Positions 1-64,000 of a stretch of DNA of 64,000 nt are shown in pieces (positions within the stretch are counted from its first letter, which is position 1; the number at the start of each line of letters is the position of its first letter). The stretch is from assembly GCF_900114455.1 (NCBI RefSeq), contig NZ_FOTC01000001.1, forward strand, positions 248,001-312,000, read 5' to 3'. The position numbers and the translations under genes are program-made. Under the pieces are notes generated by a model that worked only from the letters and a program-made list of their open reading frames with translations, was not told the origin of the DNA and did not search any database. This DNA is from Halogranum rubrum. Lineage in GTDB: Archaea; Halobacteriota; Halobacteria; Halobacteriales; Haloferacaceae.

Positions 1-2
1 AG

Positions 3-509
3 TTCAGCTACCTCTCGGGAACCGTCGTCGAGTTCTACGGTCCCGAGACGGTCGTTCTCGGTCTCGTCACGGGGACGTTGTTCGCCGCGACGCTCGTCGT
101 CGGTGGGTTGCTCCTCGGTGCGTGGCTCGGACTCCTCTCGGGTCGTGCGGCCGGTGCCTCGACGGCGAGCAGTGGCCTCCTCGTCGCGGTGGCGCTCTCG
201 AAGACGGTGGGTGTCGGTGCACCGGTCGTCCTCGCTGGTCTCGTCGTCAGCTTGCTCGTGTGGGACGCGGGCGACTACGCGGTGACGATGGGGCGAGAGG
301 TTGGCCGCCGCGGGTCGACGAGTCAGACGGAACTCGTCCACTTCGGCGGGTCGCTCCTCGTGGGGGTTGTCGCCGCCGGAACGGCCGCCGTGCTCGCCGG
401 GCCGATTCGTCGCGGTGTCGTCGACACGAACGTTCCACTCCTCGTCGCACTCGCGGGGGCCGCCGTCGGTGCAGTCTGTTTCGTCGTCGCGCTCCGTGTC
501 GCCGATTGA
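3..509 (+). CDS. C-terminal part of a membrane protein (DUF7519-like), cut by the window start
   Basis: The reading frame is open from base 3 to the TGA at 507-509, so the start lies outside the window. The visible 168 residues contain about four hydrophobic segments separated by short polar loops. One loop has a DAGDYAVTMGREVGRR stretch followed by a Thr/Glu-rich segment and a His-containing helix, which recalls the haloarchaeal DUF7519 membrane proteins often found with MoxR/DUF58 clusters. It converges with the MoxR gene, leaving only 6 bp between them, so the two are not in one operon. The family name is from memory of related sequences. Function unknown; membrane location is clear. Confidence 0.6.
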   Translation, partial: FSYLSGTVVEFYGPETVVLGLVTGTLFAATLVVGGLLLGAWLGLLSGRAAGASTASSGLLVAVALSKTVGVGAPVVLAGLVVSLLVWDAGDYAVTMGREVGRRGSTSQTELVHFGGSLLVGVVAAGTAAVLAGPIRRGVVDTNVPLLVALAGAAVGAVCFVVALRVAD

Positions 510-515
510 GTCGCG

Positions 516-1472
516 TTACGAACTGGCGACGGCGGGCACGTCGACGCTATCGAGCACGTCGCGAGCGACGTCGCGAGGGTCGGTGTCGCGGACGGCCGCC
601 TCGGTTCGCAAGACGAGTCGGTGTTGGAAGACGGGGACGGCGACTCGCTTCACGTCGTCGGGGACGACGTAGTCACGTCCCTGGAGGACGGCGACGGCAC
701 GGGCCGCCTCGAACAGTCGTTGAATCCCACGTGGTGAGACGCCGACTTCGACGCGCTCGTCGACACGAGTCGCTCGACCGAGGTCGACGACGTAGTCGCG
801 GAGTTTGCCGTCGACCCGTACCGTCTCCGGGACGGCCTGCAACTCGGCGACCACGTCGCCGCGGATAACTGCCTCGACGCTCGGCGACTGGGCGGAGCGA
901 CTCGCCCGTCGGTCGATGAGTTCGCGTTCTCCCGCTCTCGACGGATAGCCCATCTCCGTCTTGACCACGAACCGGTCTCGCTGTGCTTCGGGGAGGGCGA
1001 AGGTACCCTCCTGTTCGACGGGGTTCTGCGTCGCGATGACGAAGAAGGGGTCCGGCAGGAGGTGGGTCTCCCCGTCGACGGTCACCTGCCCTTCGCCCAT
1101 CGCTTCGAGGAGCGCCGCCTGCGTCTTCGGTGGAGCGCGGTTTATCTCGTCGGCGAGGACGATGTTCGCGAACACGGGACCGGGGTTGAACTCGAACGCA
1201 CTCGTCTCTTTGTTGAACACGTTCGACCCCGTGATGTCCGAAGGGAGGAGGTCCGGGGTGAACTGGATGCGTTTGAACGAGAGACCGAGTGCGTCGGCGA
1301 AACTTCGGGCGGTGAGGGTCTTTCCCGTGCCGGGGACGTCTTCGAGGAGGACGTGGCCGCGCGAGAGGACACCAGTCAGGACGGTTTCGAGGAACGCTCG
1401 GTCGGCGATGACCGCGCCACCGACTGCGTCGAGTACGTCGTCACAGGTGGCTGCGGCCTCAGTGACGTTCAT
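516..1472 (-). CDS. MoxR-family AAA+ ATPase
   Basis: This 318-residue protein has the normal length of MoxR ATPases, which are chaperone-like AAA+ proteins that usually assist maturation of von Willebrand factor or DUF58 partner proteins. The Walker A motif PGTGKT is at about residues 47-52, Walker B with the catalytic Asp-Glu (VLADEINR) at about 105-112, sensor 1 (IATQNP) follows, and the C-terminal lid is present. The ATG at 1472 precedes a typical N-terminal helix. No DUF58 or transglutaminase partner is visible; a downstream partner on this strand would lie beyond the left edge unless it has been lost. Confidence 0.92.
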   Translation of the reverse strand: MNVTEAAATCDDVLDAVGGAVIADRAFLETVLTGVLSRGHVLLEDVPGTGKTLTARSFADALGLSFKRIQFTPDLLPSDITGSNVFNKETSAFEFNPGPVFANIVLADEINRAPPKTQAALLEAMGEGQVTVDGETHLLPDPFFVIATQNPVEQEGTFALPEAQRDRFVVKTEMGYPSRAGERELIDRRASRSAQSPSVEAVIRGDVVAELQAVPETVRVDGKLRDYVVDLGRATRVDERVEVGVSPRGIQRLFEAARAVAVLQGRDYVVPDDVKRVAVPVFQHRLVLRTEAAVRDTDPRDVARDVLDSVDVPAVASS

Positions 1473-1697
1473 GCGCGTGGCATCACAGAACGGACAGTTG
1501 AACGTTGCGCCGCCGAGTGGCGAGAACGGTCTCAGATAGCCTGTCCGCTACGAACGCGCCCCGATAAACCACTATTGGCGATACGAAATGTGGCTGTCTG
1601 TCGAATCCATCGAATTCGCGCTCTGTTTCGGACTCTTGCGTGATACGGTGGTAGGGAGGAAACGAGGCTACAACCGCGCTTCAGAACAGAGAGGATG

Positions 1698-2045
1698 TCA
1701 GCCGTCACTCAGTAGTAGGTCGTCTGCTGTCGTTATCGTGAGGTCGAACTGCGAGTGGACGAGGTTGAGTTCGACCGGCGAGTGCCGTTGTGGGTTGAGA
1801 TGGAAGTGCGCGACGGCGTCGGTCTTTGCGATCTGTCGAGTCAGGATGTTCAGAAAGCGGAAGACGACCTTCAACTCGAACTTCCGGATGACCTCTGAGA
1901 GGATGTCAAACCCGATGGCGACTTTCCGCGTCGAATCGGCGAGCGACTGGAGTGCACGTGCGATCGTCACCGAGAGATAGAGACGCTGGCTCTCGTTCCT
2001 TCGTCTGCGGTAATCGTTGGCGACGAACAGAACGGCTTTCTCCGC
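1698..2045 (-). pseudogene. C-terminal remnant of a DUF7504 (RecA/KaiC-like) protein
   Basis: About 95-115 codons survive before the stop at 1698. The segment around KVAIGFDILSEVIRKFELK, followed by VVFRFLNILTRQIAKT and VAHFHLNP, matches the C-terminal half of haloarchaeal DUF7504 proteins, small RecA-superfamily relatives of about 200 residues. No start codon fits the conserved part, and the N-terminal half with the nucleotide-binding region is absent. Upstream sequence on this strand is occupied by the opposite-strand phosphatase gene. I read it as a truncated, non-functional remnant; the family assignment is by eye. Confidence 0.55.
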
Positions 2046-2065
2046 GACGCGAGTCGAATTCGGCG

Positions 2066-2644
2066 ATGACGACCGTCTACTTCGTCCGCCACGCGCACTC
2101 GCCGTGGGTTCCCAATCGAGAAGCCGAACGGCCACTCTCCGAGGAGGGTCGTGAAGCGGCCGACCGAATCGCAGATCTCCTCGCCGACGAGGCAGTCGAC
2201 GCGGTAGTGTCCAGTCCCTTCGCACGCGCACGCGAGACGGTCGCTCCCCTCGCCGAACACCACGGCCTCGACGTCGCTATCGACGAGGGGTTCCGCGAAC
2301 GACAGTTGACCGACGGTCCCGTCGAATCCATCGGGGAGACGTTCGAGAGTGCCGTCGCTGCAGTGTGGGAAGACTGGTCGTACGCGTGGCCCGACGGCGA
2401 GTCAAGTCTCGATGCGCAACGACGAGGACTCGCTGCCCTCGACCGAGTGTTGTCGCGATACGAGAACGGGGCTGTCGTCGTCGGTACACACGGTCAACTG
2501 CTCACCTCACTGTTGAACTACTACGACGACCGGTTCGATGCCGACTTCTGGCGCGACAAACTGACGACGCCCGACATGTACCAAGCTGAGTTCGTCGACG
2601 GGGAGATAGTGGCCATCGAGCGCCGGTACTCGCCGGATGCGTAA
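2066..2644 (+). CDS. Histidine phosphatase family protein (phosphoglycerate-mutase-like)
   Basis: The 192-residue protein starts MTTVYFVRHAHS. The catalytic RHx(H) motif at residues 8-11 is the phospho-acceptor site of the histidine phosphatase superfamily. A second conserved His lies in VVVGTHGQLLTS near residue 140, and a Glu-rich region after the SSPFARARETVAPL motif completes the active site. I chose the ATG at 2066 because the conserved beta strand begins directly there; the longer frame upstream is not family-like. Substrate is unknown; members range from phosphoglycerate mutases to general sugar-phosphate phosphatases. Cytoplasmic. Confidence 0.88.
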   Translation: MTTVYFVRHAHSPWVPNREAERPLSEEGREAADRIADLLADEAVDAVVSSPFARARETVAPLAEHHGLDVAIDEGFRERQLTDGPVESIGETFESAVAAVWEDWSYAWPDGESSLDAQRRGLAALDRVLSRYENGAVVVGTHGQLLTSLLNYYDDRFDADFWRDKLTTPDMYQAEFVDGEIVAIERRYSPDA

Positions 2645-2763
2645 GTCGACCGGTTGAGAGTCCGCACGTGGCAGTCGATTCGACCTGAACAGCACTAAAC
2701 GTCGACAGCATCTGATTTGCTATCGCATAATACCGTTTACGAAGATCTTGATTGAGCGTGTGC

Positions 2764-3555
2764 CTACTCCATCTCGTCCCACGCGCCGATGTCGCAGTTT
2801 CGGAGTTCACCGTGTGCCTGCCAGCGTCGGGGGCGAAAGGTAATCGAGACGAGACCGAGATACGCTGTGATGACGAGACCCGTCACGACGGCGCCGGGAA
2901 TCATCCCGATGGCAGCACTGGCTGGCCACCCCGTCGTCGGCATCACCGTGATACGGAACAGCCACGCCGCGCCTAACACGGTGAAGAGCGGGAGGTAGAC
3001 ACGTCGGAGGCGGTGAGCGATGGCCTCCTCGTAGGTAATCTTCGTCGTCGGCGTTCGGTAGTCGCGACTGAGTTTCCGTCGCCACTCGTCGTCTTCGATA
3101 CCCTGTGAGGGGTCGAGTGCGTACGCGAAGACGTTCTCTTGCAAGAGTCGCACACGCGAGCGCCAGATGTCGTAACCCCGGTACCGACGCGCTTCGATGA
3201 CGAGAAAGATGCCCACCATGAGGGCACCGACCAGGATTACGTAGTGTGGGTTCGAGGCGTCGGCGAACGCCCAGGTCAGGATGGCGGCCATCACTGTCAC
3301 CGCCCAGTTGCTACTTCGATCCAGTCGTTCACGCCACATCTTCATGCGGTGAATCTCTCCACGGTAGAGGTGTGCCATCGCCGAACCGGGCGCACTCGTC
3401 TCCTCGAAGAACCCCCGTCCGAGAGTCCGTGCTTGCTCGTCGCTCGGGTCGAACGTCGTCTCTGCCGACGACGGTTCAGCGTGACCGGCGACGTCGTCCG
3501 ACGACGAGTCGGTCGAATCACGCTCGGACGAACGGCGCTGGTCGCTTCGGTTCAT
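2764..3555 (-). CDS. DUF2270 domain membrane protein
   Basis: The 263-residue protein has a low-complexity acidic N-terminus of about 50 residues. The DUF2270 core follows, beginning near MAHLYRGEIHRMKMWRERLD. Hydrophobic segments lie near residues 85-125 (two) and 190-250 (two), with a soluble loop between them containing the YRTPTTKITYEEAIAHRLRRVY stretch typical of the family. Function is unknown; the protein should sit in the cytoplasmic membrane. It is transcribed away from the tfb gene, and the two share a 149-bp promoter region. Confidence 0.85.
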   Translation of the reverse strand: MNRSDQRRSSERDSTDSSSDDVAGHAEPSSAETTFDPSDEQARTLGRGFFEETSAPGSAMAHLYRGEIHRMKMWRERLDRSSNWAVTVMAAILTWAFADASNPHYVILVGALMVGIFLVIEARRYRGYDIWRSRVRLLQENVFAYALDPSQGIEDDEWRRKLSRDYRTPTTKITYEEAIAHRLRRVYLPLFTVLGAAWLFRITVMPTTGWPASAAIGMIPGAVVTGLVITAYLGLVSITFRPRRWQAHGELRNCDIGAWDEME

Positions 3556-3704
3556 ACGTGTACTGACTCGGTTGAGCGCAAAAAGTATTGTGCGTCAAGC
3601 CCACAGCTATACACGACCTCTTCTCGAGAGTTGCCCTCGAACACCGAGTGGTCCGTGTCATCGTCCGACAGACAATTAAACACCGACGAAGTGAGTTGTT
3701 GTCG

Positions 3705-4664
3705 ATGACAGATTCGTTTCGCGGACGACAGCACGAACGTCAGCGTCAGCGCGAGACAGAGAACGAATCGGAGGACGAACACCACGCCTGTCCTGAGTGT
3801 AACTCCGACAATCTCGTACACAGCGAGGGGGAGGTGATCTGTGACGACTGTGGACTCGTCCTCGACGAGCAGAACATCGACCGGGGGCCAGAGTGGCGCG
3901 CGTTCAACCACTCCGAGCGGCAATCGAAGTCGCGCGTCGGCGCACCGACGACGAAGACGATGCACGACAAAGGACTGACGACGACCATCGACTGGCAGAA
4001 CAAAGACGCCTACGGGCGGTCGCTCTCCTCCGAAAAGCGCTCACAGATGCACAGACTCAGAAAGTGGCAGGAGCGTATCCGCACGAAAGACGCGGGTGAG
4101 CGGAACCTGCAGTTCGCGCTCTCGGAGATGGACCGGATGGCCTCTGCACTGGGTGTCCCCGACTCCGTCCGCGAGGTGGCGTCGGTCATCTATCGGCGCG
4201 CACTCAACGAGGACCTCATCCGCGGGCGCTCTATCGAGGGTGTCGCCACGAGTGCGCTCTACGCCGCGTGTCGACAGGAGGGTATCCCGCGTTCGCTCGA
4301 CGAAGTCGCGGAAGTCTCGCGCGTGCCACAGAAGGAGATCGGACGAACCTATCGCTACATCTCTCAGGAACTCGGTCTCGAACTCAAACCCGTCGACCCC
4401 AAGCAGTTCGTCCCCCGGTTCGCGAGTGAGTTGGAGTTGAGTAAGGAGGTCCAATCGAAGGCGAACGAGATTATCGACGTCTCCGCCGAGAAGGGACTGC
4501 TCTCCGGAAAGTCGCCGACCGGGTTCGCCGCCGCCGCCATCTACGCGGCGTCGCTGCTCTGCAACGAGAAGAAGACCCAGCGCGAAGTCGCCAGCGTCGC
4601 ACAAGTCACCGAGGTCACCATCCGGAACCGGTATCAAGAACAGATCGATGCGATGGGGTTGTGA
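3705..4664 (+). CDS. tfb: Transcription initiation factor IIB (TFB)
   Basis: A 319-residue TFB that recruits RNA polymerase to TBP-bound promoters. After a charged N-terminus, the zinc ribbon is visible (CPEC near residue 27 and CDDC about 20 residues later), then the B-reader/B-linker with RGPEWRAF and [10 protein letters not shown]. Two cyclin-like repeats fill the rest, the second with [16 protein letters not shown]. The ATG at 3705 gives the usual haloarchaeal length; the frame is open further upstream but without family-like sequence. Haloarchaea carry several tfb paralogues, so which promoters this one serves cannot be read from sequence. Confidence 0.96.
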
Positions 4665-4851
4665 GTCTGCCGAGGCGTCTCGCCGTCGACAGCTTTCGAG
4701 TTCGACTCGACTCCACCACGGTGGCTGTGTCGTCGACATTCCGCTCGTTCGAACATATATCACCCTGAAAGCGAAGGGGAAAGATGGAGGCTGATAGGGT
4801 GACTACTGATAGTCGCCACCGAACACGACCGATTTCGTCTCGTGTCGGTGC

Positions 4852-5727
4852 CTACTCTGACACACTGTTGTGGGTAGCTCTGCCCGAACTATCCACGTGG
4901 ACCCCTCTGACGTCGGCCCTCCTGCCCGGTGGCCGACACTGGGTCCGTTTACGACCGTCCTCTACGGAGAGAGCGGTTCGCTCGTCGCTCGCTTCGGACG
5001 TCCACCCGCCGCCGTCGGTCTCGGCGAACGCGTACGTCCGGTTCAGGTGGTCGACGATGGTCTCGACTGTCTCCGAACTGTACGTCCAGAACCCGTAGAA
5101 CTGTCTCGGCTCACGCTCCTCCGCGACGAGGGCACACGCGTTTTCCCTCGTGCCGCCGCCGTCGTAGACGACGAACCACGAGCGTTCGAGTTCGGTCGTC
5201 GATTCGAGATGAAGACGAAGTTCGTCACAGGTCGTCTCGGTGCCGTCGGGCGTCGCGTAGGCGTGGACGCCGAGTCTGTCGCGCGCTCCGAGTCGTTCGT
5301 ACACGTCGCGTTGCGTCTCGAACGACGAGACGGTCTGGAACCCGGCGTGGAGTTGTCCGCGCCCTGCCCGCCACGCGCGGTCTTCGATTTCACGTGAGGC
5401 GGCGACCATCCGGCCCGTGTCGAAGGAAGTGAACGTCGTCTCGTCTACCGCATCGAGAATCGGCTGGTACGACCCTTCTGCGAACTCCGGTCGCTGGGGG
5501 TCGTCGTCGTCCAAGAGTTCGGCGACGCTCGCGGCCGTGAGAAAGCGGCCGTCCTCGCCGAGGACGACGTAGGTTGCCGGTGTACTGCTCGACTGTTCCT
5601 CGACGATACGGACGTTTCGGTCGACGAAGTACTCGCGAAGTTCGTCGGCCACCTCTGCGTCGGCGTTGACGACGGTGAGTGTCTGCTCGCGACATTCGAC
5701 GCCCGAAATCAGTTCCGAGAGCGACAT
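4852..5727 (-). CDS. DICT-domain sensory protein
   Basis: The 291-residue product starts MSLSELISGVECREQTLTV and shows the DICT-type pattern: a short sensor-like module (residues ~1-90), then SYQPILDAVDETTFTSFDTGRMVAASREIEDRA-type helices and a beta-rich C-terminal half with RSWFVVYDGGGTRENACALVAE. DICT proteins are soluble and thought to work in light or redox signalling. An in-frame ATG exists 150 bp upstream, but the intervening residues are basic and unlike the family. The last ~40 residues (from about RTALSVEDGRKRTQ) look unrelated to the domain and may be a read-through extension. Confidence 0.75.
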   Translation of the reverse strand: MSLSELISGVECREQTLTVVNADAEVADELREYFVDRNVRIVEEQSSSTPATYVVLGEDGRFLTAASVAELLDDDDPQRPEFAEGSYQPILDAVDETTFTSFDTGRMVAASREIEDRAWRAGRGQLHAGFQTVSSFETQRDVYERLGARDRLGVHAYATPDGTETTCDELRLHLESTTELERSWFVVYDGGGTRENACALVAEEREPRQFYGFWTYSSETVETIVDHLNRTYAFAETDGGGWTSEASDERTALSVEDGRKRTQCRPPGRRADVRGVHVDSSGRATHNSVSE

Positions 5728-6165
5728 TCGGTTGGTATGGAGAAGGGCGACACTCACTTGTGTGTTACGTCCTCTCAGCGATGTCTTCGTACCAGTGACC
5801 CCCACATCGGTGCCGAACGATTCGACGCGGCCATCGGGTAAGCGAGCGGCTGGTCGTGTCGTTTTACCCCTGCGCATTATATGTATAATAGCTACTGATC
5901 AGAGGGGGTTTCTATCTAACCACTACGCTATTACAGACAGAGGCCGTTCGATGAATTGCAATTCGATCTCCTGCCCGGAGGACGTTTCGAATTGTGGCAT
6001 TCCGGATTCGTGACCGGGTGTGAGCCATAGCCCCCGGCGCGATTCTTCGAACCAACTCTCTCGACTCAGAGCACCTCCTCGACGAGATACCTCACTCAAC
6101 TTGTGAAGAGTTGTCTGACGAACGACTGACGGAGTTTCTTACCTCCCCCGCCGAAACCACATGCC
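5728..6165. other. Intergenic region with AT-rich promoter core
   Basis: No convincing gene. The core at 5877-5893 (ATTATATGTATAATAG) is much more AT-rich than its surroundings and reads as a TATA box in both directions. It may serve the DICT gene on the left and a transcript to the right. A 20-codon frame at 5951-6013 encodes three Cys in 20 residues, but I cannot support it as a gene. There is also a GAATTGCAATTC palindrome near 5953-5964. Confidence 0.35.
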
Positions 6166-6624
6166 ATGCCTGGATTAGGTGACGCCCGGGGACGGTCACC
6201 GGCGAACGACTCGCTCCGTGAGCGGTGTGTCGCACTCTTCTCTTCTCGTGACGGTCAGACTCGTCAGGGTCCGCTCGTGACGCACGAACTCGTCAACGGG
6301 TTGTTGCTCCTGATGGGAGTTCGACTGCTTCTCACCGGTGTGTTCGTCTATCTGGTCTCGTCGAATCCGCTCCTCGTCGTCTTCTTCCACCTCGTGTTGT
6401 CTATCCCGCGACTCGTCCGTCGCTTCTCGGCCGACGATGGGCGAGTCGCCAACTGGCGCGACGAACTGACCGACCGACTCCCCGTCCTGCAGTCGTCGGA
6501 GTCGGAGCGCACGGCCCGTTCGTCGCGTTCATCTCGTTCGTCCCGTTCGTCCCGAATGTCTCGGACGTCACGTTCCCGTTCGTCTCGCTCGTCGCGCTCT
6601 CGCTCGACGAAAGAACGACTCTGA
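6166..6624 (+). CDS. Small membrane protein with an Arg/Ser-repeat tail
   Basis: The frame starts at ATG 6166 and encodes 152 residues. Residues ~42-83 form two hydrophobic segments (VNGLLLLMGVRLLLTGVFVY and LLVVFFHLVLSIP) split by a short turn, followed by the basic RLVRR. A normal acidic stretch follows, and the last ~35 residues are an almost pure Arg/Ser tract built from RSS and RS units. This is extraordinary in a haloarchaeon, where proteins are acidic. The predicted fold is a membrane hairpin with a highly basic cytoplasmic tail that could bind nucleic acid or lipid head groups. I do not recognise the family. Confidence 0.6.
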   Translation: MPGLGDARGRSPANDSLRERCVALFSSRDGQTRQGPLVTHELVNGLLLLMGVRLLLTGVFVYLVSSNPLLVVFFHLVLSIPRLVRRFSADDGRVANWRDELTDRLPVLQSSESERTARSSRSSRSSRSSRMSRTSRSRSSRSSRSRSTKERL

Positions 6625-6737
6625 GGCGACGCCGTCGGTTTGATAACGGTGACGGGTGTCGACTCAGTCGGTGAGCGGTTATCTACTCACATCAACACTT
6701 CCTCATCTCGGTCGTCGTCGGCGCCGCTATCGCACTT

Positions 6738-7091
6738 GTGACTGTCTCTGTGTATCCGTGGTGGTTCCTCGTCGCCTACGCCGTCGTCCTCGGCGTCGGT
6801 ATCGACTTCGACCACTTCCTCGTCGCCCGACTCAACACCGGCGAGTGGACCGCAGTACGACGGTGTCTCCGCGACCCGCGTATCGTCTTCGCCGACCAGA
6901 GCCAGATTTTCGACGAGGGCGACGTCGGCACCCTCCGACGACTCCTGAGCCACGTCGTCCTCGGTGGTCTCGCCGTGGGTGTGCTCCTCGCGTTCGACGT
7001 CTTCCTCGCGGTGTTCACCGCCGTCGTCCTCTACACCCACCTCCTGTCGGACCTCGTGTGGGACGTGCTCGCCGAAGCGGGCCGCGTCTGA
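6738..7091 (+). CDS. Small membrane protein, start uncertain
   Basis: The GTG at 6738 gives 117 residues. Three hydrophobic segments are visible; the first contains the GIDFDHFLVARLNTGEW stretch and the last VVLYTHLLSDLVWDV, typical of small haloarchaeal membrane proteins of unknown role. Coding character continues upstream of the GTG to the stop at 6672-6674 (a hydrophobic HFLISVVVGAAIALV stretch), but no ATG, GTG or TTG is available there. Either translation begins at an unusual codon, or a frameshift separates a GTG start at 6656 from this frame. Confidence 0.6.
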   Translation: MTVSVYPWWFLVAYAVVLGVGIDFDHFLVARLNTGEWTAVRRCLRDPRIVFADQSQIFDEGDVGTLRRLLSHVVLGGLAVGVLLAFDVFLAVFTAVVLYTHLLSDLVWDVLAEAGRV

Positions 7092-7145
7092 CGTCTTTCG
7101 CTCTCTTCGTCCGCTTCGCCCTCTCCGTTCTTTTCGTCCCGAACC

Positions 7146-7155
7146 GCTTTTATCA
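7146..7155 (+). promoter_or_regulatory. TATA box for leaderless uppP transcript
   Basis: GCTTTTATCA is centred about 27 bp before the ATG at 7177. This is the distance expected when haloarchaeal transcription begins at the start codon, giving a leaderless mRNA. Confidence 0.5.
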
Positions 7156-7176
7156 CTGCCCGAGAGCGGAGAGGAT

Positions 7177-7998
7177 ATGGACCGCACGTTGCTGATTGCG
7201 CTGGTCGCGGGTGTGTTGCAGGGCGTCTTCGAGTGGCTCCCTATCTCCAGCGAAGGCAACATCGCAATCGTTCTGACTGCGCTCGGTTCGTCGCCCTCTG
7301 CGGCCGTCTCGTTCGCCCTCTTTCTCCACGCGGGGACGGCGCTCTCGGCGACGGTCTACTACCGCGACGAACTCCGCGACGTACTCGGACTGCTCCCGGC
7401 GTGGCGACCGGGGTCGGCGTTCGACGGCGAGACGGCGACGCTCTCGTTTCTCGCCGTCGCGACGACGGTCTCTATCGTCGTCGCACTCACCGCCTACAGC
7501 CTCCTCGACGACCTCGTCTCGGCACTCACCGGCGGCGCGTTCGTCGCACTCGTCGGCGGACTCCTCGTGCTCACCGGCCTACTCCAGCGGTTCGCCGGAA
7601 CGCTGACGCTCGGTGACCGCTCGGAACCGGACGTCGTCGACGCTGTCCTCGTCGGCGCGCTGCAAGGGATGGCAGTGCTCCCCGGTGTCTCTCGCTCGGG
7701 GACGACCGCCAGCGCACTGCTCCTCCGCGGTCACGACGGGCCGGCGTCGTTTCGCCTCTCGTTTCTCCTCTCGATTCCCGCCGCACTCGGCGGTGGCGTC
7801 CTCGCCGTCGTCGACAGCGGTGGACTGCCGGGGCTCACGGTGGAGGCGGCACTCGTCGCACTGGTCGCCGCGGCGCTCGTCGGTTACGCGACGATTGGAG
7901 CACTGATGCGACTCGTCGAAAAAGTCCCCTTCTGGGGGGTCTGCGTCGGTCTCGGTGGACTCGCCGTCCTCGGCGGTCTCGGGCTGACGATACTGTAG
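7177..7998 (+). CDS. uppP: UppP/BacA-type polyprenyl-diphosphate phosphatase
   Basis: This 273-residue integral membrane protein has the two signature regions of the UppP (BacA) family. They are EWLPISSEGNIAI near residue 17, with the catalytic Glu and Ser, and LPGVSRSGTT near residue 168. About eight hydrophobic helices fill the rest. In bacteria the enzyme regenerates undecaprenyl phosphate. In archaea the likely substrate is a dolichol-type diphosphate used in surface glycosylation, which is inference. The usual SSSGHL of bacterial members is SSEGNI here, a common archaeal variant. The start is supported by the TATA box 27 bp upstream. Confidence 0.9.
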   Translation: MDRTLLIALVAGVLQGVFEWLPISSEGNIAIVLTALGSSPSAAVSFALFLHAGTALSATVYYRDELRDVLGLLPAWRPGSAFDGETATLSFLAVATTVSIVVALTAYSLLDDLVSALTGGAFVALVGGLLVLTGLLQRFAGTLTLGDRSEPDVVDAVLVGALQGMAVLPGVSRSGTTASALLLRGHDGPASFRLSFLLSIPAALGGGVLAVVDSGGLPGLTVEAALVALVAAALVGYATIGALMRLVEKVPFWGVCVGLGGLAVLGGLGLTIL

Positions 7999-8013
7999 TC
8001 GGTTCGTCGTCGG

Positions 8014-8247
8014 TTACAGCGTGTCCCGTCCGCTCGGGTCGCCCTCGTCGGTGTTGAACAGGTTCCCTTCCATCCCCTCTTCGAATCCGCTTCGGTCGTC
8101 GGGTGTCCCCGACCCTGCGTTGTACGCTTCGAGTCCGGCGGTCAGTAGTTCCTCGACTGCCTGCTCTTCGGTGACGAACTCTTCGTCGACCATTCGCTCG
8201 AACTGGAAGTGTACATCGTCTGAGAGAGAGACTTCGACTCTGGGCAT
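8014..8247 (-). CDS. Ribbon-helix-helix (CopG-like, DUF7120-type) small protein
   Basis: The 77-residue protein starts MPRVEVSLSDDV, a short beta strand, followed by helices VHFQFERMVDEEFVTEEQAVEELLTAG, the layout of a ribbon-helix-helix DNA-binding dimer. The acidic C-terminal tail (PDDRSGFEEGMEGNLF) matches small haloarchaeal CopG-like proteins catalogued as DUF7120. It converges with uppP, leaving 15 bp between the stops. Target genes are unknown and the domain number is from memory. Confidence 0.65.
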   Translation of the reverse strand: MPRVEVSLSDDVHFQFERMVDEEFVTEEQAVEELLTAGLEAYNAGSGTPDDRSGFEEGMEGNLFNTDEGDPSGRDTL

Positions 8248-8370
8248 ACACAGAGGTTCGTCCGCTGGCCGTAAGAACGCTTGGGATTCGCGGCTTACTG
8301 CCGGGTAAGCGCGGTGAGTTACACCTCTGTTATCTGACTTTCATATAGGTGTATTCGATAGTAATAGTTG

Positions 8371-8454
8371 ATGACGACGACACACGGCTTCCCTACCCAC
8401 GCTCACAGTGCGCGACCGACCGAACTGGCAACCGAGGTGGCTCAGCGTGAGTAA
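8371..8454 (+). CDS. Possible leaderless mini-ORF coupled to the next gene
   Basis: A 27-codon frame starting MTTTHGFPTHAHS begins 27 bp after a clear TATA-like box (TTCATATA, 8340-8347), so its ATG would be the first codon of a leaderless mRNA. Its TAA overlaps the GTG at 8447 of the following gene by 8 bp, an arrangement suited to translational coupling. The peptide contains three His and no recognisable domain. It may be a regulatory leader rather than a stable protein, or the frame may be coincidental. Confidence 0.3.
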   Translation: MTTTHGFPTHAHSARPTELATEVAQRE

Positions 8455-8656
8455 ATCGCAGTCTCGCGTCGAGCCAAGTACGGAGGAGTGGCCGGAGTTC
8501 GGTATCGACTACACGTTCAACCCGGACCTGGACGGCATCGTCGGCGACTTCGCACCCGACGAAGTCGTCCTGTTCGACCGGAAGAAAGGCATGAACGGAA
8601 GCCGGTGGCTCTCTGCCAAGCGAGACTCCTACGTCTCGCTCGACGAGGTTCGCTGA
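8447..8656 (+). CDS. Conserved haloarchaeal small protein
   Basis: From the GTG at 8447 the product has 69 residues. The C-terminal part, DEVVLFDRKKGMNGSRWLSAKRDSYVSL, has the look of a widespread small haloarchaeal family of unknown function; cytoplasmic, no membrane segment or Cys motif. An alternative GTG at 8408 would add 13 basic, Trp-containing residues that look spurious. Its TGA overlaps the ATG of the next gene by one base, so the two are very probably cotranscribed. Confidence 0.6.
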   Translation: MSKSQSRVEPSTEEWPEFGIDYTFNPDLDGIVGDFAPDEVVLFDRKKGMNGSRWLSAKRDSYVSLDEVR

Positions 8657-8979
8657 TGCCGAACTCGTCGTCCGTCGACACGACTTCGTCGACGTCCTCC
8701 GGCGCGGCGAACACGTCAGAGCGGGCGTGGCGATTCAGCTACACGACGCCGCGAGGCGTGGGGACGAGGGTCCTCAGAGGGGGTGCTCGTTCGGTTCGAA
8801 CCGTCGCGTTCTGGGCCGCCGTCGCGCTCCCGTGCTACGCCGTCTGGCTCCTCCTCGGCGGCCTCCTCCCGGCCGAGGTACCGCTGTTTGCGGCGACGGT
8901 ACTCTTCGACTGCTGTGCGCTCATCGTCGGTCACAACCACCGGTCGCCGTCGGTCACGACTGGCGGCTTCGCTCACTGA
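8656..8979 (+). CDS. Small two-helix membrane protein
   Basis: The ATG at 8656 shares its A with the preceding stop, a typical translational coupling. The 107-residue product has a Ser/Thr-rich N-terminus, then hydrophobic segments at about 50-70 (AFWAAVALPCYAVWLLLGGL) and 74-92. The C-terminal residues are His and Ser/Thr rich. I do not recognise the family. It could be a membrane partner of the preceding small protein. Confidence 0.55.
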   Translation: MPNSSSVDTTSSTSSGAANTSERAWRFSYTTPRGVGTRVLRGGARSVRTVAFWAAVALPCYAVWLLLGGLLPAEVPLFAATVLFDCCALIVGHNHRSPSVTTGGFAH

Positions 8980-9062
8980 GGCGCAGTCGTTCGGAAAAAG
9001 CGAGTCGAGTCGTAGCAGCCGGTCGTCGTCGCCAACCTCGCCGTGTGTCGTCTTTCTCTCCG

Positions 9063-9224
9063 TTACCAGAGCTGCAGTGCGGGTGTCTCGCACTCGTCGC
9101 ACAGCACCGCGTCGTTGTCTTTGTACGTTCCTTCTACGAGTGTCCCGTTGGAACAGTGCTGACAGTCGCGGCTCCGGAGTTTCTCGACGAGCGCGTCACG
9201 ACCGGTTACAAGTGCCTGACTCAT
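9063..9224 (-). CDS. HVO_A0556-type small zinc finger protein
   Basis: A 53-residue protein starting MSQALVTGRDALVEKL with two CxxC pairs (CQHC near residue 19 and CDEC near residue 44) separated by a GTLVEGTYKDNDAVL loop, the pattern of the haloarchaeal HVO_A0556 zinc finger family. The pairs should bind one zinc ion. An in-frame upstream start at 9257 would add a non-family basic stretch. Function is not established. Confidence 0.75.
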   Translation of the reverse strand: MSQALVTGRDALVEKLRSRDCQHCSNGTLVEGTYKDNDAVLCDECETPALQLW

Positions 9225-9326
9225 GGCTGTACCAATGCGTCTAGACGACGGACACAAGTATCTGTTGGCGAGTGCAATAAGTCGGTCTCGTCAGTCAGTC
9301 TCCTTCGTCGATGGTGTCGAGTGGCG

Positions 9327-10025
9327 TCAAGAACGCGGGGAAAAGTCGACTGTGTCGGCGTCCGCGTTCGCTATCTTCGCGGCACCTTGCGAGGCGAACG
9401 TCGCGGCGACGAGCGACCGAGTCGCGCGTCGAAGTCGCTCGGAGACAGCTTGGTCGGAGATTCCGAGTTTCTCGCCTAACTCGTCGAGCGAGATTCCTCG
9501 TGGGATGTCGTAGTAGCCGCAGTCGAACGCCAAGATGAGCGTCTCGCGCTGTGCGTCGGTGAGGACGGACTCGTCTTCTCGCCCACCCACTTGGGACGTG
9601 TAGAGCGCTTGTAGGTCGAACCTCACGTCCAACGCGGTGCCTCGAGTGTAGAACTCCTCGAAGGCGGCCCGACTCGGAAAGCGCATACGCATCTCGTATC
9701 GACCGTCGTTGGCCGTCGCATCGAGGATGAGCCCTTCGACCTCGCCCGCGATGTGATACAGTTCGAGGTCGACGATGTCCGGCGCGTAGGTGATACGGTA
9801 CAGTCGGCCGATCTCTGTCGTCTCCAAGCGGACCCAGTCGGTGATACTCGGATCGGACGGGAGTGCTGCTTCGAAGGCGTCCGCGCCCGTCCCCGTCGCC
9901 CAGAAGACGTTCCGAAGTGGGTCGTCGGGTGTGCTGTACAACTGCTCCAGTCGGACGGTGAGTTCCGGCGCGGCGCGGAGACTCTCGCGAAGCACCTCGG
10001 CGTCGAGCGTAAACTCAGCAATCAT
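9327..10025 (-). CDS. Bacterio-opsin-activator-type HTH regulator
   Basis: The 232-residue protein has the two-part layout of Bat-like regulators. A sensor domain covers residues ~1-155 (starting MIAEFTLDAEVLRESLRAAP). The HTH_10 DNA-binding domain begins at LTDAQRETLILAFDCGYYDIPRG (~171), with the helix-turn-helix LGEKLGISDQAVSERLRRA. Such proteins activate or repress single operons in haloarchaea. The regulated genes are not evident. It lies upstream on the opposite side of a 331-bp gap from ureF's end, so it is not part of the urease operon. Confidence 0.85.
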   Translation of the reverse strand: MIAEFTLDAEVLRESLRAAPELTVRLEQLYSTPDDPLRNVFWATGTGADAFEAALPSDPSITDWVRLETTEIGRLYRITYAPDIVDLELYHIAGEVEGLILDATANDGRYEMRMRFPSRAAFEEFYTRGTALDVRFDLQALYTSQVGGREDESVLTDAQRETLILAFDCGYYDIPRGISLDELGEKLGISDQAVSERLRRATRSLVAATFASQGAAKIANADADTVDFSPRS

Positions 10026-10356
10026 ACGCTCATCAAGTAACCGACCGCCATGAATGCACCGACCGTTGACATCTCTCCTGGGTTGTCGAACGAGCGCTTA
10101 CGATTCACTCGTCGAGTCTGTGGTAGAGGGGGCGAAGAATGGTGTCAGAGGCTTCGTCGACCCCGAGCCGGCTTCGCGTGAAAGCCCGCTACTAGAGAAC
10201 AGTCTGTCGACGTGTATGTATTAGTAGCTTGGTCACTCATGGTCGACTACGCTTCGGGAGCAGTCTTCACAACTCTTCTAGACAGACGCCACGTTTCCAC
10301 CGACGGCGAACGCGTGTGAGGTGGGTGGCCGCTGTCCGTCGCGACGACTGTGCGCT
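10026..10356. other. Intergenic region after the urease operon
   Basis: Both flanking genes are on the minus strand: the region lies downstream of ureF and upstream of the Bat-type regulator, whose promoter it should hold. I see no tRNA, no zinc-finger peptide and no convincing small gene. A TATTAGTA stretch near 10219-10226 is the most AT-rich part. Confidence 0.4.
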
Positions 10357-11076
10357 TCAACTCACGAACAGTCGCCGCTCGGCCCGTTCGTGCTGCATCG
10401 ACATCACGTCGACCATCGGCGCGAACGACTGGAGGTCGTCCAACGGTCGTGACGCACACTCCTCGACCACGTCGACGATGACGGGTTTGACCTCGTGAAG
10501 TATCCGCTGTGTGTCGGTGTGGCCGATGCGCATCAACCGCTGGGCGGCCCCGAGCAAGCCGACGACGAACCCGTATCCCTGCGCGAGACAGGCGCTCTCT
10601 CGGGGAATCTCTGTTCGAGCAGCGACCGCCCCGAAGACGGCCGCGTAGTTCCCCGGCGTGTCACCGTCGTCGACGCGTTCGCGGTAGGTCTGCAAGAACT
10701 CGTCACTCTCCGTCTCCGCCATCAGCGAGAGCAACTGCCCGCCGGACTTCGTCGAACTCTCGCGGAACTCGGCGGTGAGCGTCACCGACTCCTGTCTTCT
10801 GTCTACCCTGACGACGCCGTCGAGGTCACCCTCGGCAGCGGCGTCGTACGCTCGGGCGAGAACCACCGTATCGCACGGGCCAATCTGCTGGGCGAGGTAA
10901 TCTTCGAGGACCGTCTGGAGACTCTCGACGTCGTCGACGACGTCGGACTCGACGAACTGTTCTAACCCGTAGGAAGCGGTGTACGTTCCGACTGGAAGAA
11001 ACGAATCTGCCAGTTGGAACGCCGTCACCGTCGCCAGCGGGTCACTGTTCACTGCTCCACCGCCGTCGTCACTCAT
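10357..11076 (-). CDS. ureF: Urease accessory protein UreF
   Basis: The 239-residue product has the UreF hallmarks: FQLADSFLPVGTYTASYGLEQFV near the N-terminus and the all-helical core with SGGQLLSLMAE and HPGN-like TPGNYAAVFGAVAA. UreF acts with UreD and UreG to deliver nickel to apo-urease and gates GTP use by UreG. The ATG at 11076 lies inside the end of ureE (8-bp overlap), consistent with coupled translation; the frame upstream of it is antisense-like and His/Thr-rich. Last gene of the operon. Confidence 0.93.
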   Translation of the reverse strand: MSDDGGGAVNSDPLATVTAFQLADSFLPVGTYTASYGLEQFVESDVVDDVESLQTVLEDYLAQQIGPCDTVVLARAYDAAAEGDLDGVVRVDRRQESVTLTAEFRESSTKSGGQLLSLMAETESDEFLQTYRERVDDGDTPGNYAAVFGAVAARTEIPRESACLAQGYGFVVGLLGAAQRLMRIGHTDTQRILHEVKPVIVDVVEECASRPLDDLQSFAPMVDVMSMQHERAERRLFVS

Positions 11077-11716
11077 CGTTTCCCTCCGTCGGGCGCGTGA
11101 GTGAATGTGTGTGACTGCCACCATCGTGGCTGTGGTTGTGGCCGTCGTGTGCGTGTGAATGCGTGTGGTCGCCGTGGCTGTGGTCGTGGTCGACACCCCC
11201 ACCGCTCGTGTCGAACAGCGTCGGGTCGACCTGTTCGTGGTGGAGCGTCGCCCCATCGAGGAGATGTTCTCGAAGTTCGTCGGCGACTCGTGGGCCGTCT
11301 GCACCGACCCGGACGTACACGCGGCCCCCGTCGACGGCGAGGTCCCAGTGTTTGTTGCCGACGACGTGGCCGAACGCCACCGCCGCGGCGAGCGTCTCTG
11401 TATCCGTCGCACCGTCGGGTAACTCGACGACGACGGCCGTCTCCTGTTCGAACTCGACGACGAACAGACGGTCGCTGTCGTCGACGGCGAGCACGTCGCC
11501 GGGTCGAAGGCCGTCGGAACTGTTGACGACGACGCCGAGGTCCGTTCCGCTCTCTGTCGTCGTCCGGAACCGTGACCGCCGTCGCGTCGTCGCGTCGACG
11601 ACGACGCGTTCGAGCGTCCCCGCCGCGTCGTGGTCGTGATACGCCTCGTGCAACGTGTCGTCCTCGTGGACGTTCCCCTCCACGCCGTTCGCGACGAGCA
11701 TTGTCTTCTCTGTCAT
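11069..11716 (-). CDS. ureE: Urease accessory protein UreE, nickel chaperone
   Basis: The 215-residue protein has a two-domain UreE fold: an N-terminal peptide-binding part and a metal-binding part with the conserved GNKHWDLAV segment. The C-terminal tail, about 30 residues, alternates His with Asp, Gly and Ser (for example DHDHSHGDHTHSHAHDGH), a nickel-storage tail as in Klebsiella UreE. Start ATG 11716 overlaps the ureD stop by 4 bp, and its end overlaps ureF by 8 bp. It should pass nickel from the NikMNQO importer to the UreDFG complex. Confidence 0.94.
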   Translation of the reverse strand: MTEKTMLVANGVEGNVHEDDTLHEAYHDHDAAGTLERVVVDATTRRRSRFRTTTESGTDLGVVVNSSDGLRPGDVLAVDDSDRLFVVEFEQETAVVVELPDGATDTETLAAAVAFGHVVGNKHWDLAVDGGRVYVRVGADGPRVADELREHLLDGATLHHEQVDPTLFDTSGGGVDHDHSHGDHTHSHAHDGHNHSHDGGSHTHSLTRPTEGNDE

Positions 11717-12687
11717 AGTTTCCGTGGCTCCGGTGCCGAGACGCCGAAACGCGCCTGTCTGGTCTCGTCCCACGCGGCGAACAGCGCCGACGTGACCGCG
11801 TCGGTTCGAGAGCCGAGTGCACGGACGACGACACCGTTCTCTCGGGGGAGCGTCGACGCCGACGCCGTCGCGTCGGTGTCGGCGACACGCTCGTGAATCC
11901 GGTCGCTCAGTTCCGCAGATTCGCCGTCTTCGAACCCGGTGCCGACGACGTAGAGACTGCCGAGCACCCGGTTCTCGCCGAACAGTCCGGGTCGGCGCAT
12001 GTCGTCCTCGCCGGAGAGATGAACCACGTCCTCGAACAGTCGTCGTCCGGGCTCCTCGTTCTCTCCGCTCTCTTTGCTCTCTTTGCTCTCTCCAACCTCA
12101 CTCCGCTCTCTCCCCACGACGCGCGAGTAGTACCGGTCGTACTCGAAGGCCTCGCCGCGGGCGAGTCGGCCCGGTACGACCGTCTCGCCGAAGACGACAG
12201 TGGCGTCGTCTCCCAGTTCCATCTGGACGCGCTGGAGTAGTCGCGAGTTCGGAAAGAGGATGACCGGTTCGGGGAGGAACTCCAGATAGCCGCCGTCGTC
12301 GACGGTCAGCGAGACGTCTGAGCGACCGTAGTTGCGCTCCATCCCGAGCACTTGCGTCGCGCTTTGGGTGGTGACGTGTGCCTGCGCACCCTCTCTCACC
12401 TCGATGTCCATCCGGTGGCGGTCGCCTTGTGCGATGCCGCCCGTCGGCGACTGGACGAACAGGCTGGCCAGTTGTGGCAGCTCTTGGTCGTGGCTCAGGT
12501 CGCCGGTGACGTGGAACGGCACCTTCGCGAAGTCGCGGACCAGTCGGGTCTGCCCCGTCGAATCCGCGGCGAACGTCGCCTCCAGTATCCCGTTCTTGCC
12601 GGCAGACCCGGCGGCGGCTTGCGGAACCGATTCGGTCGCATAGCCTTCGAACGGAGTCGGTCGATTCGGCCGAAATTCGCTCGCCAT
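11713..12687 (-). CDS. ureD: Urease accessory protein UreD
   Basis: The 324-residue protein is a UreD/UreH scaffold with the TQSATQVLGM and YLEFLPEPVILFPNSRL motifs around residues 105-150. UreD binds apo-urease and recruits UreF and UreG. Between residues ~200 and 215 there is a low-complexity insertion of Glu/Ser/Lys (ESKESKESGENEE) encoded by a CTCTTTG-type short repeat. It looks like recent slippage in a surface loop. Start ATG 12687 abuts the ureG stop; end overlaps ureE by 4 bp. Confidence 0.93.
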   Translation of the reverse strand: MASEFRPNRPTPFEGYATESVPQAAAGSAGKNGILEATFAADSTGQTRLVRDFAKVPFHVTGDLSHDQELPQLASLFVQSPTGGIAQGDRHRMDIEVREGAQAHVTTQSATQVLGMERNYGRSDVSLTVDDGGYLEFLPEPVILFPNSRLLQRVQMELGDDATVVFGETVVPGRLARGEAFEYDRYYSRVVGRERSEVGESKESKESGENEEPGRRLFEDVVHLSGEDDMRRPGLFGENRVLGSLYVVGTGFEDGESAELSDRIHERVADTDATASASTLPRENGVVVRALGSRTDAVTSALFAAWDETRQARFGVSAPEPRKL

Positions 12688-13305
12688 CTACGCGAAGAGC
12701 ACCTGCTCGCGGATGTGTTCGACCACGGCGTCGATTCCTTCACCCGTCTTGCAGTCGGTGAAGACCACCGGGCCGTCGCGGACCTCGTGTGCGTCGCGGT
12801 CCATCACCTCCAAATCGGCGTCGACGTAGGGTGCGAGTTCGGTCTTGTTGATGACGAGCAGGTCGGCTTCGACGACACCCGGCCCGCGCTTGCGGGGGAT
12901 GTCGTCGCCCTCGGCGACCGAGATGACGTAGATGAAGTAGTCGGCGAGTTCCGGGTTGAACGTCGCCGCGAGGTTGTCGCCGCCGGATTCGAGGACGACG
13001 AGGTCCAACTTGGGTTCGATGTCGACGAACTCGTTTATCTTCTCTAAGTTCATCGAGGGGTCCTCTCTGATTCCGGTGTGCGGACACGCACCCGTCTCGA
13101 CACCTTGCACGAGTTCGTCGGGGATGTCGCCCGCGAAGGCGGCTTTCAGCGCCTGCGCGTCTTCTTGCGTCAAGATGTCGTTGGCGATGATGCCGACGTC
13201 GAGTTCGTCCTCTAAGAGGTGGGGGACGATCTCCTTGATGAGCGAGGTCTTGCCCGACCCGACGGGACCGCCGATGCCGACTTTCGCCACGTCGCGGTAG
13301 TTCAT
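12688..13305 (-). CDS. ureG: Urease accessory GTPase UreG
   Basis: The 205-residue SIMIBI-class GTPase has the P-loop [11 protein letters not shown] near residues 12-22, the CPH-type nickel site (GACPHTG near residue 72) and the guanine-specificity motif [11 protein letters not shown] near residue 150. It hydrolyses GTP to drive nickel insertion. It overlaps ureA by 4 bp and abuts ureD, so the whole set is translated from one polycistronic mRNA. Confidence 0.96.
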
Positions 13306-13619
13306 TCGTCGCCCTCCAGTCGGATGGGGTCGTGGACGGTGACGAGTTTGGTGCCGTCGGGGAACGTCGGTTCGACTTGAATCATGTCTATCATCTCGGG
13401 GACGCCTTCCATCACGTCGGCGCGGGTGAGTTGCTGGGTCGCGTCAGCGCGCAGTTCGGCTACGTCGCGGCCGTCGCGGGCACCTTCGCAGACCCAATCG
13501 GAGATGTACGCGACGGCTTCGGGGTGGTTCAACTTGACGCCGCGGTCCTTTCGGCGGCGAGCGAGTTCGGCGACCATGAATATCGTGAGTCGTTCTTCGT
13601 CTTTCGGTGTGAGTTTCAT
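13302..13619 (-). CDS. ureA: Urease gamma subunit
   Basis: The 105-residue protein starts [27 protein letters not shown] and keeps the ARDG and [24 protein letters not shown] motifs of urease gamma subunits. It is an independent small subunit as in bacteria, not fused as in Helicobacter or plants. It lies 18 bp downstream of ureC and overlaps ureG by 4 bp. Confidence 0.96.
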
Positions 13620-13637
13620 TGGCTGTATGTTCGTGCG

Positions 13638-15344
<1,707 letters not shown>

Positions 15345-15346
15345 CG

Positions 15347-15727
15347 TCAGGCCCCCTTGAACCCGGCGTCGCGGGCGCGTTCCAGTGCGTCTTCGCGTAC
15401 GCCCTTACTCGTCGCCCCGTTGACGAGGTTGTTCATCCCCGTGATACGCTGTTTGCCCGCGTAGGCGACGAGGTCTACTTCCCGTTCGTCGCCGGGTTCG
15501 AACCGGACGGCGGTGCCTGCAGGGATGTCGAGACGCATCCCAAATCCTTTCTCCCGGTCGAAGTCGAGCGCCTTGTTCACCTCGAAGAAGTGGAAGTGCG
15601 ACCCGACCTGTACCGGTCGGTCGCCCGTGTTGGCGACGCTGACCGTCGCCGTCTTTCGCCCCTCGTTGATAGTGACCGTGCCGTCACCGGGGATAATCTC
15701 ACCCGGGACGAGTGGGTCGTCGCTCAT
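15347..15727 (-). CDS. ureB: Urease beta subunit
   Basis: The 126-residue product begins [16 protein letters not shown], the normal N-terminus of urease beta subunits, and contains [20 protein letters not shown] and the C-terminal [13 protein letters not shown] motif. It is the first structural gene; order B-C-A differs from the bacterial A-B-C. Its ATG overlaps the stop of a short upstream frame (15724-15810) as ATGA, so its translation may depend on that leader. Confidence 0.95.
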
Positions 15728-15810
15728 CGCAACGTCCTCGCGGGCCCGTCGCCCCTCGTCGCGTCTCCGGCGACGGAGACACCTCGCTTGCGTGTGCGCT
15801 TGGTAACCAT
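15724..15810 (-). CDS. Possible leaderless leader peptide of the urease operon
   Basis: A 28-codon frame starting [15 protein letters not shown] ends in TGA that overlaps the ureB ATG by 4 bp. A TATA-like CCTTATCA box (minus strand, about 15833-15840) lies about 26 bp before its ATG, so the transcript could start exactly here. The peptide is basic, unlike haloarchaeal proteins, so a regulatory rather than structural role would fit. An alternative ATG nine bases upstream (15819) is in frame. It could also be chance. Confidence 0.3.
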
Positions 15811-16002
15811 GCCCGCCATCAGTCTCACGATGTGATAAGGATTGGGCGAGATAGCAATAATTGCCCGGTCGAACCTGTCGCTCGTCGTACGCTCTGGACA
15901 CATACACAGAATAATTGGCGTATTCCCCTCGAAAAGTGCCGAATCGAAACCCGCCACGTCGCTGGTTACTCTCACCGACTGACCACTGACGCTCCGACGG
16001 CG
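15811..16002 (-). promoter_or_regulatory. Urease operon promoter region
   Basis: This gap between nikO's stop and ureB holds the promoter for the urease genes. Two copies of AATAATTG (15857-15864 and 15910-15917), 53 bp apart, stand out in GC-rich surroundings; each can act as a TATA/BRE-type element. I found no GTAATA-N16-TATTAC repeat here, so direct NikR control of urease is not supported by sequence. Confidence 0.4.
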
Positions 16003-16824
16003 TCACTCGGTTTCGCGCCAGCGACGGAGCAGCGCGTCCGCCTCCGAGAGCGACACCGGCAGGTCCTCGCCGTCGACACCGTCGAGGTCACCGAAGAGGC
16101 GGACCAGCGTCGGCGGGCGGAGTCCGGCGGCACGCAACCGTTCGCGGTCGGTCAGAATCTCTCTGGGCGTGCCGTCGGCGACGACTGTCCCACTCGGACC
16201 GAGGAGACAGACGCGGTCTGCGACCGCTGGCACGAGGTCCGGGTCGGGCGTGGCGACCACCGTCGTCACACCCTCACTCGCCAACTCGTCGAGTGCATCG
16301 AGGATGCGACGGCGGTTCTGCGCGTCGAGGTGGCTCACCGGTTCGTCGAGCAACAGGGCCTCGGGGTCCAGCGAGAGCGCGGCGGCGAACGCGGCACGGC
16401 GTTTCTCGCCACCGCTCAGACGGAACGGCGGCCGGTCGAGGAGCGATTCGAGGTCGAACCGCGCTGCCAACGTCGCCACTCGCTCGTCGACTTCGTTCGC
16501 GGGGAGACGAAGTTGTCGCGGGCCGTACGCCAAGTCCTCGCGGACGGTCGGGTTGAACAGGTAGTCGTCGGCGTCTTGCAGGAGGACGCTGAGTCGGTCT
16601 CGAACCACGTCGGCGTCGCGTTCGCCGAACCACCGGACCGTCCCCTCACTCGGGTCCAGTAGACCGCCGAGCAGTTGCAGAAGGGTGCTCTTCCCCGCGC
16701 CGTTCGCTCCGAGGAGGGCGACACGGGTGCCGGGTTCGATTCTGAGGTCGACGCCGTCGACGGCGACTGTGCCGTCCGGATGGCGGTAGGTCACGTCGCG
16801 GGCGTCGACGACGGGGTCGCTCAC
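16003..16824 (-). CDS. nikO: Nickel ECF transporter ATPase NikO
   Basis: From the GTG at 16824 the product is 273 residues long. It has Walker [10 protein letters not shown] (~37), the Q-loop, the ABC signature [15 protein letters not shown] (~135) and Walker [13 protein letters not shown]. This is the CbiO/NikO class of ECF transporter ATPase, energising metal import with NikM, NikN and NikQ. The GTG lies in the 4-bp overlap with nikQ; longer upstream sequence in this frame is antisense of nikQ. Adjacent nikR and urease genes favour nickel over cobalt. Confidence 0.93.
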
Positions 16825-17645
16825 GCGACTACCACCATCCCGACGATGGCGAGAAGAGCCAACGTTGCGAAGGCGACGTTCGACCGCCGACGAGACACGG
16901 TGCGGTGCGCTCCGCCGACGTCGATTGCTCGCCGGCCACCGCCGCGGGCGGCGGCGGCCATCTGCACGCGTTCGCTCCGTTCGAGCGTCCGGACGAAGAA
17001 CGTCCCGAGCAGCGTCCCCGACGCTCGCCACGACTCGCGGAGCGAGACGCGTCGGTCGTGAACCGTTCGCGCGCGACGGGCGACGACGAGTCGCTGCAGT
17101 TCGGCGAAGAAGACGAGGAGATACCGGTAGGTGACGGCAACGATACCGACCAGCAGCGTCGGCACTCGAAGGCGACGGAGTGCGGCCAGCAGGTCCGAAA
17201 AGCGGGTCGTCAGGAGGACGAGCGAGAGCAGTGCGACGCACGCGGCGACGCGGGCGACGAAGGTAGCGACGTAGGCGGCACCCGCTTCGGTCGGCGAGAG
17301 CGGTCCCAGTGTCAGCACCGGGGTTCCGGGCGTGAGGACGAGTCGGGGGGCGACGACGACGAACGCCAGCACTGGCGGAAGCCACACGCGAGCGACGAGT
17401 ACGCGCAGCGGAATCGACGAGAGGCGCGCCAGTCCGAACGCGGCGACGAGAAGCGCGAGCAGCGTCAGTAGGTCACGGGTCGCGACGGCAGTCACGACGA
17501 CGGCGGTGACGCCGACGAGTTTCAGCGTCGGGTCGACTCGCTGGAGAAAGCCATCGCGAGCGGGGTACGACTCGCCGAGGAGGAGGAGACGGGCGTGTGC
17601 ACCGAGTTCGGCAGTCGTTCGGTCGAGCACGCGGCCTCGCGTCAT
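16821..17645 (-). CDS. nikQ: Nickel ECF transporter transmembrane protein NikQ
   Basis: The 274-residue CbiQ/NikQ-type T component has six to seven hydrophobic helices. It also has the coupling-helix motif ERSERVQMAAAARGG near residue 225, which contacts the ATPase. It starts at ATG 17645, 4 bp into the end of nikN, and overlaps nikO by 4 bp. Role: couples ATP hydrolysis by NikO to metal release by NikM. Confidence 0.9.
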   Translation of the reverse strand: MTRGRVLDRTTAELGAHARLLLLGESYPARDGFLQRVDPTLKLVGVTAVVVTAVATRDLLTLLALLVAAFGLARLSSIPLRVLVARVWLPPVLAFVVVAPRLVLTPGTPVLTLGPLSPTEAGAAYVATFVARVAACVALLSLVLLTTRFSDLLAALRRLRVPTLLVGIVAVTYRYLLVFFAELQRLVVARRARTVHDRRVSLRESWRASGTLLGTFFVRTLERSERVQMAAAARGGGRRAIDVGGAHRTVSRRRSNVAFATLALLAIVGMVVVA

Positions 17646-17953
17646 CCGTCGAGGAGACGGCCGAGTCCGAGCGTCACGCCGAGCGTGAGGGCGGTTCCGA
17701 CCAGTCCGGCGACGAACGTCCCGAGGTGGGGATGGACGCCGGGGACGCCGTAGTCGGGGAGGAGTCCGGCGTTGAGCGTCGTCGCGTGTTCCGCTGCACC
17801 GGTCGCTTCGGCGGCGTTTTCGAGGGGTTCCGCGTAGCCGACTGCGCCGGCGGCCCATCCGAAGGCGGGGGCGAGCACGACGAGGACGAAGACGAAGACC
17901 AGCGCGCGCCGGACCCACGGTTTGGCGAGGAGTCCGTCGGCGTGTTCGCTCAT
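17642..17953 (-). CDS. nikN: PDGLE-domain nickel transporter subunit NikN
   Basis: A 103-residue protein with two membrane helices (~17-37 and ~80-98) and a soluble loop containing the LPDYGVPGV version of the PDGLE motif. Such proteins replace CbiN in archaeal and bacterial Ni/Co ECF systems. ATG 17953 overlaps the nikM stop by 4 bp; the end overlaps nikQ by 4 bp, so all four subunits are translated from one mRNA. Confidence 0.85.
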   Translation of the reverse strand: MSEHADGLLAKPWVRRALVFVFVLVVLAPAFGWAAGAVGYAEPLENAAEATGAAEHATTLNAGLLPDYGVPGVHPHLGTFVAGLVGTALTLGVTLGLGRLLDG

Positions 17954-18591
17954 GCGGCCGCCTCCGGTTCGGTCGTGGTCGCGAGGACGTCGGGGCGTGC
18001 CTGCACGATGTAACGGTAGACGACGAGCGTGATGGCACCCTCCACGAGGCCCAAGAGGAGGTGGCCGACACCCATGATGGTCACCGTCGTTCCGAGTTGG
18101 TACGCGAACGTCGAGGAGAGACCGAGTTCGACGGCGGCGGCGAGCGCACCGAGCGTGATACCCAGCCATCCAGCCGCGAAGACGGCGACCGACTCGTCGA
18201 CGCCACGAAGTGCGCGGTAGATGGCGTATCCGGCGTACACCTCGACGACGGCCATGTTGAGCACGTTCGCACCGATGGCCGTGAGGCCGCCGTCACCGAA
18301 GACGAGACTCTGGATGATGACGACCGAGGCCACAGAGAGCGCGCCGAGATGTGGACCGAGGACGATGGCCGCGAACGCGCCGCCGACGAAGTGTGCGCTC
18401 GTCCCGCCCGGTATCGGCCAGTTGAGCATCTGTGCAGCGAATATCCCTGCGGAGACGACGCCCAGCAGTGGGACACGAACGTCGTCGAGCGTCGACTCCG
18501 CTCGGCGAGCGGCCAGCGCGAGGACAGCACCCGCGAGGACGAAACAGCCTGCGGCGATGGGTACGTCGAGAAACCCGTCCGGAATGTGCAT
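17950..18591 (-). CDS. nikM: Nickel-binding substrate-specific component NikM
   Basis: The 213-residue integral membrane protein starts MHIPDGFLD. The first His and the amino terminus are the metal ligands in the CbiM/NikM family, so the annotated start is certain. Further ligands are expected in GGTSAHFVGG (~65). It is the specificity subunit of the importer. It is the first gene of the nikMNQO operon and is divergent from nikR across a 92-bp gap that contains a NikR-type operator. Confidence 0.95.
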   Translation of the reverse strand: MHIPDGFLDVPIAAGCFVLAGAVLALAARRAESTLDDVRVPLLGVVSAGIFAAQMLNWPIPGGTSAHFVGGAFAAIVLGPHLGALSVASVVIIQSLVFGDGGLTAIGANVLNMAVVEVYAGYAIYRALRGVDESVAVFAAGWLGITLGALAAAVELGLSSTFAYQLGTTVTIMGVGHLLLGLVEGAITLVVYRYIVQARPDVLATTTEPEAAA

Positions 18592-18615
18592 ACAGTCGCG
18601 TCTGTGGCAATCGAA

Positions 18616-18643
18616 GTAATACTTTGCCCATATACAATATTAC
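18616..18643. promoter_or_regulatory. Candidate NikR operator between nikM and nikR
   Basis: GTAATA (18616-18621) and TATTAC (18638-18643) form a perfect inverted repeat with a 16-bp spacer. Escherichia coli NikR binds GTATGA-N16-TCATAC, so half-site length, spacing and total size (28 bp) are identical and four of six bases agree. The left half overlaps the likely nikM TATA box, so bound nickel-NikR would block nikM transcription; the site can also serve autoregulation of nikR, whose ATG is 41 bp away. Confidence 0.75.
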
Positions 18644-18683
18644 CAAACGAAGGTTGATGCGTGGACCTCTCGAAGGCGACAGT

Positions 18684-19094
18684 ATGACCGACGACTTCGA
18701 CCGTATCAGCCTCACCCTCCCGAGTGAGATGGTCGGCCGCCTGGACGCTATCGTCGACGACTGGGAATACGACAGTCGTTCGAAGGCGATTCGCGACGCG
18801 CTCAGAGATTTCTTCGTCACGTACGAGTGGGAGAACGAGGCAGGTGGGAGACATTACGGCACCATCGTCGTCACTCACGACCACCACGCCGACGGTATCG
18901 CCGACCGCCTCCAGCAGGTCCAACACGAGTTTGCGGACGCAATCATCTCCGTCCAGCATATCCACCTCTCACACGACCGCTGCATGGAGACGTTGGCCGT
19001 CGACGGCGAGACGGCCGTCATCACCGAACTGTCGAATCGACTCCGGTCGATGCGGGGCGTTCGGCAGGTGAAAGTCGTCGTCGTCGACGAGTGA
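18684..19094 (+). CDS. nikR: Nickel-responsive repressor NikR
   Basis: The 136-residue protein has an N-terminal ribbon-helix-helix (RISLTLPSEMVGRLDAIVDD, residues ~7-50) and a C-terminal ACT-type metal domain. The four nickel ligands of E. coli NikR are conserved: His81, His92, His94 and Cys100 in the QHEFADAIISVQHIHLSHDRC region. A tetramer with nickel should bind the 28-bp inverted repeat upstream and shut off nikMNQO. The ATG at 18684 gives the family length; the longer frame upstream is antisense to nikM. Confidence 0.95.
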   Translation: MTDDFDRISLTLPSEMVGRLDAIVDDWEYDSRSKAIRDALRDFFVTYEWENEAGGRHYGTIVVTHDHHADGIADRLQQVQHEFADAIISVQHIHLSHDRCMETLAVDGETAVITELSNRLRSMRGVRQVKVVVVDE

Positions 19095-19156
19095 CCGACG
19101 ACCGTCGAGTCCGGTAGTCCGTCGACGGACCGGTGTGCTGTCTGCTGCGCTGTCAG

Positions 19157-19591
19157 TCACTCTGCTTTCTTCTCTCGAACGACCAACACGGGAACGTCCG
19201 CGGTTCGGAGGACGCGCTCGGCGACACTTCCCAAGAGAAGTCTGTCGAGTCCACGACGCCCGTGTGTCCCGACGACGACGAGGTCGGCACCGTGGTCGTG
19301 TGCGTAGTCGACGATGGCACGGTGTGGCGTTCCGCGAACGACTGTTCCCTCGACGCTGGTGACACCGGCGTCGTGGGCACGGGCCGTGATGGTGTCGACT
19401 GCCTTCTGGCCGCGTCCTTCGAGGTCTTTCAACATCTGTTCGGAGATGGTCTCCGAGAAGGAGACGTCCATCTCGATGACCGAGAGAGCGTGCAGGGCGG
19501 CGTCGTACTTGTGGGCGAGGTCGATAGCGTGGGCCGCGGCGGCGTCGGAGTATTCGCTCCCGTCGGTGGCGATTAGAATCGTACGGTACAT
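19157..19591 (-). CDS. Universal stress protein (UspA family)
   Basis: The 144-residue protein starts MYRTILIATDGSEYSDAA and has the ATP-binding motif GTHGRRGLDRLLLGSVAERVLR-type sequence at about 108-130, ending VPVLVVRE. This is the ATP-binding subclass of UspA. Convergent with nikR, so not part of the nickel regulon. Function is general stress, substrate unknown. Confidence 0.93.
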   Translation of the reverse strand: MYRTILIATDGSEYSDAAAAHAIDLAHKYDAALHALSVIEMDVSFSETISEQMLKDLEGRGQKAVDTITARAHDAGVTSVEGTVVRGTPHRAIVDYAHDHGADLVVVGTHGRRGLDRLLLGSVAERVLRTADVPVLVVREKKAE

Positions 19592-20070
19592 ACCACTCGT
19601 ACGCGGGCGAGCGACGTAAACTGTCGACCTCGTCGTCGGCACAGTACGCTGGTGTCTACGGCGTCTCGGCGACACGTTCGGCGAGAGCGCTCACGGTCGA
19701 GAGTAACGACTGGGTCCGTTCGGCGACGCTCTCCGCGGTCGGTTCGTCAGTTTCGACGGACCGACCGTGAGACACACGAGGGAAGTGTGGGAAGGGATGG
19801 ATGGGGGTACGTGCGCCCACGGTCGAAACCGATCCGCATGGCAGTTGGACTGTGAACAAGCGCGTGCGGCCGAAGACAGAACGTTGCCTTCTGCCCGCTG
19901 CTCACACGCAACCCTACACAGCCATCGGAGATAGCGGTTCTATCTACGTGGATTGACCCAGTCGAATCGCGAGGCTATCAATCTAGAGTCGGCCGGAGTC
20001 GTGTCTGTCCGTGAGAAGACGCCGCTGTCTCTGTGATGCACCGAGAGAAACGGAATCGGGGGTGGGGTGG
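19592..20070. other. Intergenic region, possible short minus-strand frame
   Basis: Mostly without a recognisable gene. A minus-strand frame at 19656-19775 (GTG start, 39 codons, ending SLLSTVSALAERVAETP) has an acidic, helix-forming composition and might be a small protein, but I cannot identify it. A longer version from a TTG at 19859 adds implausible sequence. The perfect GGTCGAAACC-type palindromic patches around 19820 are too short to interpret. Confidence 0.25.
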
Positions 20071-20217
20071 TTACTGTTCGACGACCGTCGTGACGTCGGA
20101 TTTGAGCCACGCTCGGGGATTGTCCGGGTCGGAGATGAGACTGATTGTTTTCGTTCCCAGGGTGAACTCGGTGTACTCTACGGCGGTCGACGGCTTCGAC
20201 TGTTGGTTGTCGTTCAT
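20071..20217 (-). CDS. DUF7331-like small haloarchaeal protein
   Basis: This 48-residue frame starts MNDNQQSKPSTAVEYTEF and ends KSDVTTVVEQ before TAA. The pattern of a beta strand, then ISLISDPDNPRAWLKSD, is that of small haloarchaeal proteins catalogued as DUF7331 (name from memory). The composition is strongly coding (acidic, third-position GC). The ATG is preceded by an AT-poor leader with a CTAGTATGG element about 40 bp upstream. Function unknown. Confidence 0.65.
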   Translation of the reverse strand: MNDNQQSKPSTAVEYTEFTLGTKTISLISDPDNPRAWLKSDVTTVVEQ

Positions 20218-20529
20218 GGTTCGTTGCAGGTTCGTAGAACGTGGACGAGCGGTACCATACTAGCCACGAGATTGGTCGGCAGCGTCGACGAGACGGTCGA
20301 CACCGTCGACGACGGAGCACTCCTGTCGGTGGCGAACGATGAGAATCGTCGAGTGAGGGAGAACCCCGCTCGCTGCCCACAGATGTGGCGCAGTGGCCCG
20401 TGTAAACCGACGCAACTCTCTCGTCGCGTTCGGTTCACATCCTCTCGCGTCTCGTTCACGTAGCTTCGTAGCAGTGGATGCCGCAAAGCCATAGCCTCTT
20501 CATAGAACGAATGGCGTCTCGAGGTGGGG
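20218..20529. other. Intergenic region downstream of the Bat-type sensor
   Basis: Both flanking genes are on the minus strand. The region contains the promoter of the 48-residue gene and a run of GTCGAC motifs around 20285-20320. No RNA gene or convincing reading frame was found. Confidence 0.35.
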
Positions 20530-22635
20530 CTATCTATCTAGAGGCGAGGTGGCTCGCTCTTCGTAGAGCAGTTCGAAGAGTTTCCGCTGTCCGGTGCGGA
20601 GGTGGTGGTTGAACGTCGGTTGCGTGATTCCCAGCGAGGCACCGATCTCTTCACCCGTGCTCGCTCGCGGTGACTCGAAGAACCCACCGAGGTAGGCGGC
20701 CCGCATCACCTCGGCTTGCCGGTCGGTGAGTCGCTCTCGGAGTTTGGCTGCGAACGTCTGGTCGGCGTCGGTGTCGTCCGTCTGGGCGCGGTCACGCCGT
20801 GCGACGAGTTCGGCACCGGGATACTTCGTCTGCAACATCTCGACGAACGCACGGACGTCGGTGTCGTAGGCGACGTGAACGATGGCCGTGAGTTCGTCCC
20901 CCCCCGCGACGATGGACTTCGGGACGGCACCGTATCTGGAGAACGTCCCTGCCAGCGTCGGGTCGGTCGAGACGACTTCGACGAGTGCGTCGGTCTCTCG
21001 GTCGGCGACGAGTCGAACCGACTGGACGGAGACCAACTCCTCGAACGCCGCGAGGACGACGTCTACGTCGGCGTCGCTGACGGTGACGAACAGGACCGTA
21101 GTGTCCGTCTCGGGGACGACACCCTCCAGTTCGAGTCGACACGAGAGCTGTCGAGCGACACGGGCGAGGAGGTCGTCGGACTCTGACAGTCGCAAGTCGA
21201 GTTCGAGCGTTCCGTTCGTCAGCACGCCGCGTTTGGTCTCGACGGCGTTGATGGCGTAGCCGATGGTCTCACCGAGTTCGCCGAAGACGGCCGTCGTGGT
21301 CTCGTCGAAGCCGTCGAGTTTCTGTGCGTAGACGGTGACCACCCCGTAGAGGAACTCTTCGTACACGATTGGAACCGCGAGCACCGACTGATAGTCGCGC
21401 GAGAGCGCTTCTTTCCGCCACGGGGCGGTTCGGAGGTCGTCGGCGACGTTGTCGACGACGACGACCTCCCGAGTCTGTGCCGCCACGCACGCCGGTTCGA
21501 CTGCGGTCTCGTCCGTGAGCGACAGCGAGACGCTGTCGAGGTAGCTGTGGTCGCTTCCGCCCCACGCTCGCGGAACGAGTTCTTCGCGGGTGATATCGGG
21601 GTCGCCGACCCACGCGAACCCGTAGCGGTCGACCGTCGTCAACTGCTCACAGACCGCCCGTTCGATACCTTCGCGAGTGCTTGCACGGACGAGTCGTTGG
21701 ACCAGTTCACGGATGGTTCCGTTGAGTTCGTTGAGTTGGCCGAGTTGCTCGTTTTGCTGTTGCAGTACTCGGTCACGGTCACGGAGTTCCTCCTCTCGGT
21801 CGACACGGTCGAGTGCCACCTCCGCGTTCGTCGCGAAGAGACTGACGAGTTCGACGGTCTGGTCGCTGAAGGCGGCGCACTCCGGCGAAATAGCCACCAA
21901 AACGCCGTGGCTTCCCAGTGGAATGTACAACCCGCTTCGGACCTTCGTTCCCGGGTTGTCGACGTATTCGGAGTCGCGAACGTCCGCGAACACTTGAGTC
22001 TCACCTTCGGCGAACACCTGCCACGTGATACTGGAACCGGGTCGGTACGAGGGTGGGACGCCGACGAACGGCGGGACGTCAGGAGAGAACGAGACCGGAC
22101 GCAGTTGGTTCGCCGTCTCGTCGAGGAGAAACACGACCACGCCGGAGAGATTGAGGACCTCCGTCGCTCCTTCGACGATACAGTCGGCGACGTCCTGTCT
22201 CGTCTCTGCGTCCAACAGGTCACGCGTCGACGTGTGGAGCGTCGTGAGCATCTCTTGGTAGTGCTGCCGCTCTGTGACGTCGACAGAGACACCGAGGACC
22301 CACTTGACAGTCTCGTCGTCGTCGAATACGGGTCGGAAGGTCGACTCGAAGGTGCGCCCGTTAGCGTCGGCAGTCGAAACGAACGACTCACCGTCGAGTG
22401 CCTGGTGGACGTTGTGGAGCACGTCGGGGTTGTCACTGTAGAGGTCGAAGACAGACATGCCGACGAGTTCGCCGGGTTCCACTCCGAGTGCTTCCAGCCC
22501 TTCCCCTTCTGAGAGGAGGACTGTCCCTTCGTCGTCTAGCGCGAACAGGACGACCGGCGCGTTGTTTAACAGTGTCCGTAACTGGTCGTCGCTCTCGAAG
22601 AGGTCGGCGTACGGCTGGTAGTGTGTCTTGTCCAT
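20530..22635 (-). CDS. PAS/GAF sensor with Bat-type HTH DNA-binding domain
   Basis: The 701-residue one-component regulator has these parts: a PAS domain (~18-125), a first GAF domain (~135-285) with the SVSLFATNAEVALDRV-type end, a helical linker of about 40 residues, a second GAF domain (~320-455) and a beta-rich Bat-associated region (~465-630). The HTH_10 domain (~640-695) carries LTDRQAEVMRAAYLGGFFESPR and the recognition helix GASLGITQPTFNHHLR. No kinase domain is present, so signals act directly on transcription. By analogy with Bat it could sense oxygen, light or redox; no ligand residues can be assigned. Confidence 0.9.
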   Translation of the reverse strand: MDKTHYQPYADLFESDDQLRTLLNNAPVVLFALDDEGTVLLSEGEGLEALGVEPGELVGMSVFDLYSDNPDVLHNVHQALDGESFVSTADANGRTFESTFRPVFDDDETVKWVLGVSVDVTERQHYQEMLTTLHTSTRDLLDAETRQDVADCIVEGATEVLNLSGVVVFLLDETANQLRPVSFSPDVPPFVGVPPSYRPGSSITWQVFAEGETQVFADVRDSEYVDNPGTKVRSGLYIPLGSHGVLVAISPECAAFSDQTVELVSLFATNAEVALDRVDREEELRDRDRVLQQQNEQLGQLNELNGTIRELVQRLVRASTREGIERAVCEQLTTVDRYGFAWVGDPDITREELVPRAWGGSDHSYLDSVSLSLTDETAVEPACVAAQTREVVVVDNVADDLRTAPWRKEALSRDYQSVLAVPIVYEEFLYGVVTVYAQKLDGFDETTTAVFGELGETIGYAINAVETKRGVLTNGTLELDLRLSESDDLLARVARQLSCRLELEGVVPETDTTVLFVTVSDADVDVVLAAFEELVSVQSVRLVADRETDALVEVVSTDPTLAGTFSRYGAVPKSIVAGGDELTAIVHVAYDTDVRAFVEMLQTKYPGAELVARRDRAQTDDTDADQTFAAKLRERLTDRQAEVMRAAYLGGFFESPRASTGEEIGASLGITQPTFNHHLRTGQRKLFELLYEERATSPLDR

Positions 22636-22838
22636 CAGTTTCCCTAACCTATGCCCCTTGTCACCACCCTTGGTAGGGCAAGACTATGAATCGAACGTCG
22701 CTACGTTGACAACTACGTCGATGTGCGTCGTTCCGCTCTGTTCTCGGTTCCCACGCTACGGCGACCGGACACCAATGAAAAAGGCTACAACCCTCACCGG
22801 GTGACCCCCAGACGACTGCTGTCGGAGTGGACCCTCAG

Positions 22839-23219
22839 ATGTTCGAAGATACGAACGACTGGCGCTCGGTAGTCACCGAAGCGCAGGCGCTGAACAGACG
22901 CCGCCTGAAGTACGTCGGTATCGCGACCTACTTCGGCGTCTACGCGCTCATCGCACTGGGACTTCGCCGTAGTCTCAACACTCTCCTCCAGTCGCTTCCA
23001 CCGGCCATCCGTCCCGGACCGCTCGTCCCGCTCGATGCGCTACTCGGACTTCCGACCAGTGTCGCCTGGGGGTTGACTAGCCTCTGTGCTGCCATCCTCG
23101 CCGTCGGCACCGTCGCCGGTTACTCGGTCGCCCAGTCGTTGTCGACTCCCGACGAGGGCTCCACCACTACCGACGCCGGAACCGAGGTCGATGCCGACAC
23201 CGACACCGAGACCGATTGA
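22839..23219 (+). CDS. Small two-helix membrane protein with acidic tail
   Basis: From ATG 22839 the product has 126 residues. A GTG 12 bases upstream is also possible. Two hydrophobic segments are visible, at about 24-42 (YVGIATYFGVYALIALGL) and 78-100. The last 30 residues are Thr/Asp/Glu repeats with no structure. I do not recognise a family. It may sit in the membrane with an acidic cytoplasmic tail. Confidence 0.55.
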   Translation: MFEDTNDWRSVVTEAQALNRRRLKYVGIATYFGVYALIALGLRRSLNTLLQSLPPAIRPGPLVPLDALLGLPTSVAWGLTSLCAAILAVGTVAGYSVAQSLSTPDEGSTTTDAGTEVDADTDTETD

Positions 23220-23390
23220 CGACTTCTCGCTCCTCTCGATATTCACCCTCACCGTCCGCACCGCGTCTCACACTCCCGAGTCGTCGCTCACACACGCTCC
23301 CCCACGCCGATACTCTTGATTCTCTCGTTCGTATCGATTGTCTCGATAGTAGCGTGTCAATGTTCAATATCCAACTGCACCTTGTCGAAA

Positions 23391-23606
23391 GTACACGTGC
23401 CCCACGCGGGTCGTCGCCGCCGCCCTTCCCCGCTGCGGCGACCGGCCCGTCGTGTGCCGTTGTCCACTGCACGCCGCCCTCCCAGGGCACGTGTACCCGT
23501 CCACCCTCCCGCTGACGCCCGCCCCTCCATCGCTCGGACGCACTCTGCCATCTGCGTCCCGCCATCGCTGCACCGACGTGTGTCGGTTTGCGGCGAGTCG
23601 CTCCGA
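23391..23606. ncRNA. Candidate structured non-coding RNA
   Basis: The 420-bp gap 23220-23640 has nested inverted repeats. An outer perfect 12-bp stem pairs 23391-23402 (GTACACGTGCCC) with 23485-23496. Inside it, an 8-bp stem GTCGCCGC/GCGGCGAC is extended by ACGCGGG pairing with CCCGTCGT (one bulge), and a GTGC/GCAC hairpin stands next to it, giving a three-way junction. Further hairpins follow: GGACGCA/TGCGTCC (~23536-23559) and CCGAC-GTGT-GTCGG. A TATA-like CAATATCC lies about 25 bp before the stem on the plus strand. It does not match RNase P or SRP consensus blocks. Strand is uncertain; plus is favoured. Confidence 0.4.
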
Positions 23607-23640
23607 ACGATTCAAGACGCCTTTTCGTGTCACTCGATGT

Positions 23641-24408
23641 ATGGCTGACTCACGCGGACTCCGGTCGATGCGCCGCGTCCACATCGCCCCGCTCGGCTAC
23701 GAACGCGACCGTATCTTCGTGCCCGCGACACGGTACAACGCCGACTCTCTCTACCTCCTCGGTCCGACGACGCCGTCGTCGTCGACGCCGACCTACCACG
23801 CCGACCTGCTCGCGGACCTCGACGACGCCGGTATCGCCGTCGAACGTGTCGACGTCGACCTCAACGACATCTACGACGTCCTCGGCCAGACGACGACGCT
23901 CGCCGCACGCCACGGTGGCGACGAAGTTCTCGTGAACGTGTCGAGCGGACCGACGCTCGCTGGTGTCGGTGCGGCAATCGCCTGTATGAGTACCCACGCG
24001 ACGGCCTACAGCGTCGAACCCGAGTCTTACGCCCACGACGTACAGAACGAACCGCTCACCGAGGGCGTCGCCTCGGTCAGCGAACTCCCGAACTACCCCA
24101 TCGAGTCGCCGACGCGCGACCAGATTGCCGTGATGGACTACATCCACTCGCGCTCCGAACGCGGCTACACCGTCCGCAAGCGTGACCTCATCGAGTTCGC
24201 CGAGGAGTCGGACCTCTCGTTCATGACCGACCCGCCGACCGAGAGCAGGCAGTCGAAGTACCGCCGACTGAGCAGCGCCGTCATCGACCCGTTGACGGAG
24301 AAGCAGTACCTCCACGTTCGGACGGCCGGCCGCCGAAAGCTGGTGACGCTCACGGACACCGGCCGGAGCGTCTACGTCGCCTTCGCGCACAAACTTCAGT
24401 TCGAGTAG
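23641..24408 (+). CDS. CARF-like HFX_2341-type transcriptional regulator (DUF6293)
   Basis: The protein has 255 residues from ATG 23641, or 246 from ATG 23668, where the conserved core MRRVHIAPLGYERDRI starts. The N-terminal half is a Rossmann-like CARF-type fold with the VNVSSGPTLAGVGAAIA ligand-loop motif (~100-115). The C-terminal half is a winged helix (YTVRKRDLIEFAEES and SSAVIDPLTEKQYLHV). Proteins of this type may bind a nucleotide ligand and regulate transcription, but no CRISPR genes are present nearby. The candidate structured RNA lies just upstream. Confidence 0.82.
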   Translation: MADSRGLRSMRRVHIAPLGYERDRIFVPATRYNADSLYLLGPTTPSSSTPTYHADLLADLDDAGIAVERVDVDLNDIYDVLGQTTTLAARHGGDEVLVNVSSGPTLAGVGAAIACMSTHATAYSVEPESYAHDVQNEPLTEGVASVSELPNYPIESPTRDQIAVMDYIHSRSERGYTVRKRDLIEFAEESDLSFMTDPPTESRQSKYRRLSSAVIDPLTEKQYLHVRTAGRRKLVTLTDTGRSVYVAFAHKLQFE

Positions 24409-24442
24409 TCTCTCGTCTTCTCGTCTTCTCGTATGCGAATAG

Positions 24443-24760
24443 TCACTCGTCGCCGTCGTCGACTTCGACGGCGAGAATCCCGGTCCCACAGAAGGGACAG
24501 TAGTAGATGGGAATCGCACTGTCGAACTCGCCCTCGTCGGTGCGTTCGTAGGCGACGACACAGACGAGCGGAACGGACTCGTCCGTTTCGACGTCGACGC
24601 CCGCCTCGAAACTGAACGTGTCGCGCTCCCACGCGGTCAGACACTCTTCACAACACGGTACCGTCTCCACCGCTTCGTACTCCTCGCCCTCGACTCGGTA
24701 CTTGACTTTCACGTGACGCTCACACGTGTCGGGTCGTCCGCAGACGGTATGAATGGTCAC
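24443..24760 (-). CDS. Cys-rich zinc-ribbon-like haloarchaeal protein
   Basis: From GTG 24760 the protein has 105 residues. Cys clusters are TVCGRPDTCERH near the N-terminus, PCCEECLTAWE in the middle and YYCPFCGTG near the C-terminus, enough for two zinc sites. It is divergent from the SprT-like gene across 21 bp, so the two share a very compact promoter region. Function unknown; the conserved Cys suggests a zinc-stabilised fold rather than redox activity. Confidence 0.65.
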   Translation of the reverse strand: MTIHTVCGRPDTCERHVKVKYRVEGEEYEAVETVPCCEECLTAWERDTFSFEAGVDVETDESVPLVCVVAYERTDEGEFDSAIPIYYCPFCGTGILAVEVDDGDE

Positions 24761-24781
24761 CTCTCGGGAACCGAACCACTG

Positions 24782-25420
24782 ATGAGGCGAGTCGTGCGAC
24801 AGTGGATAACTGTGACAGACGGGGAGGATGTACCGATATCGCCGACTCAGACGACGTTCGATCACGTCTCGACGCACACCGACCTCGTCGCGTGGTCTCG
24901 GCGCTACGCTCGACAGGTCGTCGACCGTGACGACGTCGCCGTCGACCTCTCACTCGTCGACTGGGAGGTGTCGACGCGTGCGAAACGGCGAGCGGCGGCG
25001 GTCAAACGCCCTCGGATTCCCGAGGCGGCTGTAGGGACACCGCTGTCGTGGTCCGACCTCGACGCGACGAGGGGCGCGTCTGTCCGCCGTTGTACTGTCT
25101 CGTTGACGTGGGCCGCCGCGGAGGCGTTCGACGTCGACGAGTGGCGGGCGACACTCCGCCACGAATTGATTCACGTCGAGCAGTTCCAGCGGTTCGGGAC
25201 GACGAACCACGGTCCGGAGTTCGAGCGCCGCGCCGACGCACTCGACACGCCCGTTCGATGCCGTCGCTTCGCGACACCGAAGTTCGTCCTCTCGTGTACC
25301 GCGTGTGAAGCGACCGTCGCCCGTCGCTACCGCGAGTGTTCACTCGTTCGCGAGTACGAAGACTATCAGTCGTCCTGTTGCGAGGCGGCGCTTCGCTGCC
25401 GACGGCTCAAGAACCAGTAG
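24782..25420 (+). CDS. SprT-like zinc metalloprotease-fold protein
   Basis: The 212-residue protein contains HELIHVEQFQRFGTTNHGPEFE near residues 130-150. That is the HExxH zinc-protease motif with a third downstream His as in SprT/Spartan proteins. The C-terminal quarter has Cys pairs (CTAC, then CC) that form a zinc ribbon. Spartan relatives degrade DNA-protein crosslinks in eukaryotes; the archaeal role is not established. I prefer the ATG at 24782 because the earlier ATG at 24749 would overlap the divergent gene. The last 55 bp overlap the next gene tail to tail. Confidence 0.82.
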   Translation: MRRVVRQWITVTDGEDVPISPTQTTFDHVSTHTDLVAWSRRYARQVVDRDDVAVDLSLVDWEVSTRAKRRAAAVKRPRIPEAAVGTPLSWSDLDATRGASVRRCTVSLTWAAAEAFDVDEWRATLRHELIHVEQFQRFGTTNHGPEFERRADALDTPVRCRRFATPKFVLSCTACEATVARRYRECSLVREYEDYQSSCCEAALRCRRLKNQ

Positions 25421-25587
25421 GAAACGACGGTGACGAGGACACCAGTGACGACACCGGCCGGGATACCGACGAGCAGCGAGGGCCAAACGTAGGGGTCGAG
25501 CAACGCTGTGACGCCGAAGCCGACGACGAACAGCGTGACGAGTCCGAGGAGGGCGGCGACGGCGGGTGCTCGGGTCGTCGAAGTCAT
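25366..25587 (-). CDS. Small two-helix membrane protein
   Basis: The 73-residue product starts MTSTTRAPAVAALLGLVTLF. Two membrane helices (~10-30 and ~38-60) are followed by a basic/polar tail (RRQRSAASQQDD). The 3' end overlaps the SprT-like gene by 55 bp in the opposite direction. Unknown family. Confidence 0.55.
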   Translation of the reverse strand: MTSTTRAPAVAALLGLVTLFVVGFGVTALLDPYVWPSLLVGIPAGVVTGVLVTVVSYWFLSRRQRSAASQQDD

Positions 25588-25652
25588 GTCTGACGAGAGG
25601 TATCCGAGGAGCATAAACTGTTTTCCTCGACTACTTCTGGTTCTCGGTCCAC

Positions 25653-26564
25653 TCACACCGCGAGTCGAATCTCGGCGGCCAGTTCGGCGAGTTCGTGGCG
25701 CTTCAGTAGGACGAACCCCGAGAGGACGACGAGAAAGCCGACGACGGTCAGCAGGGTGATGGTCTCGTTCAGAAAGACCACGCTCGCAACCGTCGCGACG
25801 ACGGGGACCAGATACGTGACGAGCGAGGTTTCGAGTGCCCCGCGAACGTCGAGGAGGGTGAAGTAGATGAGGAAGGCAATCGCCGTCGCGAACACGCCGA
25901 GATAGAGGACGGCGACCTGCGCGTGGAGCGTCGCGGGCGCGACGAGCGGTTCGCCGATGGCGAGACTGGCCGTGTGGAGGAGTACTCCTCCGACCAGCAT
26001 CGACCACCCCGAGAGGGCGGCCCGGTCGAGCGTCGGACTGGCCCGTTGGACCAACACGCCACCGAGTGCGATGCTCACCACCTGTCCGAGGACGAGGAGG
26101 CGTCCGACGCCGTCCGCTCCGAGGAGGTTCGCCGGGTCGGGACGGACGATGAGGCCGACACCGAGAAAACCGAGGAGGATGCCGACTGCACCCATCGGCG
26201 TCACCCGCTCTTCGGGGAGGAGGCCGAGCGCCCAGAGACTCGTCACGATGGGGACGAGACTCTGCATGATGGCCGCGACGCCGCTCGGAACGGTCTGTTG
26301 GCCGACGAAGAGCAGTCCGTTGCCGGCGACGAGGAACGCCCCACCGGCGAGGACGGCGGTGAGGTTCGCTCTGTTCGCGGGCAGCCACTTGCTCGTCCGG
26401 GTGACGGCGTAGACGAGGAGGAGGACCGCGGCGACGTCGTAGCGAAAGGCGGCGAAGAGAACGGGTTCGAGCGACTCCAAGCCGACGTCGATGGCGGGAA
26501 ACGAAAAGCCCCACAGGGTCGCGAGGAGCGCAAAGAGACCGACGGTGACGAAACGGTTGTCCAC
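25653..26564 (-). CDS. EamA/DMT-family permease
   Basis: The 303-residue protein has ten hydrophobic helices in two EamA repeats (starting around WGFSFPAIDVGLE and ALSGWSMLVGGVLLH). It belongs to the drug/metabolite transporter superfamily and should export or import small metabolites. Substrate cannot be deduced. It stands alone, with the gamma-glutamyltransferase gene upstream on the same strand 59 bp away, so cotranscription is possible. Confidence 0.92.
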   Translation of the reverse strand: MDNRFVTVGLFALLATLWGFSFPAIDVGLESLEPVLFAAFRYDVAAVLLLVYAVTRTSKWLPANRANLTAVLAGGAFLVAGNGLLFVGQQTVPSGVAAIMQSLVPIVTSLWALGLLPEERVTPMGAVGILLGFLGVGLIVRPDPANLLGADGVGRLLVLGQVVSIALGGVLVQRASPTLDRAALSGWSMLVGGVLLHTASLAIGEPLVAPATLHAQVAVLYLGVFATAIAFLIYFTLLDVRGALETSLVTYLVPVVATVASVVFLNETITLLTVVGFLVVLSGFVLLKRHELAELAAEIRLAV

Positions 26565-26623
26565 GAGACCGGTTGTCCGTGCGGTCTGTTAGTGCTCACG
26601 GTTGCGGCACGGGTCCCCGCCGA

Positions 26624-28444
26624 CTAGATACCGACGACCGACCCGTCACGGCGAGCGTCTGCCGCTCCCAGATACTCACCGGACTCGGGGTCGACGAGTA
26701 TCGCCTGCACGTTGCCCAACTGCGCTGGTTCCTCGGCGAACTCGAACCCGGCGTCCGTCAACTCCGTTCGGACGGCCTCGGGTACACCCTGTTCCCAGAT
26801 TATCTCGGGGTCGGTGTCTTTGTAGACGCGCGGTGCGGCGATGGCTTCCGGGAGGCTCATCCCGAACTCGACGACGTTCAGGATGACCTGCGCGACGGTG
26901 GTGATGATGGTCTTCCCGCCCGGCGACCCGACGGTCATGTAGGGGTTGCCGTCTCTGAAGACGATGGTGGGACTCGTACTGCTGAGGGGTCGCTTCCACG
27001 GTTGCACCTCGTTCGGCCCGCCGGGGACGGCGTCGAAGTCGGTGAGTTCGTTGTTGAGCATGAACCCGTAGTCGGGCACCATCAACCCAGACCCGAAGAA
27101 CTGCTCGATGGTGCTCGTCCACGACACCATGTTACCCTCGCTGTCGGCCGTCGTGAAGTGCGTCGTCTGTCCAGTGTCTTTCTCCGGGCCGCCGCCGAGT
27201 TCGGCACGTCCGAGCGGTTCAACTCGATAGGGTTCACCCGGTTGGTAGTCCCACGGGTTGCCGGGGCCAGGCGACCCGTTCGCCGACCCGTCGGGGGCGA
27301 TACCCGCACGCCGGGTCTCTAAGTACGCCTCGTCGAACAGTCCCTGCCACGGCGCGTCGACGAACGCTTTGTCGCCCATGTACGCGCCCCGGTCGGCGTA
27401 GGCGTGGCTGAACGCTTCGAGGAGCACCTCGTAGGTCGACGACGACTGTCGCCCCTCGCGACACAGGTCGAACGGTTCGACGAGTTCGAGAATCTGACCG
27501 ATGGTCAACCCGCCGGAACTCGGCAGCGACTGGGTCCGGACGGTCACGTCGTCGTACTCGACGTACTCCGGGTGGTCGATGGTGACGTTGTATCGGCCGA
27601 CGTCCGAAGGACGCATGCTCCCGCCGGCGTCCTGGACCGTCTCCGCCATCGCCTCTCCGATCGGTCCCTTGTAGAACGCGCCGATACCCTCGTCACGAAT
27701 CGTCCGGAAGGTGTCTGCGAGGTCGGGTTGTGTGAGCGTCGCTCCCTCCTCTAGTGGCGTCCCACCGGGAGCGAACACCGACTGCGCGGCGTCGTTGAAC
27801 ACCTGCGAGTTGCCCACAATCGCCTCCGCCAGCGACGCATCGACGGTGACTTCGGGACCGCTCTCTGCGGCGAGACCGACCGCCGGGTCGATGAGGCTCG
27901 ACAGTTCGCGCGACCCGAACCGCTTCAGGGCGACGTCGGCGGCCCGGAGCGTTCCGGGAACACCGACTGCGTCACCGCTCGCTCGCCGCGTCTGGAACGG
28001 AATCGGTTCGCCGTCGTCGTCGAGAAACATGTCCGGAGTCGCCCCGAACGGCGCTCGCTCGCGGTTGTCGACGCTGTACAGTTCGTCCTCGTCGGCATCG
28101 TAGACGACCATGAACCCGCCGCCGCCGATACCCGACGCGTGCGGTTGGACGACGTTCAGCGCGAACTGAACGGCGACCGCCGCGTCGATGGCGTTGCCGC
28201 CGTCTCGGAGCACCTCGGCCCCGATTTCAGTCGCCTGTGGGTGGGCGCTGGACACCATCCCGTCAGCCCCGCGTGCAGTCGGAACGTCGCCGGCGGTCGG
28301 CCCATCTCCTTCCTGTCCGCGGACCGCGCCGGTCGAGACGGCACCCGTGCCGAGGGCGGCCATCGATCCCTTCAAGAACGTTCGCCTATCCGTCCGAAAT
28401 CCGGACAGTCTGTCTGCATCGAGTGATTTGTTATCCTGGGACAT
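26624..28444 (-). CDS. ggt: Secreted gamma-glutamyltransferase
   Basis: The 606-residue protein has a twin-arginine signal (TDRRTFLKGSMAALGTGAV, residues ~18-36), so it is exported folded. The GGT core follows: ASGIGGGGFMVVYDAD early, and the autoprocessing and catalytic Thr at 427 in QTTHFTTADSEGN. The nucleophile-side motif GSGLMVPDYGFMLNNELTDF and PSGG-like SLPSSGGLTIG are also present. It should cleave into two subunits and transfer or hydrolyse gamma-glutamyl groups such as gamma-glutamylcysteine or poly-gamma-glutamate outside the cell. Substrate is inference. Confidence 0.93.
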   Translation of the reverse strand: MSQDNKSLDADRLSGFRTDRRTFLKGSMAALGTGAVSTGAVRGQEGDGPTAGDVPTARGADGMVSSAHPQATEIGAEVLRDGGNAIDAAVAVQFALNVVQPHASGIGGGGFMVVYDADEDELYSVDNRERAPFGATPDMFLDDDGEPIPFQTRRASGDAVGVPGTLRAADVALKRFGSRELSSLIDPAVGLAAESGPEVTVDASLAEAIVGNSQVFNDAAQSVFAPGGTPLEEGATLTQPDLADTFRTIRDEGIGAFYKGPIGEAMAETVQDAGGSMRPSDVGRYNVTIDHPEYVEYDDVTVRTQSLPSSGGLTIGQILELVEPFDLCREGRQSSSTYEVLLEAFSHAYADRGAYMGDKAFVDAPWQGLFDEAYLETRRAGIAPDGSANGSPGPGNPWDYQPGEPYRVEPLGRAELGGGPEKDTGQTTHFTTADSEGNMVSWTSTIEQFFGSGLMVPDYGFMLNNELTDFDAVPGGPNEVQPWKRPLSSTSPTIVFRDGNPYMTVGSPGGKTIITTVAQVILNVVEFGMSLPEAIAAPRVYKDTDPEIIWEQGVPEAVRTELTDAGFEFAEEPAQLGNVQAILVDPESGEYLGAADARRDGSVVGI

Positions 28445-28559
28445 GCGACTCTTCGGACTCTCGGACCGTCCTTAACATTTCGGCGAAAAAACATAAGAGG
28501 GATACTCCCGAAATACGGTCCGTCGGTACTGTTCTGTCGGTTCGAAGAGCGACGCGTCT

Positions 28560-29597
28560 CTACGCCGACCGCTCGCCGACCTTCACCAACTGCTTCCCGA
28601 TGTTCTCGCCTTCGAACAGGCCAAGGAAGGCGTCGGGTGCGTTCTCGAACCCTTCCGTCACCGTTTCGCGGTACTGAATCGTCCCGTCTGCGACCCACCC
28701 GGCGAGTCGTTCCGTCGCCTCCTCGAAGCGGGGCGCGAAGTCGCCGACGAGCAACCCTTCGACGCGAGCGCGCTTCTCGATGAGCGTGCCGAGTTTCCGC
28801 GGACCGGTCGGGAGTTCGGTCGCGTTGTACTGCGAAATCTGTCCGCAGACGGCGACGCGGGCGTCGACGTTCAACTGACCGAACACGGCGTCTGTAATCT
28901 CTCCACCAACGTTGTCGAAGTAGACGTCGACGCCGTCGGGTGTGGCGTCGTCGAGTGCCTCGCCGAGGTCTTCCGTCGTCTTGTAGTTGATTGCAGCGTC
29001 GAAGCCGAGTTCCTCCGTGAGCCACTCGGTCTTCGTATCCGAACCGGCGAAGCCGACGACGCGACAGCCAGCCTCGCGGGCGAGTTGGCCGACGACGGAA
29101 CCGACGGCACCGGCCGCACCCGAGACGACGACGGTGTCACCGGGCTTGGGCTGTGCGACGTCGAGCAGGCCGAAGTAGGCCGTCCGGCCTGGCATCCCGA
29201 CGACACCGAGTGCCGTCGAGACAGGCGCAGCGTCGGGGTCGATACTCGTCAGTTCGCCACCGTCGACGGCGGTGTACTCCGACCAGAGGAGGTTGCCGAC
29301 GACGACGTCGCCCGCTTCGAAGCCCGCGTGGTTCGACTCGACGACTTCACCGACGACGCCCGCACGCATCGGTTCGCCGACGTCCCACGGCTCCGCATAG
29401 GACTCGGCGTCGCGCATCCGGCCGCGCATGTACGGGTCCACGGAGAGATAGAGCGTCTTCACGAGCACCTCGTTCGCGTCGGGGTCGGGCGTCGGTACCT
29501 CGACCAGGTCGAAGCAGTCCATGTCGGGTTCGCCGGTCGGACGCTTCGCCAAGTGATACTGTCGGGTGGTCTCGGGGACGGTAGACGACTCAGTCAT
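28560..29597 (-). CDS. NADP-dependent MDR-family oxidoreductase
   Basis: The 345-residue protein belongs to the zinc-independent medium-chain reductase group related to leukotriene B4 dehydrogenase and curcumin reductase. Visible are the N-terminal catalytic domain with VDPYMRGRM, the cofactor motif VSGAAGAVGSVVGQLAREAGCRV (A-x-G-x-x-G, ~155-175) and YFDNVGGEITDAVF. It likely reduces an enone or alkenal using NADPH. I use the ATG at 29597; one at 29612 would add five residues. Confidence 0.92.
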   Translation of the reverse strand: MTESSTVPETTRQYHLAKRPTGEPDMDCFDLVEVPTPDPDANEVLVKTLYLSVDPYMRGRMRDAESYAEPWDVGEPMRAGVVGEVVESNHAGFEAGDVVVGNLLWSEYTAVDGGELTSIDPDAAPVSTALGVVGMPGRTAYFGLLDVAQPKPGDTVVVSGAAGAVGSVVGQLAREAGCRVVGFAGSDTKTEWLTEELGFDAAINYKTTEDLGEALDDATPDGVDVYFDNVGGEITDAVFGQLNVDARVAVCGQISQYNATELPTGPRKLGTLIEKRARVEGLLVGDFAPRFEEATERLAGWVADGTIQYRETVTEGFENAPDAFLGLFEGENIGKQLVKVGERSA

Positions 29598-29807
29598 AGA
29601 GACAACCCCCACTTAGGCGAGCACGTGAAAGGGCGTTCCGCTGTACGGCGGCTTTGCCCCTTCTTACCGCACCGACCGCTGGTAGTCACTCGAAATAAAG
29701 AACTTCTTTAATTCTTATTATACCTGGACATATGTCGGATAAAAGAAATCTATTCTGGTAGATGGTCAAAAAAGCCAATACCTCCCGGGTGTATTACTCT
29801 TTCCTTG
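29598..29807. promoter_or_regulatory. AT-rich divergent promoter region with a palindrome
   Basis: Between the MDR oxidoreductase and the response regulator. The core 29690-29760 is very AT-rich for this genome and contains the perfect palindrome AAAGAA-C-TTCTTT (29697-29709). TATA-like TTATTATAC lies at about 29714-29723. The palindrome is a plausible operator for one of the two divergent genes. Confidence 0.4.
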
Positions 29808-30242
29808 ATGAGTTCTGCCGAACGGACGATCCTGCTCGTCGAAGACGACCCGGCAGCACGGCGACTGTTCGAAGAGGCGATGTCGGAGTCGCAAATCGGA
29901 ACGCTCGACGTCGTGACGACGGGAAATGCGGCACTCATGTATCTCGACGAGAGGGGAACCGACGGGACTGACCCGTATCCGGACCTCATCGTCCTCGACA
30001 TGCATCTCCCCGACGTGAGCGGACTCGAAGTCCTCGAAGCGCTCAAGTCGAGTCCCACGCCGCTCAAACGGATTCCAGTGCTCGTCCTCTCCTCGTCGAC
30101 GGAGCAAGCGACCGTCGACCGAGCCTACGACCTCGGCGTGAACGCCTACCTGCAAAAACCCGAGCGCTACGACGACCTCTTGGCGCTCATGGACGAACTG
30201 CGGACCTTCTGGCTCCGTCGTCTCGTGTTCCCGAGTCGGTGA
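29808..30242 (+). CDS. Single-domain response regulator
   Basis: The 144-residue protein is a receiver domain alone. The acidic pair is in LLVEDDPAARR (~10-18), the phospho-acceptor Asp in IVLDMHLPD (~63), the conserved Ser/Thr in VLVLSSS (~93) and the Lys in AYLQKPERY (~117). It resembles Rcp1-type receivers paired with phytochrome-like kinases. No histidine kinase gene is in the window. TTG immediately upstream of the ATG is an unlikely start. Confidence 0.92.
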   Translation: MSSAERTILLVEDDPAARRLFEEAMSESQIGTLDVVTTGNAALMYLDERGTDGTDPYPDLIVLDMHLPDVSGLEVLEALKSSPTPLKRIPVLVLSSSTEQATVDRAYDLGVNAYLQKPERYDDLLALMDELRTFWLRRLVFPSR

Positions 30243-30324
30243 CGGTCTCTGTTCGAGACGAGAGCCACCGTTGGCGTGGGGTTCTTGTCCTCGCGGTGTG
30301 GTACTGGACGTAAGACCGAACTGG

Positions 30325-32073
30325 ATGGAGACACCGAACACCGACCGACAGTCGACGGCCGCAGAGACGACAGACGAGAGTCCACACGCCGAGACGACCG
30401 ACGCCCGCTGGGTCCGCCTCCGCGCACTCGTCCGTATCTGGGTCGTCGTCTACGAGTTCCTCCCGCTCGTCGTCACGTATCTCCGTGACCGTCGGCGATT
30501 CCTCCTCGTCGGCGGCCGCCGACAGGTCACCGTCGACCAGCAGACCGCTCGCGCCGAGCGACTCCTCGACTCGCTCGTCTCGCTCGGGCCGACGTTCATC
30601 AAACTCGGCCAGGTGTTGTCGACGCGGCCCGACGCCCTCCCCGGTGCCTACATCGACGTCCTCTCGCGACTGCAAGACCAGGTGCCACCGGACGACTGGC
30701 AAGAAGTGAGCACCGTCGTCGAAGCCGACCTCGGCCCCGTCGGCGACGTGTTCGAGGACTTCGACACCGACCCCATCAGCGGCGCGAGTCTCGGACAGGT
30801 CTACACCGCTCGTATCGACGGCGAGAAGGTGGCCGTGAAGGTGTTACGACCGAACATTCGGCCGCGCGTCGAAGCCGACCTGCGCGTCATTCAGATACTC
30901 TTGCCGCTGCTCTTGGCCTCGGCACCCGAGGGACAGGCGTACACCCTCTCGAATCTCGCACGGGAGTTCACCGAGACGATTCGCGAGGAGATGGACTACG
31001 CCCACGAAGCGGCGATGCTCCGCGAGATTCGCGGCAACTTCGCCGGCGACGACGACGTGGTGATTCCCAGCGTCTACGACTCGCACTCCTCGTCACGGGT
31101 GCTCACGATGCAGTACGTCGACGGTATCAAGATCGACGACGTGGCGGCGCTCGACGCGGCCGGTATCGACCGAACGGCGCTCATCCGTCGACTCGAATCC
31201 GCCTACATCCAGATGATCATCGAAGACGGCGTCTTTCACGCCGACCCGCATCCGGGAAACCTCGCGGTCAGACCCGACGGAAGCGTCGTCTTCTACGACT
31301 TCGGGATGACCGGACAGGTCTCGGAGGCGCTCCAGAACCACATCCTCGAGTTCTACATCGGCATCGCACAGGACGACATCGACGCCGTCATCGACGCGTT
31401 CGTCGCGATGGATGCGCTCGACCCGGCGGCCGACCGTGAGTTGATGCGCGAAGTGTTTGACATCGCAATCGAGAGTTTTCGCGGGAAGGACCTCGACGAC
31501 TATCGCATCCAACGACTGGTCGGCGAGTTTCAGGCGAACATCTACGAGTTCCCGCTCAGACTGCCGCAGAACGTCGCACTCATCGTCCGCGTGACGACGG
31601 TACTCGACGGCGTCGCCCAGACGCTCGACCCCGAGTTCGACGTCATCGCACTCATCACCGAGTACGTCCGCGAGGAAGGCTACGGCGAGGAGGGTGCTCG
31701 TCGGGTCGTCGAGTCGGTGTCGAACCAGATTCAGGCGTCGGCGCAGTCACTGGTGCGTGTCCCGCCGAAACTCGACCGGGCGCTCTCGCGGACGGAGCGC
31801 CAGAATCTGAACGCCGCAATCGTGTTGGCCGGTGGGCGAGACGAACCGTACGAGACGCTCGCGAGACAACTGGTCTACGGTCTCCTGTTCGGCACTGGTG
31901 TCGTCACGACGCTGTTGCTCCTCGCGACGACGGGTGACTCCGTCTCTGTCGTCGCCGGTGTCGGCACCGCCGTCGTCGGACTCCTGTTCGTCCGGTCGTT
32001 CAGACGCCGTGGCGGACTCGGTGTCACGCCGCAGTTCACCCGACAGGGACTCCGCCAGCGTCGTCGTGAGTGA
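30325..32073 (+). CDS. UbiB/AarF/ABC1 atypical kinase
   Basis: The 582-residue protein has the UbiB-family kinase-like core: KxGQ-type LGPTFIKLGQVLSTRPD (~90), the A-rich loop ISGASLGQVYTARIDGEKVAVKVLRP (~150) and catalytic GVFHADPHPGNLAV (~310) followed by DFG. Two membrane segments close the C-terminus. Such proteins support isoprenoid quinone biosynthesis. In this haloarchaeon the target would be a menaquinone-type lipid (inference). The ATG at 30325 removes an implausible upstream extension. Confidence 0.93.
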   Translation: METPNTDRQSTAAETTDESPHAETTDARWVRLRALVRIWVVVYEFLPLVVTYLRDRRRFLLVGGRRQVTVDQQTARAERLLDSLVSLGPTFIKLGQVLSTRPDALPGAYIDVLSRLQDQVPPDDWQEVSTVVEADLGPVGDVFEDFDTDPISGASLGQVYTARIDGEKVAVKVLRPNIRPRVEADLRVIQILLPLLLASAPEGQAYTLSNLAREFTETIREEMDYAHEAAMLREIRGNFAGDDDVVIPSVYDSHSSSRVLTMQYVDGIKIDDVAALDAAGIDRTALIRRLESAYIQMIIEDGVFHADPHPGNLAVRPDGSVVFYDFGMTGQVSEALQNHILEFYIGIAQDDIDAVIDAFVAMDALDPAADRELMREVFDIAIESFRGKDLDDYRIQRLVGEFQANIYEFPLRLPQNVALIVRVTTVLDGVAQTLDPEFDVIALITEYVREEGYGEEGARRVVESVSNQIQASAQSLVRVPPKLDRALSRTERQNLNAAIVLAGGRDEPYETLARQLVYGLLFGTGVVTTLLLLATTGDSVSVVAGVGTAVVGLLFVRSFRRRGGLGVTPQFTRQGLRQRRRE

Positions 32074-32179
32074 CCGCGAGCGCACGAGATACACGAGATA
32101 CACGACATCCGGAGAACTCGTCGATGCGACGAACCACCGAGAGAGCAAACAGTAGTGTTCTGGAGGGACGAAACGCGTC

Positions 32180-32527
32180 TCAGTCGGCGAGCGGAAACTC
32201 GACGCGGGTCAGTACGGGGATGGTCTCGGGTGGCAACTCGTCGATTCGGTATTGGAGGTTGGTCGACCGCTGGATGAACTCCGCACCACCGACGAGTGCG
32301 GCCGACAACTGTTCAGTAGAGTACATCGGCGACGGCCGCCAGAGTGGCCGGACGACGTCGTCGTCGACGACCCACAGGGTGTCGATGGGTCGGTTCGGTG
32401 GGTCGACGACCACCTCGACGGCGAGGCGGTTCGTCACGAAATCGACCAGATAGCTCTGCAGTGTCACCGTGTACGTCGTCTGTTCTCCTGCTTCCTCACC
32501 GACTGTGTGTCCGTCTATCACTGTCAT
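32180..32527 (-). CDS. Uncharacterised haloarchaeal protein
   Basis: The 115-residue acidic protein starts MTVIDGHTVGEEAGEQTTYT. It is soluble, beta-rich, with PPNRPIDTLWVVDDDVVRPLW in the middle and QYRIDELPPETIPVLTRVEF at the end. Composition and third-position GC are typical of real haloarchaeal genes. No family recognised. It converges with the UbiB-like kinase gene. Confidence 0.6.
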   Translation of the reverse strand: MTVIDGHTVGEEAGEQTTYTVTLQSYLVDFVTNRLAVEVVVDPPNRPIDTLWVVDDDVVRPLWRPSPMYSTEQLSAALVGGAEFIQRSTNLQYRIDELPPETIPVLTRVEFPLAD

Positions 32528-32737
32528 CTTCGAAACTCCACGTTCCGTGGTTCCGACCGTCGTCTTGCCGTCGATCCCGCCAAAAGCCCGACTCTAACGA
32601 GTCGTTAACGACGCTCTGAACGAGTGGAGACTTAAAAAAGCTATCTCGGATACGTAACAGGTCTCTGCCGTGATGGTCAGCGGCGCGATATGCAACACAA
32701 AGTACACGACGACAGTGTCCGAGCCCACACCTGTCAG

Positions 32738-32853
32738 ATGAAACGAATCCTCGCGAGCGTCGGCATCGGTAACGCCAGTGTCGACACCGTTCTACCCTCC
32801 TCGACTGTCACGCCCGGCGAATCCGTCGACGCCGATGGTGAGTTCGCTCGTTC
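32738..32853 (+). pseudogene. N-terminal remnant of a Spo0M-like arrestin-fold protein
   Basis: MKRILASVGIGNASVDTVL followed by PGESVDADGEF matches the first ~37 residues of haloarchaeal Spo0M-family proteins. After that the similarity stops abruptly and the frame becomes an Arg-rich shadow. The remaining ~200 codons are absent because the convergent MATE gene ends at 32922. It is a truncated remnant. Confidence 0.6.
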
Positions 32854-32921
32854 CCGTGTTCGCCGCTACCGCCTGTTTCGTCGGTGCGGCGACGTGCCGA
32901 AAGTCGTGAGAAAGCCGAGAA

Positions 32922-34343
32922 TCAGTCGTCGGCAGCGGTTCCGACGTCCGCGCCGGGGCCACGAGTCGCGTCGGCGTCACGCCACGTGCCGCGTTTGTAC
33001 CACGCGACGGCGATGAGTGCGCCCGCGACGTTGGAGACGGAGAACGCGAGCCAGACACCGTTCGACCCCAACTGCTGTGCGCCGACCCACGCCACCGGGA
33101 GTCGAATGAGTCCGAGCATCGTGATGGCGACGACGGCGGCGACCATCGTCTTGCCTGCCCCACGGAAACTGCCCGTGTAGGCCCGCATGATACCGATGAA
33201 TCCGAAAGTGGGCGCGACCCACCGGAGGAACGACGCTCCGACTTCGACGACTTCGGGGTCGGTCGTGAACAGCGCGGTGATGGGGCGAGCGGCGACGAAG
33301 GCGACGACGCCGAGCAGCGAGAGGACGACGAACATCACCTTCGCGGCGAAGTCGGCGGCCCCCTCGGCCCGGTCGGGTTTGTTCGCGCCGATGTTCTGAC
33401 CGGTCATCGTCTCGACGCCGCGGGCGACGGCGATAGCCGGGAGGAAGATGACGGAGAAGACCCGGACACCGATACCGTAGCCAGCGACGACGGTGGTCGG
33501 GAAGAGGCCGACGATGATCAAGAGGAGGTTGACCGAGAGCGCCCGGCCCGTCCCCTCGATGGAGGCCGGGACACCGATGGCGAGCAGTTTCTTCGCGTAG
33601 GGGAAGTCGGGTTTCATCTCCGAGAGGTGAATCTGCACCCCTCGGCTCCCGTCGAACATGATGTAGAGGCCGACGATGAGTGCCAGCGCTCGGGAGAACA
33701 CCGTGGCGATGGCTGCGCCCTGGATACCGAGTTCGGGGAACACCCACCAGCCGAAGATGAGGAACGGGTCGAGCGCGATGTTGAGCGCCACGGACCCGAA
33801 CATGACGAGCATCGGCGTGATGGTGTCGCCGTAGCCCCGCATGAGCGAGACGAAGACGAAGAAGCCGAACATGAAGACGAGGCCGAGCGAGATGACGCGC
33901 ATGTAGTCCGTCGCGAGCGGTAGGACGTCGGGCGAGGCACCGAGGAGGCCGAGGAAGCGGTCGACAGAGAGGAAGCCGATTCCGCCCAGTATGAGTGCTG
34001 CGAGTAGCGAGAACGCGACCGTCTGCGAGGCGGCGTACTCGGCTTGCTCCTCCTCGTCGGCACCGGTGTGTTGGGCGACGAGAACGCTGCCGGCGACGGA
34101 CAGTCCCATCCCGAGGGCGATGAGGAGAAAGACCATCGGGAACGCGAAGCTGATTGCGGCGAGTTCTTCGGTCCCGTACTGGCCGAGCCAGAAGGTGTCG
34201 GCGAGGTTGTACGCCGTCTGCAGCAGGTTCGTGACGACGATAGGGAGCGAGAGATAAAACAGCGGCTTGGCGATACCGCCTTCGGTCAGGTCGACCTCGT
34301 CACGACCCTTGAACAGCGAGCCGAGTCTGTCGAGGACACTCAC
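32922..34343 (-). CDS. MATE-family multidrug efflux transporter
   Basis: The 473-residue protein has twelve hydrophobic helices in two bundles and the MATE features of the NorM type, such as LPIVVTNLLQTAYNLADTFWLGQYG near the N-terminus. It should export cationic drugs in exchange for sodium or protons. It follows the tetR gene with a 4-bp overlap, so it is the obvious target of that regulator. The tail is acidic (ATRGPGADVGTAADD). Confidence 0.94.
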   Translation of the reverse strand: MSVLDRLGSLFKGRDEVDLTEGGIAKPLFYLSLPIVVTNLLQTAYNLADTFWLGQYGTEELAAISFAFPMVFLLIALGMGLSVAGSVLVAQHTGADEEEQAEYAASQTVAFSLLAALILGGIGFLSVDRFLGLLGASPDVLPLATDYMRVISLGLVFMFGFFVFVSLMRGYGDTITPMLVMFGSVALNIALDPFLIFGWWVFPELGIQGAAIATVFSRALALIVGLYIMFDGSRGVQIHLSEMKPDFPYAKKLLAIGVPASIEGTGRALSVNLLLIIVGLFPTTVVAGYGIGVRVFSVIFLPAIAVARGVETMTGQNIGANKPDRAEGAADFAAKVMFVVLSLLGVVAFVAARPITALFTTDPEVVEVGASFLRWVAPTFGFIGIMRAYTGSFRGAGKTMVAAVVAITMLGLIRLPVAWVGAQQLGSNGVWLAFSVSNVAGALIAVAWYKRGTWRDADATRGPGADVGTAADD

Positions 34344-34960
34344 GCTGGGACCTCCGATACGTCGACGTTCACACCATCGACGAGCAGTTCCGTTCGGATG
34401 TACTCCACCAGTAGTCGGTGGCTCTCCTCGAACGGTGCTCCGGTCGCGACGAACCGCGTCTGTGCGCCCGTCAGATATGTCTTGATGAACGTCGCGACGT
34501 CCTCGGGGTCACGTTCGGCGACGACGAGGCCCTCGTCGATGCCGTCGGCGACGAGCGTCTCGATACGAGCGCAGAGATATTCGTCGAACGCCGTCAGTCG
34601 CTTCCGGTAGACCGATTCGTACGGCGCTTGCGCCTTGAGTTCGAGGATGGCCGTCTTGAACTCCGCGTCGGGCGTCCCGTCGTCGTCGGCTGGCGGCGTC
34701 AACACGTACTCGATGAGGTGGAACAGCCGTTCGACCGGGTCGTCGCCGTCGAGGTCGGCGATGTTGTCCTCGAAGTTGTCGAGCAACGCGTCGAGAAACG
34801 TCTCCAACAACGCCTGTTTACTGTCGAAGTGGTAGTGCAGCGCCGCCTTGCTCTTGTCGCACTCGTCGGCGATATTCTGCATCGTCATCTCGGCGTAGCC
34901 GTGCTTGCAGAGCGCGCAGTACGTCGCATCCACGATGTCGTCGACTGGCTCTTGTGTCAT
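34340..34960 (-). CDS. TetR-family regulator of the MATE gene
   Basis: The 206-residue protein has an N-terminal HTH (YAEMTMQNIADECDKSKAALHYHF, ~20-45) in the canonical TetR layout and a helical ligand-binding domain. It is the first gene of a two-gene operon with the efflux pump (4-bp overlap). A perfect inverted repeat TGACTG-GT-CAGTCA lies 37-50 bp upstream of its ATG, suggesting autoregulation together with the pump. Confidence 0.93.
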   Translation of the reverse strand: MTQEPVDDIVDATYCALCKHGYAEMTMQNIADECDKSKAALHYHFDSKQALLETFLDALLDNFEDNIADLDGDDPVERLFHLIEYVLTPPADDDGTPDAEFKTAILELKAQAPYESVYRKRLTAFDEYLCARIETLVADGIDEGLVVAERDPEDVATFIKTYLTGAQTRFVATGAPFEESHRLLVEYIRTELLVDGVNVDVSEVPA

Positions 34961-34996
34961 ATATTGGGACTCGGAAGTAATCGTACTCTAACTTAC

Positions 34997-35010
34997 TGAC
35001 TGGTCAGTCA
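34997..35010. promoter_or_regulatory. TetR operator palindrome
   Basis: TGACTGGTCAGTCA is a perfect 6-bp inverted repeat with a 2-bp centre, the size and form of TetR-family operators. It lies 37 bp before the tetR start, where a bound repressor would cover the BRE/TATA region. Confidence 0.65.
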
Positions 35011-35167
35011 AAAACGTTCGGAAGCGCGATTGCGCCGTCTGAGATTCGACTGTTTCAACATCACATTGCTGTTCCCATATCCTGCAAAATCGGGGATACA
35101 CTTCCGAGCGAGACTGTTTACGCACTCTATAGTAATGTGTCTGTTAGTCAACTCTCACGTATTGTCT

Positions 35168-38140
35168 ATGCGTTTCACCCTCCCCGCTGGTCTGTGGCCC
35201 ACACTGGTCGTCGGGTTGTTGTTGGTCTCCGCACTACCAGTTGCGGCGGCCCCCGCTCTCGAAGACTCGACTGTATCCGACGCTCCGTCTGTCGTCCTCC
35301 AGTCGAACGAGACACCGACGGATTCACCGACACCGGAACCGACAGCGACAGAGTCACCCACACCGGAGCCAACGGCGACAGAGTCACCCACACCGGAACC
35401 GACAGCGACCGAGTCGCCGACGCCAACTGATTCGCCGACACCGGAATCGACGCCGACAGAGTCACCCACACCGGAACCGACGCCAACGGATTCACCGACA
35501 CCGGAACCGACAGCGACAGAGTCGCCGACACCGGAACCGACGCCGACAGAGTCACCCACACCGGAGCCAACGGCGACAGAGTCGCCGACGCCGGAACCGA
35601 CAGCGACAGAGTCACCCACACCAGGCCAAACCACGACGACTGAAACGACCACGCAGTCACCGGCCCCGACGTCCAGTGACGGTGGTAGTGGTGGCGACGG
35701 CGGCGATGGAGGAAGTGACGGCGACGATGAGGACTCGGGAGACTCGGACGACGGCGGCAGTGCTGGTGACGGCGGTAGTGGCAGTAGCGACGACTCGGAC
35801 GACGACGACGACAGACGCCGCGGGGCGGGGAAAGCTCGGCAACTCGGCGACCGGCTCACCGACAGTGTGGACGCGACGGGTGCAGGCGAGTTCCAGCGTG
35901 CACAGCGACTCATTGGCGAGAACTACACACAGACGCTCTCGACGTACGAGTCGCTGTCGAACAAAGGCGGTGCAGTCGACGCGTTCGCCGGAGCGCAGTC
36001 GAGCCAACAGACCTACATCACCATCATCCGCGAGTACGAGCGGACCCGCCAACAGTACCGGACGGCCGAACAGAACGGCAACGACAGCGGCACGCGACAG
36101 CTCTCGCGCAAACTCACTCGGTTGGCCGACGCGTCGAATCTGACCGCCGCACGACTCCAGCAGAACTACTCCCGTATCGAGGGGCGAACCTCGGTGAGCC
36201 TCGATTCGGCCTCGTCGACGGTTCGAGCGGGCCAGCAGTGGGTCGCCGAGCAACAGGCGCAGATAGACCCCGCCGAACTCACCCGAACCCGGTTGCAGGT
36301 CGAAACCGACGCCGACCGCGTCTCGTTCAGTTCGCCAGCGACGATTCGGGGGACGCTCACCGCGGCCAACGGGTCGGCTATCGCCGACCGAACGGTCGCC
36401 TTCGAAATCGACGGGCAGCGAGTCACGACGGAGACCGACGGCTCCGGACAGTTCGCCTTCGAGTACCGTCCGACGACGGCCAAACCGACTGATGGCGTCA
36501 CCGTCACGTACGTTCCGTTGGAGACGTCGCCGTACACGCGGGCGAGTTCCGACCTCTCGCTCCGCGTCGAGCAGACGACCGGCACTCTCTCACTCTCGGA
36601 GGCACCGTCGGACGCGCGGTTCGATGACGGAGTGACGGTGCGTGGCCGCGTCGTCGTCGACGGGACGCCGGTTCCTGGGGTTCCAGTCGAGATTCGCCTC
36701 GGAAACACGACGCTCGGGACCAACGAGACGGGCGCAGACGGCCGGTTTGCGGTGACGACGCGACTGCCAGCCTCGGTGCCTTCGGGTGAGCAGCCACTCA
36801 CTGCGTCGCTCGCGATGCAGGACCGGGCAGTGACCGCCGAGACGGCCCAAGCGCGCGTCTCCGTCGCGAAGACGTCGACGGCACTCACCGTCGCTGTCGA
36901 AGAGACGACCCAAGAGCGGGTGTTCCTCTCGGGGACGCTGTTGACCGACGACGACACGGCTGTCGACGGCCAGCAGGTGCAGTTCCTCGTCGAGGGGACG
37001 GTGGTCGGAACCGCGACGACCGGGTCGAGTGGCGCCTACGAGACGAACGTCTCACGTTCCGACCTCCGCGCCGCAACCGACGCTGACGAAGCCAGCCTAC
37101 AGGCGGTCTACCCGGCAGAGAACGCGAACCTCGAAGCCTCACGTACCAACGTGACAGTCCCCGTCGGTGGCGGTGGTCTCGGGTCACTCGTCGACTTCGG
37201 CGGTGGGAGTTCTCTCCTCATGGCCGTCGCTGGCGCGGTGTTGCTCCTCTTTCTCCTCCTCGCTGCGTGGGGCATCCTGCGATTCGGGGCGGCTGGCGTC
37301 GACACCGACGGTGAGGATGGAGACGACGGCGACGGCGGCGACGACGACCCGTCCAGCATAGGTGCGGCGACGACGGTCTCCCAGAGCGAGGTGACCGACG
37401 ACGCCACCACGACTGACGACACGACCACTGCGAGTGACCGACCCGACGGCAACCAGTTCTCGTGGTCGGACGTCCCCGACAGTGACGATTCCACGACGGC
37501 AGACGCTCAGTCGTCGCAACGACCGGTGACGTTCGACGACTCGACCGGCAACAGTGCCACGTCCTCGGCTGCCGCGGCGTCGGGCGCGGCAGCAGCGTCG
37601 GCAGAGTCCGCGGAGTCGACGGAGTCGGTCGAGTCGTCGGAACCATCGGCGTCGGCCGAGTCACCACAGACAGCCGAGACATCCCAGTCACCCGACGCCG
37701 CCGAATCTCCCGAGCTATCGGCGACGACCGACGAGTCAGCCGAACCAACCGACTCGGTGGACTCGGTCGAGTCCCCCGATTCCGGCGGTGTCGACGACGT
37801 GGGACAGCAACTGACGCTCGCGCGGGAGGCGCTCGCCGAAGGTGAGTACCAGACCGCCGTCGGCCGCGCGTACGAGACGGCCCGCGAGTACGTCCAGACG
37901 CGCTACGACTTCGACGCGGTGGACTCACTCAGTTCGTCTTCCTCGCCGGAGGCGTTCTACGAGACGTGCCACACGCACGATACCATCGACGAGGAGACGC
38001 TCTCGCATCTCGACGACCTGACACAGCTCCAAGACAAGGCGCTGTACGGTTACGGCTCTGTCTCGGAAGAAGAAGCGGAGAGTGCGGTGTCGCACGCGGC
38101 GGCAGTGGCGGGGAACGATCGGACGAACACCTCGTCGTAA
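35168..38140 (+). CDS. Large surface protein: Thr/Pro repeats, Ig-like domains, membrane anchor
   Basis: The 990-residue protein begins [20 protein letters not shown], a Sec signal peptide to about residue 28. A stalk of nine [10 protein letters not shown]-type repeats follows (~53-150, probable glycosylation region), then a Gly/Asp-rich stretch (~165-220), a helical domain (~225-370) and three beta-rich Ig-like or carboxypeptidase-regulatory-like domains (~380-470, 480-570, 590-670). One membrane helix is at ~682-705, then a Ser/Glu/Asp-rich cytoplasmic region and a helical C-terminal domain (~876-975) starting [19 protein letters not shown]. The ATG at 35168 fits a TATA-like CTATAGTA about 35 bp upstream; ATG 35135 is an alternative. 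Probable cell-surface adhesin or sensor. Confidence 0.82.
35324..35623 (+). repeat. 30-bp tandem repeat encoding [10 protein letters not shown] units
   Basis: Nine 10-codon units plus a 6-codon partial unit after the third and a SPTP end. Variation is concentrated at the seventh to tenth positions (TATE, TPTE, TPTD). The DNA units are close to identical, so copy-number change by slippage or recombination is expected. Confidence 0.85.
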
Positions 38141-38185
38141 CGTCGAGAGCGGTTCGTCCGAACACTCGCGCCCAGTCGATTTCGA

Positions 38186-38728
38186 CTACTCTGGTTGCAG
38201 TGTTGCGGTGTCGTGGACGACGCCGTTCTCACCGACGAACGGGTTGTCGCCGTCCTCGGGATGGGTGAAAGTTCCGTCCGAGGGTGTGTCCTGATGCGGA
38301 ATCGCCGAGACGGTCAGCGGCTCGTCGGGCATCTCGTCGAGGACGACTGGGAGGTTCTGATACGTTCCCGCCGCCAACGGAGCGGAGACGCCGAGTATCT
38401 GCCCTTCGAGGAAGAACGACGCGTCGTGTATCGCGACGAACCCGGCTTCGGGGACCATCACCTCCTCGACGTACACCGTTCCGTGGTGCGGCGATTGGCT
38501 CTCGATGGAGACACCGATCGTCTCCACCTGCTCTTCGACGGCGGCGGTAGCCTGCGGCGCCGCATTCGAGCTCGGAGAGCGCTCTGTCGCGGCGTCGGCC
38601 GCCTTCGAAGACGACCCACGCTCTGCGAGACCGACCGATGACCCGGCAGCGACTGCAGCGAGTCCGGAGCCGACCAGCTTTAGCGCACTGCGCCTGGATG
38701 GCCCGTCCTCGACGGAAGATTGTGGCAT
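38186..38728 (-). CDS. Exported DUF7282-domain protein
   Basis: The 180-residue protein starts MPQSSVEDGPSRRSALKLVG with a twin-arginine signal (SRRSALKL). After a Ser/Ala-rich linker comes a beta-sandwich with VEEQVETIGVSIESQSPHHGTVYVEEV and GENGVVHDTATLQ, the pattern of haloarchaeal DUF7282 modules. It is exported and probably attached to the cell surface. An upstream GTG adds three residues. Convergent with the large surface protein. Confidence 0.75.
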   Translation of the reverse strand: MPQSSVEDGPSRRSALKLVGSGLAAVAAGSSVGLAERGSSSKAADAATERSPSSNAAPQATAAVEEQVETIGVSIESQSPHHGTVYVEEVMVPEAGFVAIHDASFFLEGQILGVSAPLAAGTYQNLPVVLDEMPDEPLTVSAIPHQDTPSDGTFTHPEDGDNPFVGENGVVHDTATLQPE

Positions 38729-38917
38729 TACAGACACTAGTGGTGCGGGGGTGCGGTATGTCTCTTGTGGCCGAATTTACAGATAAAGAACAATATCTCC
38801 TGTAGTGTGGAATCAAACATAGAGAGAGGTGGTGTGTGACACCCATACGATCGTGTCATACTAGTTACTAAAGAGCCGTTCAGGGAACGTTTACCCGGCT
38901 CGCGGCTCTCGGTTCAG

Positions 38918-39526
38918 ATGCACATGTCCGAGTACACGCTGGACCCACTACCGTACGACTACGACGCACTCGAACCGCACATCTCTGAGCAGGTGCTGAC
39001 GTGGCATCACGACACCCACCACCAGGGCTACGTCAACGGCTGGAACTCGGCCGAAGAGACGCTCGCAGAGAACCGTGAGAACGGTGACTTCAGCTCCTCC
39101 GGCAACGCAATGCGCAACGTGACGCACAACGGAAGTGGTCACATCCTCCACGACCTGTTCTGGCAGAACATGTCACCGGAGGGTGGCTCCGAGCCTGAAG
39201 GCGACCTCGCCGACCGTATCGCCGAGGACTTCGGCTCCTACGACGCCTGGAAGGGCGAGTTCGAAGCCGCCGCGTCCGCCGCGAGTGGCTGGGCGCTGTT
39301 GGTGTACGACAGCTTCTCGAACCAGCTTCGTAACGTGGTCGTCGACAAGCACGACCAGGGCGCGCTGTGGGGCAGTCACCCGATCGTCGCACTCGACGTC
39401 TGGGAACACTCGTACTACTACGACTACGGTCCGGCCCGTGGCGACTTCGTCGAGGCGTTCTTCAACGTGGTCGACTTCGAGGAACCGTCGGCGCGCTACG
39501 AGCAGGCCGTCGAACTCTTCGAGTAA
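38918..39526 (+). CDS. sod: Manganese/iron superoxide dismutase
   Basis: The 202-residue enzyme has the metal ligands of Mn/Fe SODs: His in LTWHHDTHH (~29), His in NGSGHILHDLFW (~75), and Asp-His in ALDVWEHSYYYDYG (~165). It converts superoxide to peroxide and oxygen in the cytoplasm. A TATA-like GTTTAC centred at 38891 lies 27 bp before the ATG, a leaderless arrangement that supports the start; the ATG at 38924 is the only close alternative. Confidence 0.96.
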   Translation: MHMSEYTLDPLPYDYDALEPHISEQVLTWHHDTHHQGYVNGWNSAEETLAENRENGDFSSSGNAMRNVTHNGSGHILHDLFWQNMSPEGGSEPEGDLADRIAEDFGSYDAWKGEFEAAASAASGWALLVYDSFSNQLRNVVVDKHDQGALWGSHPIVALDVWEHSYYYDYGPARGDFVEAFFNVVDFEEPSARYEQAVELFE

Positions 39527-39676
39527 CGACGCACCGTCCTCCACTTCTTTCCCCCGTGGGCACCTGAGGCGGTAGGCGGTCGTCCCGCTCTGGGAGCCGC
39601 CGCTTGCGACCGCCCTCTTTCGTCGGCGTTGTCGTAGCCTCCACCTTCATTGTCGTCGGCGTTCTCACCAGAAGCG

Positions 39677-40534
39677 ATGCAGGCTCCTCGTGACGTTCCG
39701 CTCCTGTCGACGGTGGCCGACGACTTGCTCGACGGTGGCCACCTGTGGCTTCAAGAACTCCTCGTCGGCGGTCCCTTTCGGTTTCAACTCCAGTCGTCCG
39801 GTCGGCTCCGCGTCGGCGACGACGAGCAGGAGTACGACCCCGAAGACGTCCCGCCGCAGTACCGCCACACCGTCCGGTACGTCCGTGAGTCGTGCGACTG
39901 GAGTGCCCTGCGGTCGGCCGTCGACGACGTCGAGTCTATCGTCTTTCTCGGGCAGTCGATGCACCAGGCTGGTCTCGACTACGACTGGTCGCGGACGCCG
40001 TCGTTCCTCGGGACCGACATCTGGTCCGACGAGAAAGGGGCGTTTCTCGGCGTCGACGCCGTCGAGCACATCTTCGAGCGTCTCGGCCTCGCTCCGATCA
40101 ACACGTTCGCCAAGGAGGTCAGAGCAGTCGACTTCGACCCTGACTCCTACACGTTTCCCCAGTCGGCGTGGTACGACGGTCCTGCGGCGGGCGTCGTCGT
40201 TCGGAACAAGCGAGGTTCCTGTGGACTCCTTTGCAACCCCGAAGTTACGGTCGACGCCGTCGACGCTCTCGACCCGTCGGAAGCCCGACCGACAGCCGAG
40301 GAACTCACCGCCAACGCAGTGACCGACCAACGTGTTCGACAGACCGTCGGGACGCTGGAACAGACGGGCCGACCGGTGACGTTCGACGCCGTCTACGAGC
40401 GAGTGCTCGACGACCTCTTTCGCGAACGACGACCCGCACAGTTCGCTGGCATGGACAACCGGGCGTTTCGGTCTGCCGTCGCGGCACGGACGCAAAAGAT
40501 ACTCGACACGAGTGGTGCTCTGGACTCACAGTAG
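39677..40534 (+). CDS. RNA/DNA-ligase-fold nucleotidyltransferase-like protein without catalytic lysine
   Basis: The 285-residue protein has beta strands LWLQELLVGGPFRFQLQSSG (~22-42) where RNA and DNA ligases have motif I (KxDG), and YDGPAAGVVVRNKRG (~170) where motif IV (EGVVxR) is expected. The adenylated Lys is replaced and the region reads LVGG. I recall close haloarchaeal homologues that are annotated as RNA-ligase family and also lack the Lys. The conserved parts suggest an inactive or altered nucleotide-binding protein. The family call is from memory. Confidence 0.6.
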   Translation: MQAPRDVPLLSTVADDLLDGGHLWLQELLVGGPFRFQLQSSGRLRVGDDEQEYDPEDVPPQYRHTVRYVRESCDWSALRSAVDDVESIVFLGQSMHQAGLDYDWSRTPSFLGTDIWSDEKGAFLGVDAVEHIFERLGLAPINTFAKEVRAVDFDPDSYTFPQSAWYDGPAAGVVVRNKRGSCGLLCNPEVTVDAVDALDPSEARPTAEELTANAVTDQRVRQTVGTLEQTGRPVTFDAVYERVLDDLFRERRPAQFAGMDNRAFRSAVAARTQKILDTSGALDSQ

Positions 40535-40673
40535 TAGTCTAACTCACACGCGAGTACGGCGTCCTGTGTGACGATGAGCCACTTTTCGGGCAGGCGTCAC
40601 CCGAGAGTGTGACAGATGTGCAGAAAGTCGACACACACGACATACTTTTCACCGATAACGGAAATTCCAACGC
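40535..40673 (+). promoter_or_regulatory. Promoter region of the broken regulator
   Basis: A CATACTTTT stretch near 40641-40649 is 28-30 bp before the GTG at 40674, matching a leaderless promoter. It would still drive transcription through the remnant into the inserted elements. Confidence 0.35.
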
Positions 40674-40841
40674 GTGACCGAGACAAAAGAGCTTCTCCGA
40701 CTTCTCTTTCATCGAGAGGACGTCGTCTCTCAGATTCGAGACGGTCCGATCGACATCCGTTCGCTGACGGAGGCCGTCGACGTCTCGCGACCGACCGTCC
40801 ATCGGAGTCTGAAGTCGCTTCAACTGATGCGGTAGCGCGGA

Positions 40842-40889
40842 GTCCCCTTCCTCAAGGAACGAAAGAAGGGAGTGAGTAGGGAGGGGAGG
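40842..40889 (+). mobile_element. Relic right end of a second tnpB-type element
   Basis: The sequence encodes SPLPQGTKEGSE and a stop, the C-terminal end of a common haloarchaeal TnpB. It folds into a hairpin (TCCCCTTCCT pairing with AGGGAGGGGA, inner TTCC-TCAA-GGAA). It aligns with the right end of the complete element (GTCCC...CCTCAA...GAGTAGGG.GGGG) although the two differ in many positions. The rest of that element is missing. Confidence 0.6.
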
Positions 40890-41113
40890 AGCGCGTTCGT
40901 ATCGGTTATAACCTCCTACGCTCATGTGTAGCACATTGTTGATGGAGAGCTGTCTTGCGATTCGGTGTGAACTGGAGCGATTCGAGAATCAGTTCCTCAC
41001 GGGCTCAAACCGGCAGTTACCGTTCTCCCTCCGAGTCGGATTCCTGTATCAACAATCTCCCACAGATGAGCGAACCTCCTATCTATTAATAGCCACACGA
41101 TTACATTGAAATT

Positions 41114-42385
41114 GTGGCAGACGACTACGTGCGTCGGACGGCAATCACTCGTCTCGAAGTTTCCGACGAGCAACGCAACTTCCTCGAAGACACCATCTCC
41201 GAGTGGAAGCGTGGTTGTCAAATCGCTACAGACATGGCGTGGGGCAAGTGCAACGCCAAAAGCGACGTACAGCCCCTCGCCTACGACGACGTGCGCGGAA
41301 AAACCAACCTCGGGAGTCAACACGCGATTCTCGCCACCCACCAATCCGCACAAGCCATCACCGGCTGTATCGAACGCCAGTCCAACGGCAAGAAGGTGAG
41401 CAAGCCGACCTTCACCGCACCCACGGTGAAGTACGACACCCGAACCATGACGCTGTTCGATGACGATACAGTGTCGCTTTCCACAACGCAAAGTCGCGTC
41501 CGGTGTGAACTTGCACTTCCTGACGCCGACGATGGCTACCAACGGCAGTACCTCGATTCGGACGCATGGAGCGTCACGGAAAGCACTCTCACCGCCCGTA
41601 ACGGCAACTACTTCTTGCACATCGGCTTCCGCCGCCACAAGAACGATACTGAACGGAACACCGCCGAGGACGGAACGGTCCTCGGGGTTGACCTCGGCAT
41701 CGAAAACCTCGCCGTCACCAGCACCGCCTACTTCTTTAGCGGGCGGGAGTTAACCCACGACCTCCGCGAGTTCGAGAAAGTACGCGCCGGACTCCAACAG
41801 ACCGGAACACGAAGTGCCCATCGGACGCTCAAACAGTCGAGTGGACGCGAACTACGATACGTCCGTGACGTACTCCACCGAGCGTCGAACGGCATCGTAG
41901 ACGAAGCACTCCGATTTGAGTGCGACGTGATAGCGTTCGAAGACCTGACGTATATCCGTGACCGCACGAGTGCGTCGTGGGGTCACAAGTGGGCGTTCCG
42001 AACGCTGTACGAGCAAGTAGAGTACAAAGCCGAAGCAGTCGGCATCTCGGTGAAGCAAGTCGGGTCGGCGTACACGTCGAAGCGGTGCGCCGAATGTGGA
42101 TTCACAGCCGACGAGAATCGCCCGACTCGCACCGACTTCCGGTGCGTGAAATGCGAGTCGGAAGCGAACGCGGATTACAACGCGTCGAAGAATATCGGTA
42201 TGCGGTACGTCCGCCGAGGCCAACAGTCGTCTCGGCGGACGGGCAACAGTCAGCTTGCCCTAAAGTCTGGAACTGTGACGCCGAGCGGCGGATTCACCGC
42301 CCACTCGGACGGGTTCGAGGCCGAGTTCATGGACAAGTCCCGTCCTCAACGAGCGTCGAAGACGCGAGTAGGGCGGGGTAGTTGA
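41114..42385 (+). CDS. tnpB: TnpB RNA-guided endonuclease of an IS1341-type element
   Basis: The 423-residue protein begins at GTG 41114. The three RuvC carboxylates are intact: Asp in VLGVDLGIENLAVTS (~198), Glu in IAFEDLTYIRD (~278) and Asp in NADYNASKNIG (~357). A four-Cys zinc ribbon (CAEC, then CVKC) lies before the last. It should therefore be an active TnpB, which cuts DNA guided by an RNA from its own 3' end. The stop codon lies in the structured right end. The last ~20 residues are basic and encoded by the hairpin region. Confidence 0.9.
   Translation: MADDYVRRTAITRLEVSDEQRNFLEDTISEWKRGCQIATDMAWGKCNAKSDVQPLAYDDVRGKTNLGSQHAILATHQSAQAITGCIERQSNGKKVSKPTFTAPTVKYDTRTMTLFDDDTVSLSTTQSRVRCELALPDADDGYQRQYLDSDAWSVTESTLTARNGNYFLHIGFRRHKNDTERNTAEDGTVLGVDLGIENLAVTSTAYFFSGRELTHDLREFEKVRAGLQQTGTRSAHRTLKQSSGRELRYVRDVLHRASNGIVDEALRFECDVIAFEDLTYIRDRTSASWGHKWAFRTLYEQVEYKAEAVGISVKQVGSAYTSKRCAECGFTADENRPTRTDFRCVKCESEANADYNASKNIGMRYVRRGQQSSRRTGNSQLALKSGTVTPSGGFTAHSDGFEAEFMDKSRPQRASKTRVGRGS
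42339..42378 (+). ncRNA. Right-end hairpin, probable scaffold of the guide RNA
   Basis: CCCGTCCT (42339-42346) pairs with AGGGCGGG (42370-42377) and encloses a second stem GCGTC-GAA-GACGC (42353-42365). In this family the transcript over the tnpB 3' end and right end forms the omega/reRNA, with the guide taken from flanking DNA; here the guide would start in GACCAGCACGACG just downstream. Confidence 0.5.
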
Positions 42386-42749
42386 CCAGCACGACGTCAT
42401 CGAGGAGGCGAGTGAGGGGTATCTTCTGACATTCTACGGTGAACTCGTCTTCGAGCGATATCGCACGACTATCGAGGAGTTCGACGACGTCCGTGAGAAC
42501 CGATCGTTGCTGTTGGTACTGGGAGTGACGACGGCCGTTTCGGAGGCGCTCTTGGATGGCGCCCGCTACATTCGAGCGCTGCCGTTCGCTCCGGAACAGC
42601 CCATCGGTGAAATCGAGTCCGTCGTCCGTGATGCTACCGTCGTTCGACCGTTTTCGCCGGTCGTCGTCGGTCGGTACGTCTCGCTGTGCTCGCTCGTGGC
42701 TCTCGGCGGCGTCGTGCGTCGCGTCGACTCTGGGTCGACGTGAGCGACC

Positions 42750-44054
42750 TTACCCGTCGAGCAGAGCGGAGGGTGCGACGACTTCGAGTCCGGTCTCCTC
42801 CTCGATGTGGTCGAGGACGTTCCTGAAGTCCTCCGGCGTCGTCTCGTACTCGTCACCGTAGCCGATGGTGTGCCACGTCACGACGACGAGTTGGTTGTAC
42901 GCGTCGGCGATGTTGAGGATGCGACGCGTCCCTTGCGGGTCTCGGCCCATCACGCGGGAGATAGCGTACATGTTGCTCGGCTGTTGGGCGTTGTTCGGAC
43001 ACGCGCCGAACATGTAGCCCGCGTCGTGGTACTCCGAGACGATGTCGAGCGTCGTCTTACTGACGCGGTTGTAGGGGGCGACGAAGTGACGTGCACCCTC
43101 GGAGAACCCTTTCAGGTCGAGATAGTTGTACGCCTGCTGGATGAGTTGCTGCTGTTTCGCCTCCGAGTACTGGGGTAACGGTTTCGAGGCCTGCGGGTGC
43201 GACATCATGTCCCACCCGGCGTCGCGCATCTCGCGCATCTGCCCCGTCGTGAGATAGCCGTCGCTGTTGATGGAGTTCGGGATGATGGCCGACCCGCCCG
43301 CCCAGCCACGGTCTTGGAGTTCCTCGAACGCGACGTCGTAGTGCGACGCCCGACTGTCGTCGAACTGGAGGACGACCTTCCCCGTGTCGGGTTTCGGAAT
43401 CTTCCGCAGGTCGTCGATGTGGACGTCTATCGGCGTCCCCTCCTCGGTGAGCACCATCAACCGTAGTTCTTGAATCGCCTCCATCACCGGTTCGCCCTTC
43501 TTGCCCGTGTAGCCGAGGTCGATGCGAATCCAGTCGTTCAACTCCTTGGGGATGAACCGCTTGCTGGTCAGCATATCACTCCGGGCGGGCGCGATGAACT
43601 CGGCGGCGAACCGCCCGCGGACGGGTTTCTCCAACTTGACGGCGAGAGAGAGGTCGTGACTCGTCAAGTCGAGACCATCCGGAAAGGACTTGAAGATGCC
43701 CGCGGCGTCGCCGTTCTCGTTCGACATCCGGACCGACTGCGTCCCGGCGTACACGTCGTCGGTGTCGGCTTCGGTGGTTCCGCGGATGGTTCCCCATCGG
43801 GACTCCTCGGACCCGAACGCCTCGAAGTCGTCGACGAGCGTCCCGCGGTCGAACGGGGATTCGACGGCCGAGGAACTCGGTGTCCCTGTTCCCGCCTCAC
43901 TCGTCTCGTTCGCCGCTGTCGTCGATGGCGTACTCGTCACGACATTCGTCGTCTCCGTCGCCGGGTCTGCGCCGCCGGAACAGCCAGCCAGGCCGGCGAC
44001 ACCGGCGACGCCTGCTGCAGCGAGAAATCTTCGTCGGGTCGCTGGTTCTTTCAT
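42750..44054 (-). CDS. Exported polysaccharide-deacetylase-type lipoprotein
   Basis: The 434-residue protein has a twin-arginine signal (TRRRFLAAAG) and a lipobox LAGC near residue 24, so it is a Tat-exported lipoprotein. After a Ser/Thr-rich linker and a beta-sandwich-like region, the NodB-type domain begins at VVLQFDDSRASHYDVA. The first metal-binding Asp pair is present. In the second motif (MMSHPQAS) only one of the two usual His is kept. Later RPPYG-like FVAPYNRVSK is altered. It may bind or modify surface glycans rather than act as a classical deacetylase. Confidence 0.8.
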   Translation of the reverse strand: MKEPATRRRFLAAAGVAGVAGLAGCSGGADPATETTNVVTSTPSTTAANETSEAGTGTPSSSAVESPFDRGTLVDDFEAFGSEESRWGTIRGTTEADTDDVYAGTQSVRMSNENGDAAGIFKSFPDGLDLTSHDLSLAVKLEKPVRGRFAAEFIAPARSDMLTSKRFIPKELNDWIRIDLGYTGKKGEPVMEAIQELRLMVLTEEGTPIDVHIDDLRKIPKPDTGKVVLQFDDSRASHYDVAFEELQDRGWAGGSAIIPNSINSDGYLTTGQMREMRDAGWDMMSHPQASKPLPQYSEAKQQQLIQQAYNYLDLKGFSEGARHFVAPYNRVSKTTLDIVSEYHDAGYMFGACPNNAQQPSNMYAISRVMGRDPQGTRRILNIADAYNQLVVVTWHTIGYGDEYETTPEDFRNVLDHIEEETGLEVVAPSALLDG

Positions 44055-44163
44055 GCTCTCTGTTCACACATGTCGCTCGGTGCCTTAATACCTCATGCGT
44101 TTTGCGGCGACGACTAGCGGTTCTTCTCGCTTTCTCGTCTTCTCGGTCGCCGAAGTCTCACGC

Positions 44164-45768
44164 TCACACGGGAACCGTGTCGCGGATCGTCTGCGTCTCC
44201 TCGTCCGAACGGACGGTGATGAGTACGTCCACGGTCCCGTTCGACCGAGCCTGCAACGCCTCACCGAAGCCCAGCACGATTCGCTGCGAGACGGTGCGCG
44301 TCTCGCCTGCTGGCACCGTACCGAGTGACTGGGTGCCCGTCCAGAGAACCGACCCGTCGACCGAGAGCGCCATATCGACCTCGACGTTGTGAGCGTCCCC
44401 GGTGCCGACGTTTCGGAGCGTCCCGGTCACGTCGCGACAGGTCGTCCCGCACTCGTCGACGCCGTCGATGCGGATGACGAATCTGACCGTCTCTTCTCGC
44501 ACTGGTTGCTCCACTCGGTCGGTTTGCGCACGTTCGGGTTCCGCCGTCTCCTCGCGCTCGACCGTTTCGTCACGTTCGGTTGGCGTCCGCTCGCGCTCTG
44601 GTGTTCGCTCCTGCTCTGGCGTCTCCTCGACGTCGTCCGCGACCTGTTCGTCCGGTTCCGACGGGACCGGTGTCGTGACTGCCTCTGCGGTGAAGTCGAG
44701 CGGCGTCACCGACGGCGTCGGTGGCGCGGCCGTTACCGAGACCGGCGAGACGTCGACGACGACGAGCGTCGGTGGATGGACGACTGTCGTCGACGCAACG
44801 GTGTCGTCACCGAATCCCGGCACCACCGCTCTAAGCGTGTCGTACACAGCGTCGACCGTCTTCGCGAGAACGTTGGCTTCGAGCGTCGACTCTACGCGGC
44901 GCGTCTCGCTGTCCGCCGCCGTCTCTGCCGCCTCCGCGGCGCGACACGCGGCGTCGTACTCACCGCGTTCCAGTGCATCGTACCCCTCCTGTTGTGCCGC
45001 CGTCGCGGCCGTCAGGTCTGCGGAGACGAGTACCGACGACGTCTGGTCTGCCCGCTCGATAGCGAGCGTGGCCGCGTGTAACTGTCGGACACAGACGTCC
45101 GCTCGTTGCATCGACTGTCGGAGTTGGCTCGCCTCTCCGGCGTCCAGTGTCCCGCTCTCGACTGACTCGTCGAAGGCGGCTACCTCGGCGTCGAGTGCGA
45201 CGAGGTCGAGTCCCTGCGCGGAGAGGTTCTGGAGATATGCCTCGTAGTGTGTCACCTGTGCGGCGTGTTGTGCGTACAGGAGGTCACGTTCGACGGCGTC
45301 GAACTGGCCGTCCGCTCGGTCTGTCTCCGCTCGCTGTAACCACTCGTCGGCCGCTGGCGACGACAGGCGCGCCGTCTCGCGCTCGATAGCCTCGTCGGCG
45401 AGCGCCTGCTGTGTGGCGACAGTGGCGTCTTCTTCGACGGCGAGCGAGAGGCGTTCGGCCCGTGTTGCGGCTTCGAGAGCGCGCTCGGTGTTCGGTGGCG
45501 TCGCTCGAACGGCGTCGACGCCGTCGGTGAGCGCTTCGTTGGCTTCGTCGAGTCGTGCGTCGAACTCTCGCGTCTCTACGCCCGCCTCGTACGCCGCGTC
45601 GACGGTGACGAGGGCCGTCTGGTAGGCACGGTTGGCCGCTTGCAGTCGCTCTTGTGCACGCTCTACGTCCGTCGTCTGTGCGGCGACGACAGTCGGGTGG
45701 ACCGTCCCGACGAGGAGGAGCACAGCGAGGAGACAAGCGACGAGGACCGGCCGCTTTCCCGAAATCAT
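44164..45768 (-). CDS. Secreted helical protein with Glu/Arg repeats and CARDB-like end
   Basis: The 534-residue protein has a Sec signal peptide (MISGKRPVLVACLLAVLLLVG, cleaved near AQT). Residues ~30-290 are alpha-helical and rich in Ala/Glu, probably coiled coil. A region of PERERTPTERDE-type repeats follows (~375-425). The last ~105 residues form a beta-sandwich with two Cys (CGTTC), similar to CARDB modules. I do not recognise the whole. A surface or envelope-spanning structural role is likely. Confidence 0.6.
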   Translation of the reverse strand: MISGKRPVLVACLLAVLLLVGTVHPTVVAAQTTDVERAQERLQAANRAYQTALVTVDAAYEAGVETREFDARLDEANEALTDGVDAVRATPPNTERALEAATRAERLSLAVEEDATVATQQALADEAIERETARLSSPAADEWLQRAETDRADGQFDAVERDLLYAQHAAQVTHYEAYLQNLSAQGLDLVALDAEVAAFDESVESGTLDAGEASQLRQSMQRADVCVRQLHAATLAIERADQTSSVLVSADLTAATAAQQEGYDALERGEYDAACRAAEAAETAADSETRRVESTLEANVLAKTVDAVYDTLRAVVPGFGDDTVASTTVVHPPTLVVVDVSPVSVTAAPPTPSVTPLDFTAEAVTTPVPSEPDEQVADDVEETPEQERTPERERTPTERDETVEREETAEPERAQTDRVEQPVREETVRFVIRIDGVDECGTTCRDVTGTLRNVGTGDAHNVEVDMALSVDGSVLWTGTQSLGTVPAGETRTVSQRIVLGFGEALQARSNGTVDVLITVRSDEETQTIRDTVPV

Positions 45769-45996
45769 CGACTAACAGATAGGCGACAAGACAGCTTAAC
45801 GGCCCGCACGCCTTTTCCAGACAGTCTCCCCACGCCGACTCTCTGACGCTCGATGCGCGAAGAACAGCCACGTCGTCTCCCGCCACCGACTCTGGTGATT
45901 CGTGTTCACATCCCCGGTGTCGACCCCAGTTTCGTTCGCTACTGGCCACCTCGAAACCCACGTCAATTATCTCACTCGCGAGTCGACTGTGAACCG

Positions 45997-47139
45997 ATGA
46001 GCACACGCGTCCCCACGCTCGACTACGGCCGATTCGACGTCAGTCCGACCCGTGGGTTCGTCCCCGACACTGACCCGCTTCGGTCGTTCGGTGCCGACGT
46101 AGACGACTCGCTCCGGACGCTCGACGAAGTCGCAGACTCCCTCCCACAGCGGTTGGAGAACGACACGTTGCGAGCGACGGTTCGCGGTCTACAAGCACCG
46201 CCGTCCGACTGTTTCGACGACCTGTCTCACGAACAACTGCTTCGGCTCTACTCGCTCACGGGCTTTCTCGCGAACGCGTACGTCCACAAACTCGACGGCC
46301 CGTCTGTCGACTCGATTCCCTCCGGTGTGGCGATTCCCCTCTACGAGTCGACGGCACGACTCGGCCGGACACCCGTGCTCTCCTACGACGGGTACGTCCT
46401 CTACAACTGGGCCCGACTCGACGACGGTCGCGGCCTCGACCCCGCGAACGTCGAGACGCTCACAAAGTTCGTTTCGTTACAAGACGAACAGTGGTTCGTC
46501 GCCATCCACGTCGCCATCGAGAGCACGGCCGGGCCGGCGCTCGGTGCTATCGGCGAGGCCCAACAGGGCGTCCGCGACGGCGACGACGAGCGAGTCGCCG
46601 CGGCCCTCAACCGGATGGAGGGGTCGCTCGCGACACTCGAACGTATCCTCGGTCGGATGCCCGAGCGGAACACCCCCGAGAACTACGGACGGACCTTCCG
46701 TCACTATCTGAAACCACTCTCCGAAGTCGAGTACGAGGGCGTCCCCGAACTCGACGGCCCGCAGTCCTACCGGGGCGCGTCGGGCGCACAGTCGTCGCTC
46801 CTGCCGGCGCTCGACGCCGCACTCGGCGTCGACCACGGTGACAACCCGCTCGTCAGTCACCTCCGAACGCTGCGAAAAGATATGCCCCCGTCCCACCGGT
46901 CGTTCATCGAGGCGGCCGCCGACGGGCCGAGCATCCGCGACTACGTCGCCGACGACGAACGTCTCCGCGCGACGTACAACGACTGTCTCGAACGGATGGT
47001 CGCGTTCCGTGACCTCCACACCGACATCGTCACGCAGTATCTCACCGTCCCACTTGGCGAGACGACCGGGACGGGTGGCACACCGTACGGTGACTATCTG
47101 GAGATGTTCACGCAGGATACCCGAAAGACGCTGCTCTGA
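45997..47139 (+). CDS. Indoleamine 2,3-dioxygenase family haem enzyme
   Basis: The 380-residue protein has the IDO-family core: RLYSLTGFLANAYVH (~92), FRHYLKPLSEVEYEGV (~235), SYRGASGAQSSLLPALDA (~260), the haem-ligating His341 in FRDLHTDIVTQYL, and GTGGTPYGDYL near the end. The expected reaction is oxidative opening of the tryptophan pyrrole ring to N-formylkynurenine, but related bacterial and fungal members use other indoles. No kynurenine-pathway genes are adjacent. A TATA-like AATTATC 28 bp before the ATG at 45997 supports this start over longer alternatives. Confidence 0.85.
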   Translation: MSTRVPTLDYGRFDVSPTRGFVPDTDPLRSFGADVDDSLRTLDEVADSLPQRLENDTLRATVRGLQAPPSDCFDDLSHEQLLRLYSLTGFLANAYVHKLDGPSVDSIPSGVAIPLYESTARLGRTPVLSYDGYVLYNWARLDDGRGLDPANVETLTKFVSLQDEQWFVAIHVAIESTAGPALGAIGEAQQGVRDGDDERVAAALNRMEGSLATLERILGRMPERNTPENYGRTFRHYLKPLSEVEYEGVPELDGPQSYRGASGAQSSLLPALDAALGVDHGDNPLVSHLRTLRKDMPPSHRSFIEAAADGPSIRDYVADDERLRATYNDCLERMVAFRDLHTDIVTQYLTVPLGETTGTGGTPYGDYLEMFTQDTRKTLL

Positions 47140-47217
47140 TACTGTCACTCGAGTTCGTTCGTCACGCGCTGCTCGGTCGATAGGTGCGGTCGGCGGCTAA
47201 AAGCGGTTAGCCGCAAT

Positions 47218-47364
47218 TCACGCTGGTTGCCGACCGGCCGCACCCGACGTCAACTGTTCGTAAGGAGCACAGTTCGGACACGCGTACACGATATCGCCGT
47301 TCGTTCCGAACACTTGTGCGAAACGCACTGTCACCATACTGCCGCAGTTGTTACAGTTTTTCAT
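47218..47364 (-). CDS. DUF7563-type small zinc finger protein
   Basis: The 48-residue protein starts MKNCNNCGSMVTVRFAQVFG and has a second pair in ACPNC. Two CxxC pairs 25 residues apart form one zinc site. The spacing and the R/K-F-x-x-V-F motif fit haloarchaeal DUF7563 proteins. It is convergent with the indoleamine dioxygenase gene. Function unknown. Confidence 0.7.
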   Translation of the reverse strand: MKNCNNCGSMVTVRFAQVFGTNGDIVYACPNCAPYEQLTSGAAGRQPA

Positions 47365-47517
47365 TCTCTTTCCTCTAGGTCGTTCCCCGTTCGAACGTCC
47401 GACGCGAATCGAACGTCACGGCACGTTCTCCCCTGCCGTCTGGGGACGCCCGGAGAGAGGAACGCTTCGGATACATAGCCCGACGCTAGGTGACTAGAGA
47501 TAGAAACTCTGGAGTAG

Positions 47518-47868
47518 TCACGAGGACTCCGAATCGTCGGTCGACGGGAGCTGACACTCCGAAACCGGAACCGACGTATCCAGCCCGCATCCCGGCCGTG
47601 AGACGAGTTCGTGTTCTTCGTCGTAGGCGACGAGTGACGCACGAGCCAGTTCGGGCAGATGCGTTCGACAGAGTTCGGTATATATGTCGACGACGGCTGT
47701 CGGCGGGACGTCGTCGAGCGGCGCGTCGTGTTGGTGGACGGCAATCTCGTCGGCGAGGTCGGCCACCGTGAGCGTCGTATGCTCACACAACCGGTCGACG
47801 ATGAGACGGCGGTACTGGGTGAGACGGCTCTCCGAGTGGTCTGTCGTGTCGTCGGTGTGTTCCGTCAT
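47518..47868 (-). CDS. DUF7344-domain winged-helix regulator
   Basis: The 116-residue protein has a short Thr/Asp-rich N-terminus, then the winged helix YRRLIVDRLCEHTTLTVADLADEIAVHQHD and the helix VVDIYTELCRTHLPELARASLVAYDEEH typical of DUF7344 haloarchaeal regulators. It lies 58 bp downstream of another DUF7344 gene on the same strand and is probably cotranscribed with it. Confidence 0.75.
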   Translation of the reverse strand: MTEHTDDTTDHSESRLTQYRRLIVDRLCEHTTLTVADLADEIAVHQHDAPLDDVPPTAVVDIYTELCRTHLPELARASLVAYDEEHELVSRPGCGLDTSVPVSECQLPSTDDSESS

Positions 47869-47926
47869 CTCTGGGCTTCGTGTCGGTGGTGTTGGTGAAA
47901 CGACGCGTCGTTGGTCTGAGAGACGA

Positions 47927-48292
47927 CTACACGTTCGGGCGAGTGTCCGTCCGGAAGTCGTCGCTCGCGGCGAGTTCGAGGTACGGAAGAAGGTCGGTGG
48001 CCGGAGAGAGTAGCTCCACGACGTCGGATGCAGTGTAGTACGCCAGAACACCTGCTGCCTCGAACTTCGGGAGCTGTCTCTCGCGCAGGTCTGCCTCTAT
48101 CGTCTCGCCGTCGGTCCCGTCTTCCCACCGTTCGATTCTCGTTCGTACTTCACGCATCGTCGCGACTCCTTCCTCGCGGAGGAGCGCGTGTAGCACGAAC
48201 CGTCGCCGCCGTTCGCTCAGGAGCGCGAAGGCGGTGTCTTTCGGGAGCGCTTCGCGGGACTGACTCGACCGACTCGAATGCGACGGAGTCAT
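47927..48292 (-). CDS. DUF7344-domain winged-helix regulator
   Basis: From ATG 48292 the protein has 121 residues. DTAFALLSERRRRFVLHALLREEGVATM is a DUF7344 first helix-turn-helix and LPKFEAAGVLAYYTASDVVEL the second half. A Ser-rich N-terminus precedes it. Another ATG 48 bp upstream is in frame but adds non-family residues. It is paired with the related gene downstream; the two could form heterodimers. Targets unknown. Confidence 0.75.
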   Translation of the reverse strand: MTPSHSSRSSQSREALPKDTAFALLSERRRRFVLHALLREEGVATMREVRTRIERWEDGTDGETIEADLRERQLPKFEAAGVLAYYTASDVVELLSPATDLLPYLELAASDDFRTDTRPNV

Positions 48293-48474
48293 TTCACTCA
48301 GGTGTTTCCGTGTTCCACCGAAAGCTGCTACCCTAGTCAACTAGTGACTGAACTCAGAGACGAACTGCGAGACGCTCACGCTCGAACGTCTCTATTCGTC
48401 ACCAGTGACGTCGGCTCAGCCTCTCGAAGGCTGGTCGCGTCGTGCGACTGTCCACGTGTAGAGACACTCGCGAG

Positions 48475-51400
48475 TCACCGTCGTCGGTCGTCAGGTGTCC
48501 GCTCCCCGAAGAGTTGTTGGAGGAGTTTCTGCTGTGCGTTTCGCACGTGGACGTAGAAGGTCGGCGAACTGATTCCGAGCGAGACGGCGAGTTCCTCGCC
48601 GGTCGACTCCCGCGGTGACTCGAAGAACCCTGCGTGATACGCGAGTTTGAGCACTTCGTGTTGCCGGTCGGTCAGCGTCTCACTGAACGTCTGTTGATTG
48701 GCCACTAACTCTCGTACCGGCCGGTCGATGGTTCGTTTGGCGACGAACGTCGTATCCGAGTAGGTCGCCTGCATCCCGTCGATAATCTCGTGGATGTCCG
48801 TCTCGGGGGCGACTTCGGCACGAATGGTCTCGACGCCGTCTTCGGCGACTGCCGACCGAATCGTCGCACCGTAGTTGATGAGCGTCGTCGCGGGCGACGC
48901 GTCGACGACGAACTCGATCGTCCCGACCGTCCCGCACTCATGGACGACGCGGGCCGTCTGAACCGACGACTCTTCGGTGAGACGGTCACGAACCGTCCGT
49001 GGCTTCGCGCCGTCGACGCCGAGATAGCCGACGAACTTGTTCTCCGACGTCGGAATCATCGCGTTGAGCGTGAGTCGGCAGTCGAGGGCTGCAGAGACCG
49101 TCGTGCAGGCGGCGTCTGGCGCTCGCGTTCGGAACTCCAGTTCGACGGCCGTGTCCGTGTGGAGCAGTTGCTTGTTCTTCGCGGCGTTGAGCGCGTGGCC
49201 GACGCGCTCGCCGAGTTCGCCGAGCAGTGCACGTTCGTACTCGTCGAACGCGTTCTGTCGTGCGGAGTAGACGCCGACGACGCCGTAGACCGTCTCGTCG
49301 AAGACGATGGGAATCACCGCTGCTGTCTCGACGCCGGGCTTCGGTCCCGCCGACGGCCACGGTTCGAGTCCGTGTTCGGCGTCGAGCATCACGTCGGCGT
49401 GCACGTCGCCAGTCTCGACTGCCTGACAGAGTGGTTCCCACTGTTCGACGTCCACCTCGACGAGTTCCTCTCGGTCGTCGAGACCGCTCCCACACCACGT
49501 GCTCGGCGTGATGCGGTGGACGGCAGGGTTGTAGCTCCCGTACCACGCTGTCCGATACGCTCCGGACGTCGACAACTGCTCACAGACTGCCTGCTCGATT
49601 TCCGCTCGCGTAGACGCGCGCGAGAGTGCTCGATTGAGCGGCCGAAGGCTCTCTGTCACCTCACGAACCCGCTCTAGCGACCGGCGTTGCCGTTCGAGCG
49701 TTCGTTCACGCTCCTTCTGTGCGGTGATGTCTGCGTTCACCGCGACGAACCGCTCGATGTCGCCAGCGTCGTCGACGACGGGGGCGATAGTCTGGTTGAC
49801 GGTGAACTGCTCACCGGAGCGCCGCTCGTTGGTCACCTCGCCGTGCCACACGTCGCCACCGAGGATGGTGTCCCAGAGGTCGGCGTAGAACGCCTCTGGA
49901 TGGACACCCGACTGAAGCAACCGGGGGTTCTCGCCGACGGCTTCCGCCGCTTCGTACCCCGTCATCCGCTCGAACGCCGGGTTGACGTACTCGATTGTTC
50001 CGTCGACGTCAGTGAGGTAGATGGAGTGACCCGCCTGTTCGACCGCCTCGCGGAACGCCCGCAGCTTTCGGTCGATTGTCTCGCGTTCGATGGCAGCGGC
50101 GAGCAACGTCGCGACGGTCTGGACGAACGTGCGGTCGTGCTCGGAGAACGTGTGGGGGTCGGCGGTGTAGGCTCCGAGCACCCCGTGGACGTGGTCGCCT
50201 GCACCGATGGGGACGGTAATTCCCGTCGTGATGGTCGCCGTGTCGTCCGGTCCGTTCGGACGTGCCGAGTCCTCTACTGTCGGCGGTGCGGGCCATCCCC
50301 ACGCGCCGGTGACGACGAGTGGTTCTCCGGTCTGAAGCACGTAGCCGACTTGTGTGTCGAGTGTCGTCCCGTCGAGAGAGACTCCGTCTTCGTCCACGGA
50401 TGCGAGCCATCCCGTGTCTGCTTGGACGTGTCGTTCGTCGTCGAAGACGAGACAGGTGTCGGTGTCGAGTGTCTCTCTGACGGCAGCGACGGTCTCGTCG
50501 AACAAGTCGTCGACGTCCGTTCTGTCGAGAGCGGTCTGTCCGAGGTCGGTGATTACCTGCTGTTGGCTGAGTCGACGTTCGAGTTCCTGCTGGTAGCGTT
50601 TTCGGTCAGTTACGTCGCGAATCGCCGCGACGACCTGCTCGACGTCGCCGTTCGCCGTCCGGACGGGTGCGGCACTGACCGACAGCCAGCGGTATGTGCC
50701 GTCGAATCGAGTGATGCCGAACTCGTAGTCGAACACGGGTTCGCCCCGTTCGAAGACGCGTGTGATGGGGAACGTGTCGGCGGTGAGTGGGTCACGCTCG
50801 TCGTCGAAGACGTCGTCGGCCAACTCGACGTACTGCCGACCGAGAATCTCGTCTGCTGAGAGCCCGAACAACTCCTCGGTATGGTGGTTTACGCGCGTGA
50901 CCGTTCCGTCTGGGGCGGCGACGGCGATGCCGACCGGACTCGTCTCGAGTAGTTGATCCAAGAACGCGCGTTCACGTTCGAGGTCGGTCTCCACTCGCTT
51001 CCGCTCGACCATCGCCCCGAGCGAACTCACCGCGACACCGACCGTCGCTTGTACCTCCTCACGCTCGGAGACGCCGAGTGCGGTGGTCCCGTCCGTCTCG
51101 TCGGCGAGTGTGACGACCACGACGGCGACGACGTCACCGTCGCTCTCGATGGGAACCCCGAACGCAGTCGGCCGAGATTCCCTTGCCGATGCTGTCGACG
51201 GCGTCTCGGCCAGCCACGCGGCGTCGCCGCTCGCTCGTACTCGCTCGGCGAAGTCGCCGAACCGAGGAGTCGACTTCGACTGTGACTTTGACTTTGGCTT
51301 TGGCTTTGACTTCGGCGCCCCGTACGTGTCCGCGTCGACTGTCGCGGCGTGTTCGAGCGACGTGGTCGATTCGGACGCTGTCGTCGAGAGCCACGCTTCG

Positions 51401-52365
51401 CCGCCGTTGAGCGACGTCTGCGCGCAGAGCGTCGACAGGGCCTCTCGAAGGCCGTCTTCGGCGGTTTCGGACTCGGCGACCACCCGGCTGACGTCGGTGA
51501 GAAGCTGCTGGCGACTCTCTGCACGACGGCTGTCGGTTCGGTCCTGGACGACATTCGCGAACCCCGCCAGTTCGCCGTCGGCGTCGCGGATGGCCGTCAG
51601 CGTCACGCTGGCCCAGAAGCGCGTTCCGTCGCTCCGTCGCCGCCATCCTTCGGCGTCGACTGTCCCCTCGGCCGCGGCTGTCGCGAGTGCCTCGTCGGGG
51701 ACGCCGGCTTCGACGGCGCTCTCCGGGTAGAGTGCCGAGACGTGCCGGCCGCGTATCTCGTCTCTGTCGTAGCCAGTGATGGCGACGGCGCCCTGGTTCC
51801 ACGTCTCGACGTGACCGTCCGGGTCGAGTCGGAAGATAGCCTCGGTCTCGACGGCCTCGACGAGCGACTGATACTGTCGTTCTTCTTCGGCCCGCTCTCC
51901 GAGTTCGTGCTCTCGTTCGAGGCGTTCGCTTCGCGCCGTGAACACTCCCGTGAGCAGGTGCTTTCCATCGTAAGTGTGTTCGGCGACCCGTATCGACACG
52001 GGCACGTCGTGACCCGCCTTGTGCTGGACGTAGCTGTCGACTTCGTCCCACTCTCCCCCTCGGTCCTCGGGGTCGATGTGCCGTTCGAACGGCTGAGCGA
52101 GTCGGTCGGGGAGCACTGCTCGGAGCGATGAACCGACGAGTTCGGCGGGGCAGTAGCCGACGAGACGTGCCATCGCCGGGTTGACGAAGACGATGGTCCC
52201 CACCTCGTCGACAGTGAGAACGCCGTCGGGGACGCTGGCAACGAGTGTCTGTACGAATGTCTCGACCGCTTCGACGTCGTCGCCGAGTTCGAGCGGTGAA
52301 GCTGCAAACACCCCTGCGAGCGACTCCACGTCGTCGGTCTCAGTGTGGTTAGTTCCCCCGTCCAT
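48475..52365 (-). CDS. Giant multi-PAS/GAF sensor with Bat-type HTH domain
   Basis: The 1296-residue protein contains a PAS domain (~40-150), a second PAS (~165-275), a GAF domain (~310-460), a third PAS (~475-595), a GAF (~610-765), a fourth PAS (~775-890), a further GAF (~920-1065), a Bat-associated beta region and the C-terminal HTH_10 (~1235-1290, LTDRQHEVLKLAYHAGFFESPR). There is no kinase domain. Within the first GAF, residues ~350-366 are a Lys/Ser/Pro low-complexity insert. It should integrate several signals and directly control transcription. The start follows a TATA-like ACTATATC 28 bp upstream. Confidence 0.9.
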   Translation of the reverse strand: MDGGTNHTETDDVESLAGVFAASPLELGDDVEAVETFVQTLVASVPDGVLTVDEVGTIVFVNPAMARLVGYCPAELVGSSLRAVLPDRLAQPFERHIDPEDRGGEWDEVDSYVQHKAGHDVPVSIRVAEHTYDGKHLLTGVFTARSERLEREHELGERAEEERQYQSLVEAVETEAIFRLDPDGHVETWNQGAVAITGYDRDEIRGRHVSALYPESAVEAGVPDEALATAAAEGTVDAEGWRRRSDGTRFWASVTLTAIRDADGELAGFANVVQDRTDSRRAESRQQLLTDVSRVVAESETAEDGLREALSTLCAQTSLNGGEAWLSTTASESTTSLEHAATVDADTYGAPKSKPKPKSKSQSKSTPRFGDFAERVRASGDAAWLAETPSTASARESRPTAFGVPIESDGDVVAVVVVTLADETDGTTALGVSEREEVQATVGVAVSSLGAMVERKRVETDLERERAFLDQLLETSPVGIAVAAPDGTVTRVNHHTEELFGLSADEILGRQYVELADDVFDDERDPLTADTFPITRVFERGEPVFDYEFGITRFDGTYRWLSVSAAPVRTANGDVEQVVAAIRDVTDRKRYQQELERRLSQQQVITDLGQTALDRTDVDDLFDETVAAVRETLDTDTCLVFDDERHVQADTGWLASVDEDGVSLDGTTLDTQVGYVLQTGEPLVVTGAWGWPAPPTVEDSARPNGPDDTATITTGITVPIGAGDHVHGVLGAYTADPHTFSEHDRTFVQTVATLLAAAIERETIDRKLRAFREAVEQAGHSIYLTDVDGTIEYVNPAFERMTGYEAAEAVGENPRLLQSGVHPEAFYADLWDTILGGDVWHGEVTNERRSGEQFTVNQTIAPVVDDAGDIERFVAVNADITAQKERERTLERQRRSLERVREVTESLRPLNRALSRASTRAEIEQAVCEQLSTSGAYRTAWYGSYNPAVHRITPSTWCGSGLDDREELVEVDVEQWEPLCQAVETGDVHADVMLDAEHGLEPWPSAGPKPGVETAAVIPIVFDETVYGVVGVYSARQNAFDEYERALLGELGERVGHALNAAKNKQLLHTDTAVELEFRTRAPDAACTTVSAALDCRLTLNAMIPTSENKFVGYLGVDGAKPRTVRDRLTEESSVQTARVVHECGTVGTIEFVVDASPATTLINYGATIRSAVAEDGVETIRAEVAPETDIHEIIDGMQATYSDTTFVAKRTIDRPVRELVANQQTFSETLTDRQHEVLKLAYHAGFFESPRESTGEELAVSLGISSPTFYVHVRNAQQKLLQQLFGERTPDDRRR

Positions 52366-52695
52366 TCGTGTCAGACACTGCCATGGTGGTTGATATAGTT
52401 GTTGACCGTTCGTAGCTGCCCACTCGCTGACGCGAGTGGCCGAGCGTTCTCCTCTCTCCCTTCGAAAATTGGCCGACGTGGACGTGTTCAACCGACGACG
52501 GCCGCGCCGCGAGCGACGAGCAGTTTATCTCCTCGGGAGTCCTACGATACGGTAATAGTTCGTTGCGGAGCACCTGCTCTGTGTACGGTTCGCAGCGTTC
52601 GACGACGGCCCGCTCGCTCACACGAGCGGTTCTGTCGCTCGCCGTGCGGCTTGCATCCAGTCGACAGAGACTGCTCCGAACGAGTTACTCCATCT
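52366..52695. promoter_or_regulatory. Divergent promoter region with two inverted repeats
   Basis: The minus-strand TATA ACTATATC (about 52391-52398) serves the giant sensor. CCACTCGC-TGAC-GCGAGTGG (52420-52439), a perfect 8-bp stem, lies 55-75 bp upstream of the sensor start, in the position of activator sites in haloarchaea. A second repeat CCGCTCG-N6-CGAGCGG (52610-52629) is closer to the plus-strand gene. Confidence 0.45.
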
Positions 52696-53277
52696 ATGAC
52701 GACCAAGACCGACGAACTCCGTGAGATATTCCTGAAGATGAGCCCCGTGACCACCTTCACCGACCGACAGGAGACGGCTACACACGTCGGTGACGTTCCG
52801 AGCGAGCACGAAATCGAGGAGACGCTTACGCGCCTCGTCGGCGAGATGCGCGAGCGCTTTCCCTTCCAGTCGGACCTCGACGACGAGACACTCGTCGACG
52901 TCGTTCGAGGCTTCTACGCGGGCGAGAGCGACGCCGACATGGCCCGCGAACTCGGTGTCGACACCGACACCGTGACGCAGGGCCGTCTCGACGTCCATCT
53001 CTTCCGCCCGGCAGACTCGGAGGCACCGTTCGACCTGCGTCAGCTACTTCGACTCGTCGAAGCGGGGAGTGACGATGCGACCTGTGCGGCCGAACTCGAC
53101 GTGAGCGAGTCGACGGTTCGCTCGTACCGACGGATACTGGAGGCACGCCAGCACGCTCGATGCGACAGCTACCACTACCCGCTGGAGTTCGAGTCCCTGC
53201 TCGACGTCGACACCGACGAGGAACTGTCAGCGTCGCTGGAGGCAGATAGAGAGTTGTTCGCCGAGATCAAAGACTGA
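52696..53277 (+). CDS. Conditioned medium-induced protein 4 homologue
   Basis: The 193-residue acidic protein starts MTTKTDELREIFLKMS. It contains the pattern VRGFYAGESDADMARELGVDTDTV twice in loose form (second: LVEAGSDDATCAAELDVSESTVRSYRR), each a helix-turn-helix. This layout matches haloarchaeal proteins named conditioned medium-induced protein 4, a growth-phase-related protein. The two HTH segments suggest DNA binding. The name is by memory of the family, not tested here. Confidence 0.75.
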   Translation: MTTKTDELREIFLKMSPVTTFTDRQETATHVGDVPSEHEIEETLTRLVGEMRERFPFQSDLDDETLVDVVRGFYAGESDADMARELGVDTDTVTQGRLDVHLFRPADSEAPFDLRQLLRLVEAGSDDATCAAELDVSESTVRSYRRILEARQHARCDSYHYPLEFESLLDVDTDEELSASLEADRELFAEIKD

Positions 53278-53701
53278 ACACCGACACACCGACGCCGGGG
53301 TGGGGTAGCCTCGGCCCGACGCCGCGCGCGCCATCACAATGAACATCTCGTGTGTGTCGAGAACGTGTCTTCTCCGAGGCGATGTCGTCACTGAGTAGGT
53401 AAGAACGAAGCAGGGTCGTCTCCGGTATCCTACGTCGGAGACGCCTTACTTCACTCGACGATGCCGGTGACGAGGATATAAAGTCGTCGTCCTGCCGGTC
53501 GGACGAACGAGTGTCCTCCGAGAAGTGGCTATGGACCCACCGCTCGAACTGCTCTGTCGTGTCATCCAAAGGGTCGCTCTATCTCAGCCTCTTGGCTGGC
53601 CGCGTCCATGTGGCGGTGCTCGGTGGCGTGGCGCTCGTTACGATCTTTCCCAAGTTGAGAAACCCGCGTTTCAACAGGATGAACGCAGAGATTGACGACA
53701 C
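53278..53701. other. Intergenic region with a hairpin and uncertain short frames
   Basis: A perfect 7-bp inverted repeat GTCTCCG/CGGAGAC (53418-53424 and 53436-53442) is present, followed by a TATA-like GATATAAAG at about 53476-53484. A minus-strand frame 53267-53569 starts MDDTTEQFERWVHSHFSED and has an acidic N-terminus that may be the start of a decayed gene; it becomes Arg/His-rich later. A plus-strand frame from GTG 53511 has a hydrophobic stretch. Neither is convincing. Confidence 0.3.
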
Positions 53702-54043
53702 CTACTCCGACTCTACGCCTCGACTCGCACGCATGTGTTCCTGTTCGACGTCACCGTAGTGCTCCTCGACGAACGCCGCGAGTGCCTCTTCTTGTTTCGT
53801 CGGCGTCCACTCGTCTTCATCCCACGAGTCGACGACGGTCCATCGCTGCTGTTCGGGGTGGAACCCTGCGACGAACGCCCGTGACGCCTCCGAACTCGTG
53901 ACGAAGAGCGTGTAGACACCGCGCCGATGGCTGTCGGCGTCGGCAGTGAGAACAGTCAGCGGTGCGACAGTGTCCGAGAGAGCGAGGTCCTCGCCCTCGT
54001 CGAGTGTGAGAGGGCGCGCCGGAAGTGAATCGAGAAGCGTCAT
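53702..54043 (-). CDS. Uncharacterised haloarchaeal protein
   Basis: The 113-residue acidic protein starts MTLLDSLPARPLTLDEGEDL. It has a beta-rich core (GVYTLFVTSSEASRAFVAGF, then WTVVDSWDEDEW) and a C-terminal helix with TKQEEALAAFVEEHYG. The composition is clearly coding. It lies 64 bp downstream of the geranylgeranyl-reductase-type gene on the same strand and may be in its operon. Family not recognised. Confidence 0.6.
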   Translation of the reverse strand: MTLLDSLPARPLTLDEGEDLALSDTVAPLTVLTADADSHRRGVYTLFVTSSEASRAFVAGFHPEQQRWTVVDSWDEDEWTPTKQEEALAAFVEEHYGDVEQEHMRASRGVESE

Positions 54044-54107
54044 AATCGTGTTCGTGCGTCGCGGTTCGTAAGGGGGACGGAGGAAGATTGCGATTCGCGA
54101 CTGGCGT

Positions 54108-55361
54108 TTAGAGGAAGTCGAACCGACGCTTGAGTTGCAGTTCGGCGTATCGTGCAAGCACCGGGACGTCTTCACGTTTCAGGAGGTGGAGCATCGACCA
54201 GAGTTTGCCACGGTTCGCGTTCTGTGCGATCTCGTTGCCGTTGCCGTTCAGGTCGCTGATGAGGGCGTCGTACCGGTCGTTCGAACTCAAGTAGAGCAGT
54301 TCCGTCATGACGAGACGCTTGCGCATGTCGGGGGCGACGTCACGGTTCCAGAGACGGTCGTAGACGGCCATCTGCTCGGCGCTGGTGTCGCGGCTGCGGT
54401 GGGTGAGACAGCTGTCGGCGGTGGCGGCGGCCGCCCGACCGGAGCGCATACACTTGTCGATACCTTCGCCCCACAGCGGGTCGAGCGTCGGCACGGTGTC
54501 GCCAATAGCCATGAAGTTGTCCGTCGACAGCGACGACGGCATCTGGATATGGGCCGACCCGCGGTGCTGTTTGCCTTCGATACGTTCGGCGTTCTCGAAG
54601 CGGGGGTCCGTGTCGAGCCAGTAGTCGAGATAGTCGTCGATGGTGAACCCCTCGCGGGCGTTCCCGGTGTGGGCCTCGTTCTGGAGGTAGCAGACGCCGA
54701 CCTTCGCGGTGTCCTCGCCGGTGTGGAAGATCCACGAGTAGCCACCGGGAGCGATGTCGTGGTCGAGACGGAGCATCATCGCGTCGGTGACGTCGGCGTA
54801 GCCGTCGGCGTTGGTGTCGACGCCACTGAACTCGTACTCGATACCGATGGCCTGGTTCTGGCGTTTGAGGTCGACGACGCCGAGTTTCCGCGCGAGCGGG
54901 GCGCTCGGTCCCGTCGCGTCGATGACGACGTCGCCGCGGACCTCCTCGTCGCCGTTGTAGACGACGCCGACGATTTCACCGCCTTCCATCAGTGGCTTCG
55001 TGACACGAGCGTCGAACCGGTACTCTGCGCCCTCTGCGCGGCCCTCGTCGACCAGCCAGTTCTTGAAGTCCGCGAACTCCAAGACCGCACCGGTCTGACC
55101 GTACTTGTAGGCGTTGTTCGGGGACTCGATGACGACGTCGTCGGTGTAGTGCATCACGACGTCGTCCGGGATGCCGAACGTGGTCATCGTCGACGGGAAC
55201 GTCCCTGCAGTCGACTTGTTGCTCGCCCGTGGGAACTCTGCTTCCGCTTCCGTTTCGAGGACGACGACGTCGTAGCCTCTGGTCGCGAGGTCTTGGGCAC
55301 ATTGCGCTCCTGCGGGACCAGCACCAGCGATGACGACGTCGTGTGGCTCAGACTGACTCAT
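54108..55361 (-). CDS. Geranylgeranyl-reductase-family flavoprotein
   Basis: The 417-residue FAD protein starts with the Rossmann motif VVIAGAGPAGAQCAQDLATRGYDV (~9-32). The second FAD motif AIGDTVPTLDPLWGEGIDKCMRSG (~284) is that of geranylgeranyl reductases, and VVIDATGPSAPLARKLG is the usual middle motif. In archaea this family includes the enzyme that saturates digeranylgeranylglycerophospholipids during membrane lipid synthesis. Paralogues act on other isoprenoids, so the exact substrate is uncertain. The start lies upstream of the second tnpB element. Confidence 0.9.
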   Translation of the reverse strand: MSQSEPHDVVIAGAGPAGAQCAQDLATRGYDVVVLETEAEAEFPRASNKSTAGTFPSTMTTFGIPDDVVMHYTDDVVIESPNNAYKYGQTGAVLEFADFKNWLVDEGRAEGAEYRFDARVTKPLMEGGEIVGVVYNGDEEVRGDVVIDATGPSAPLARKLGVVDLKRQNQAIGIEYEFSGVDTNADGYADVTDAMMLRLDHDIAPGGYSWIFHTGEDTAKVGVCYLQNEAHTGNAREGFTIDDYLDYWLDTDPRFENAERIEGKQHRGSAHIQMPSSLSTDNFMAIGDTVPTLDPLWGEGIDKCMRSGRAAAATADSCLTHRSRDTSAEQMAVYDRLWNRDVAPDMRKRLVMTELLYLSSNDRYDALISDLNGNGNEIAQNANRGKLWSMLHLLKREDVPVLARYAELQLKRRFDFL

Positions 55362-55504
55362 GGGTAGGGAGATGGAACGAACGAGAGTCCGCTCCGCTTT
55401 GTTGGGTAAACCGTCGAACGGGTTATGTATAATTCACCCTGTTTTCGTCGTGTGGCTCGTCGTCGTCTTGGGGAACAGACAAGGCCCTGCGTCACACTCC
55501 TCTG

Positions 55505-56872
55505 GATGTAAGTAACCACGGTCTAAAGGCCGTGGCATTCAGCATGGACTCCCGCTCTACCCAAACCTGGGACGGATGTAAGCCCGTTCGCGTTCAGCAT
55601 CCCGCTGTTCAAGCGCACACCTACGGGTGCGCCTCCCTCGGCCCCGGTTTGGTTCCGAAGGAGTTTCAGACCGATGTTCTTCGCTGCGTTGTAGTCGCGG
55701 TGGTTCCGATACCCACACTTCTGACAACACATCGTATCGTTGCTGAGGTTGTCCTCGTGAGTGAATCCACAACTCGAACACCGACGACTCGTGTTTCGCG
55801 GATTTACCTGTGTGGTCGTGATTCCGTGTTTGGCTGCCTTGTACTCGACATACCCGTACAGGCGTCGGAACGCCCATACGTGTTGCCACGTTGCTTCGGG
55901 GATGTTCTCACGAATGTGGGTGAGGTTCTCGAAGGCGATGTACGAACAGCCGTAGTCTATGGCTTCGGTGACAAGTTCGTTCGCTACGCGGTGCAGATAC
56001 TGCTCGAATCGACCTGTCTCCGACTGTCCGACCGACTGTACGTTCTCGTGTGCCCACCGCGTTCCGCACTGTTGAAGCGAGCCACGTCGCTTCTCGTACT
56101 CACGTCGCCAGTGGTTGAACTCGTTCGCAGTCCAAAACGTCCCTGTCGAGGTGACAGCGATGTTCTTGACCCCAAGGTCAACGCCGAGAACCGTTCCGTT
56201 CTCGGGAAGGTCGGGGGCATCCACGTCCGCCTTTGTTCGGATGTGGAGGTAGAACGAGCCATTGCGACGGTGCAAAGTTGCACCTGTCTTTTCCCACCCG
56301 TCGGAGTGCAGATACTCCGCGTGTGGCGTGTGACGAGTTTCGTCGGGCAACACATAGTTGACGGCGACGCGACCATCGACAGTCGAGAGAGTGGCGTGGT
56401 CGTCGTAGAAGGTCACGTTGCGATGGTTGTACTCACAGAAACGCGAAGTGAACGTCGGCAACGACACCTTCTCACCTCGCTTCCACGTGGCGATGACCGA
56501 CTTAAGCGACTTAACCGCTTGGTTGCGAGCCGACTGCACGTGGTTGCTGTGAAGTCGTGTGGCGTCACGCACGTCATCATACGTCAACGATTGGAGTTGC
56601 GATGCTCGTGTTTCGACCCAATCACCCTCAGACGCGACACCGACGACGTAATTCGCAGCCCACAAAAATTCGTCAATCGTCTCGGAAAGAAGATTCGCGT
56701 CACTGTCACTCACGTCAAGTTTGACAGGGACAGTGCGACGAATCTCCATACAATCACAACAATCCGAATGCTTATAAGTGTCAACAAACGGTGGGGGAGT
56801 CAGCCCACCAACGAGCGTAGTATAGATAGCAAGTGTCGGTTTCCTCCCGCGCCTAAAGTCGCGGGTATCCAC
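55505..56872 (-). mobile_element. IS1341-type element (tnpB only) with matching end hairpins
   Basis: Both ends carry 6-bp hairpins with related loops: CCACGG-TCTAAAGG-CCGTGG (55516-55535, right end) and CCCGCG-CCTAAAGT-CGCGGG (56846-56865, left end). The shared CTAAAG loop marks paired ends of an IS200/IS605-superfamily element. There is no tnpA. The left end is 11 bp from the CBS gene start. Borders are approximate to a few bases. Confidence 0.75.
55523..56749 (-). CDS. tnpB: TnpB RNA-guided endonuclease
   Basis: The 408-residue protein has intact RuvC residues: Asp in [15 protein letters not shown], Glu in [11 protein letters not shown] and Asp in [11 protein letters not shown], with a CSSC...CQKC zinc ribbon. 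The stop codon lies in the loop of the right-end hairpin, as in the family where the 3' end doubles as guide-RNA scaffold. It differs clearly from the other TnpB of this window (over half of positions in the N-terminal part differ), so the two elements are not recent duplicates. The ATG at 56749 gives the family N-terminus [14 protein letters not shown]. Confidence 0.9.
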
Positions 56873-56883
56873 CTTGATTCTCT

Positions 56884-57258
56884 ATGAACACAGAGACTCG
56901 AACCCGAGTGGAGGACATCATGTCTTCGCCCGTTGCGACGATTTCGGAGACTGCCACGGTCAGAGAGGCGGCTACGCGGATGCGCGAACAGGATATTAGC
57001 TCACTGCTCGTCACTGCTACCGAAGCGGGCATCGTCACCAGTACCGATGTCCTCGACGTCGTCGCAGACGGCCGAGACCCCGGTAAGGTTCTCGTCGGCG
57101 ACGTGATGACGGCACCCGTCGAGACGGTCACACCCGACCTCTTCATGGAGGAAGTCGCCGCGATGATGACCTCCTTCGGTATCAAACATCTCCCCGTCGT
57201 CGACGACGACTACGTGGGGATGGTGTCGTCGACGGACGTCGCTGCACAGTTGTCCTGA
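56884..57258 (+). CDS. Two-CBS-domain protein
   Basis: The 124-residue protein is a pair of CBS domains (VEDIMSSPVATISETATVREAATRM and VLVGDVMTAPVETVTPDLFMEEVAAMM). CBS pairs bind adenosine nucleotides and often regulate partner proteins. The ATG is only 11 bp from the left end of the tnpB element, so its native promoter has been displaced. It may now depend on promoter activity from the element end. Confidence 0.9.
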   Translation: MNTETRTRVEDIMSSPVATISETATVREAATRMREQDISSLLVTATEAGIVTSTDVLDVVADGRDPGKVLVGDVMTAPVETVTPDLFMEEVAAMMTSFGIKHLPVVDDDYVGMVSSTDVAAQLS

Positions 57259-57469
57259 GTTACCGGGAAAAATGGAGCGTGCACCGGGTGGCGGCCCAGT
57301 GCGAGCGGGGACAGCGGTAAGCCTGAGACCAATCGGGCATCGTGTGCCGCTGTCGTTTCTCCGTTTTGCACCACCCGTTAAGTGTTTTGTGCCCGAAAGT
57401 AGAGTGTACTGACACGTTCGACGAGGGAAACGAGACCCGTGTAGCCGCCCGAGACGTGGAAACTGGCTC
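57259..57469. other. Intergenic region between convergent genes
   Basis: Contains no recognisable gene. A partly AT-rich stretch CCCGTTAAGTGTTTTGTG lies near 57377-57394. Possible transcription ends of both flanking genes. Confidence 0.3.
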
Positions 57470-58831
57470 TCAAGGCGAGACGAGACGGTAGACACCACCG
57501 CCGTCGGGGCCGACACCGAGGACGTACAGCTCTCCCGTCGGGTCACGCCCGAACGAGAGGAGTTGGTCGAGCGTTCCGCTGTCTCCTTCGGCGATGTCGA
57601 CGATGCGCGTCGGCCACTGGCTTCGACTCCCGTCAACGGCCGGTGTCGCTGCGAACAACCGACCACGGAGTTGGAGGTCACCGAACAGATACGTCCCCTG
57701 TCCACCGGCGAGTTCCGACCCCCGGTAGACGTAGCCGCCGATGACCGAGATACCGCTCACGCCGTCGCCCGAGTGCGGGTACTCGACGACGGGGTCGACG
57801 AGCGGTTCGCCGCCTCGCACGTCGTCGGGCGTCTCGCTCGGGCACTCGCTGGCACCGTAGCAGTGTGTTCCCTCCCTGACGTTCCAGCCGTAGTTGCCGC
57901 CGCGCTCGACGCGGTCTATCTCCTCGTACTCGTTCTGTCCGACGTCGCCGACGAGGAGGCTGTCTTCGTCGAACGAGAACCGCCACGGGTTCCGGAACCC
58001 CCACGCATAGTGTTCGTCGAGTCCGTCCTGCCCGACGAGTGGGTTGTCCTCGGGAATCGCGTAGGCTCTGTCTCCATCCCGTCCGTCGACGTCGATGCGG
58101 AGGATGCTTCCGAGGAGGTTCTCGGTCACGTCTTGGCCGTTGCCGCCGCCGACGGCGTCGTACCAGTCCGAGACGTGACCGTTGCCTTGGTCACCGCCCG
58201 CACCGCCGTCGCCGACGGTGACGTAGAGATAGCCGTCCGGGCCGAACGCGACGTCGCCCGCGTTGTGGTTTCCCTGCGGTTGCGGAATCTCCAGTATCGT
58301 CCGCTCGCTGTCTCGGGTTATCCGCCGGCCGTCGTCCGTCGCCCGAAACTCCGCGAGGACGAACGTGTGACTGTAGTTCGACGGCGTGCCCGAGCGTCTC
58401 GGTGCGCTGTAGCGCACGTACAGCCGTCGGTTCTCGGCGAAGTCTGGGTGGAGGGCGAGTCCGAGCAACCCCTTCTCGCCGCCGAACTCGACCGAGTCAC
58501 CCAAATCGAGCGCCGGTTCGTCTCGGAGACTCCCCGACTCGTAGACGGCGATTCGGCCGACTTGGTCTGCGATGTACGCACGCTCACCGTCGGTCGAGAA
58601 CTCGACGGCGACCGGCGCGTCGAACCCGGTCGCCAGCGTCTCCAGCGCAACCGTCTCCAGCGGCGTCGACTCGGGCGTTTCCGTCGACCCGTTGTCCGTC
58701 GACTGTGTCCCAGCCGCCGACGTGGTGGCTGTCGTCTGGTTCGAGGGGGCTTGGCTACATCCGGCGACCCCACAGACGACACCGGCGACTCCCCACCCGA
58801 GAAGTTGGCGTCTGGTCGGCCTGTTCGTCAT
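57470..58831 (-). CDS. Exported PQQ-type sugar (glucose/sorbosone) dehydrogenase lipoprotein
   Basis: The 453-residue protein has a twin-arginine signal (TRRQLLGWGVAG) and a lipobox VAGC at residue ~25, so it is a lipid-anchored surface protein. The six-bladed beta-propeller of soluble aldose dehydrogenases is visible: LLGLALHPDFAENRRLYVRYS, GNHNAGDVAFGPDGYLYVTVGDGG, AWGFRNPWRFSFD and GGYVYRG. Family members oxidise sugars with PQQ; whether this one holds PQQ cannot be read from sequence. It stands alone. Confidence 0.88.
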   Translation of the reverse strand: MTNRPTRRQLLGWGVAGVVCGVAGCSQAPSNQTTATTSAAGTQSTDNGSTETPESTPLETVALETLATGFDAPVAVEFSTDGERAYIADQVGRIAVYESGSLRDEPALDLGDSVEFGGEKGLLGLALHPDFAENRRLYVRYSAPRRSGTPSNYSHTFVLAEFRATDDGRRITRDSERTILEIPQPQGNHNAGDVAFGPDGYLYVTVGDGGAGGDQGNGHVSDWYDAVGGGNGQDVTENLLGSILRIDVDGRDGDRAYAIPEDNPLVGQDGLDEHYAWGFRNPWRFSFDEDSLLVGDVGQNEYEEIDRVERGGNYGWNVREGTHCYGASECPSETPDDVRGGEPLVDPVVEYPHSGDGVSGISVIGGYVYRGSELAGGQGTYLFGDLQLRGRLFAATPAVDGSRSQWPTRIVDIAEGDSGTLDQLLSFGRDPTGELYVLGVGPDGGGVYRLVSP

Positions 58832-58921
58832 GTCCCACTACAGGAGTCTCCGACAGAAATACGTGTGTGTCGGCGTCGTCTTCGCCGTCTCGTCGTCAGC
58901 TGCGTCGGCGTCGAGACGTCG

Positions 58922-59395
58922 TCACCACGTGTCGGTGACTTCGATGTCGAGGACGAGCGTCTTGCCGGCGAGTTCGTGGTTGAAGTCGACTGCGATTTCG
59001 TCGTCACGGATGGCGGTCACGTCACCGTGGAGATCGTTCTCCGCGTGGACGTGGAGACCGACTTCGGGGTCCTGTCCGACCATCGCCTCGAACGTCTCGC
59101 GGTCGTACTGGCGCACGCGCTCGTCGTCCACCTCGCCGTACGCCTTCTCCGGCGGAATCGTCACGCTCGCTTCCTCGCCGACGTCCATCCCGACGAGTGC
59201 CTCGTCGAGGCCTTCGATGACCGCACCCTCGCCGACGGCGAACACGAGCGGTGTGTAGTCCTCGCGACTCGCGCCTTGCGCTTCGACCAGTCCGTGCTCC
59301 ACCGCGACGTCGTATCGTGAGGTGTTGAAGACGTTACCGTCCTCGAAGCGACCTACGTACTCGACGGAGACGGTGTCGCCGGGTTCGATAGCCAT
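58922..59395 (-). CDS. FKBP-type peptidyl-prolyl isomerase (SlyD-like)
   Basis: The 157-residue protein has FKBP motifs GDTVSVEYVGRFEDGNVFNTS and VIEGLDEALVGMDVGEEASVTIPPEKAYGE, then an inserted-flap domain (ERVRQYDRETFEA... VGLHVHAEND) and DFNHELAGKTLVLDIEV at the end. This is the SlyD layout, which combines isomerase and chaperone activity. It lacks the His-rich metal tail of E. coli SlyD. Cytoplasmic. Confidence 0.95.
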   Translation of the reverse strand: MAIEPGDTVSVEYVGRFEDGNVFNTSRYDVAVEHGLVEAQGASREDYTPLVFAVGEGAVIEGLDEALVGMDVGEEASVTIPPEKAYGEVDDERVRQYDRETFEAMVGQDPEVGLHVHAENDLHGDVTAIRDDEIAVDFNHELAGKTLVLDIEVTDTW

Positions 59396-59483
59396 GTGTG
59401 AGACTCGGGCCGACCGATGGATAAACGTCGTTATCGAGCGTCGTGGTCGGACGGGACGAAACGAACGACGGACGGTTCGTTCC

Positions 59484-61817
59484 TTAGCTGCCGCCGAGCA
59501 CGCGCTTGAACAGCGTGAACGTCAGCAGGGTGAAGAACAGACCGTTCAACATCCCCTGACTCGCCGCGAGCACTCGGGCACCCGCACCGAGCGGGTTGAT
59601 GTCGCCATAGCCGACGGTGCTGAAGCTGATGTAGCTGTAGTAGACGTTGTCGAAGAGCACTTCGAGCGCCGTCTTGTCCACCGCCCCCGGGTCGAGGACG
59701 CTCCCGGCCTGCGTCAGGAACGGCCCACCGAACGCGTACAGCAGACCGAACAGCGCCGGTAGGAGGAAGGTGAACGCGGCGATTCGAGGAAGTCGGTTGC
59801 CGTAGCCACAGGTGACCTGCATGAACAGGTTGAGACCGACGCTCGCGGCCTTCTTCCCGCGCCCCCATGCGTTCAGCGAGTACTCGTTGAGGATGATGTC
59901 GAGGTTCTTCTTTCGGTTGTAGTAGTAGTGTTTGAACTCGAACTCACGACTCGCCGGTGTGTCGCCGACGGCGTCGGCGCTATCCTGCGCTTTTCGGTAC
60001 GTCTCCTCGACGATTTCGTTCGTCATCTCGACGGCGAACTGTCCCGTCGCCTCGTTCCCGGTGAAGTCGTGAATCGTCCAGTCGTTGCGTTCGAGATACG
60101 CGTGGTGGTTGCTAAAGTCGAAGTGGTCGAAGTCGGTGAGACAGAACCGAAAGCTGTCGAGCAGTTCGTGTTCGTTGCCTTCACCCTCCAGTTGGAGGTC
60201 ACCGACCGTCGCCCGCGTGAGGTCGTACGGGATGGCGCTGCCGCCGACCTGTGAGATGGTCCCCCCGTCGATTGTCGCGTCGGTGAGGTCGACGTAGGTG
60301 TCGCGGTCACCGCCGAGCAGTCTGAACGTCGCCGTCTCGTGGAAGGCGGCCTGCCGGAAGTCACACCGCTCCTGGAACGTCGTCTCTCGAAACGAGACGT
60401 TGGTGAAGTTCGCCGCCTCGAACGTGGCGCTGTCGTGGAAGTCGGCCTCGTCGAACGAGGCGTTCTCTTCGAGATGTCGCGCTTCACCCTCGAACACCGT
60501 CCCACGGAAGGCGGCCATCCCGTGGAACGTCGCACCACGGAAACTCGCGTCCTCGTTGAACCGTGCCTCGTCGAAGCGGACGAGTCGGTCGAACGCGGCG
60601 TGTTCGAAGGTGACGTCGCCGTCGAACGTCGCTTCGGTGGCGACGACGTCGTCGCCGAAACTACTCTCCGTGAAGTCGACTTCGCCCTCGAACGTCGCGT
60701 GGACGAGGTCGAACTCACCGTCGACCTGCACGCGGTGGCAGTCCGCACGCGCGGTGAACGTCGCTCGGTCGAAGTTGACCGGCCCCTTGAACGCGACGTC
60801 CTTGAAGTCCGCGTAGCGGAACTTCGCGAGTTTGTAGTCGGCCTCGCGTTCGAACACCGCACCTTCGAACGTCACGTCGTCGTTCGTCGTCCGACTACCG
60901 CCGCGGAACTCGACGCCGCGGAACTCGGCCAACTGGACGAACCGCACGTCGGCGAAACTCACGTCGTCGGCGAAGCGCGCCTCGTCGAAGTCGGCCATCT
61001 GTTGGAACGTCGCCCCGTCGAACCGGGCGTCACCCTCGAACGTCGCGTGCTCGAAGTCCGACCCGGCGGTGAACTGCGTGCCCTCGAACGTGACGTAGTC
61101 GAACGTCGCCTGTCGGAAACTCGCGTCGTCGCGAAACGTCGCGTCGGCGAACGAGAGGTGGTCGTCGAGGACGTGGCTACTCCCGTTGGTCTCGACGTTT
61201 CGGAAGTGTACGATGCCCTGAAACGTCGCCCCGCGAAAGGTCGTGTCGCTCTGGAACGTCGTCTCGTCACAGTCGACGTCGCCCTGAAACACCGCGCCGT
61301 CGAAGTGGACGTCCTGTTGGAACGTCGCCTCGTCCGTCGTGACGTCGCCACGGACCGTCACCTCGTCGGCTTCGACGTCGCCAGTGACGGTGGCGTCTTC
61401 GAACTTGAGGCGGCCGACCGTCGCCTCCTGGAGGATGAGTCCCTGGTCGAGACGGCCGTGCGTGAAGTCCAACCCTTCGATATCGGCGTGTCGGAAGTTG
61501 AGCACGTGGTTGGTCGCCCCGTTGACGTCCTGATACGTGAACGAGAGGTGTGGCAAGTCCGCGCCGACGTACTCGTTGACGCGCGTGTCTGGCGACTGGA
61601 GGTTCGCCCGAAGCGACTCGACGATGTCCTCCGACCGAACGTCGCACGCGGCGCGTTCGTCTCGACTCATATGGAAGACGCAGTGGTCGCTGTCGGGGTG
61701 CGGTTCGTGTGGGCACTCCCACGTCGTCTGCAGTCCGGCGTCGGTCTCCGTCGACGGGTCGAACGTGTATCGACAGGTCGCCGACATCAGGGCTGGTTGT
61801 GTCTCATTTCTCGACAT
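59484..61817 (-). CDS. Pentapeptide-repeat potassium-channel fusion
   Basis: The 777-residue protein has three parts. Residues ~13-50 hold a Cys/His cluster (CRYTF, WECPHEP, HCVFH) likely to bind zinc. Residues ~95-590 are more than sixty pentapeptide-type repeats (ATFEGDARFDGATF), expected to form a right-handed beta-helix. The C-terminus is a two-helix pore: CGYGNRLPR (~660), the first membrane helix (~673-695), the selectivity filter TVGYGD (734-739) and the second helix (~746-772). The filter is that of potassium channels. The beta-helix should sit in the cytoplasm as a gating or docking part. Confidence 0.88.
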   Translation of the reverse strand: MSRNETQPALMSATCRYTFDPSTETDAGLQTTWECPHEPHPDSDHCVFHMSRDERAACDVRSEDIVESLRANLQSPDTRVNEYVGADLPHLSFTYQDVNGATNHVLNFRHADIEGLDFTHGRLDQGLILQEATVGRLKFEDATVTGDVEADEVTVRGDVTTDEATFQQDVHFDGAVFQGDVDCDETTFQSDTTFRGATFQGIVHFRNVETNGSSHVLDDHLSFADATFRDDASFRQATFDYVTFEGTQFTAGSDFEHATFEGDARFDGATFQQMADFDEARFADDVSFADVRFVQLAEFRGVEFRGGSRTTNDDVTFEGAVFEREADYKLAKFRYADFKDVAFKGPVNFDRATFTARADCHRVQVDGEFDLVHATFEGEVDFTESSFGDDVVATEATFDGDVTFEHAAFDRLVRFDEARFNEDASFRGATFHGMAAFRGTVFEGEARHLEENASFDEADFHDSATFEAANFTNVSFRETTFQERCDFRQAAFHETATFRLLGGDRDTYVDLTDATIDGGTISQVGGSAIPYDLTRATVGDLQLEGEGNEHELLDSFRFCLTDFDHFDFSNHHAYLERNDWTIHDFTGNEATGQFAVEMTNEIVEETYRKAQDSADAVGDTPASREFEFKHYYYNRKKNLDIILNEYSLNAWGRGKKAASVGLNLFMQVTCGYGNRLPRIAAFTFLLPALFGLLYAFGGPFLTQAGSVLDPGAVDKTALEVLFDNVYYSYISFSTVGYGDINPLGAGARVLAASQGMLNGLFFTLLTFTLFKRVLGGS

Positions 61818-61944
61818 GGCTGGAGGTGGGCGTGAGACCCAGACTGGATACGGCCGAGTCCGGGCCTGGAGGTTGTCTGGCGTTCAGTTCCTCGTTCTCT
61901 AACATATATGTTCGGGAGAGTATCGCTCGCTTCGACACCCTCGC

Positions 61945-62895
61945 TCACTCCAGTACGGCACGACGCTCGTCTGGCGACAGTTCGGCGTGAACGGCGTTCG
62001 GCGAGCAGTGTTCACACTCGCAAGCCGGATTGGTGCTCTGTTCGTACGTCCACAGCGGTCGGCCAAAGAGGAAGAACGCCTCCAGTTGGTGGCGTTCGAC
62101 GACGGCGTCGGCGGCCCGTCCGCAGTTCGGACACCACTCCTCGTCGTCGGTGGGCACCTGGAAGGTCACCTTCCGGCGGCCGAATCCGGCGTTAGAGTAG
62201 GCTTCGCGTCGCGACATCTCCACGAGGTCCTCGGCCGGGTAGGGTTTCTCGTCGACTTCGTTGTCGAACCCGGCCTCGCTGACGACGTCGGCGGTGAGAT
62301 ACGGCCCGACGTGGACGGTGTTCTCGTAGCCGACGAAGTGAATCGACAGTTCCGCGCTCCGGCCGTCGACGTGGACGTCGTGACCGTGACCGACGAGGTA
62401 GAGTTCGAGGTTCTGCCGCGTCTTCGTCAGTTCCACCTCGTGGTCCATCCCGACGGCGTAGACGCCCGTCGAGGGGTCGCTCGCCGACCCCGACTGTTGC
62501 CATCCGACCGTCGCGACGTCGTACTCGTCGGGCGTCGCATCGGGCGTCTTCTCGTCGGTGTAGACGTTCTCCGCACCGGGCGCGGTGAACGCGCTGTCGG
62601 CGGCGTCGACGGCGACGAACACGTCCTCGGCGTCGCTGACGACGACGTCACCGTCGACCCGTTCGACGTAGCCGTCTTCGAGGTTGCCGCCGATGGCCGT
62701 CTCCGCGTCGGGGACGGTCGTGTCGCTCTCGACGGCCTGATGCGTGAACACGTACTCGGCGTTCTGTACCGTGAGGTCGCCGCCGACGCTGTCTGACGTG
62801 ACGAACACGTCTGCGGGGTCTCTGAGTTCGACTGGCGGCCGTTCGGAGCCAGCGAGCGTCACGTCACCGTCGTAGTGCTGTGGATTTGCGGTCAT
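61945..62895 (-). CDS. Uncharacterised protein with C-terminal zinc-binding region
   Basis: The 316-residue protein starts MTANPQHYDGDVTL. Residues ~10-150 are repetitive beta strands (DVVVSDAEDVFVA, AENVYTDEK), perhaps a beta-solenoid. The C-terminal third has WCPNCGRAADAVVERHQLE and PACECEHCSPN, a four-Cys zinc site. It overlaps the DUF2617 gene by 4 bp and is part of an operon with spermidine synthase. I do not recognise the family. Confidence 0.65.
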   Translation of the reverse strand: MTANPQHYDGDVTLAGSERPPVELRDPADVFVTSDSVGGDLTVQNAEYVFTHQAVESDTTVPDAETAIGGNLEDGYVERVDGDVVVSDAEDVFVAVDAADSAFTAPGAENVYTDEKTPDATPDEYDVATVGWQQSGSASDPSTGVYAVGMDHEVELTKTRQNLELYLVGHGHDVHVDGRSAELSIHFVGYENTVHVGPYLTADVVSEAGFDNEVDEKPYPAEDLVEMSRREAYSNAGFGRRKVTFQVPTDDEEWCPNCGRAADAVVERHQLEAFFLFGRPLWTYEQSTNPACECEHCSPNAVHAELSPDERRAVLE

Positions 62896-63380
62896 CGTTC
62901 TCGAAGGTCGAAAGTCGTCTCGGTGTAGAGTGCGAGTCCGTGCTCGGGGTAGGTATGGTACGTCTCGTAGCCCGCGTCGTCGACGCGGATGGTGGTCCAC
63001 GCGTCGGGACCGAACTGGTAGGCCACCGTCGACTCCTCGGGGCCAGGGAATGCGGCGAGCGGCTTTCCGACGACTGTCGTCGTCGCCGCGATTCGGGCAC
63101 TCTCGAAGCGGAACTCACGGTCGACGTCGGTCGAGAGCGGCGTCTCGTGGCTCTGCTCCGCCGACAGCGGCGTACACGAACAGAGTTCGTGGAAGTCGAG
63201 TTCGGGCAGGCCGACGTAGTGCGACTCGCCGATGACGGTGAACACCGCGGGCGACCCGAGCAGGTCGTCGGGGTGGACCGTCTTCACGTCGAGTTCGTCG
63301 AGCGCGGGCGTCTCGCGGGCGTACTCGAAGTACAGTTCCGCGGGCGTCTCGATGGGTTCAGGGGATGTGTTGGAGGACAT
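62892..63380 (-). CDS. DUF2617 family protein
   Basis: From ATG 63380 the product has 162 residues. VFTVIGESHYVGLPELDFHELCSCTPL and YEFRFESARI-type strands resemble DUF2617 proteins that accompany spermidine synthases in actinobacteria and haloarchaea. The start is 2 bp after the spermidine synthase stop, and the end overlaps the next gene by 4 bp. Function unknown; the neighbourhood suggests polyamine metabolism or a related membrane process. Confidence 0.7.
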   Translation of the reverse strand: MSSNTSPEPIETPAELYFEYARETPALDELDVKTVHPDDLLGSPAVFTVIGESHYVGLPELDFHELCSCTPLSAEQSHETPLSTDVDREFRFESARIAATTTVVGKPLAAFPGPEESTVAYQFGPDAWTTIRVDDAGYETYHTYPEHGLALYTETTFDLRER

Positions 63381-63382
63381 GG

Positions 63383-64000
63383 TTAGGTGTCGACAAGAAT
63401 GTCGTAGTTCGGGTGGAAGATGGAGTTTACCCGCACGCCGCGATAATGAGGGACCGGACGCCACTCGGCGTCGTCGTAGCGGTCACTGTACCGTCTCACG
63501 TAGTCGGTCCCATTTTCGGGGGCGAGCGGGTCGCGTTCGCCGGGCGCGAGGAGGTAGAACCGTTCGACGCGCTCGGTCTCGCCGTCGCTGTCGAGGTCTT
63601 CCCACGCCCAGTAGGGTAGCTGGTGGGTGAACCCCGCGGCGCGGACGGTGTTGGTGAACGCCTTGTGGTGTTCGGGGTAGCTGTCGGCGGAGTACGCCCA
63701 CGCGACGACCATCCCGTCGTCGGTGAGTCGCTGGCTGGCCGACCGGTAGAACTCCGCCGAGTAGAGTTTCAGCAGGTCGTCGTCCGTCGCGCCGGGGACG
63801 TCGAGGAGGATGAGGTCGTACGTCTCGTTCGTCTGCTGGAGGTAGCGATAGCCGTCCGTGACTGTCGTGTTCAGACGGTCGTACTCGTAGGCGTCGTCGT
63901 GCCAGCGGCTGAAGAACGGGTCGTCTTTCGTCCGGTTCATGAACTCGGCGTCGAGATCGACGTGGTCGACGGTGACGTCGTACTCCCGAAGATGGTCGAT
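63383..64000 (-). CDS. Spermidine synthase family protein, cut by the window end
   Basis: The frame is open to base 64000, so the N-terminus is outside. The 205 visible residues contain the methyltransferase-type nucleotide-binding fold of polyamine aminopropyltransferases: the acidic VDLDAEFMNRTK segment, YDLILLDVPGATDDDLLKLYS and FYRSASQRLTDDGMVVAW. The longer form with membrane-embedded N-terminus (PRK03612 type) is expected upstream. It heads the DUF2617/zinc-protein operon. Confidence 0.85.
   Translation of the reverse strand: MDHLREYDVTVDHVDLDAEFMNRTKDDPFFSRWHDDAYEYDRLNTTVTDGYRYLQQTNETYDLILLDVPGATDDDLLKLYSAEFYRSASQRLTDDGMVVAWAYSADSYPEHHKAFTNTVRAAGFTHQLPYWAWEDLDSDGETERVERFYLLAPGERDPLAPENGTDYVRRYSDRYDDAEWRPVPHYRGVRVNSIFHPNYDILVDT

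Follow-up and report, generated by a model that had tools for sequence, protein, structure and literature searches.

The 64,000-nucleotide stretch of Halogranum rubrum DNA analysed here (the window) carries a 28-bp inverted repeat between nikM and nikR, and the locus raises the question of whether this repeat is the operator of NikR and, if so, how it would act on an archaeal promoter. On the sequence evidence below, we consider it very probable that the adjacent NikR uses the repeat as its operator and that the repeat confers nickel-dependent repression by occlusion of the TATA region; binding, nickel dependence, exclusion of TBP and autoregulation are the steps that we infer. The support that was computed consists of the repeat itself, its conservation, its fixed position in the promoter, its link to the presence of NikR and its independence of the position of nikR.

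The 28-mer, GTAATACTTTGCCCATATACAATATTAC, has outer hexamers GTAATA and TATTAC that form a perfect inverted repeat around N16. Both this repeat and its location between nikM and nikR had been claimed in the original prediction; the letters of the window bear out the former, and the domain matches of both flanking genes the latter. GTAATA-N16-TATTAC has a single match in the window, occupies one place only in the host genome (4,566,676 bases) and appeared in none of 100 dinucleotide shuffles, and this genome-wide uniqueness together with the shuffles rules out a chance repeat. The conserved unit among relatives is a 7-mer half-site, and the symmetric consensus built on it, RTAWTAY-N14-RTAWTAY (28 bp), is likewise found at one place in the genome, with no match for a backward control. 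The seventh pair of the window repeat is asymmetric because its right half shows ATATTAC instead of the GTAWTAC of relatives. The site ends 24 nt from nikM on the minus strand and 40 nt from nikR on the plus strand. It has the two half-sites, the repeat length of 27–28 bp and the roughly 21 bp between half-sites of NikR operators, and it is located at the promoter of a nickel uptake gene.

Next to the site, the nikR product combines an N-terminal ribbon-helix-helix (RHH_1, PF01402, E 1.1e-07) with a C-terminal nickel-binding domain (NikR_C, PF08753, E 3.4e-26), both above cut-off. The pattern H-x10-H-x-H-x5-C, whose nickel ligands we take to be those of E. coli NikR, is kept in all 65 orthologues described below, the window's included. 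The ribbon motif R-x-S/T-x-T, presumably the DNA-reading residues, reads R-x-S-x-T in 65/65 by eye (a script scored 63, its matches in the other two starting at the wrong R). The regulator had been called bacterial-type, which the comparison does not support: it is nearer to the NikR of Pyrococcus horikoshii, its closest solved relative (96 bits, E 1.8e-26), than to that of E. coli (58 bits). Its nearest named relative found is in Halogranum amylolyticum, where NikR is 90% identical. Two in-frame ATGs, 27 nt apart (18657–18686), could start nikR and both also occur in H. amylolyticum; the first would suit a leaderless start from a TATA box inside the operator.

On the other side, the order nikM-nikN-nikQ-nikO continues into ureB and ureC and then into accessory genes whose domains are of the UreG, UreD and UreF types. 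Genes for CbiM/NikM, a small N component, CbiQ and an ATPase thus stand together, linked to urease and nikR, and these neighbours point to nickel as the metal of NikMNQO. A non-coding stretch lies between nikO and ureB, and transcription from nikMNQO may read through into the ure genes; a second operator for urease was rejected, as no further site within two mismatches occurs across the window.

Table 1. Predicted operator and flanking genes in the window
Feature	Position	Strand	Remarks
Predicted NikR operator, GTAATAC-N14-ATATTAC, 28 bp	18616..18643	.	Unique in genome; same place and geometry in 51/51 divergent nikM/nikR loci
Left half-site, likely nikM TATA region	18616..18622	-	Reads AAAGTATTAC on the nikM strand, 24 nt before the start codon; TATA identity putative
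Right half-site	18637..18643	+	One mismatch to GTAWTAC; second A/T peak, seen only where NikR is present
ATATAC in spacer, possible nikR TATA box if the start is ATG 18657	18630..18635	+	Putative, from sequence reading; spacing as in Halogranum amylolyticum
nikR, nickel-responsive ribbon-helix-helix regulator	18684..19094	+	Domain matches; alternative in-frame ATG 18657
nikM, substrate-specific component of ECF nickel importer	17950..18591	-	CbiM PF01891, E 7.2e-61
nikN, PDGLE domain	17642..17953	-	Domain match
nikQ, CbiQ family	16821..17594	-	Domain match; start codon not fixed
nikO, ABC ATPase	16003..16827	-	Domain match; start codon not fixed
ureC, urease alpha subunit, likely nickel consumer	13638..15344	-	No NikR site found before ureC

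Conservation was assessed in 392 genomes of the host's order, with E <= 1e-30 as the cut-off for a true NikR. Orthologues were found in 65 of them. Of these, 47 matched at E <= 1e-50 and the other 18 in the range 1e-31 to 1e-37, and the next-best match lay at E 1.3e-20. Upstream regions were taken from all 65; the counts of 65, 51 and 12 given here cover genomes of the order sample, and loci from named species were kept apart. Wherever nikM diverges from nikR (51/51 loci), the symmetric consensus was present, 24–29 nt before the nikM start. The profile of these loci consists of two conserved half-sites and a variable spacer, except for a run of T that directly adjoins the left half (84, 100 and 90% T). 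The expectation that relatives would share the repeat was therefore satisfied in every one of these intergenic regions, but in a form that differs from the exact GTAATA-N16-TATTAC, which occurred in 3 of 43 loci of a smaller set (the host genome twice and H. amylolyticum once). Outside the order sample, eight of nine haloarchaeal loci from named species had the site; it was missing from Halomicroarcula rubra (L004) and also from a Bathyarchaeota locus (L011).

The spacing is specific as well. For this test, 59 loci gave 56 distinct intergenic sequences, three named loci having been merged with identical ones and L001 omitted as a copy of L012. The strict form, RTAATAC-N14-GTAWTAY, was matched in all 14 positions at spacer 14 by 51 of the 56, and among the other spacers from 4 to 30 full matches occurred only at 13 (13 sequences); none of 2240 dinucleotide shuffles reached 13 of 14 positions. 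The spacer-13 matches fit a third half-site 13 nt beyond the second. This element, GTATTAC, stands exactly 13 nt past the second half-site towards nikR in 15 of the 51 loci, all from genus g39 (L024–L026, L028, L031–L035, L037, L039–L042 and L045), and perhaps serves a second NikR tetramer or the control of nikR. Two details of the half-sites count against an operator. The right half is GTAATAC in many genomes where a true inverted repeat needs GTATTAC, which makes a direct repeat that can be accepted only in view of the near self-complementarity of GTAWTAC. In the window, the right half departs from the strict consensus by one mismatch.

Haloarchaeal transcripts are mostly leaderless. Read along the nikM strand, the left half is GTATTAY. 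It coincides with an A/T peak roughly between -34 and -27 relative to the start codon, which, with mostly leaderless transcripts, puts it at the TATA position. The proposal that the left half overlies the likely nikM promoter thus holds for its place in 51/51 loci, with a putative TATA box as the element concerned. When nickel is plentiful, a nickel-loaded NikR tetramer would occupy both half-sites, one RHH dimer on each, with the dimers 21 bp, or two helical turns, apart. As the left half lies on the nikM TATA region, bound NikR should exclude TBP there and would thereby switch nikMNQO off. The likely nikR TATA box of the host genome falls within the site, too: the spacer's ATATAC has the distance from the first ATG that a TATA box would have, so the site probably controls nikR as well, and nikR would repress itself.

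The same A/T-rich letters could in principle be two promoters and nothing else, with the nikM TATA box on the left, the nikR TATA box on the right and a symmetry that comes from TATA sequence. The left half is indeed at the TATA position, and the Halogranum nikR start is close enough to the right half. In relatives, however, the right half lies 35–147 nt from nikR, which is not TATA distance, although its conservation roughly equals that of the left half; the spacer is fixed at 14; and the motif also occurs in front of unrelated transporters. Moreover, in 12 nikM promoters from genomes that lack NikR the TATA peak is present, at -30 to -25, but the second A/T peak, near -54, is absent and was seen at NikR loci only. 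We therefore hold the two-promoter explanation to be very unlikely.

If the repeat is instead read by NikR, it should follow NikR across genomes. Scanning the 392 genomes with the strict motif gave matches in 75, namely 59 of the 65 with NikR and 16 of the 327 without (odds ratio 191, Fisher p 7e-48, with shared ancestry ignored). One of the 59, G023, is counted for a chance match elsewhere, its real site by nikR having reversed half-sites. Six NikR genomes lack a strict match: the host (one mismatch), G010 and G054 (half-sites reversed, symmetric consensus present), G174 (one further mismatch), and G351 and G247, in which no site was found. The 16 matches in NikR-less genomes are near background, since a backward control pattern matched in 10 of the 392. 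Fifteen of these 16 places were opened and their predicted proteins read, and none precedes a recognizable nickel transporter; the sixteenth, in G094, has a 28-mer identical to that of G237. The matches in G106 (L152) and G237 (L155) lie 6 and 25 nt before a gene resembling PLP-dependent enzymes of sulfur amino acid metabolism and are probably TATA coincidences. Conversely, the site was found in none of the 12 genomes in which a nikM homologue (E 1e-49 to 1e-66) occurs without a true NikR, the best score being 10 of 14; these homologues may in part be cobalt transporters.

The site could instead be read by another metalloregulator that travels with nikMNQO, for example of the DtxR, Fur or a different RHH type. 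The host genome does encode two more RHH-type proteins related to NikR (E 1e-15 to 1e-17), and such proteins occur in most haloarchaea. But the motif follows the true NikR clade and not these RHH relatives, as the 16/327 count without true NikR illustrates, and its geometry is that of NikR operators, which leaves another reader with very little probability. In G129 and G170, where about 239 and 236 kb separate nikM from nikR, the site is found 26 and 29 nt before nikM, and no site was found in front of nikR. Because the site stays with nikM, it belongs to the transporter and not to nikR. This, and a location in the core promoter at which a bound protein would obstruct TBP, make it very unlikely that NikR binds here to activate or to regulate nikR only, although Helicobacter pylori NikR, in the part of the literature covered, either activates or represses.

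The operator reading gains and loses from a survey of the genes that follow the site. A metal transporter gene is preceded by a consensus site in 62 of the 65 NikR genomes and by a site with a mismatch in one more, and two have none. In 16 genomes the site precedes a transporter other than nikM, in one of them with a mismatch (Pfam and NCBIfam were run on representative transporter genes). Ten genomes (G112, G010, G109, G277, G262, G221, G319, G198, G195 and G143) have it 24–32 nt upstream of a PF01497 binding-protein gene, and these genes (L080–L083, L139–L142, L059 and L062; Pfam run on 4 of 10) are candidate nickel ABC importers. A NicT permease gene of G175 has it at a distance of 29 nt, a NicO-like gene of G003 (whose Pfam match fell below the cut-off) at 26 nt and a NikB-like permease gene of G315 at 58 nt; in G054, G023 and G174 it lies 37–39 nt upstream of ZnuA-type genes, with one mismatch in G174. 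The ZnuA-type genes (L066, L067 and L071; Pfam on L066 and L071) diverge from nikR and have reversed half-sites; their products are candidate nickel importers, or zinc importers under NikR control. Four of these transporter sites are 37–58 nt from the start, versus 24–32 elsewhere, which counts against an operator. So do the two exceptions to the rule that the site is kept in genomes with NikR and absent from those without: G351 and G247 have a close NikR (74 and 73%) and no recognizable site nearby. In both (L171, L172), nikR follows a membrane protein gene in a likely operon; by eye this protein resembles the NicO-like protein of G003, and a piece of it from L171 had no Pfam match.

Beyond the order, but within the phylum, family f25 has RTAATA-N16-TATTAC 18–20 nt before nikR in G426, G417 and G408. 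These repeats share the geometry and nearly the hexamers of the haloarchaeal site, but they stand before nikR and not nikM, and their seventh position is not conserved. By reading, nikR in G426 is followed by a CbiQ-like frame and then an ABC ATPase frame. In a fourth genome, G399, the exact repeat forms part of a perfect palindrome of 28 bp, GTAATACTTTTACATGTAAAAGTATTAC, some 250 nt upstream of nikM, and a one-mismatch version of it precedes nikR. Since each genome has 9–39 loose matches, the evidence from f25 is the nearness to nikR or nikM and not the match. A NikR search outside the order gave 26 loci (L181–L206), none with the 7-mer form; L181 alone has the exact GTAATA repeat within the 300 bases before the NikR match. 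Other families have different repeats. At many of these loci the upstream stretch looks coding and not like a promoter, so that absence there means little. Taken further, these observations tip us slightly towards a broader reading, in which haloarchaeal NikR would recognize the nearly self-complementary GTAWTAC in either orientation and a single 28-bp module, older than the haloarchaea, would stand at the promoters of five or more unrelated uptake systems (NikMNQO, binding-protein transporters of the PF01497 and ZnuA types, NicT and NicO-like permeases, and NikB-type ABC).

To our knowledge, few archaeal metal regulons have been defined at base resolution. The predicted site offers a testable operator and a consensus that predicts the haloarchaeal NikR regulon with little background, and it is a candidate example of a TATA region that incorporates an operator. 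The motif would also be a way to recognize nickel importers in families whose metal cannot be told from sequence; if the module reading is true, it names new nickel importers, ZnuA-type 'zinc' transporters included.

How does this site compare with known NikR systems? A literature search of partial coverage, which does not establish priority, returned no haloarchaeal NikR operator. A 2009 survey, in which NikR served as an aid in finding transporters, counts both NikMNQO and urease in Halobacteriales; the passages covered here give no archaeal operator (PMC2667541). For the protein, the closest solved structure is that of the archaeal P. horikoshii NikR (PDB 2bj1 and four more entries). For the DNA, the original prediction had pointed to E. 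coli, whose NikR binds GTATGA-N16-TCATAC at nikABCDE (PMC7055735). The length of 28 bp, the 6-N16-6 (or 7-N14-7) layout and the place at a nickel importer promoter are indeed alike. The half-sites differ (GTATGA versus GTAATA in the window and RTAWTAY among relatives), as do the importer (NikABCDE versus NikMNQO) and the promoter (bacterial versus TBP/TFB), so that a strictly E. coli-like sequence is ruled out and geometry alone is in common. Even this geometry is not particular to E. coli, because NikR repeats measure 27–28 bp in enterobacteria and delta-proteobacteria alike, with half-sites that vary between clades (Rodionov et al., 2004, PMC545781). The half-site GTATGA is characteristic of the E. 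coli site, not of the family. Another parallel is the delta-proteobacterial signal GTGTTAC-N13/14-GTAACAC (PMC545781), which also spans 27–28 bp, precedes nikMNQO-type operons, came from comparative genomics and has some half-sites reversed. It is bacterial, its half-site is GTGTTAC and its spacer is 13 or 14, versus 14 here. The predicted operator is thus ordinary for the NikR family in its geometry and specific to its clade in its half-site.

Follow-up and report, generated by a model that had tools for sequence, protein, structure and literature searches.

A haloarchaeal potassium-channel pore fused to a long beta-helix and linked to an operon with a spermidine-synthase-like gene

The window analyzed here, a stretch of 64,000 nucleotides from the Halogranum rubrum contig NZ_FOTC01000001.1, codes for a protein in which a potassium-channel pore with two transmembrane helices (2TM) is joined to a long soluble beta-helix (Table 1). 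We consider it probable that this protein is a ligand-gated potassium channel with the beta-helix as its sensor. In the literature on pentapeptide-repeat potassium channels, we found no description of this channel family. The architecture itself is not a one-off. With this family, a layout like that of the solved channel HalA is seen in archaea and with a very long modular beta-helix. The most informative feature of the locus is an operon, which was missed by an earlier note on the same DNA.

Table 1. Features of the channel and of the adjacent operon genes (window positions, or contig positions where marked C6)
Feature	Residues	Position	Strand	Basis
Channel gene, 777 aa (Cys/His cap, beta-helix, helical linker, 2TM potassium pore)		59484-61817	(-)	
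Cys/His knuckle (C15, C35, H37, H40, C46, H49)	15-49	61671-61775	(-)	alignment
Beta-helix (~475 residues)	~71-545	60183-61607	(-)	AF2, periodicity, structure matches
Linker (helices ~568-577, 600-617, 620-644, 650-670)	546-669	59811-60182	(-)	conservation, model
CGYGN, start of (C)GYGxxxxR element	670-674	59796-59810	(-)	alignment, model
M1	676-696	59730-59792	(-)	C-terminal model
Pore helix and filter	717-739	59601-59669	(-)	Pfam, profile, model
Filter TVGYGD	734-739	59601-59618	(-)	after pore helix 717-733
M2 (protein ends 4 residues on)	745-773	59499-59585	(-)	C-terminal model
c4, repetitive, probably solenoid, C-terminal zinc ribbon (CxxCG ... ECxxC)		61945-62895	(-)	sequence
c1, DUF2617		62892-63380	(-)	PF10936 above cut-off; conserved GxSH and TxHxYPE
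c2, 585 aa, 3' part in window		63383-64000, on to C6:313140	(-)	PF01564, E 5.9e-16
c3, probable lipoprotein		C6:313258-313833, outside window		Tat-like signal in relatives

Results

The channel gene and its pore

The bounds of the open reading frame are exact. It starts with ATG, and its first residues (MSRNE) recur in the orthologues L008 and L009. Sixteen orthologues align over essentially the full length with 65-81% identity; the gene is real and under selection. Pfam recognizes Pentapeptide_3 (PF13576) in nine stretches (E 3.5e-61, 203.6 bits, above cut-off) and Ion_trans_2 (PF07885) near the C-terminus (E 2.8e-9, 37.1 bits against a cut-off of 22.5). Structures were predicted for the monomer only, either as a full-length AF2 run or from the last 238 residues with 58 relatives. 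The C-terminus was poor in the full-length run (pLDDT <50) and good only with the wider alignment. The run on the last 238 residues reached a mean pLDDT of 84 and predicted the linker helices, M1, pore helix, filter, and M2.

The earlier note had proposed that a long, soluble beta-helix is attached to the pore of a potassium channel. This proposal is borne out by the Ion_trans_2 match, by the position of TVGYGD between M1 and M2, and by a confident model of the beta-helix. A pore loop is predicted between the two membrane helices, and the filter is conserved: the channel and its 16 orthologues all contain TVGYGD or TIGYGD (17/17), and TxGYG is kept in 58/58 aligned relatives. Within the clade of operonic channels the last filter position varies (TIGYGG, TIGYGN). 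The family profile matches solved potassium channels with E values down to 6e-9, and the C-terminal model superimposes on KirBac3.1 and NaK with Z ~10. The potassium pore and its fold are thus well supported. M1, pore helix, TxGYG-type filter region, and M2 are common to this protein and KcsA, KirBac3.1, and NaK. These channels carry a Kir domain, an RCK domain, or neither, whereas the window channel carries an N-terminal beta-helix. One long family member outside the set of 58 (L034:2608-3369) has a degenerate filter, TLEYVG; it is one of two large adjoining paralogues in G054 (L052:4380-13108).

Haloarchaea keep potassium near electrochemical equilibrium, so that a potassium conductance bears on the membrane potential. 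In view of this, and of the six Ion_trans_2 matches in the same genome, the puzzle of why a cell that contains molar potassium should need such a channel is weak.

A second GYG directly before M1 had also been singled out. As a conserved family motif it stands: CGYGN is invariant in 17/17 orthologues, and its last glycine in 58/58 aligned relatives. As a second selectivity filter it is excluded, because no pore loop is possible at this position and because the cysteine and the tyrosine vary in the wider family (TCGHGMRP, LYGESPWR, AGYGYS, with histidine replacing tyrosine in some members). The element probably sits at the cytoplasmic face.

Relation to HalA

Residues 551-700 form the longest highly conserved stretch of the protein, with 64-74% invariant columns in the 17-sequence alignment, and the linker is modeled with pLDDT ~70-92 in the C-terminal run. 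With this C-terminal model as the query, Foldseek returned HalA (9nyi) at rank 1 (probability 1.00, E 0.057). VIA aligned HalA over 203 of 238 residues (model 2-236), linker included, at Z 9.5, a value that according to the aligner's own warning helical folds can reach. Nearly all other potassium channels listed cover the pore only (~134-238 of the C-terminal model). Given that these pore-only matches reach Z ~10, it is coverage and not Z that singles out HalA.

Sequence comparisons set limits to this relationship. The HalA family model NF051894 scores the window protein at 9.5 bits against a cut-off of 250; by the model's own criterion, this protein is not a HalA. The same model matches related pentapeptide channels under its cut-off, both across the repeats and across linker and pore (E values for the latter: L127, 8.6e-14; L132, 9.6e-5; L134, 0.0024). 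A sequence profile of the linker alone returned only chance matches from the PDB, HalA not among them. The link to HalA therefore rests on the fold comparison and on the family matches of the relatives. The VIA listing for the full-length model contains other beta-helices and no HalA, which says nothing either way. A second pentapeptide-type channel in the same genome (contig C10, L141:7779-8981; 400 aa, GYGD) scores 48.3 bits with the HalA family model, second only to L127 among ten proteins tested.

Judged from the model, the window protein shares the HalA fold in its membrane half, that is, in linker and 2TM pore, although a shared fold is no proof of shared function. HalA is reportedly a case of a 2TM channel with a soluble crown that can be gated by an unusual ligand. 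The title of PDB entry 9nyi describes HalA in complex with oligodeoxyadenylate. By analogy, the window protein probably follows the same principle as HalA, a channel carrying a soluble part that senses. The statement in the earlier note that the purpose of the beta-helix is unknown was too strong, since in HalA, a solved relative with a similar layout, the soluble part binds a ligand. The two proteins also differ. The HalA model has 338 positions in all, whereas the crown of the window channel is a much longer beta-helix with a 5+6 period and has an additional Cys/His cap. No HalB nucleotidyltransferase was detected by Pfam among the operon and neighboring genes scanned.

The beta-helix and its N-terminal cap

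In the full-length AF2 run, most blocks between residues ~110 and 510 are predicted with pLDDT >90. Compared with shuffled sequences, phenylalanine recurs with z 12.1 at lag 11 and z 8.2 at lag 5. Spacings of 5 (25 times) and 6 (18 times) dominate among the core phenylalanines, which explains the strongest period of 11 (5+6). The uniform five-residue spacing of the pentapeptide family is not what this beta-helix follows. Hence, the earlier description as a pentapeptide-repeat rod of ~500 residues is right about the beta-helix and its Pfam repeat match, and has to be corrected to a mostly alternating 5+6 spacing. With pentapeptide-repeat proteins (PF13576/PF00805; Qnr, MfpA, HetL) the channel has the repeat match in common, and such proteins are among the Foldseek and VIA matches of the beta-helix model (HetL, VIA Z 18.1). 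It differs from them by the 11-residue double repeat, by protruding loops, and by the membrane channel part.

The protruding loops are of the type F.GG....DD..F, with 4-5 residues between GG and DD. Compared with itself, the window protein gives similarity peaks at lags of 94, 138, and 232, among others. The longer relatives L092 and L098 extend the beta-helix by 94-residue modules with one such loop each, and the recurrence is exact (L092: loops at 235, 329, 423; L098: 496, 590, 684, 778). Members of the wider family reach ~1,160-1,340 residues, and the length of the helix varies ~twofold.

The Cys/His cluster reported near the N-terminus is indeed present, and its six residues are invariant in 17/17 sequences (channel and 16 orthologues). 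Many relatives, gammaproteobacteria included, contain a related C..C..CxFH/CxWH pattern. The cluster is absent in the Natrialba/Natrinema/Halopiger branch (L075-L078, L087) and is therefore not essential to the whole family. We regard this knuckle as a probable metal site.

Distribution

The C-terminal profile (linker plus pore) matches proteins in 200 of 391 sampled haloarchaeal genomes and in 62 of 86 genera. The search for the same domain order that the earlier note had called for recovered it in haloarchaea and gammaproteobacteria. The gammaproteobacterial members L117, L119, and L134 (327 residues), from a bacterial distribution that was sampled only, combine a C/H cluster with CxWHD, repeats, CGYG, and TLGYGD. 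The distribution of the family is patchy, and the genes are often on plasmids. An IS605-type OrfB/TnpB gene (window 55523-56872) lies a few kilobases from the channel gene.

The operon

Four genes (c4, c1, c2, c3) are encoded nearly abutting on the strand of the channel. The putative solenoid fold of c4, which matches DUF3060 weakly, is read from its sequence. The c2 protein has an N-terminal membrane region followed by a spermidine-synthase-like domain. Many haloarchaeal genera have the same gene set beside the channel; depending on the lineage, c4 lies upstream or downstream or is divergent. Since gene order differs between lineages, the linkage of channel and operon has survived rearrangement. 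A family channel lies within ~4.5 kb of DUF2617 in 32 of 34 DUF2617-positive genomes (19 and 30 genomes from two samples with 15 in common; positions compared by eye). With at most a few such channels per genome of 3-5 Mb, such proximity is expected by chance in ~1% or less per genome.

In the tree, the operonic channels fall into one clade of 30 rows (support 94/83). The operon was found in the fetched flanks of 24 of these rows; the other flanks may be too short. Genes in the flanks were called by a simple codon score, so that exact starts are approximate, and operon genes may be missed where assemblies are incomplete. Exceptions in both directions show that the link is not absolute: channels without the operon (copies in Haloferax elongans and H. 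larsenii; L058, L059/L144) and operon genes without a channel (G156, and also G157, on a short contig). The linkage suggests that a signal produced by the neighboring enzyme may open or close the channel. On the H. larsenii plasmid pHl5678-1 (L144:10031-22334), the operon-less channel gene adjoins a group of genes that resembles a contractile injection system, with annotations as DUF4157, AAA ATPase, DUF4255, and phage tail/sheath proteins.

The motifs GGGD and D.PG of c2 are invariant in 39 sequences and also occur in AdoMet-type aminopropyltransferases. AdoMet decarboxylase is absent from the window genome. Of 170 genomes of the family, just 2 were found to encode it, neither with a DUF2617 match. 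This absence makes ordinary spermidine synthesis by c2 unlikely, and its product, as far as the sequences tell, is probably not ordinary spermidine. A link between this product and the channel is plausible.

The nearest described bacterial cassette is PspA-linked and encodes a TM-spermidine-synthase-like enzyme, DUF2617 or DUF4247, DUF350, and a potassium channel; it has been linked to envelope stress (PMC11237479). The enzyme, DUF2617, a probable lipoprotein, and a potassium channel are common to this cassette and the haloarchaeal operon. In contrast to the bacterial cassette, the operon proteins scanned include no DUF350, DUF4178, DUF4247, or PspA. The operon also differs by having no AdoMet decarboxylase, an extra solenoid/zinc-ribbon gene, and a channel with a beta-helix.

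Discussion

The mechanism that we infer from these features is the following. Four subunits would assemble into a pore like that of KcsA or KirBac, and both termini as well as the entire beta-helix would be cytoplasmic. Together with the Cys/His cap, the beta-helix would serve as a sensory crown. Ligand binding to this crown would be relayed to M1 and the gate by way of the helical linker and the (C)GYGxxxxR element. In the operonic branch, the ligand or a modifier of the ligand would likely be the product of the co-encoded membrane enzyme (c2, with DUF2617). Opening would let potassium cross the membrane, with possible effects on the membrane potential, on ion balance, or on growth when the envelope is stressed or the cell is attacked. 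Support for a sensing role of the crown comes, by analogy, from the HalA fold and also from the conservation of the linker.

Alternatively, the beta-helix may mainly be a scaffold or tether that docks c4 or the membrane enzyme without sensing a small ligand. Beta-helices are common as binding scaffolds, the ~twofold variation in length by 94-residue modules is what one would expect of a spacer, and c4 is co-encoded in most operons. We nevertheless think this reading unlikely, since the solved relative HalA was determined with a ligand, and since few parts of the protein are as conserved as the linker, which suggests signal transfer over simple tethering.

Less probable is a role in defense. 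HalA is the effector channel of the Hailong anti-phage system, which also comprises the nucleotidyltransferase HalB (PMC13275509). The window channel could be an effector of abortive infection that a self-made molecule keeps shut until virus attack releases it, with the operon enzyme in place of HalB. HalA as the closest solved fold, the patchy and often plasmid-borne distribution, and the synthase next door point in this direction. Against this stand the lack of a nucleotidyltransferase among the operon genes scanned with Pfam, the lack of a PADLOC match for the window protein, the metabolic character of the annotated neighborhood of one copy, and the link of the nearest described bacterial cassette to envelope stress (PMC11237479).

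That the beta-helix mimics DNA to act on topoisomerases or DNA-binding proteins as in Qnr/MfpA, with the channel being incidental, is highly improbable: the repeat family is shared and Qnr, AlbG, and MfpA appear in structure searches, but the charge of the helix (-12 per 100 residues) is ordinary beside neighboring proteins (-7 to -18), the Qnr models stay far under their cut-offs (QnrC, 17.6 bits vs 500; Qnr, 11.5 vs 240), and in archaea and bacteria alike the beta-helix comes with a membrane channel, so that the DNA-mimic analogy of the earlier note is not supported.

Returning to the ligand-gated channel, a more specific version can be formulated as a signaling cassette. Here, a c2-type enzyme in cells without AdoMet decarboxylase would make or modify a signal that is read by the crown and gates the channel, in parallel to Hailong and with different chemistry. 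As a whole, this version is still doubtful. The family does carry the HalA layout into archaea and couples it with a beta-helix that is both very long and modular. With one branch tied to a specific enzyme cassette, it offers a concrete starting point in the search for a new channel ligand, and for the roles of DUF2617 and of spermidine-synthase-like enzymes in cells without AdoMet decarboxylase.

Three further loci concern genes of these types. In G050 (L145:8500-10093), an AdoMet decarboxylase gene adjoins the gene for a pentapeptide protein that also matched the channel query. An association of decarboxylase and channel is not general: in G017, the decarboxylase gene is found with a spermidine-synthase-like gene, away from the channel. 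Finally, an Ion_trans_2 gene of the window genome (L138:5933-8345; C6:1055932-1058344) is convergent with, and ~50 bases from, the only other gene for a spermidine-synthase-like membrane protein in this genome, a proximity that may be a coincidence.
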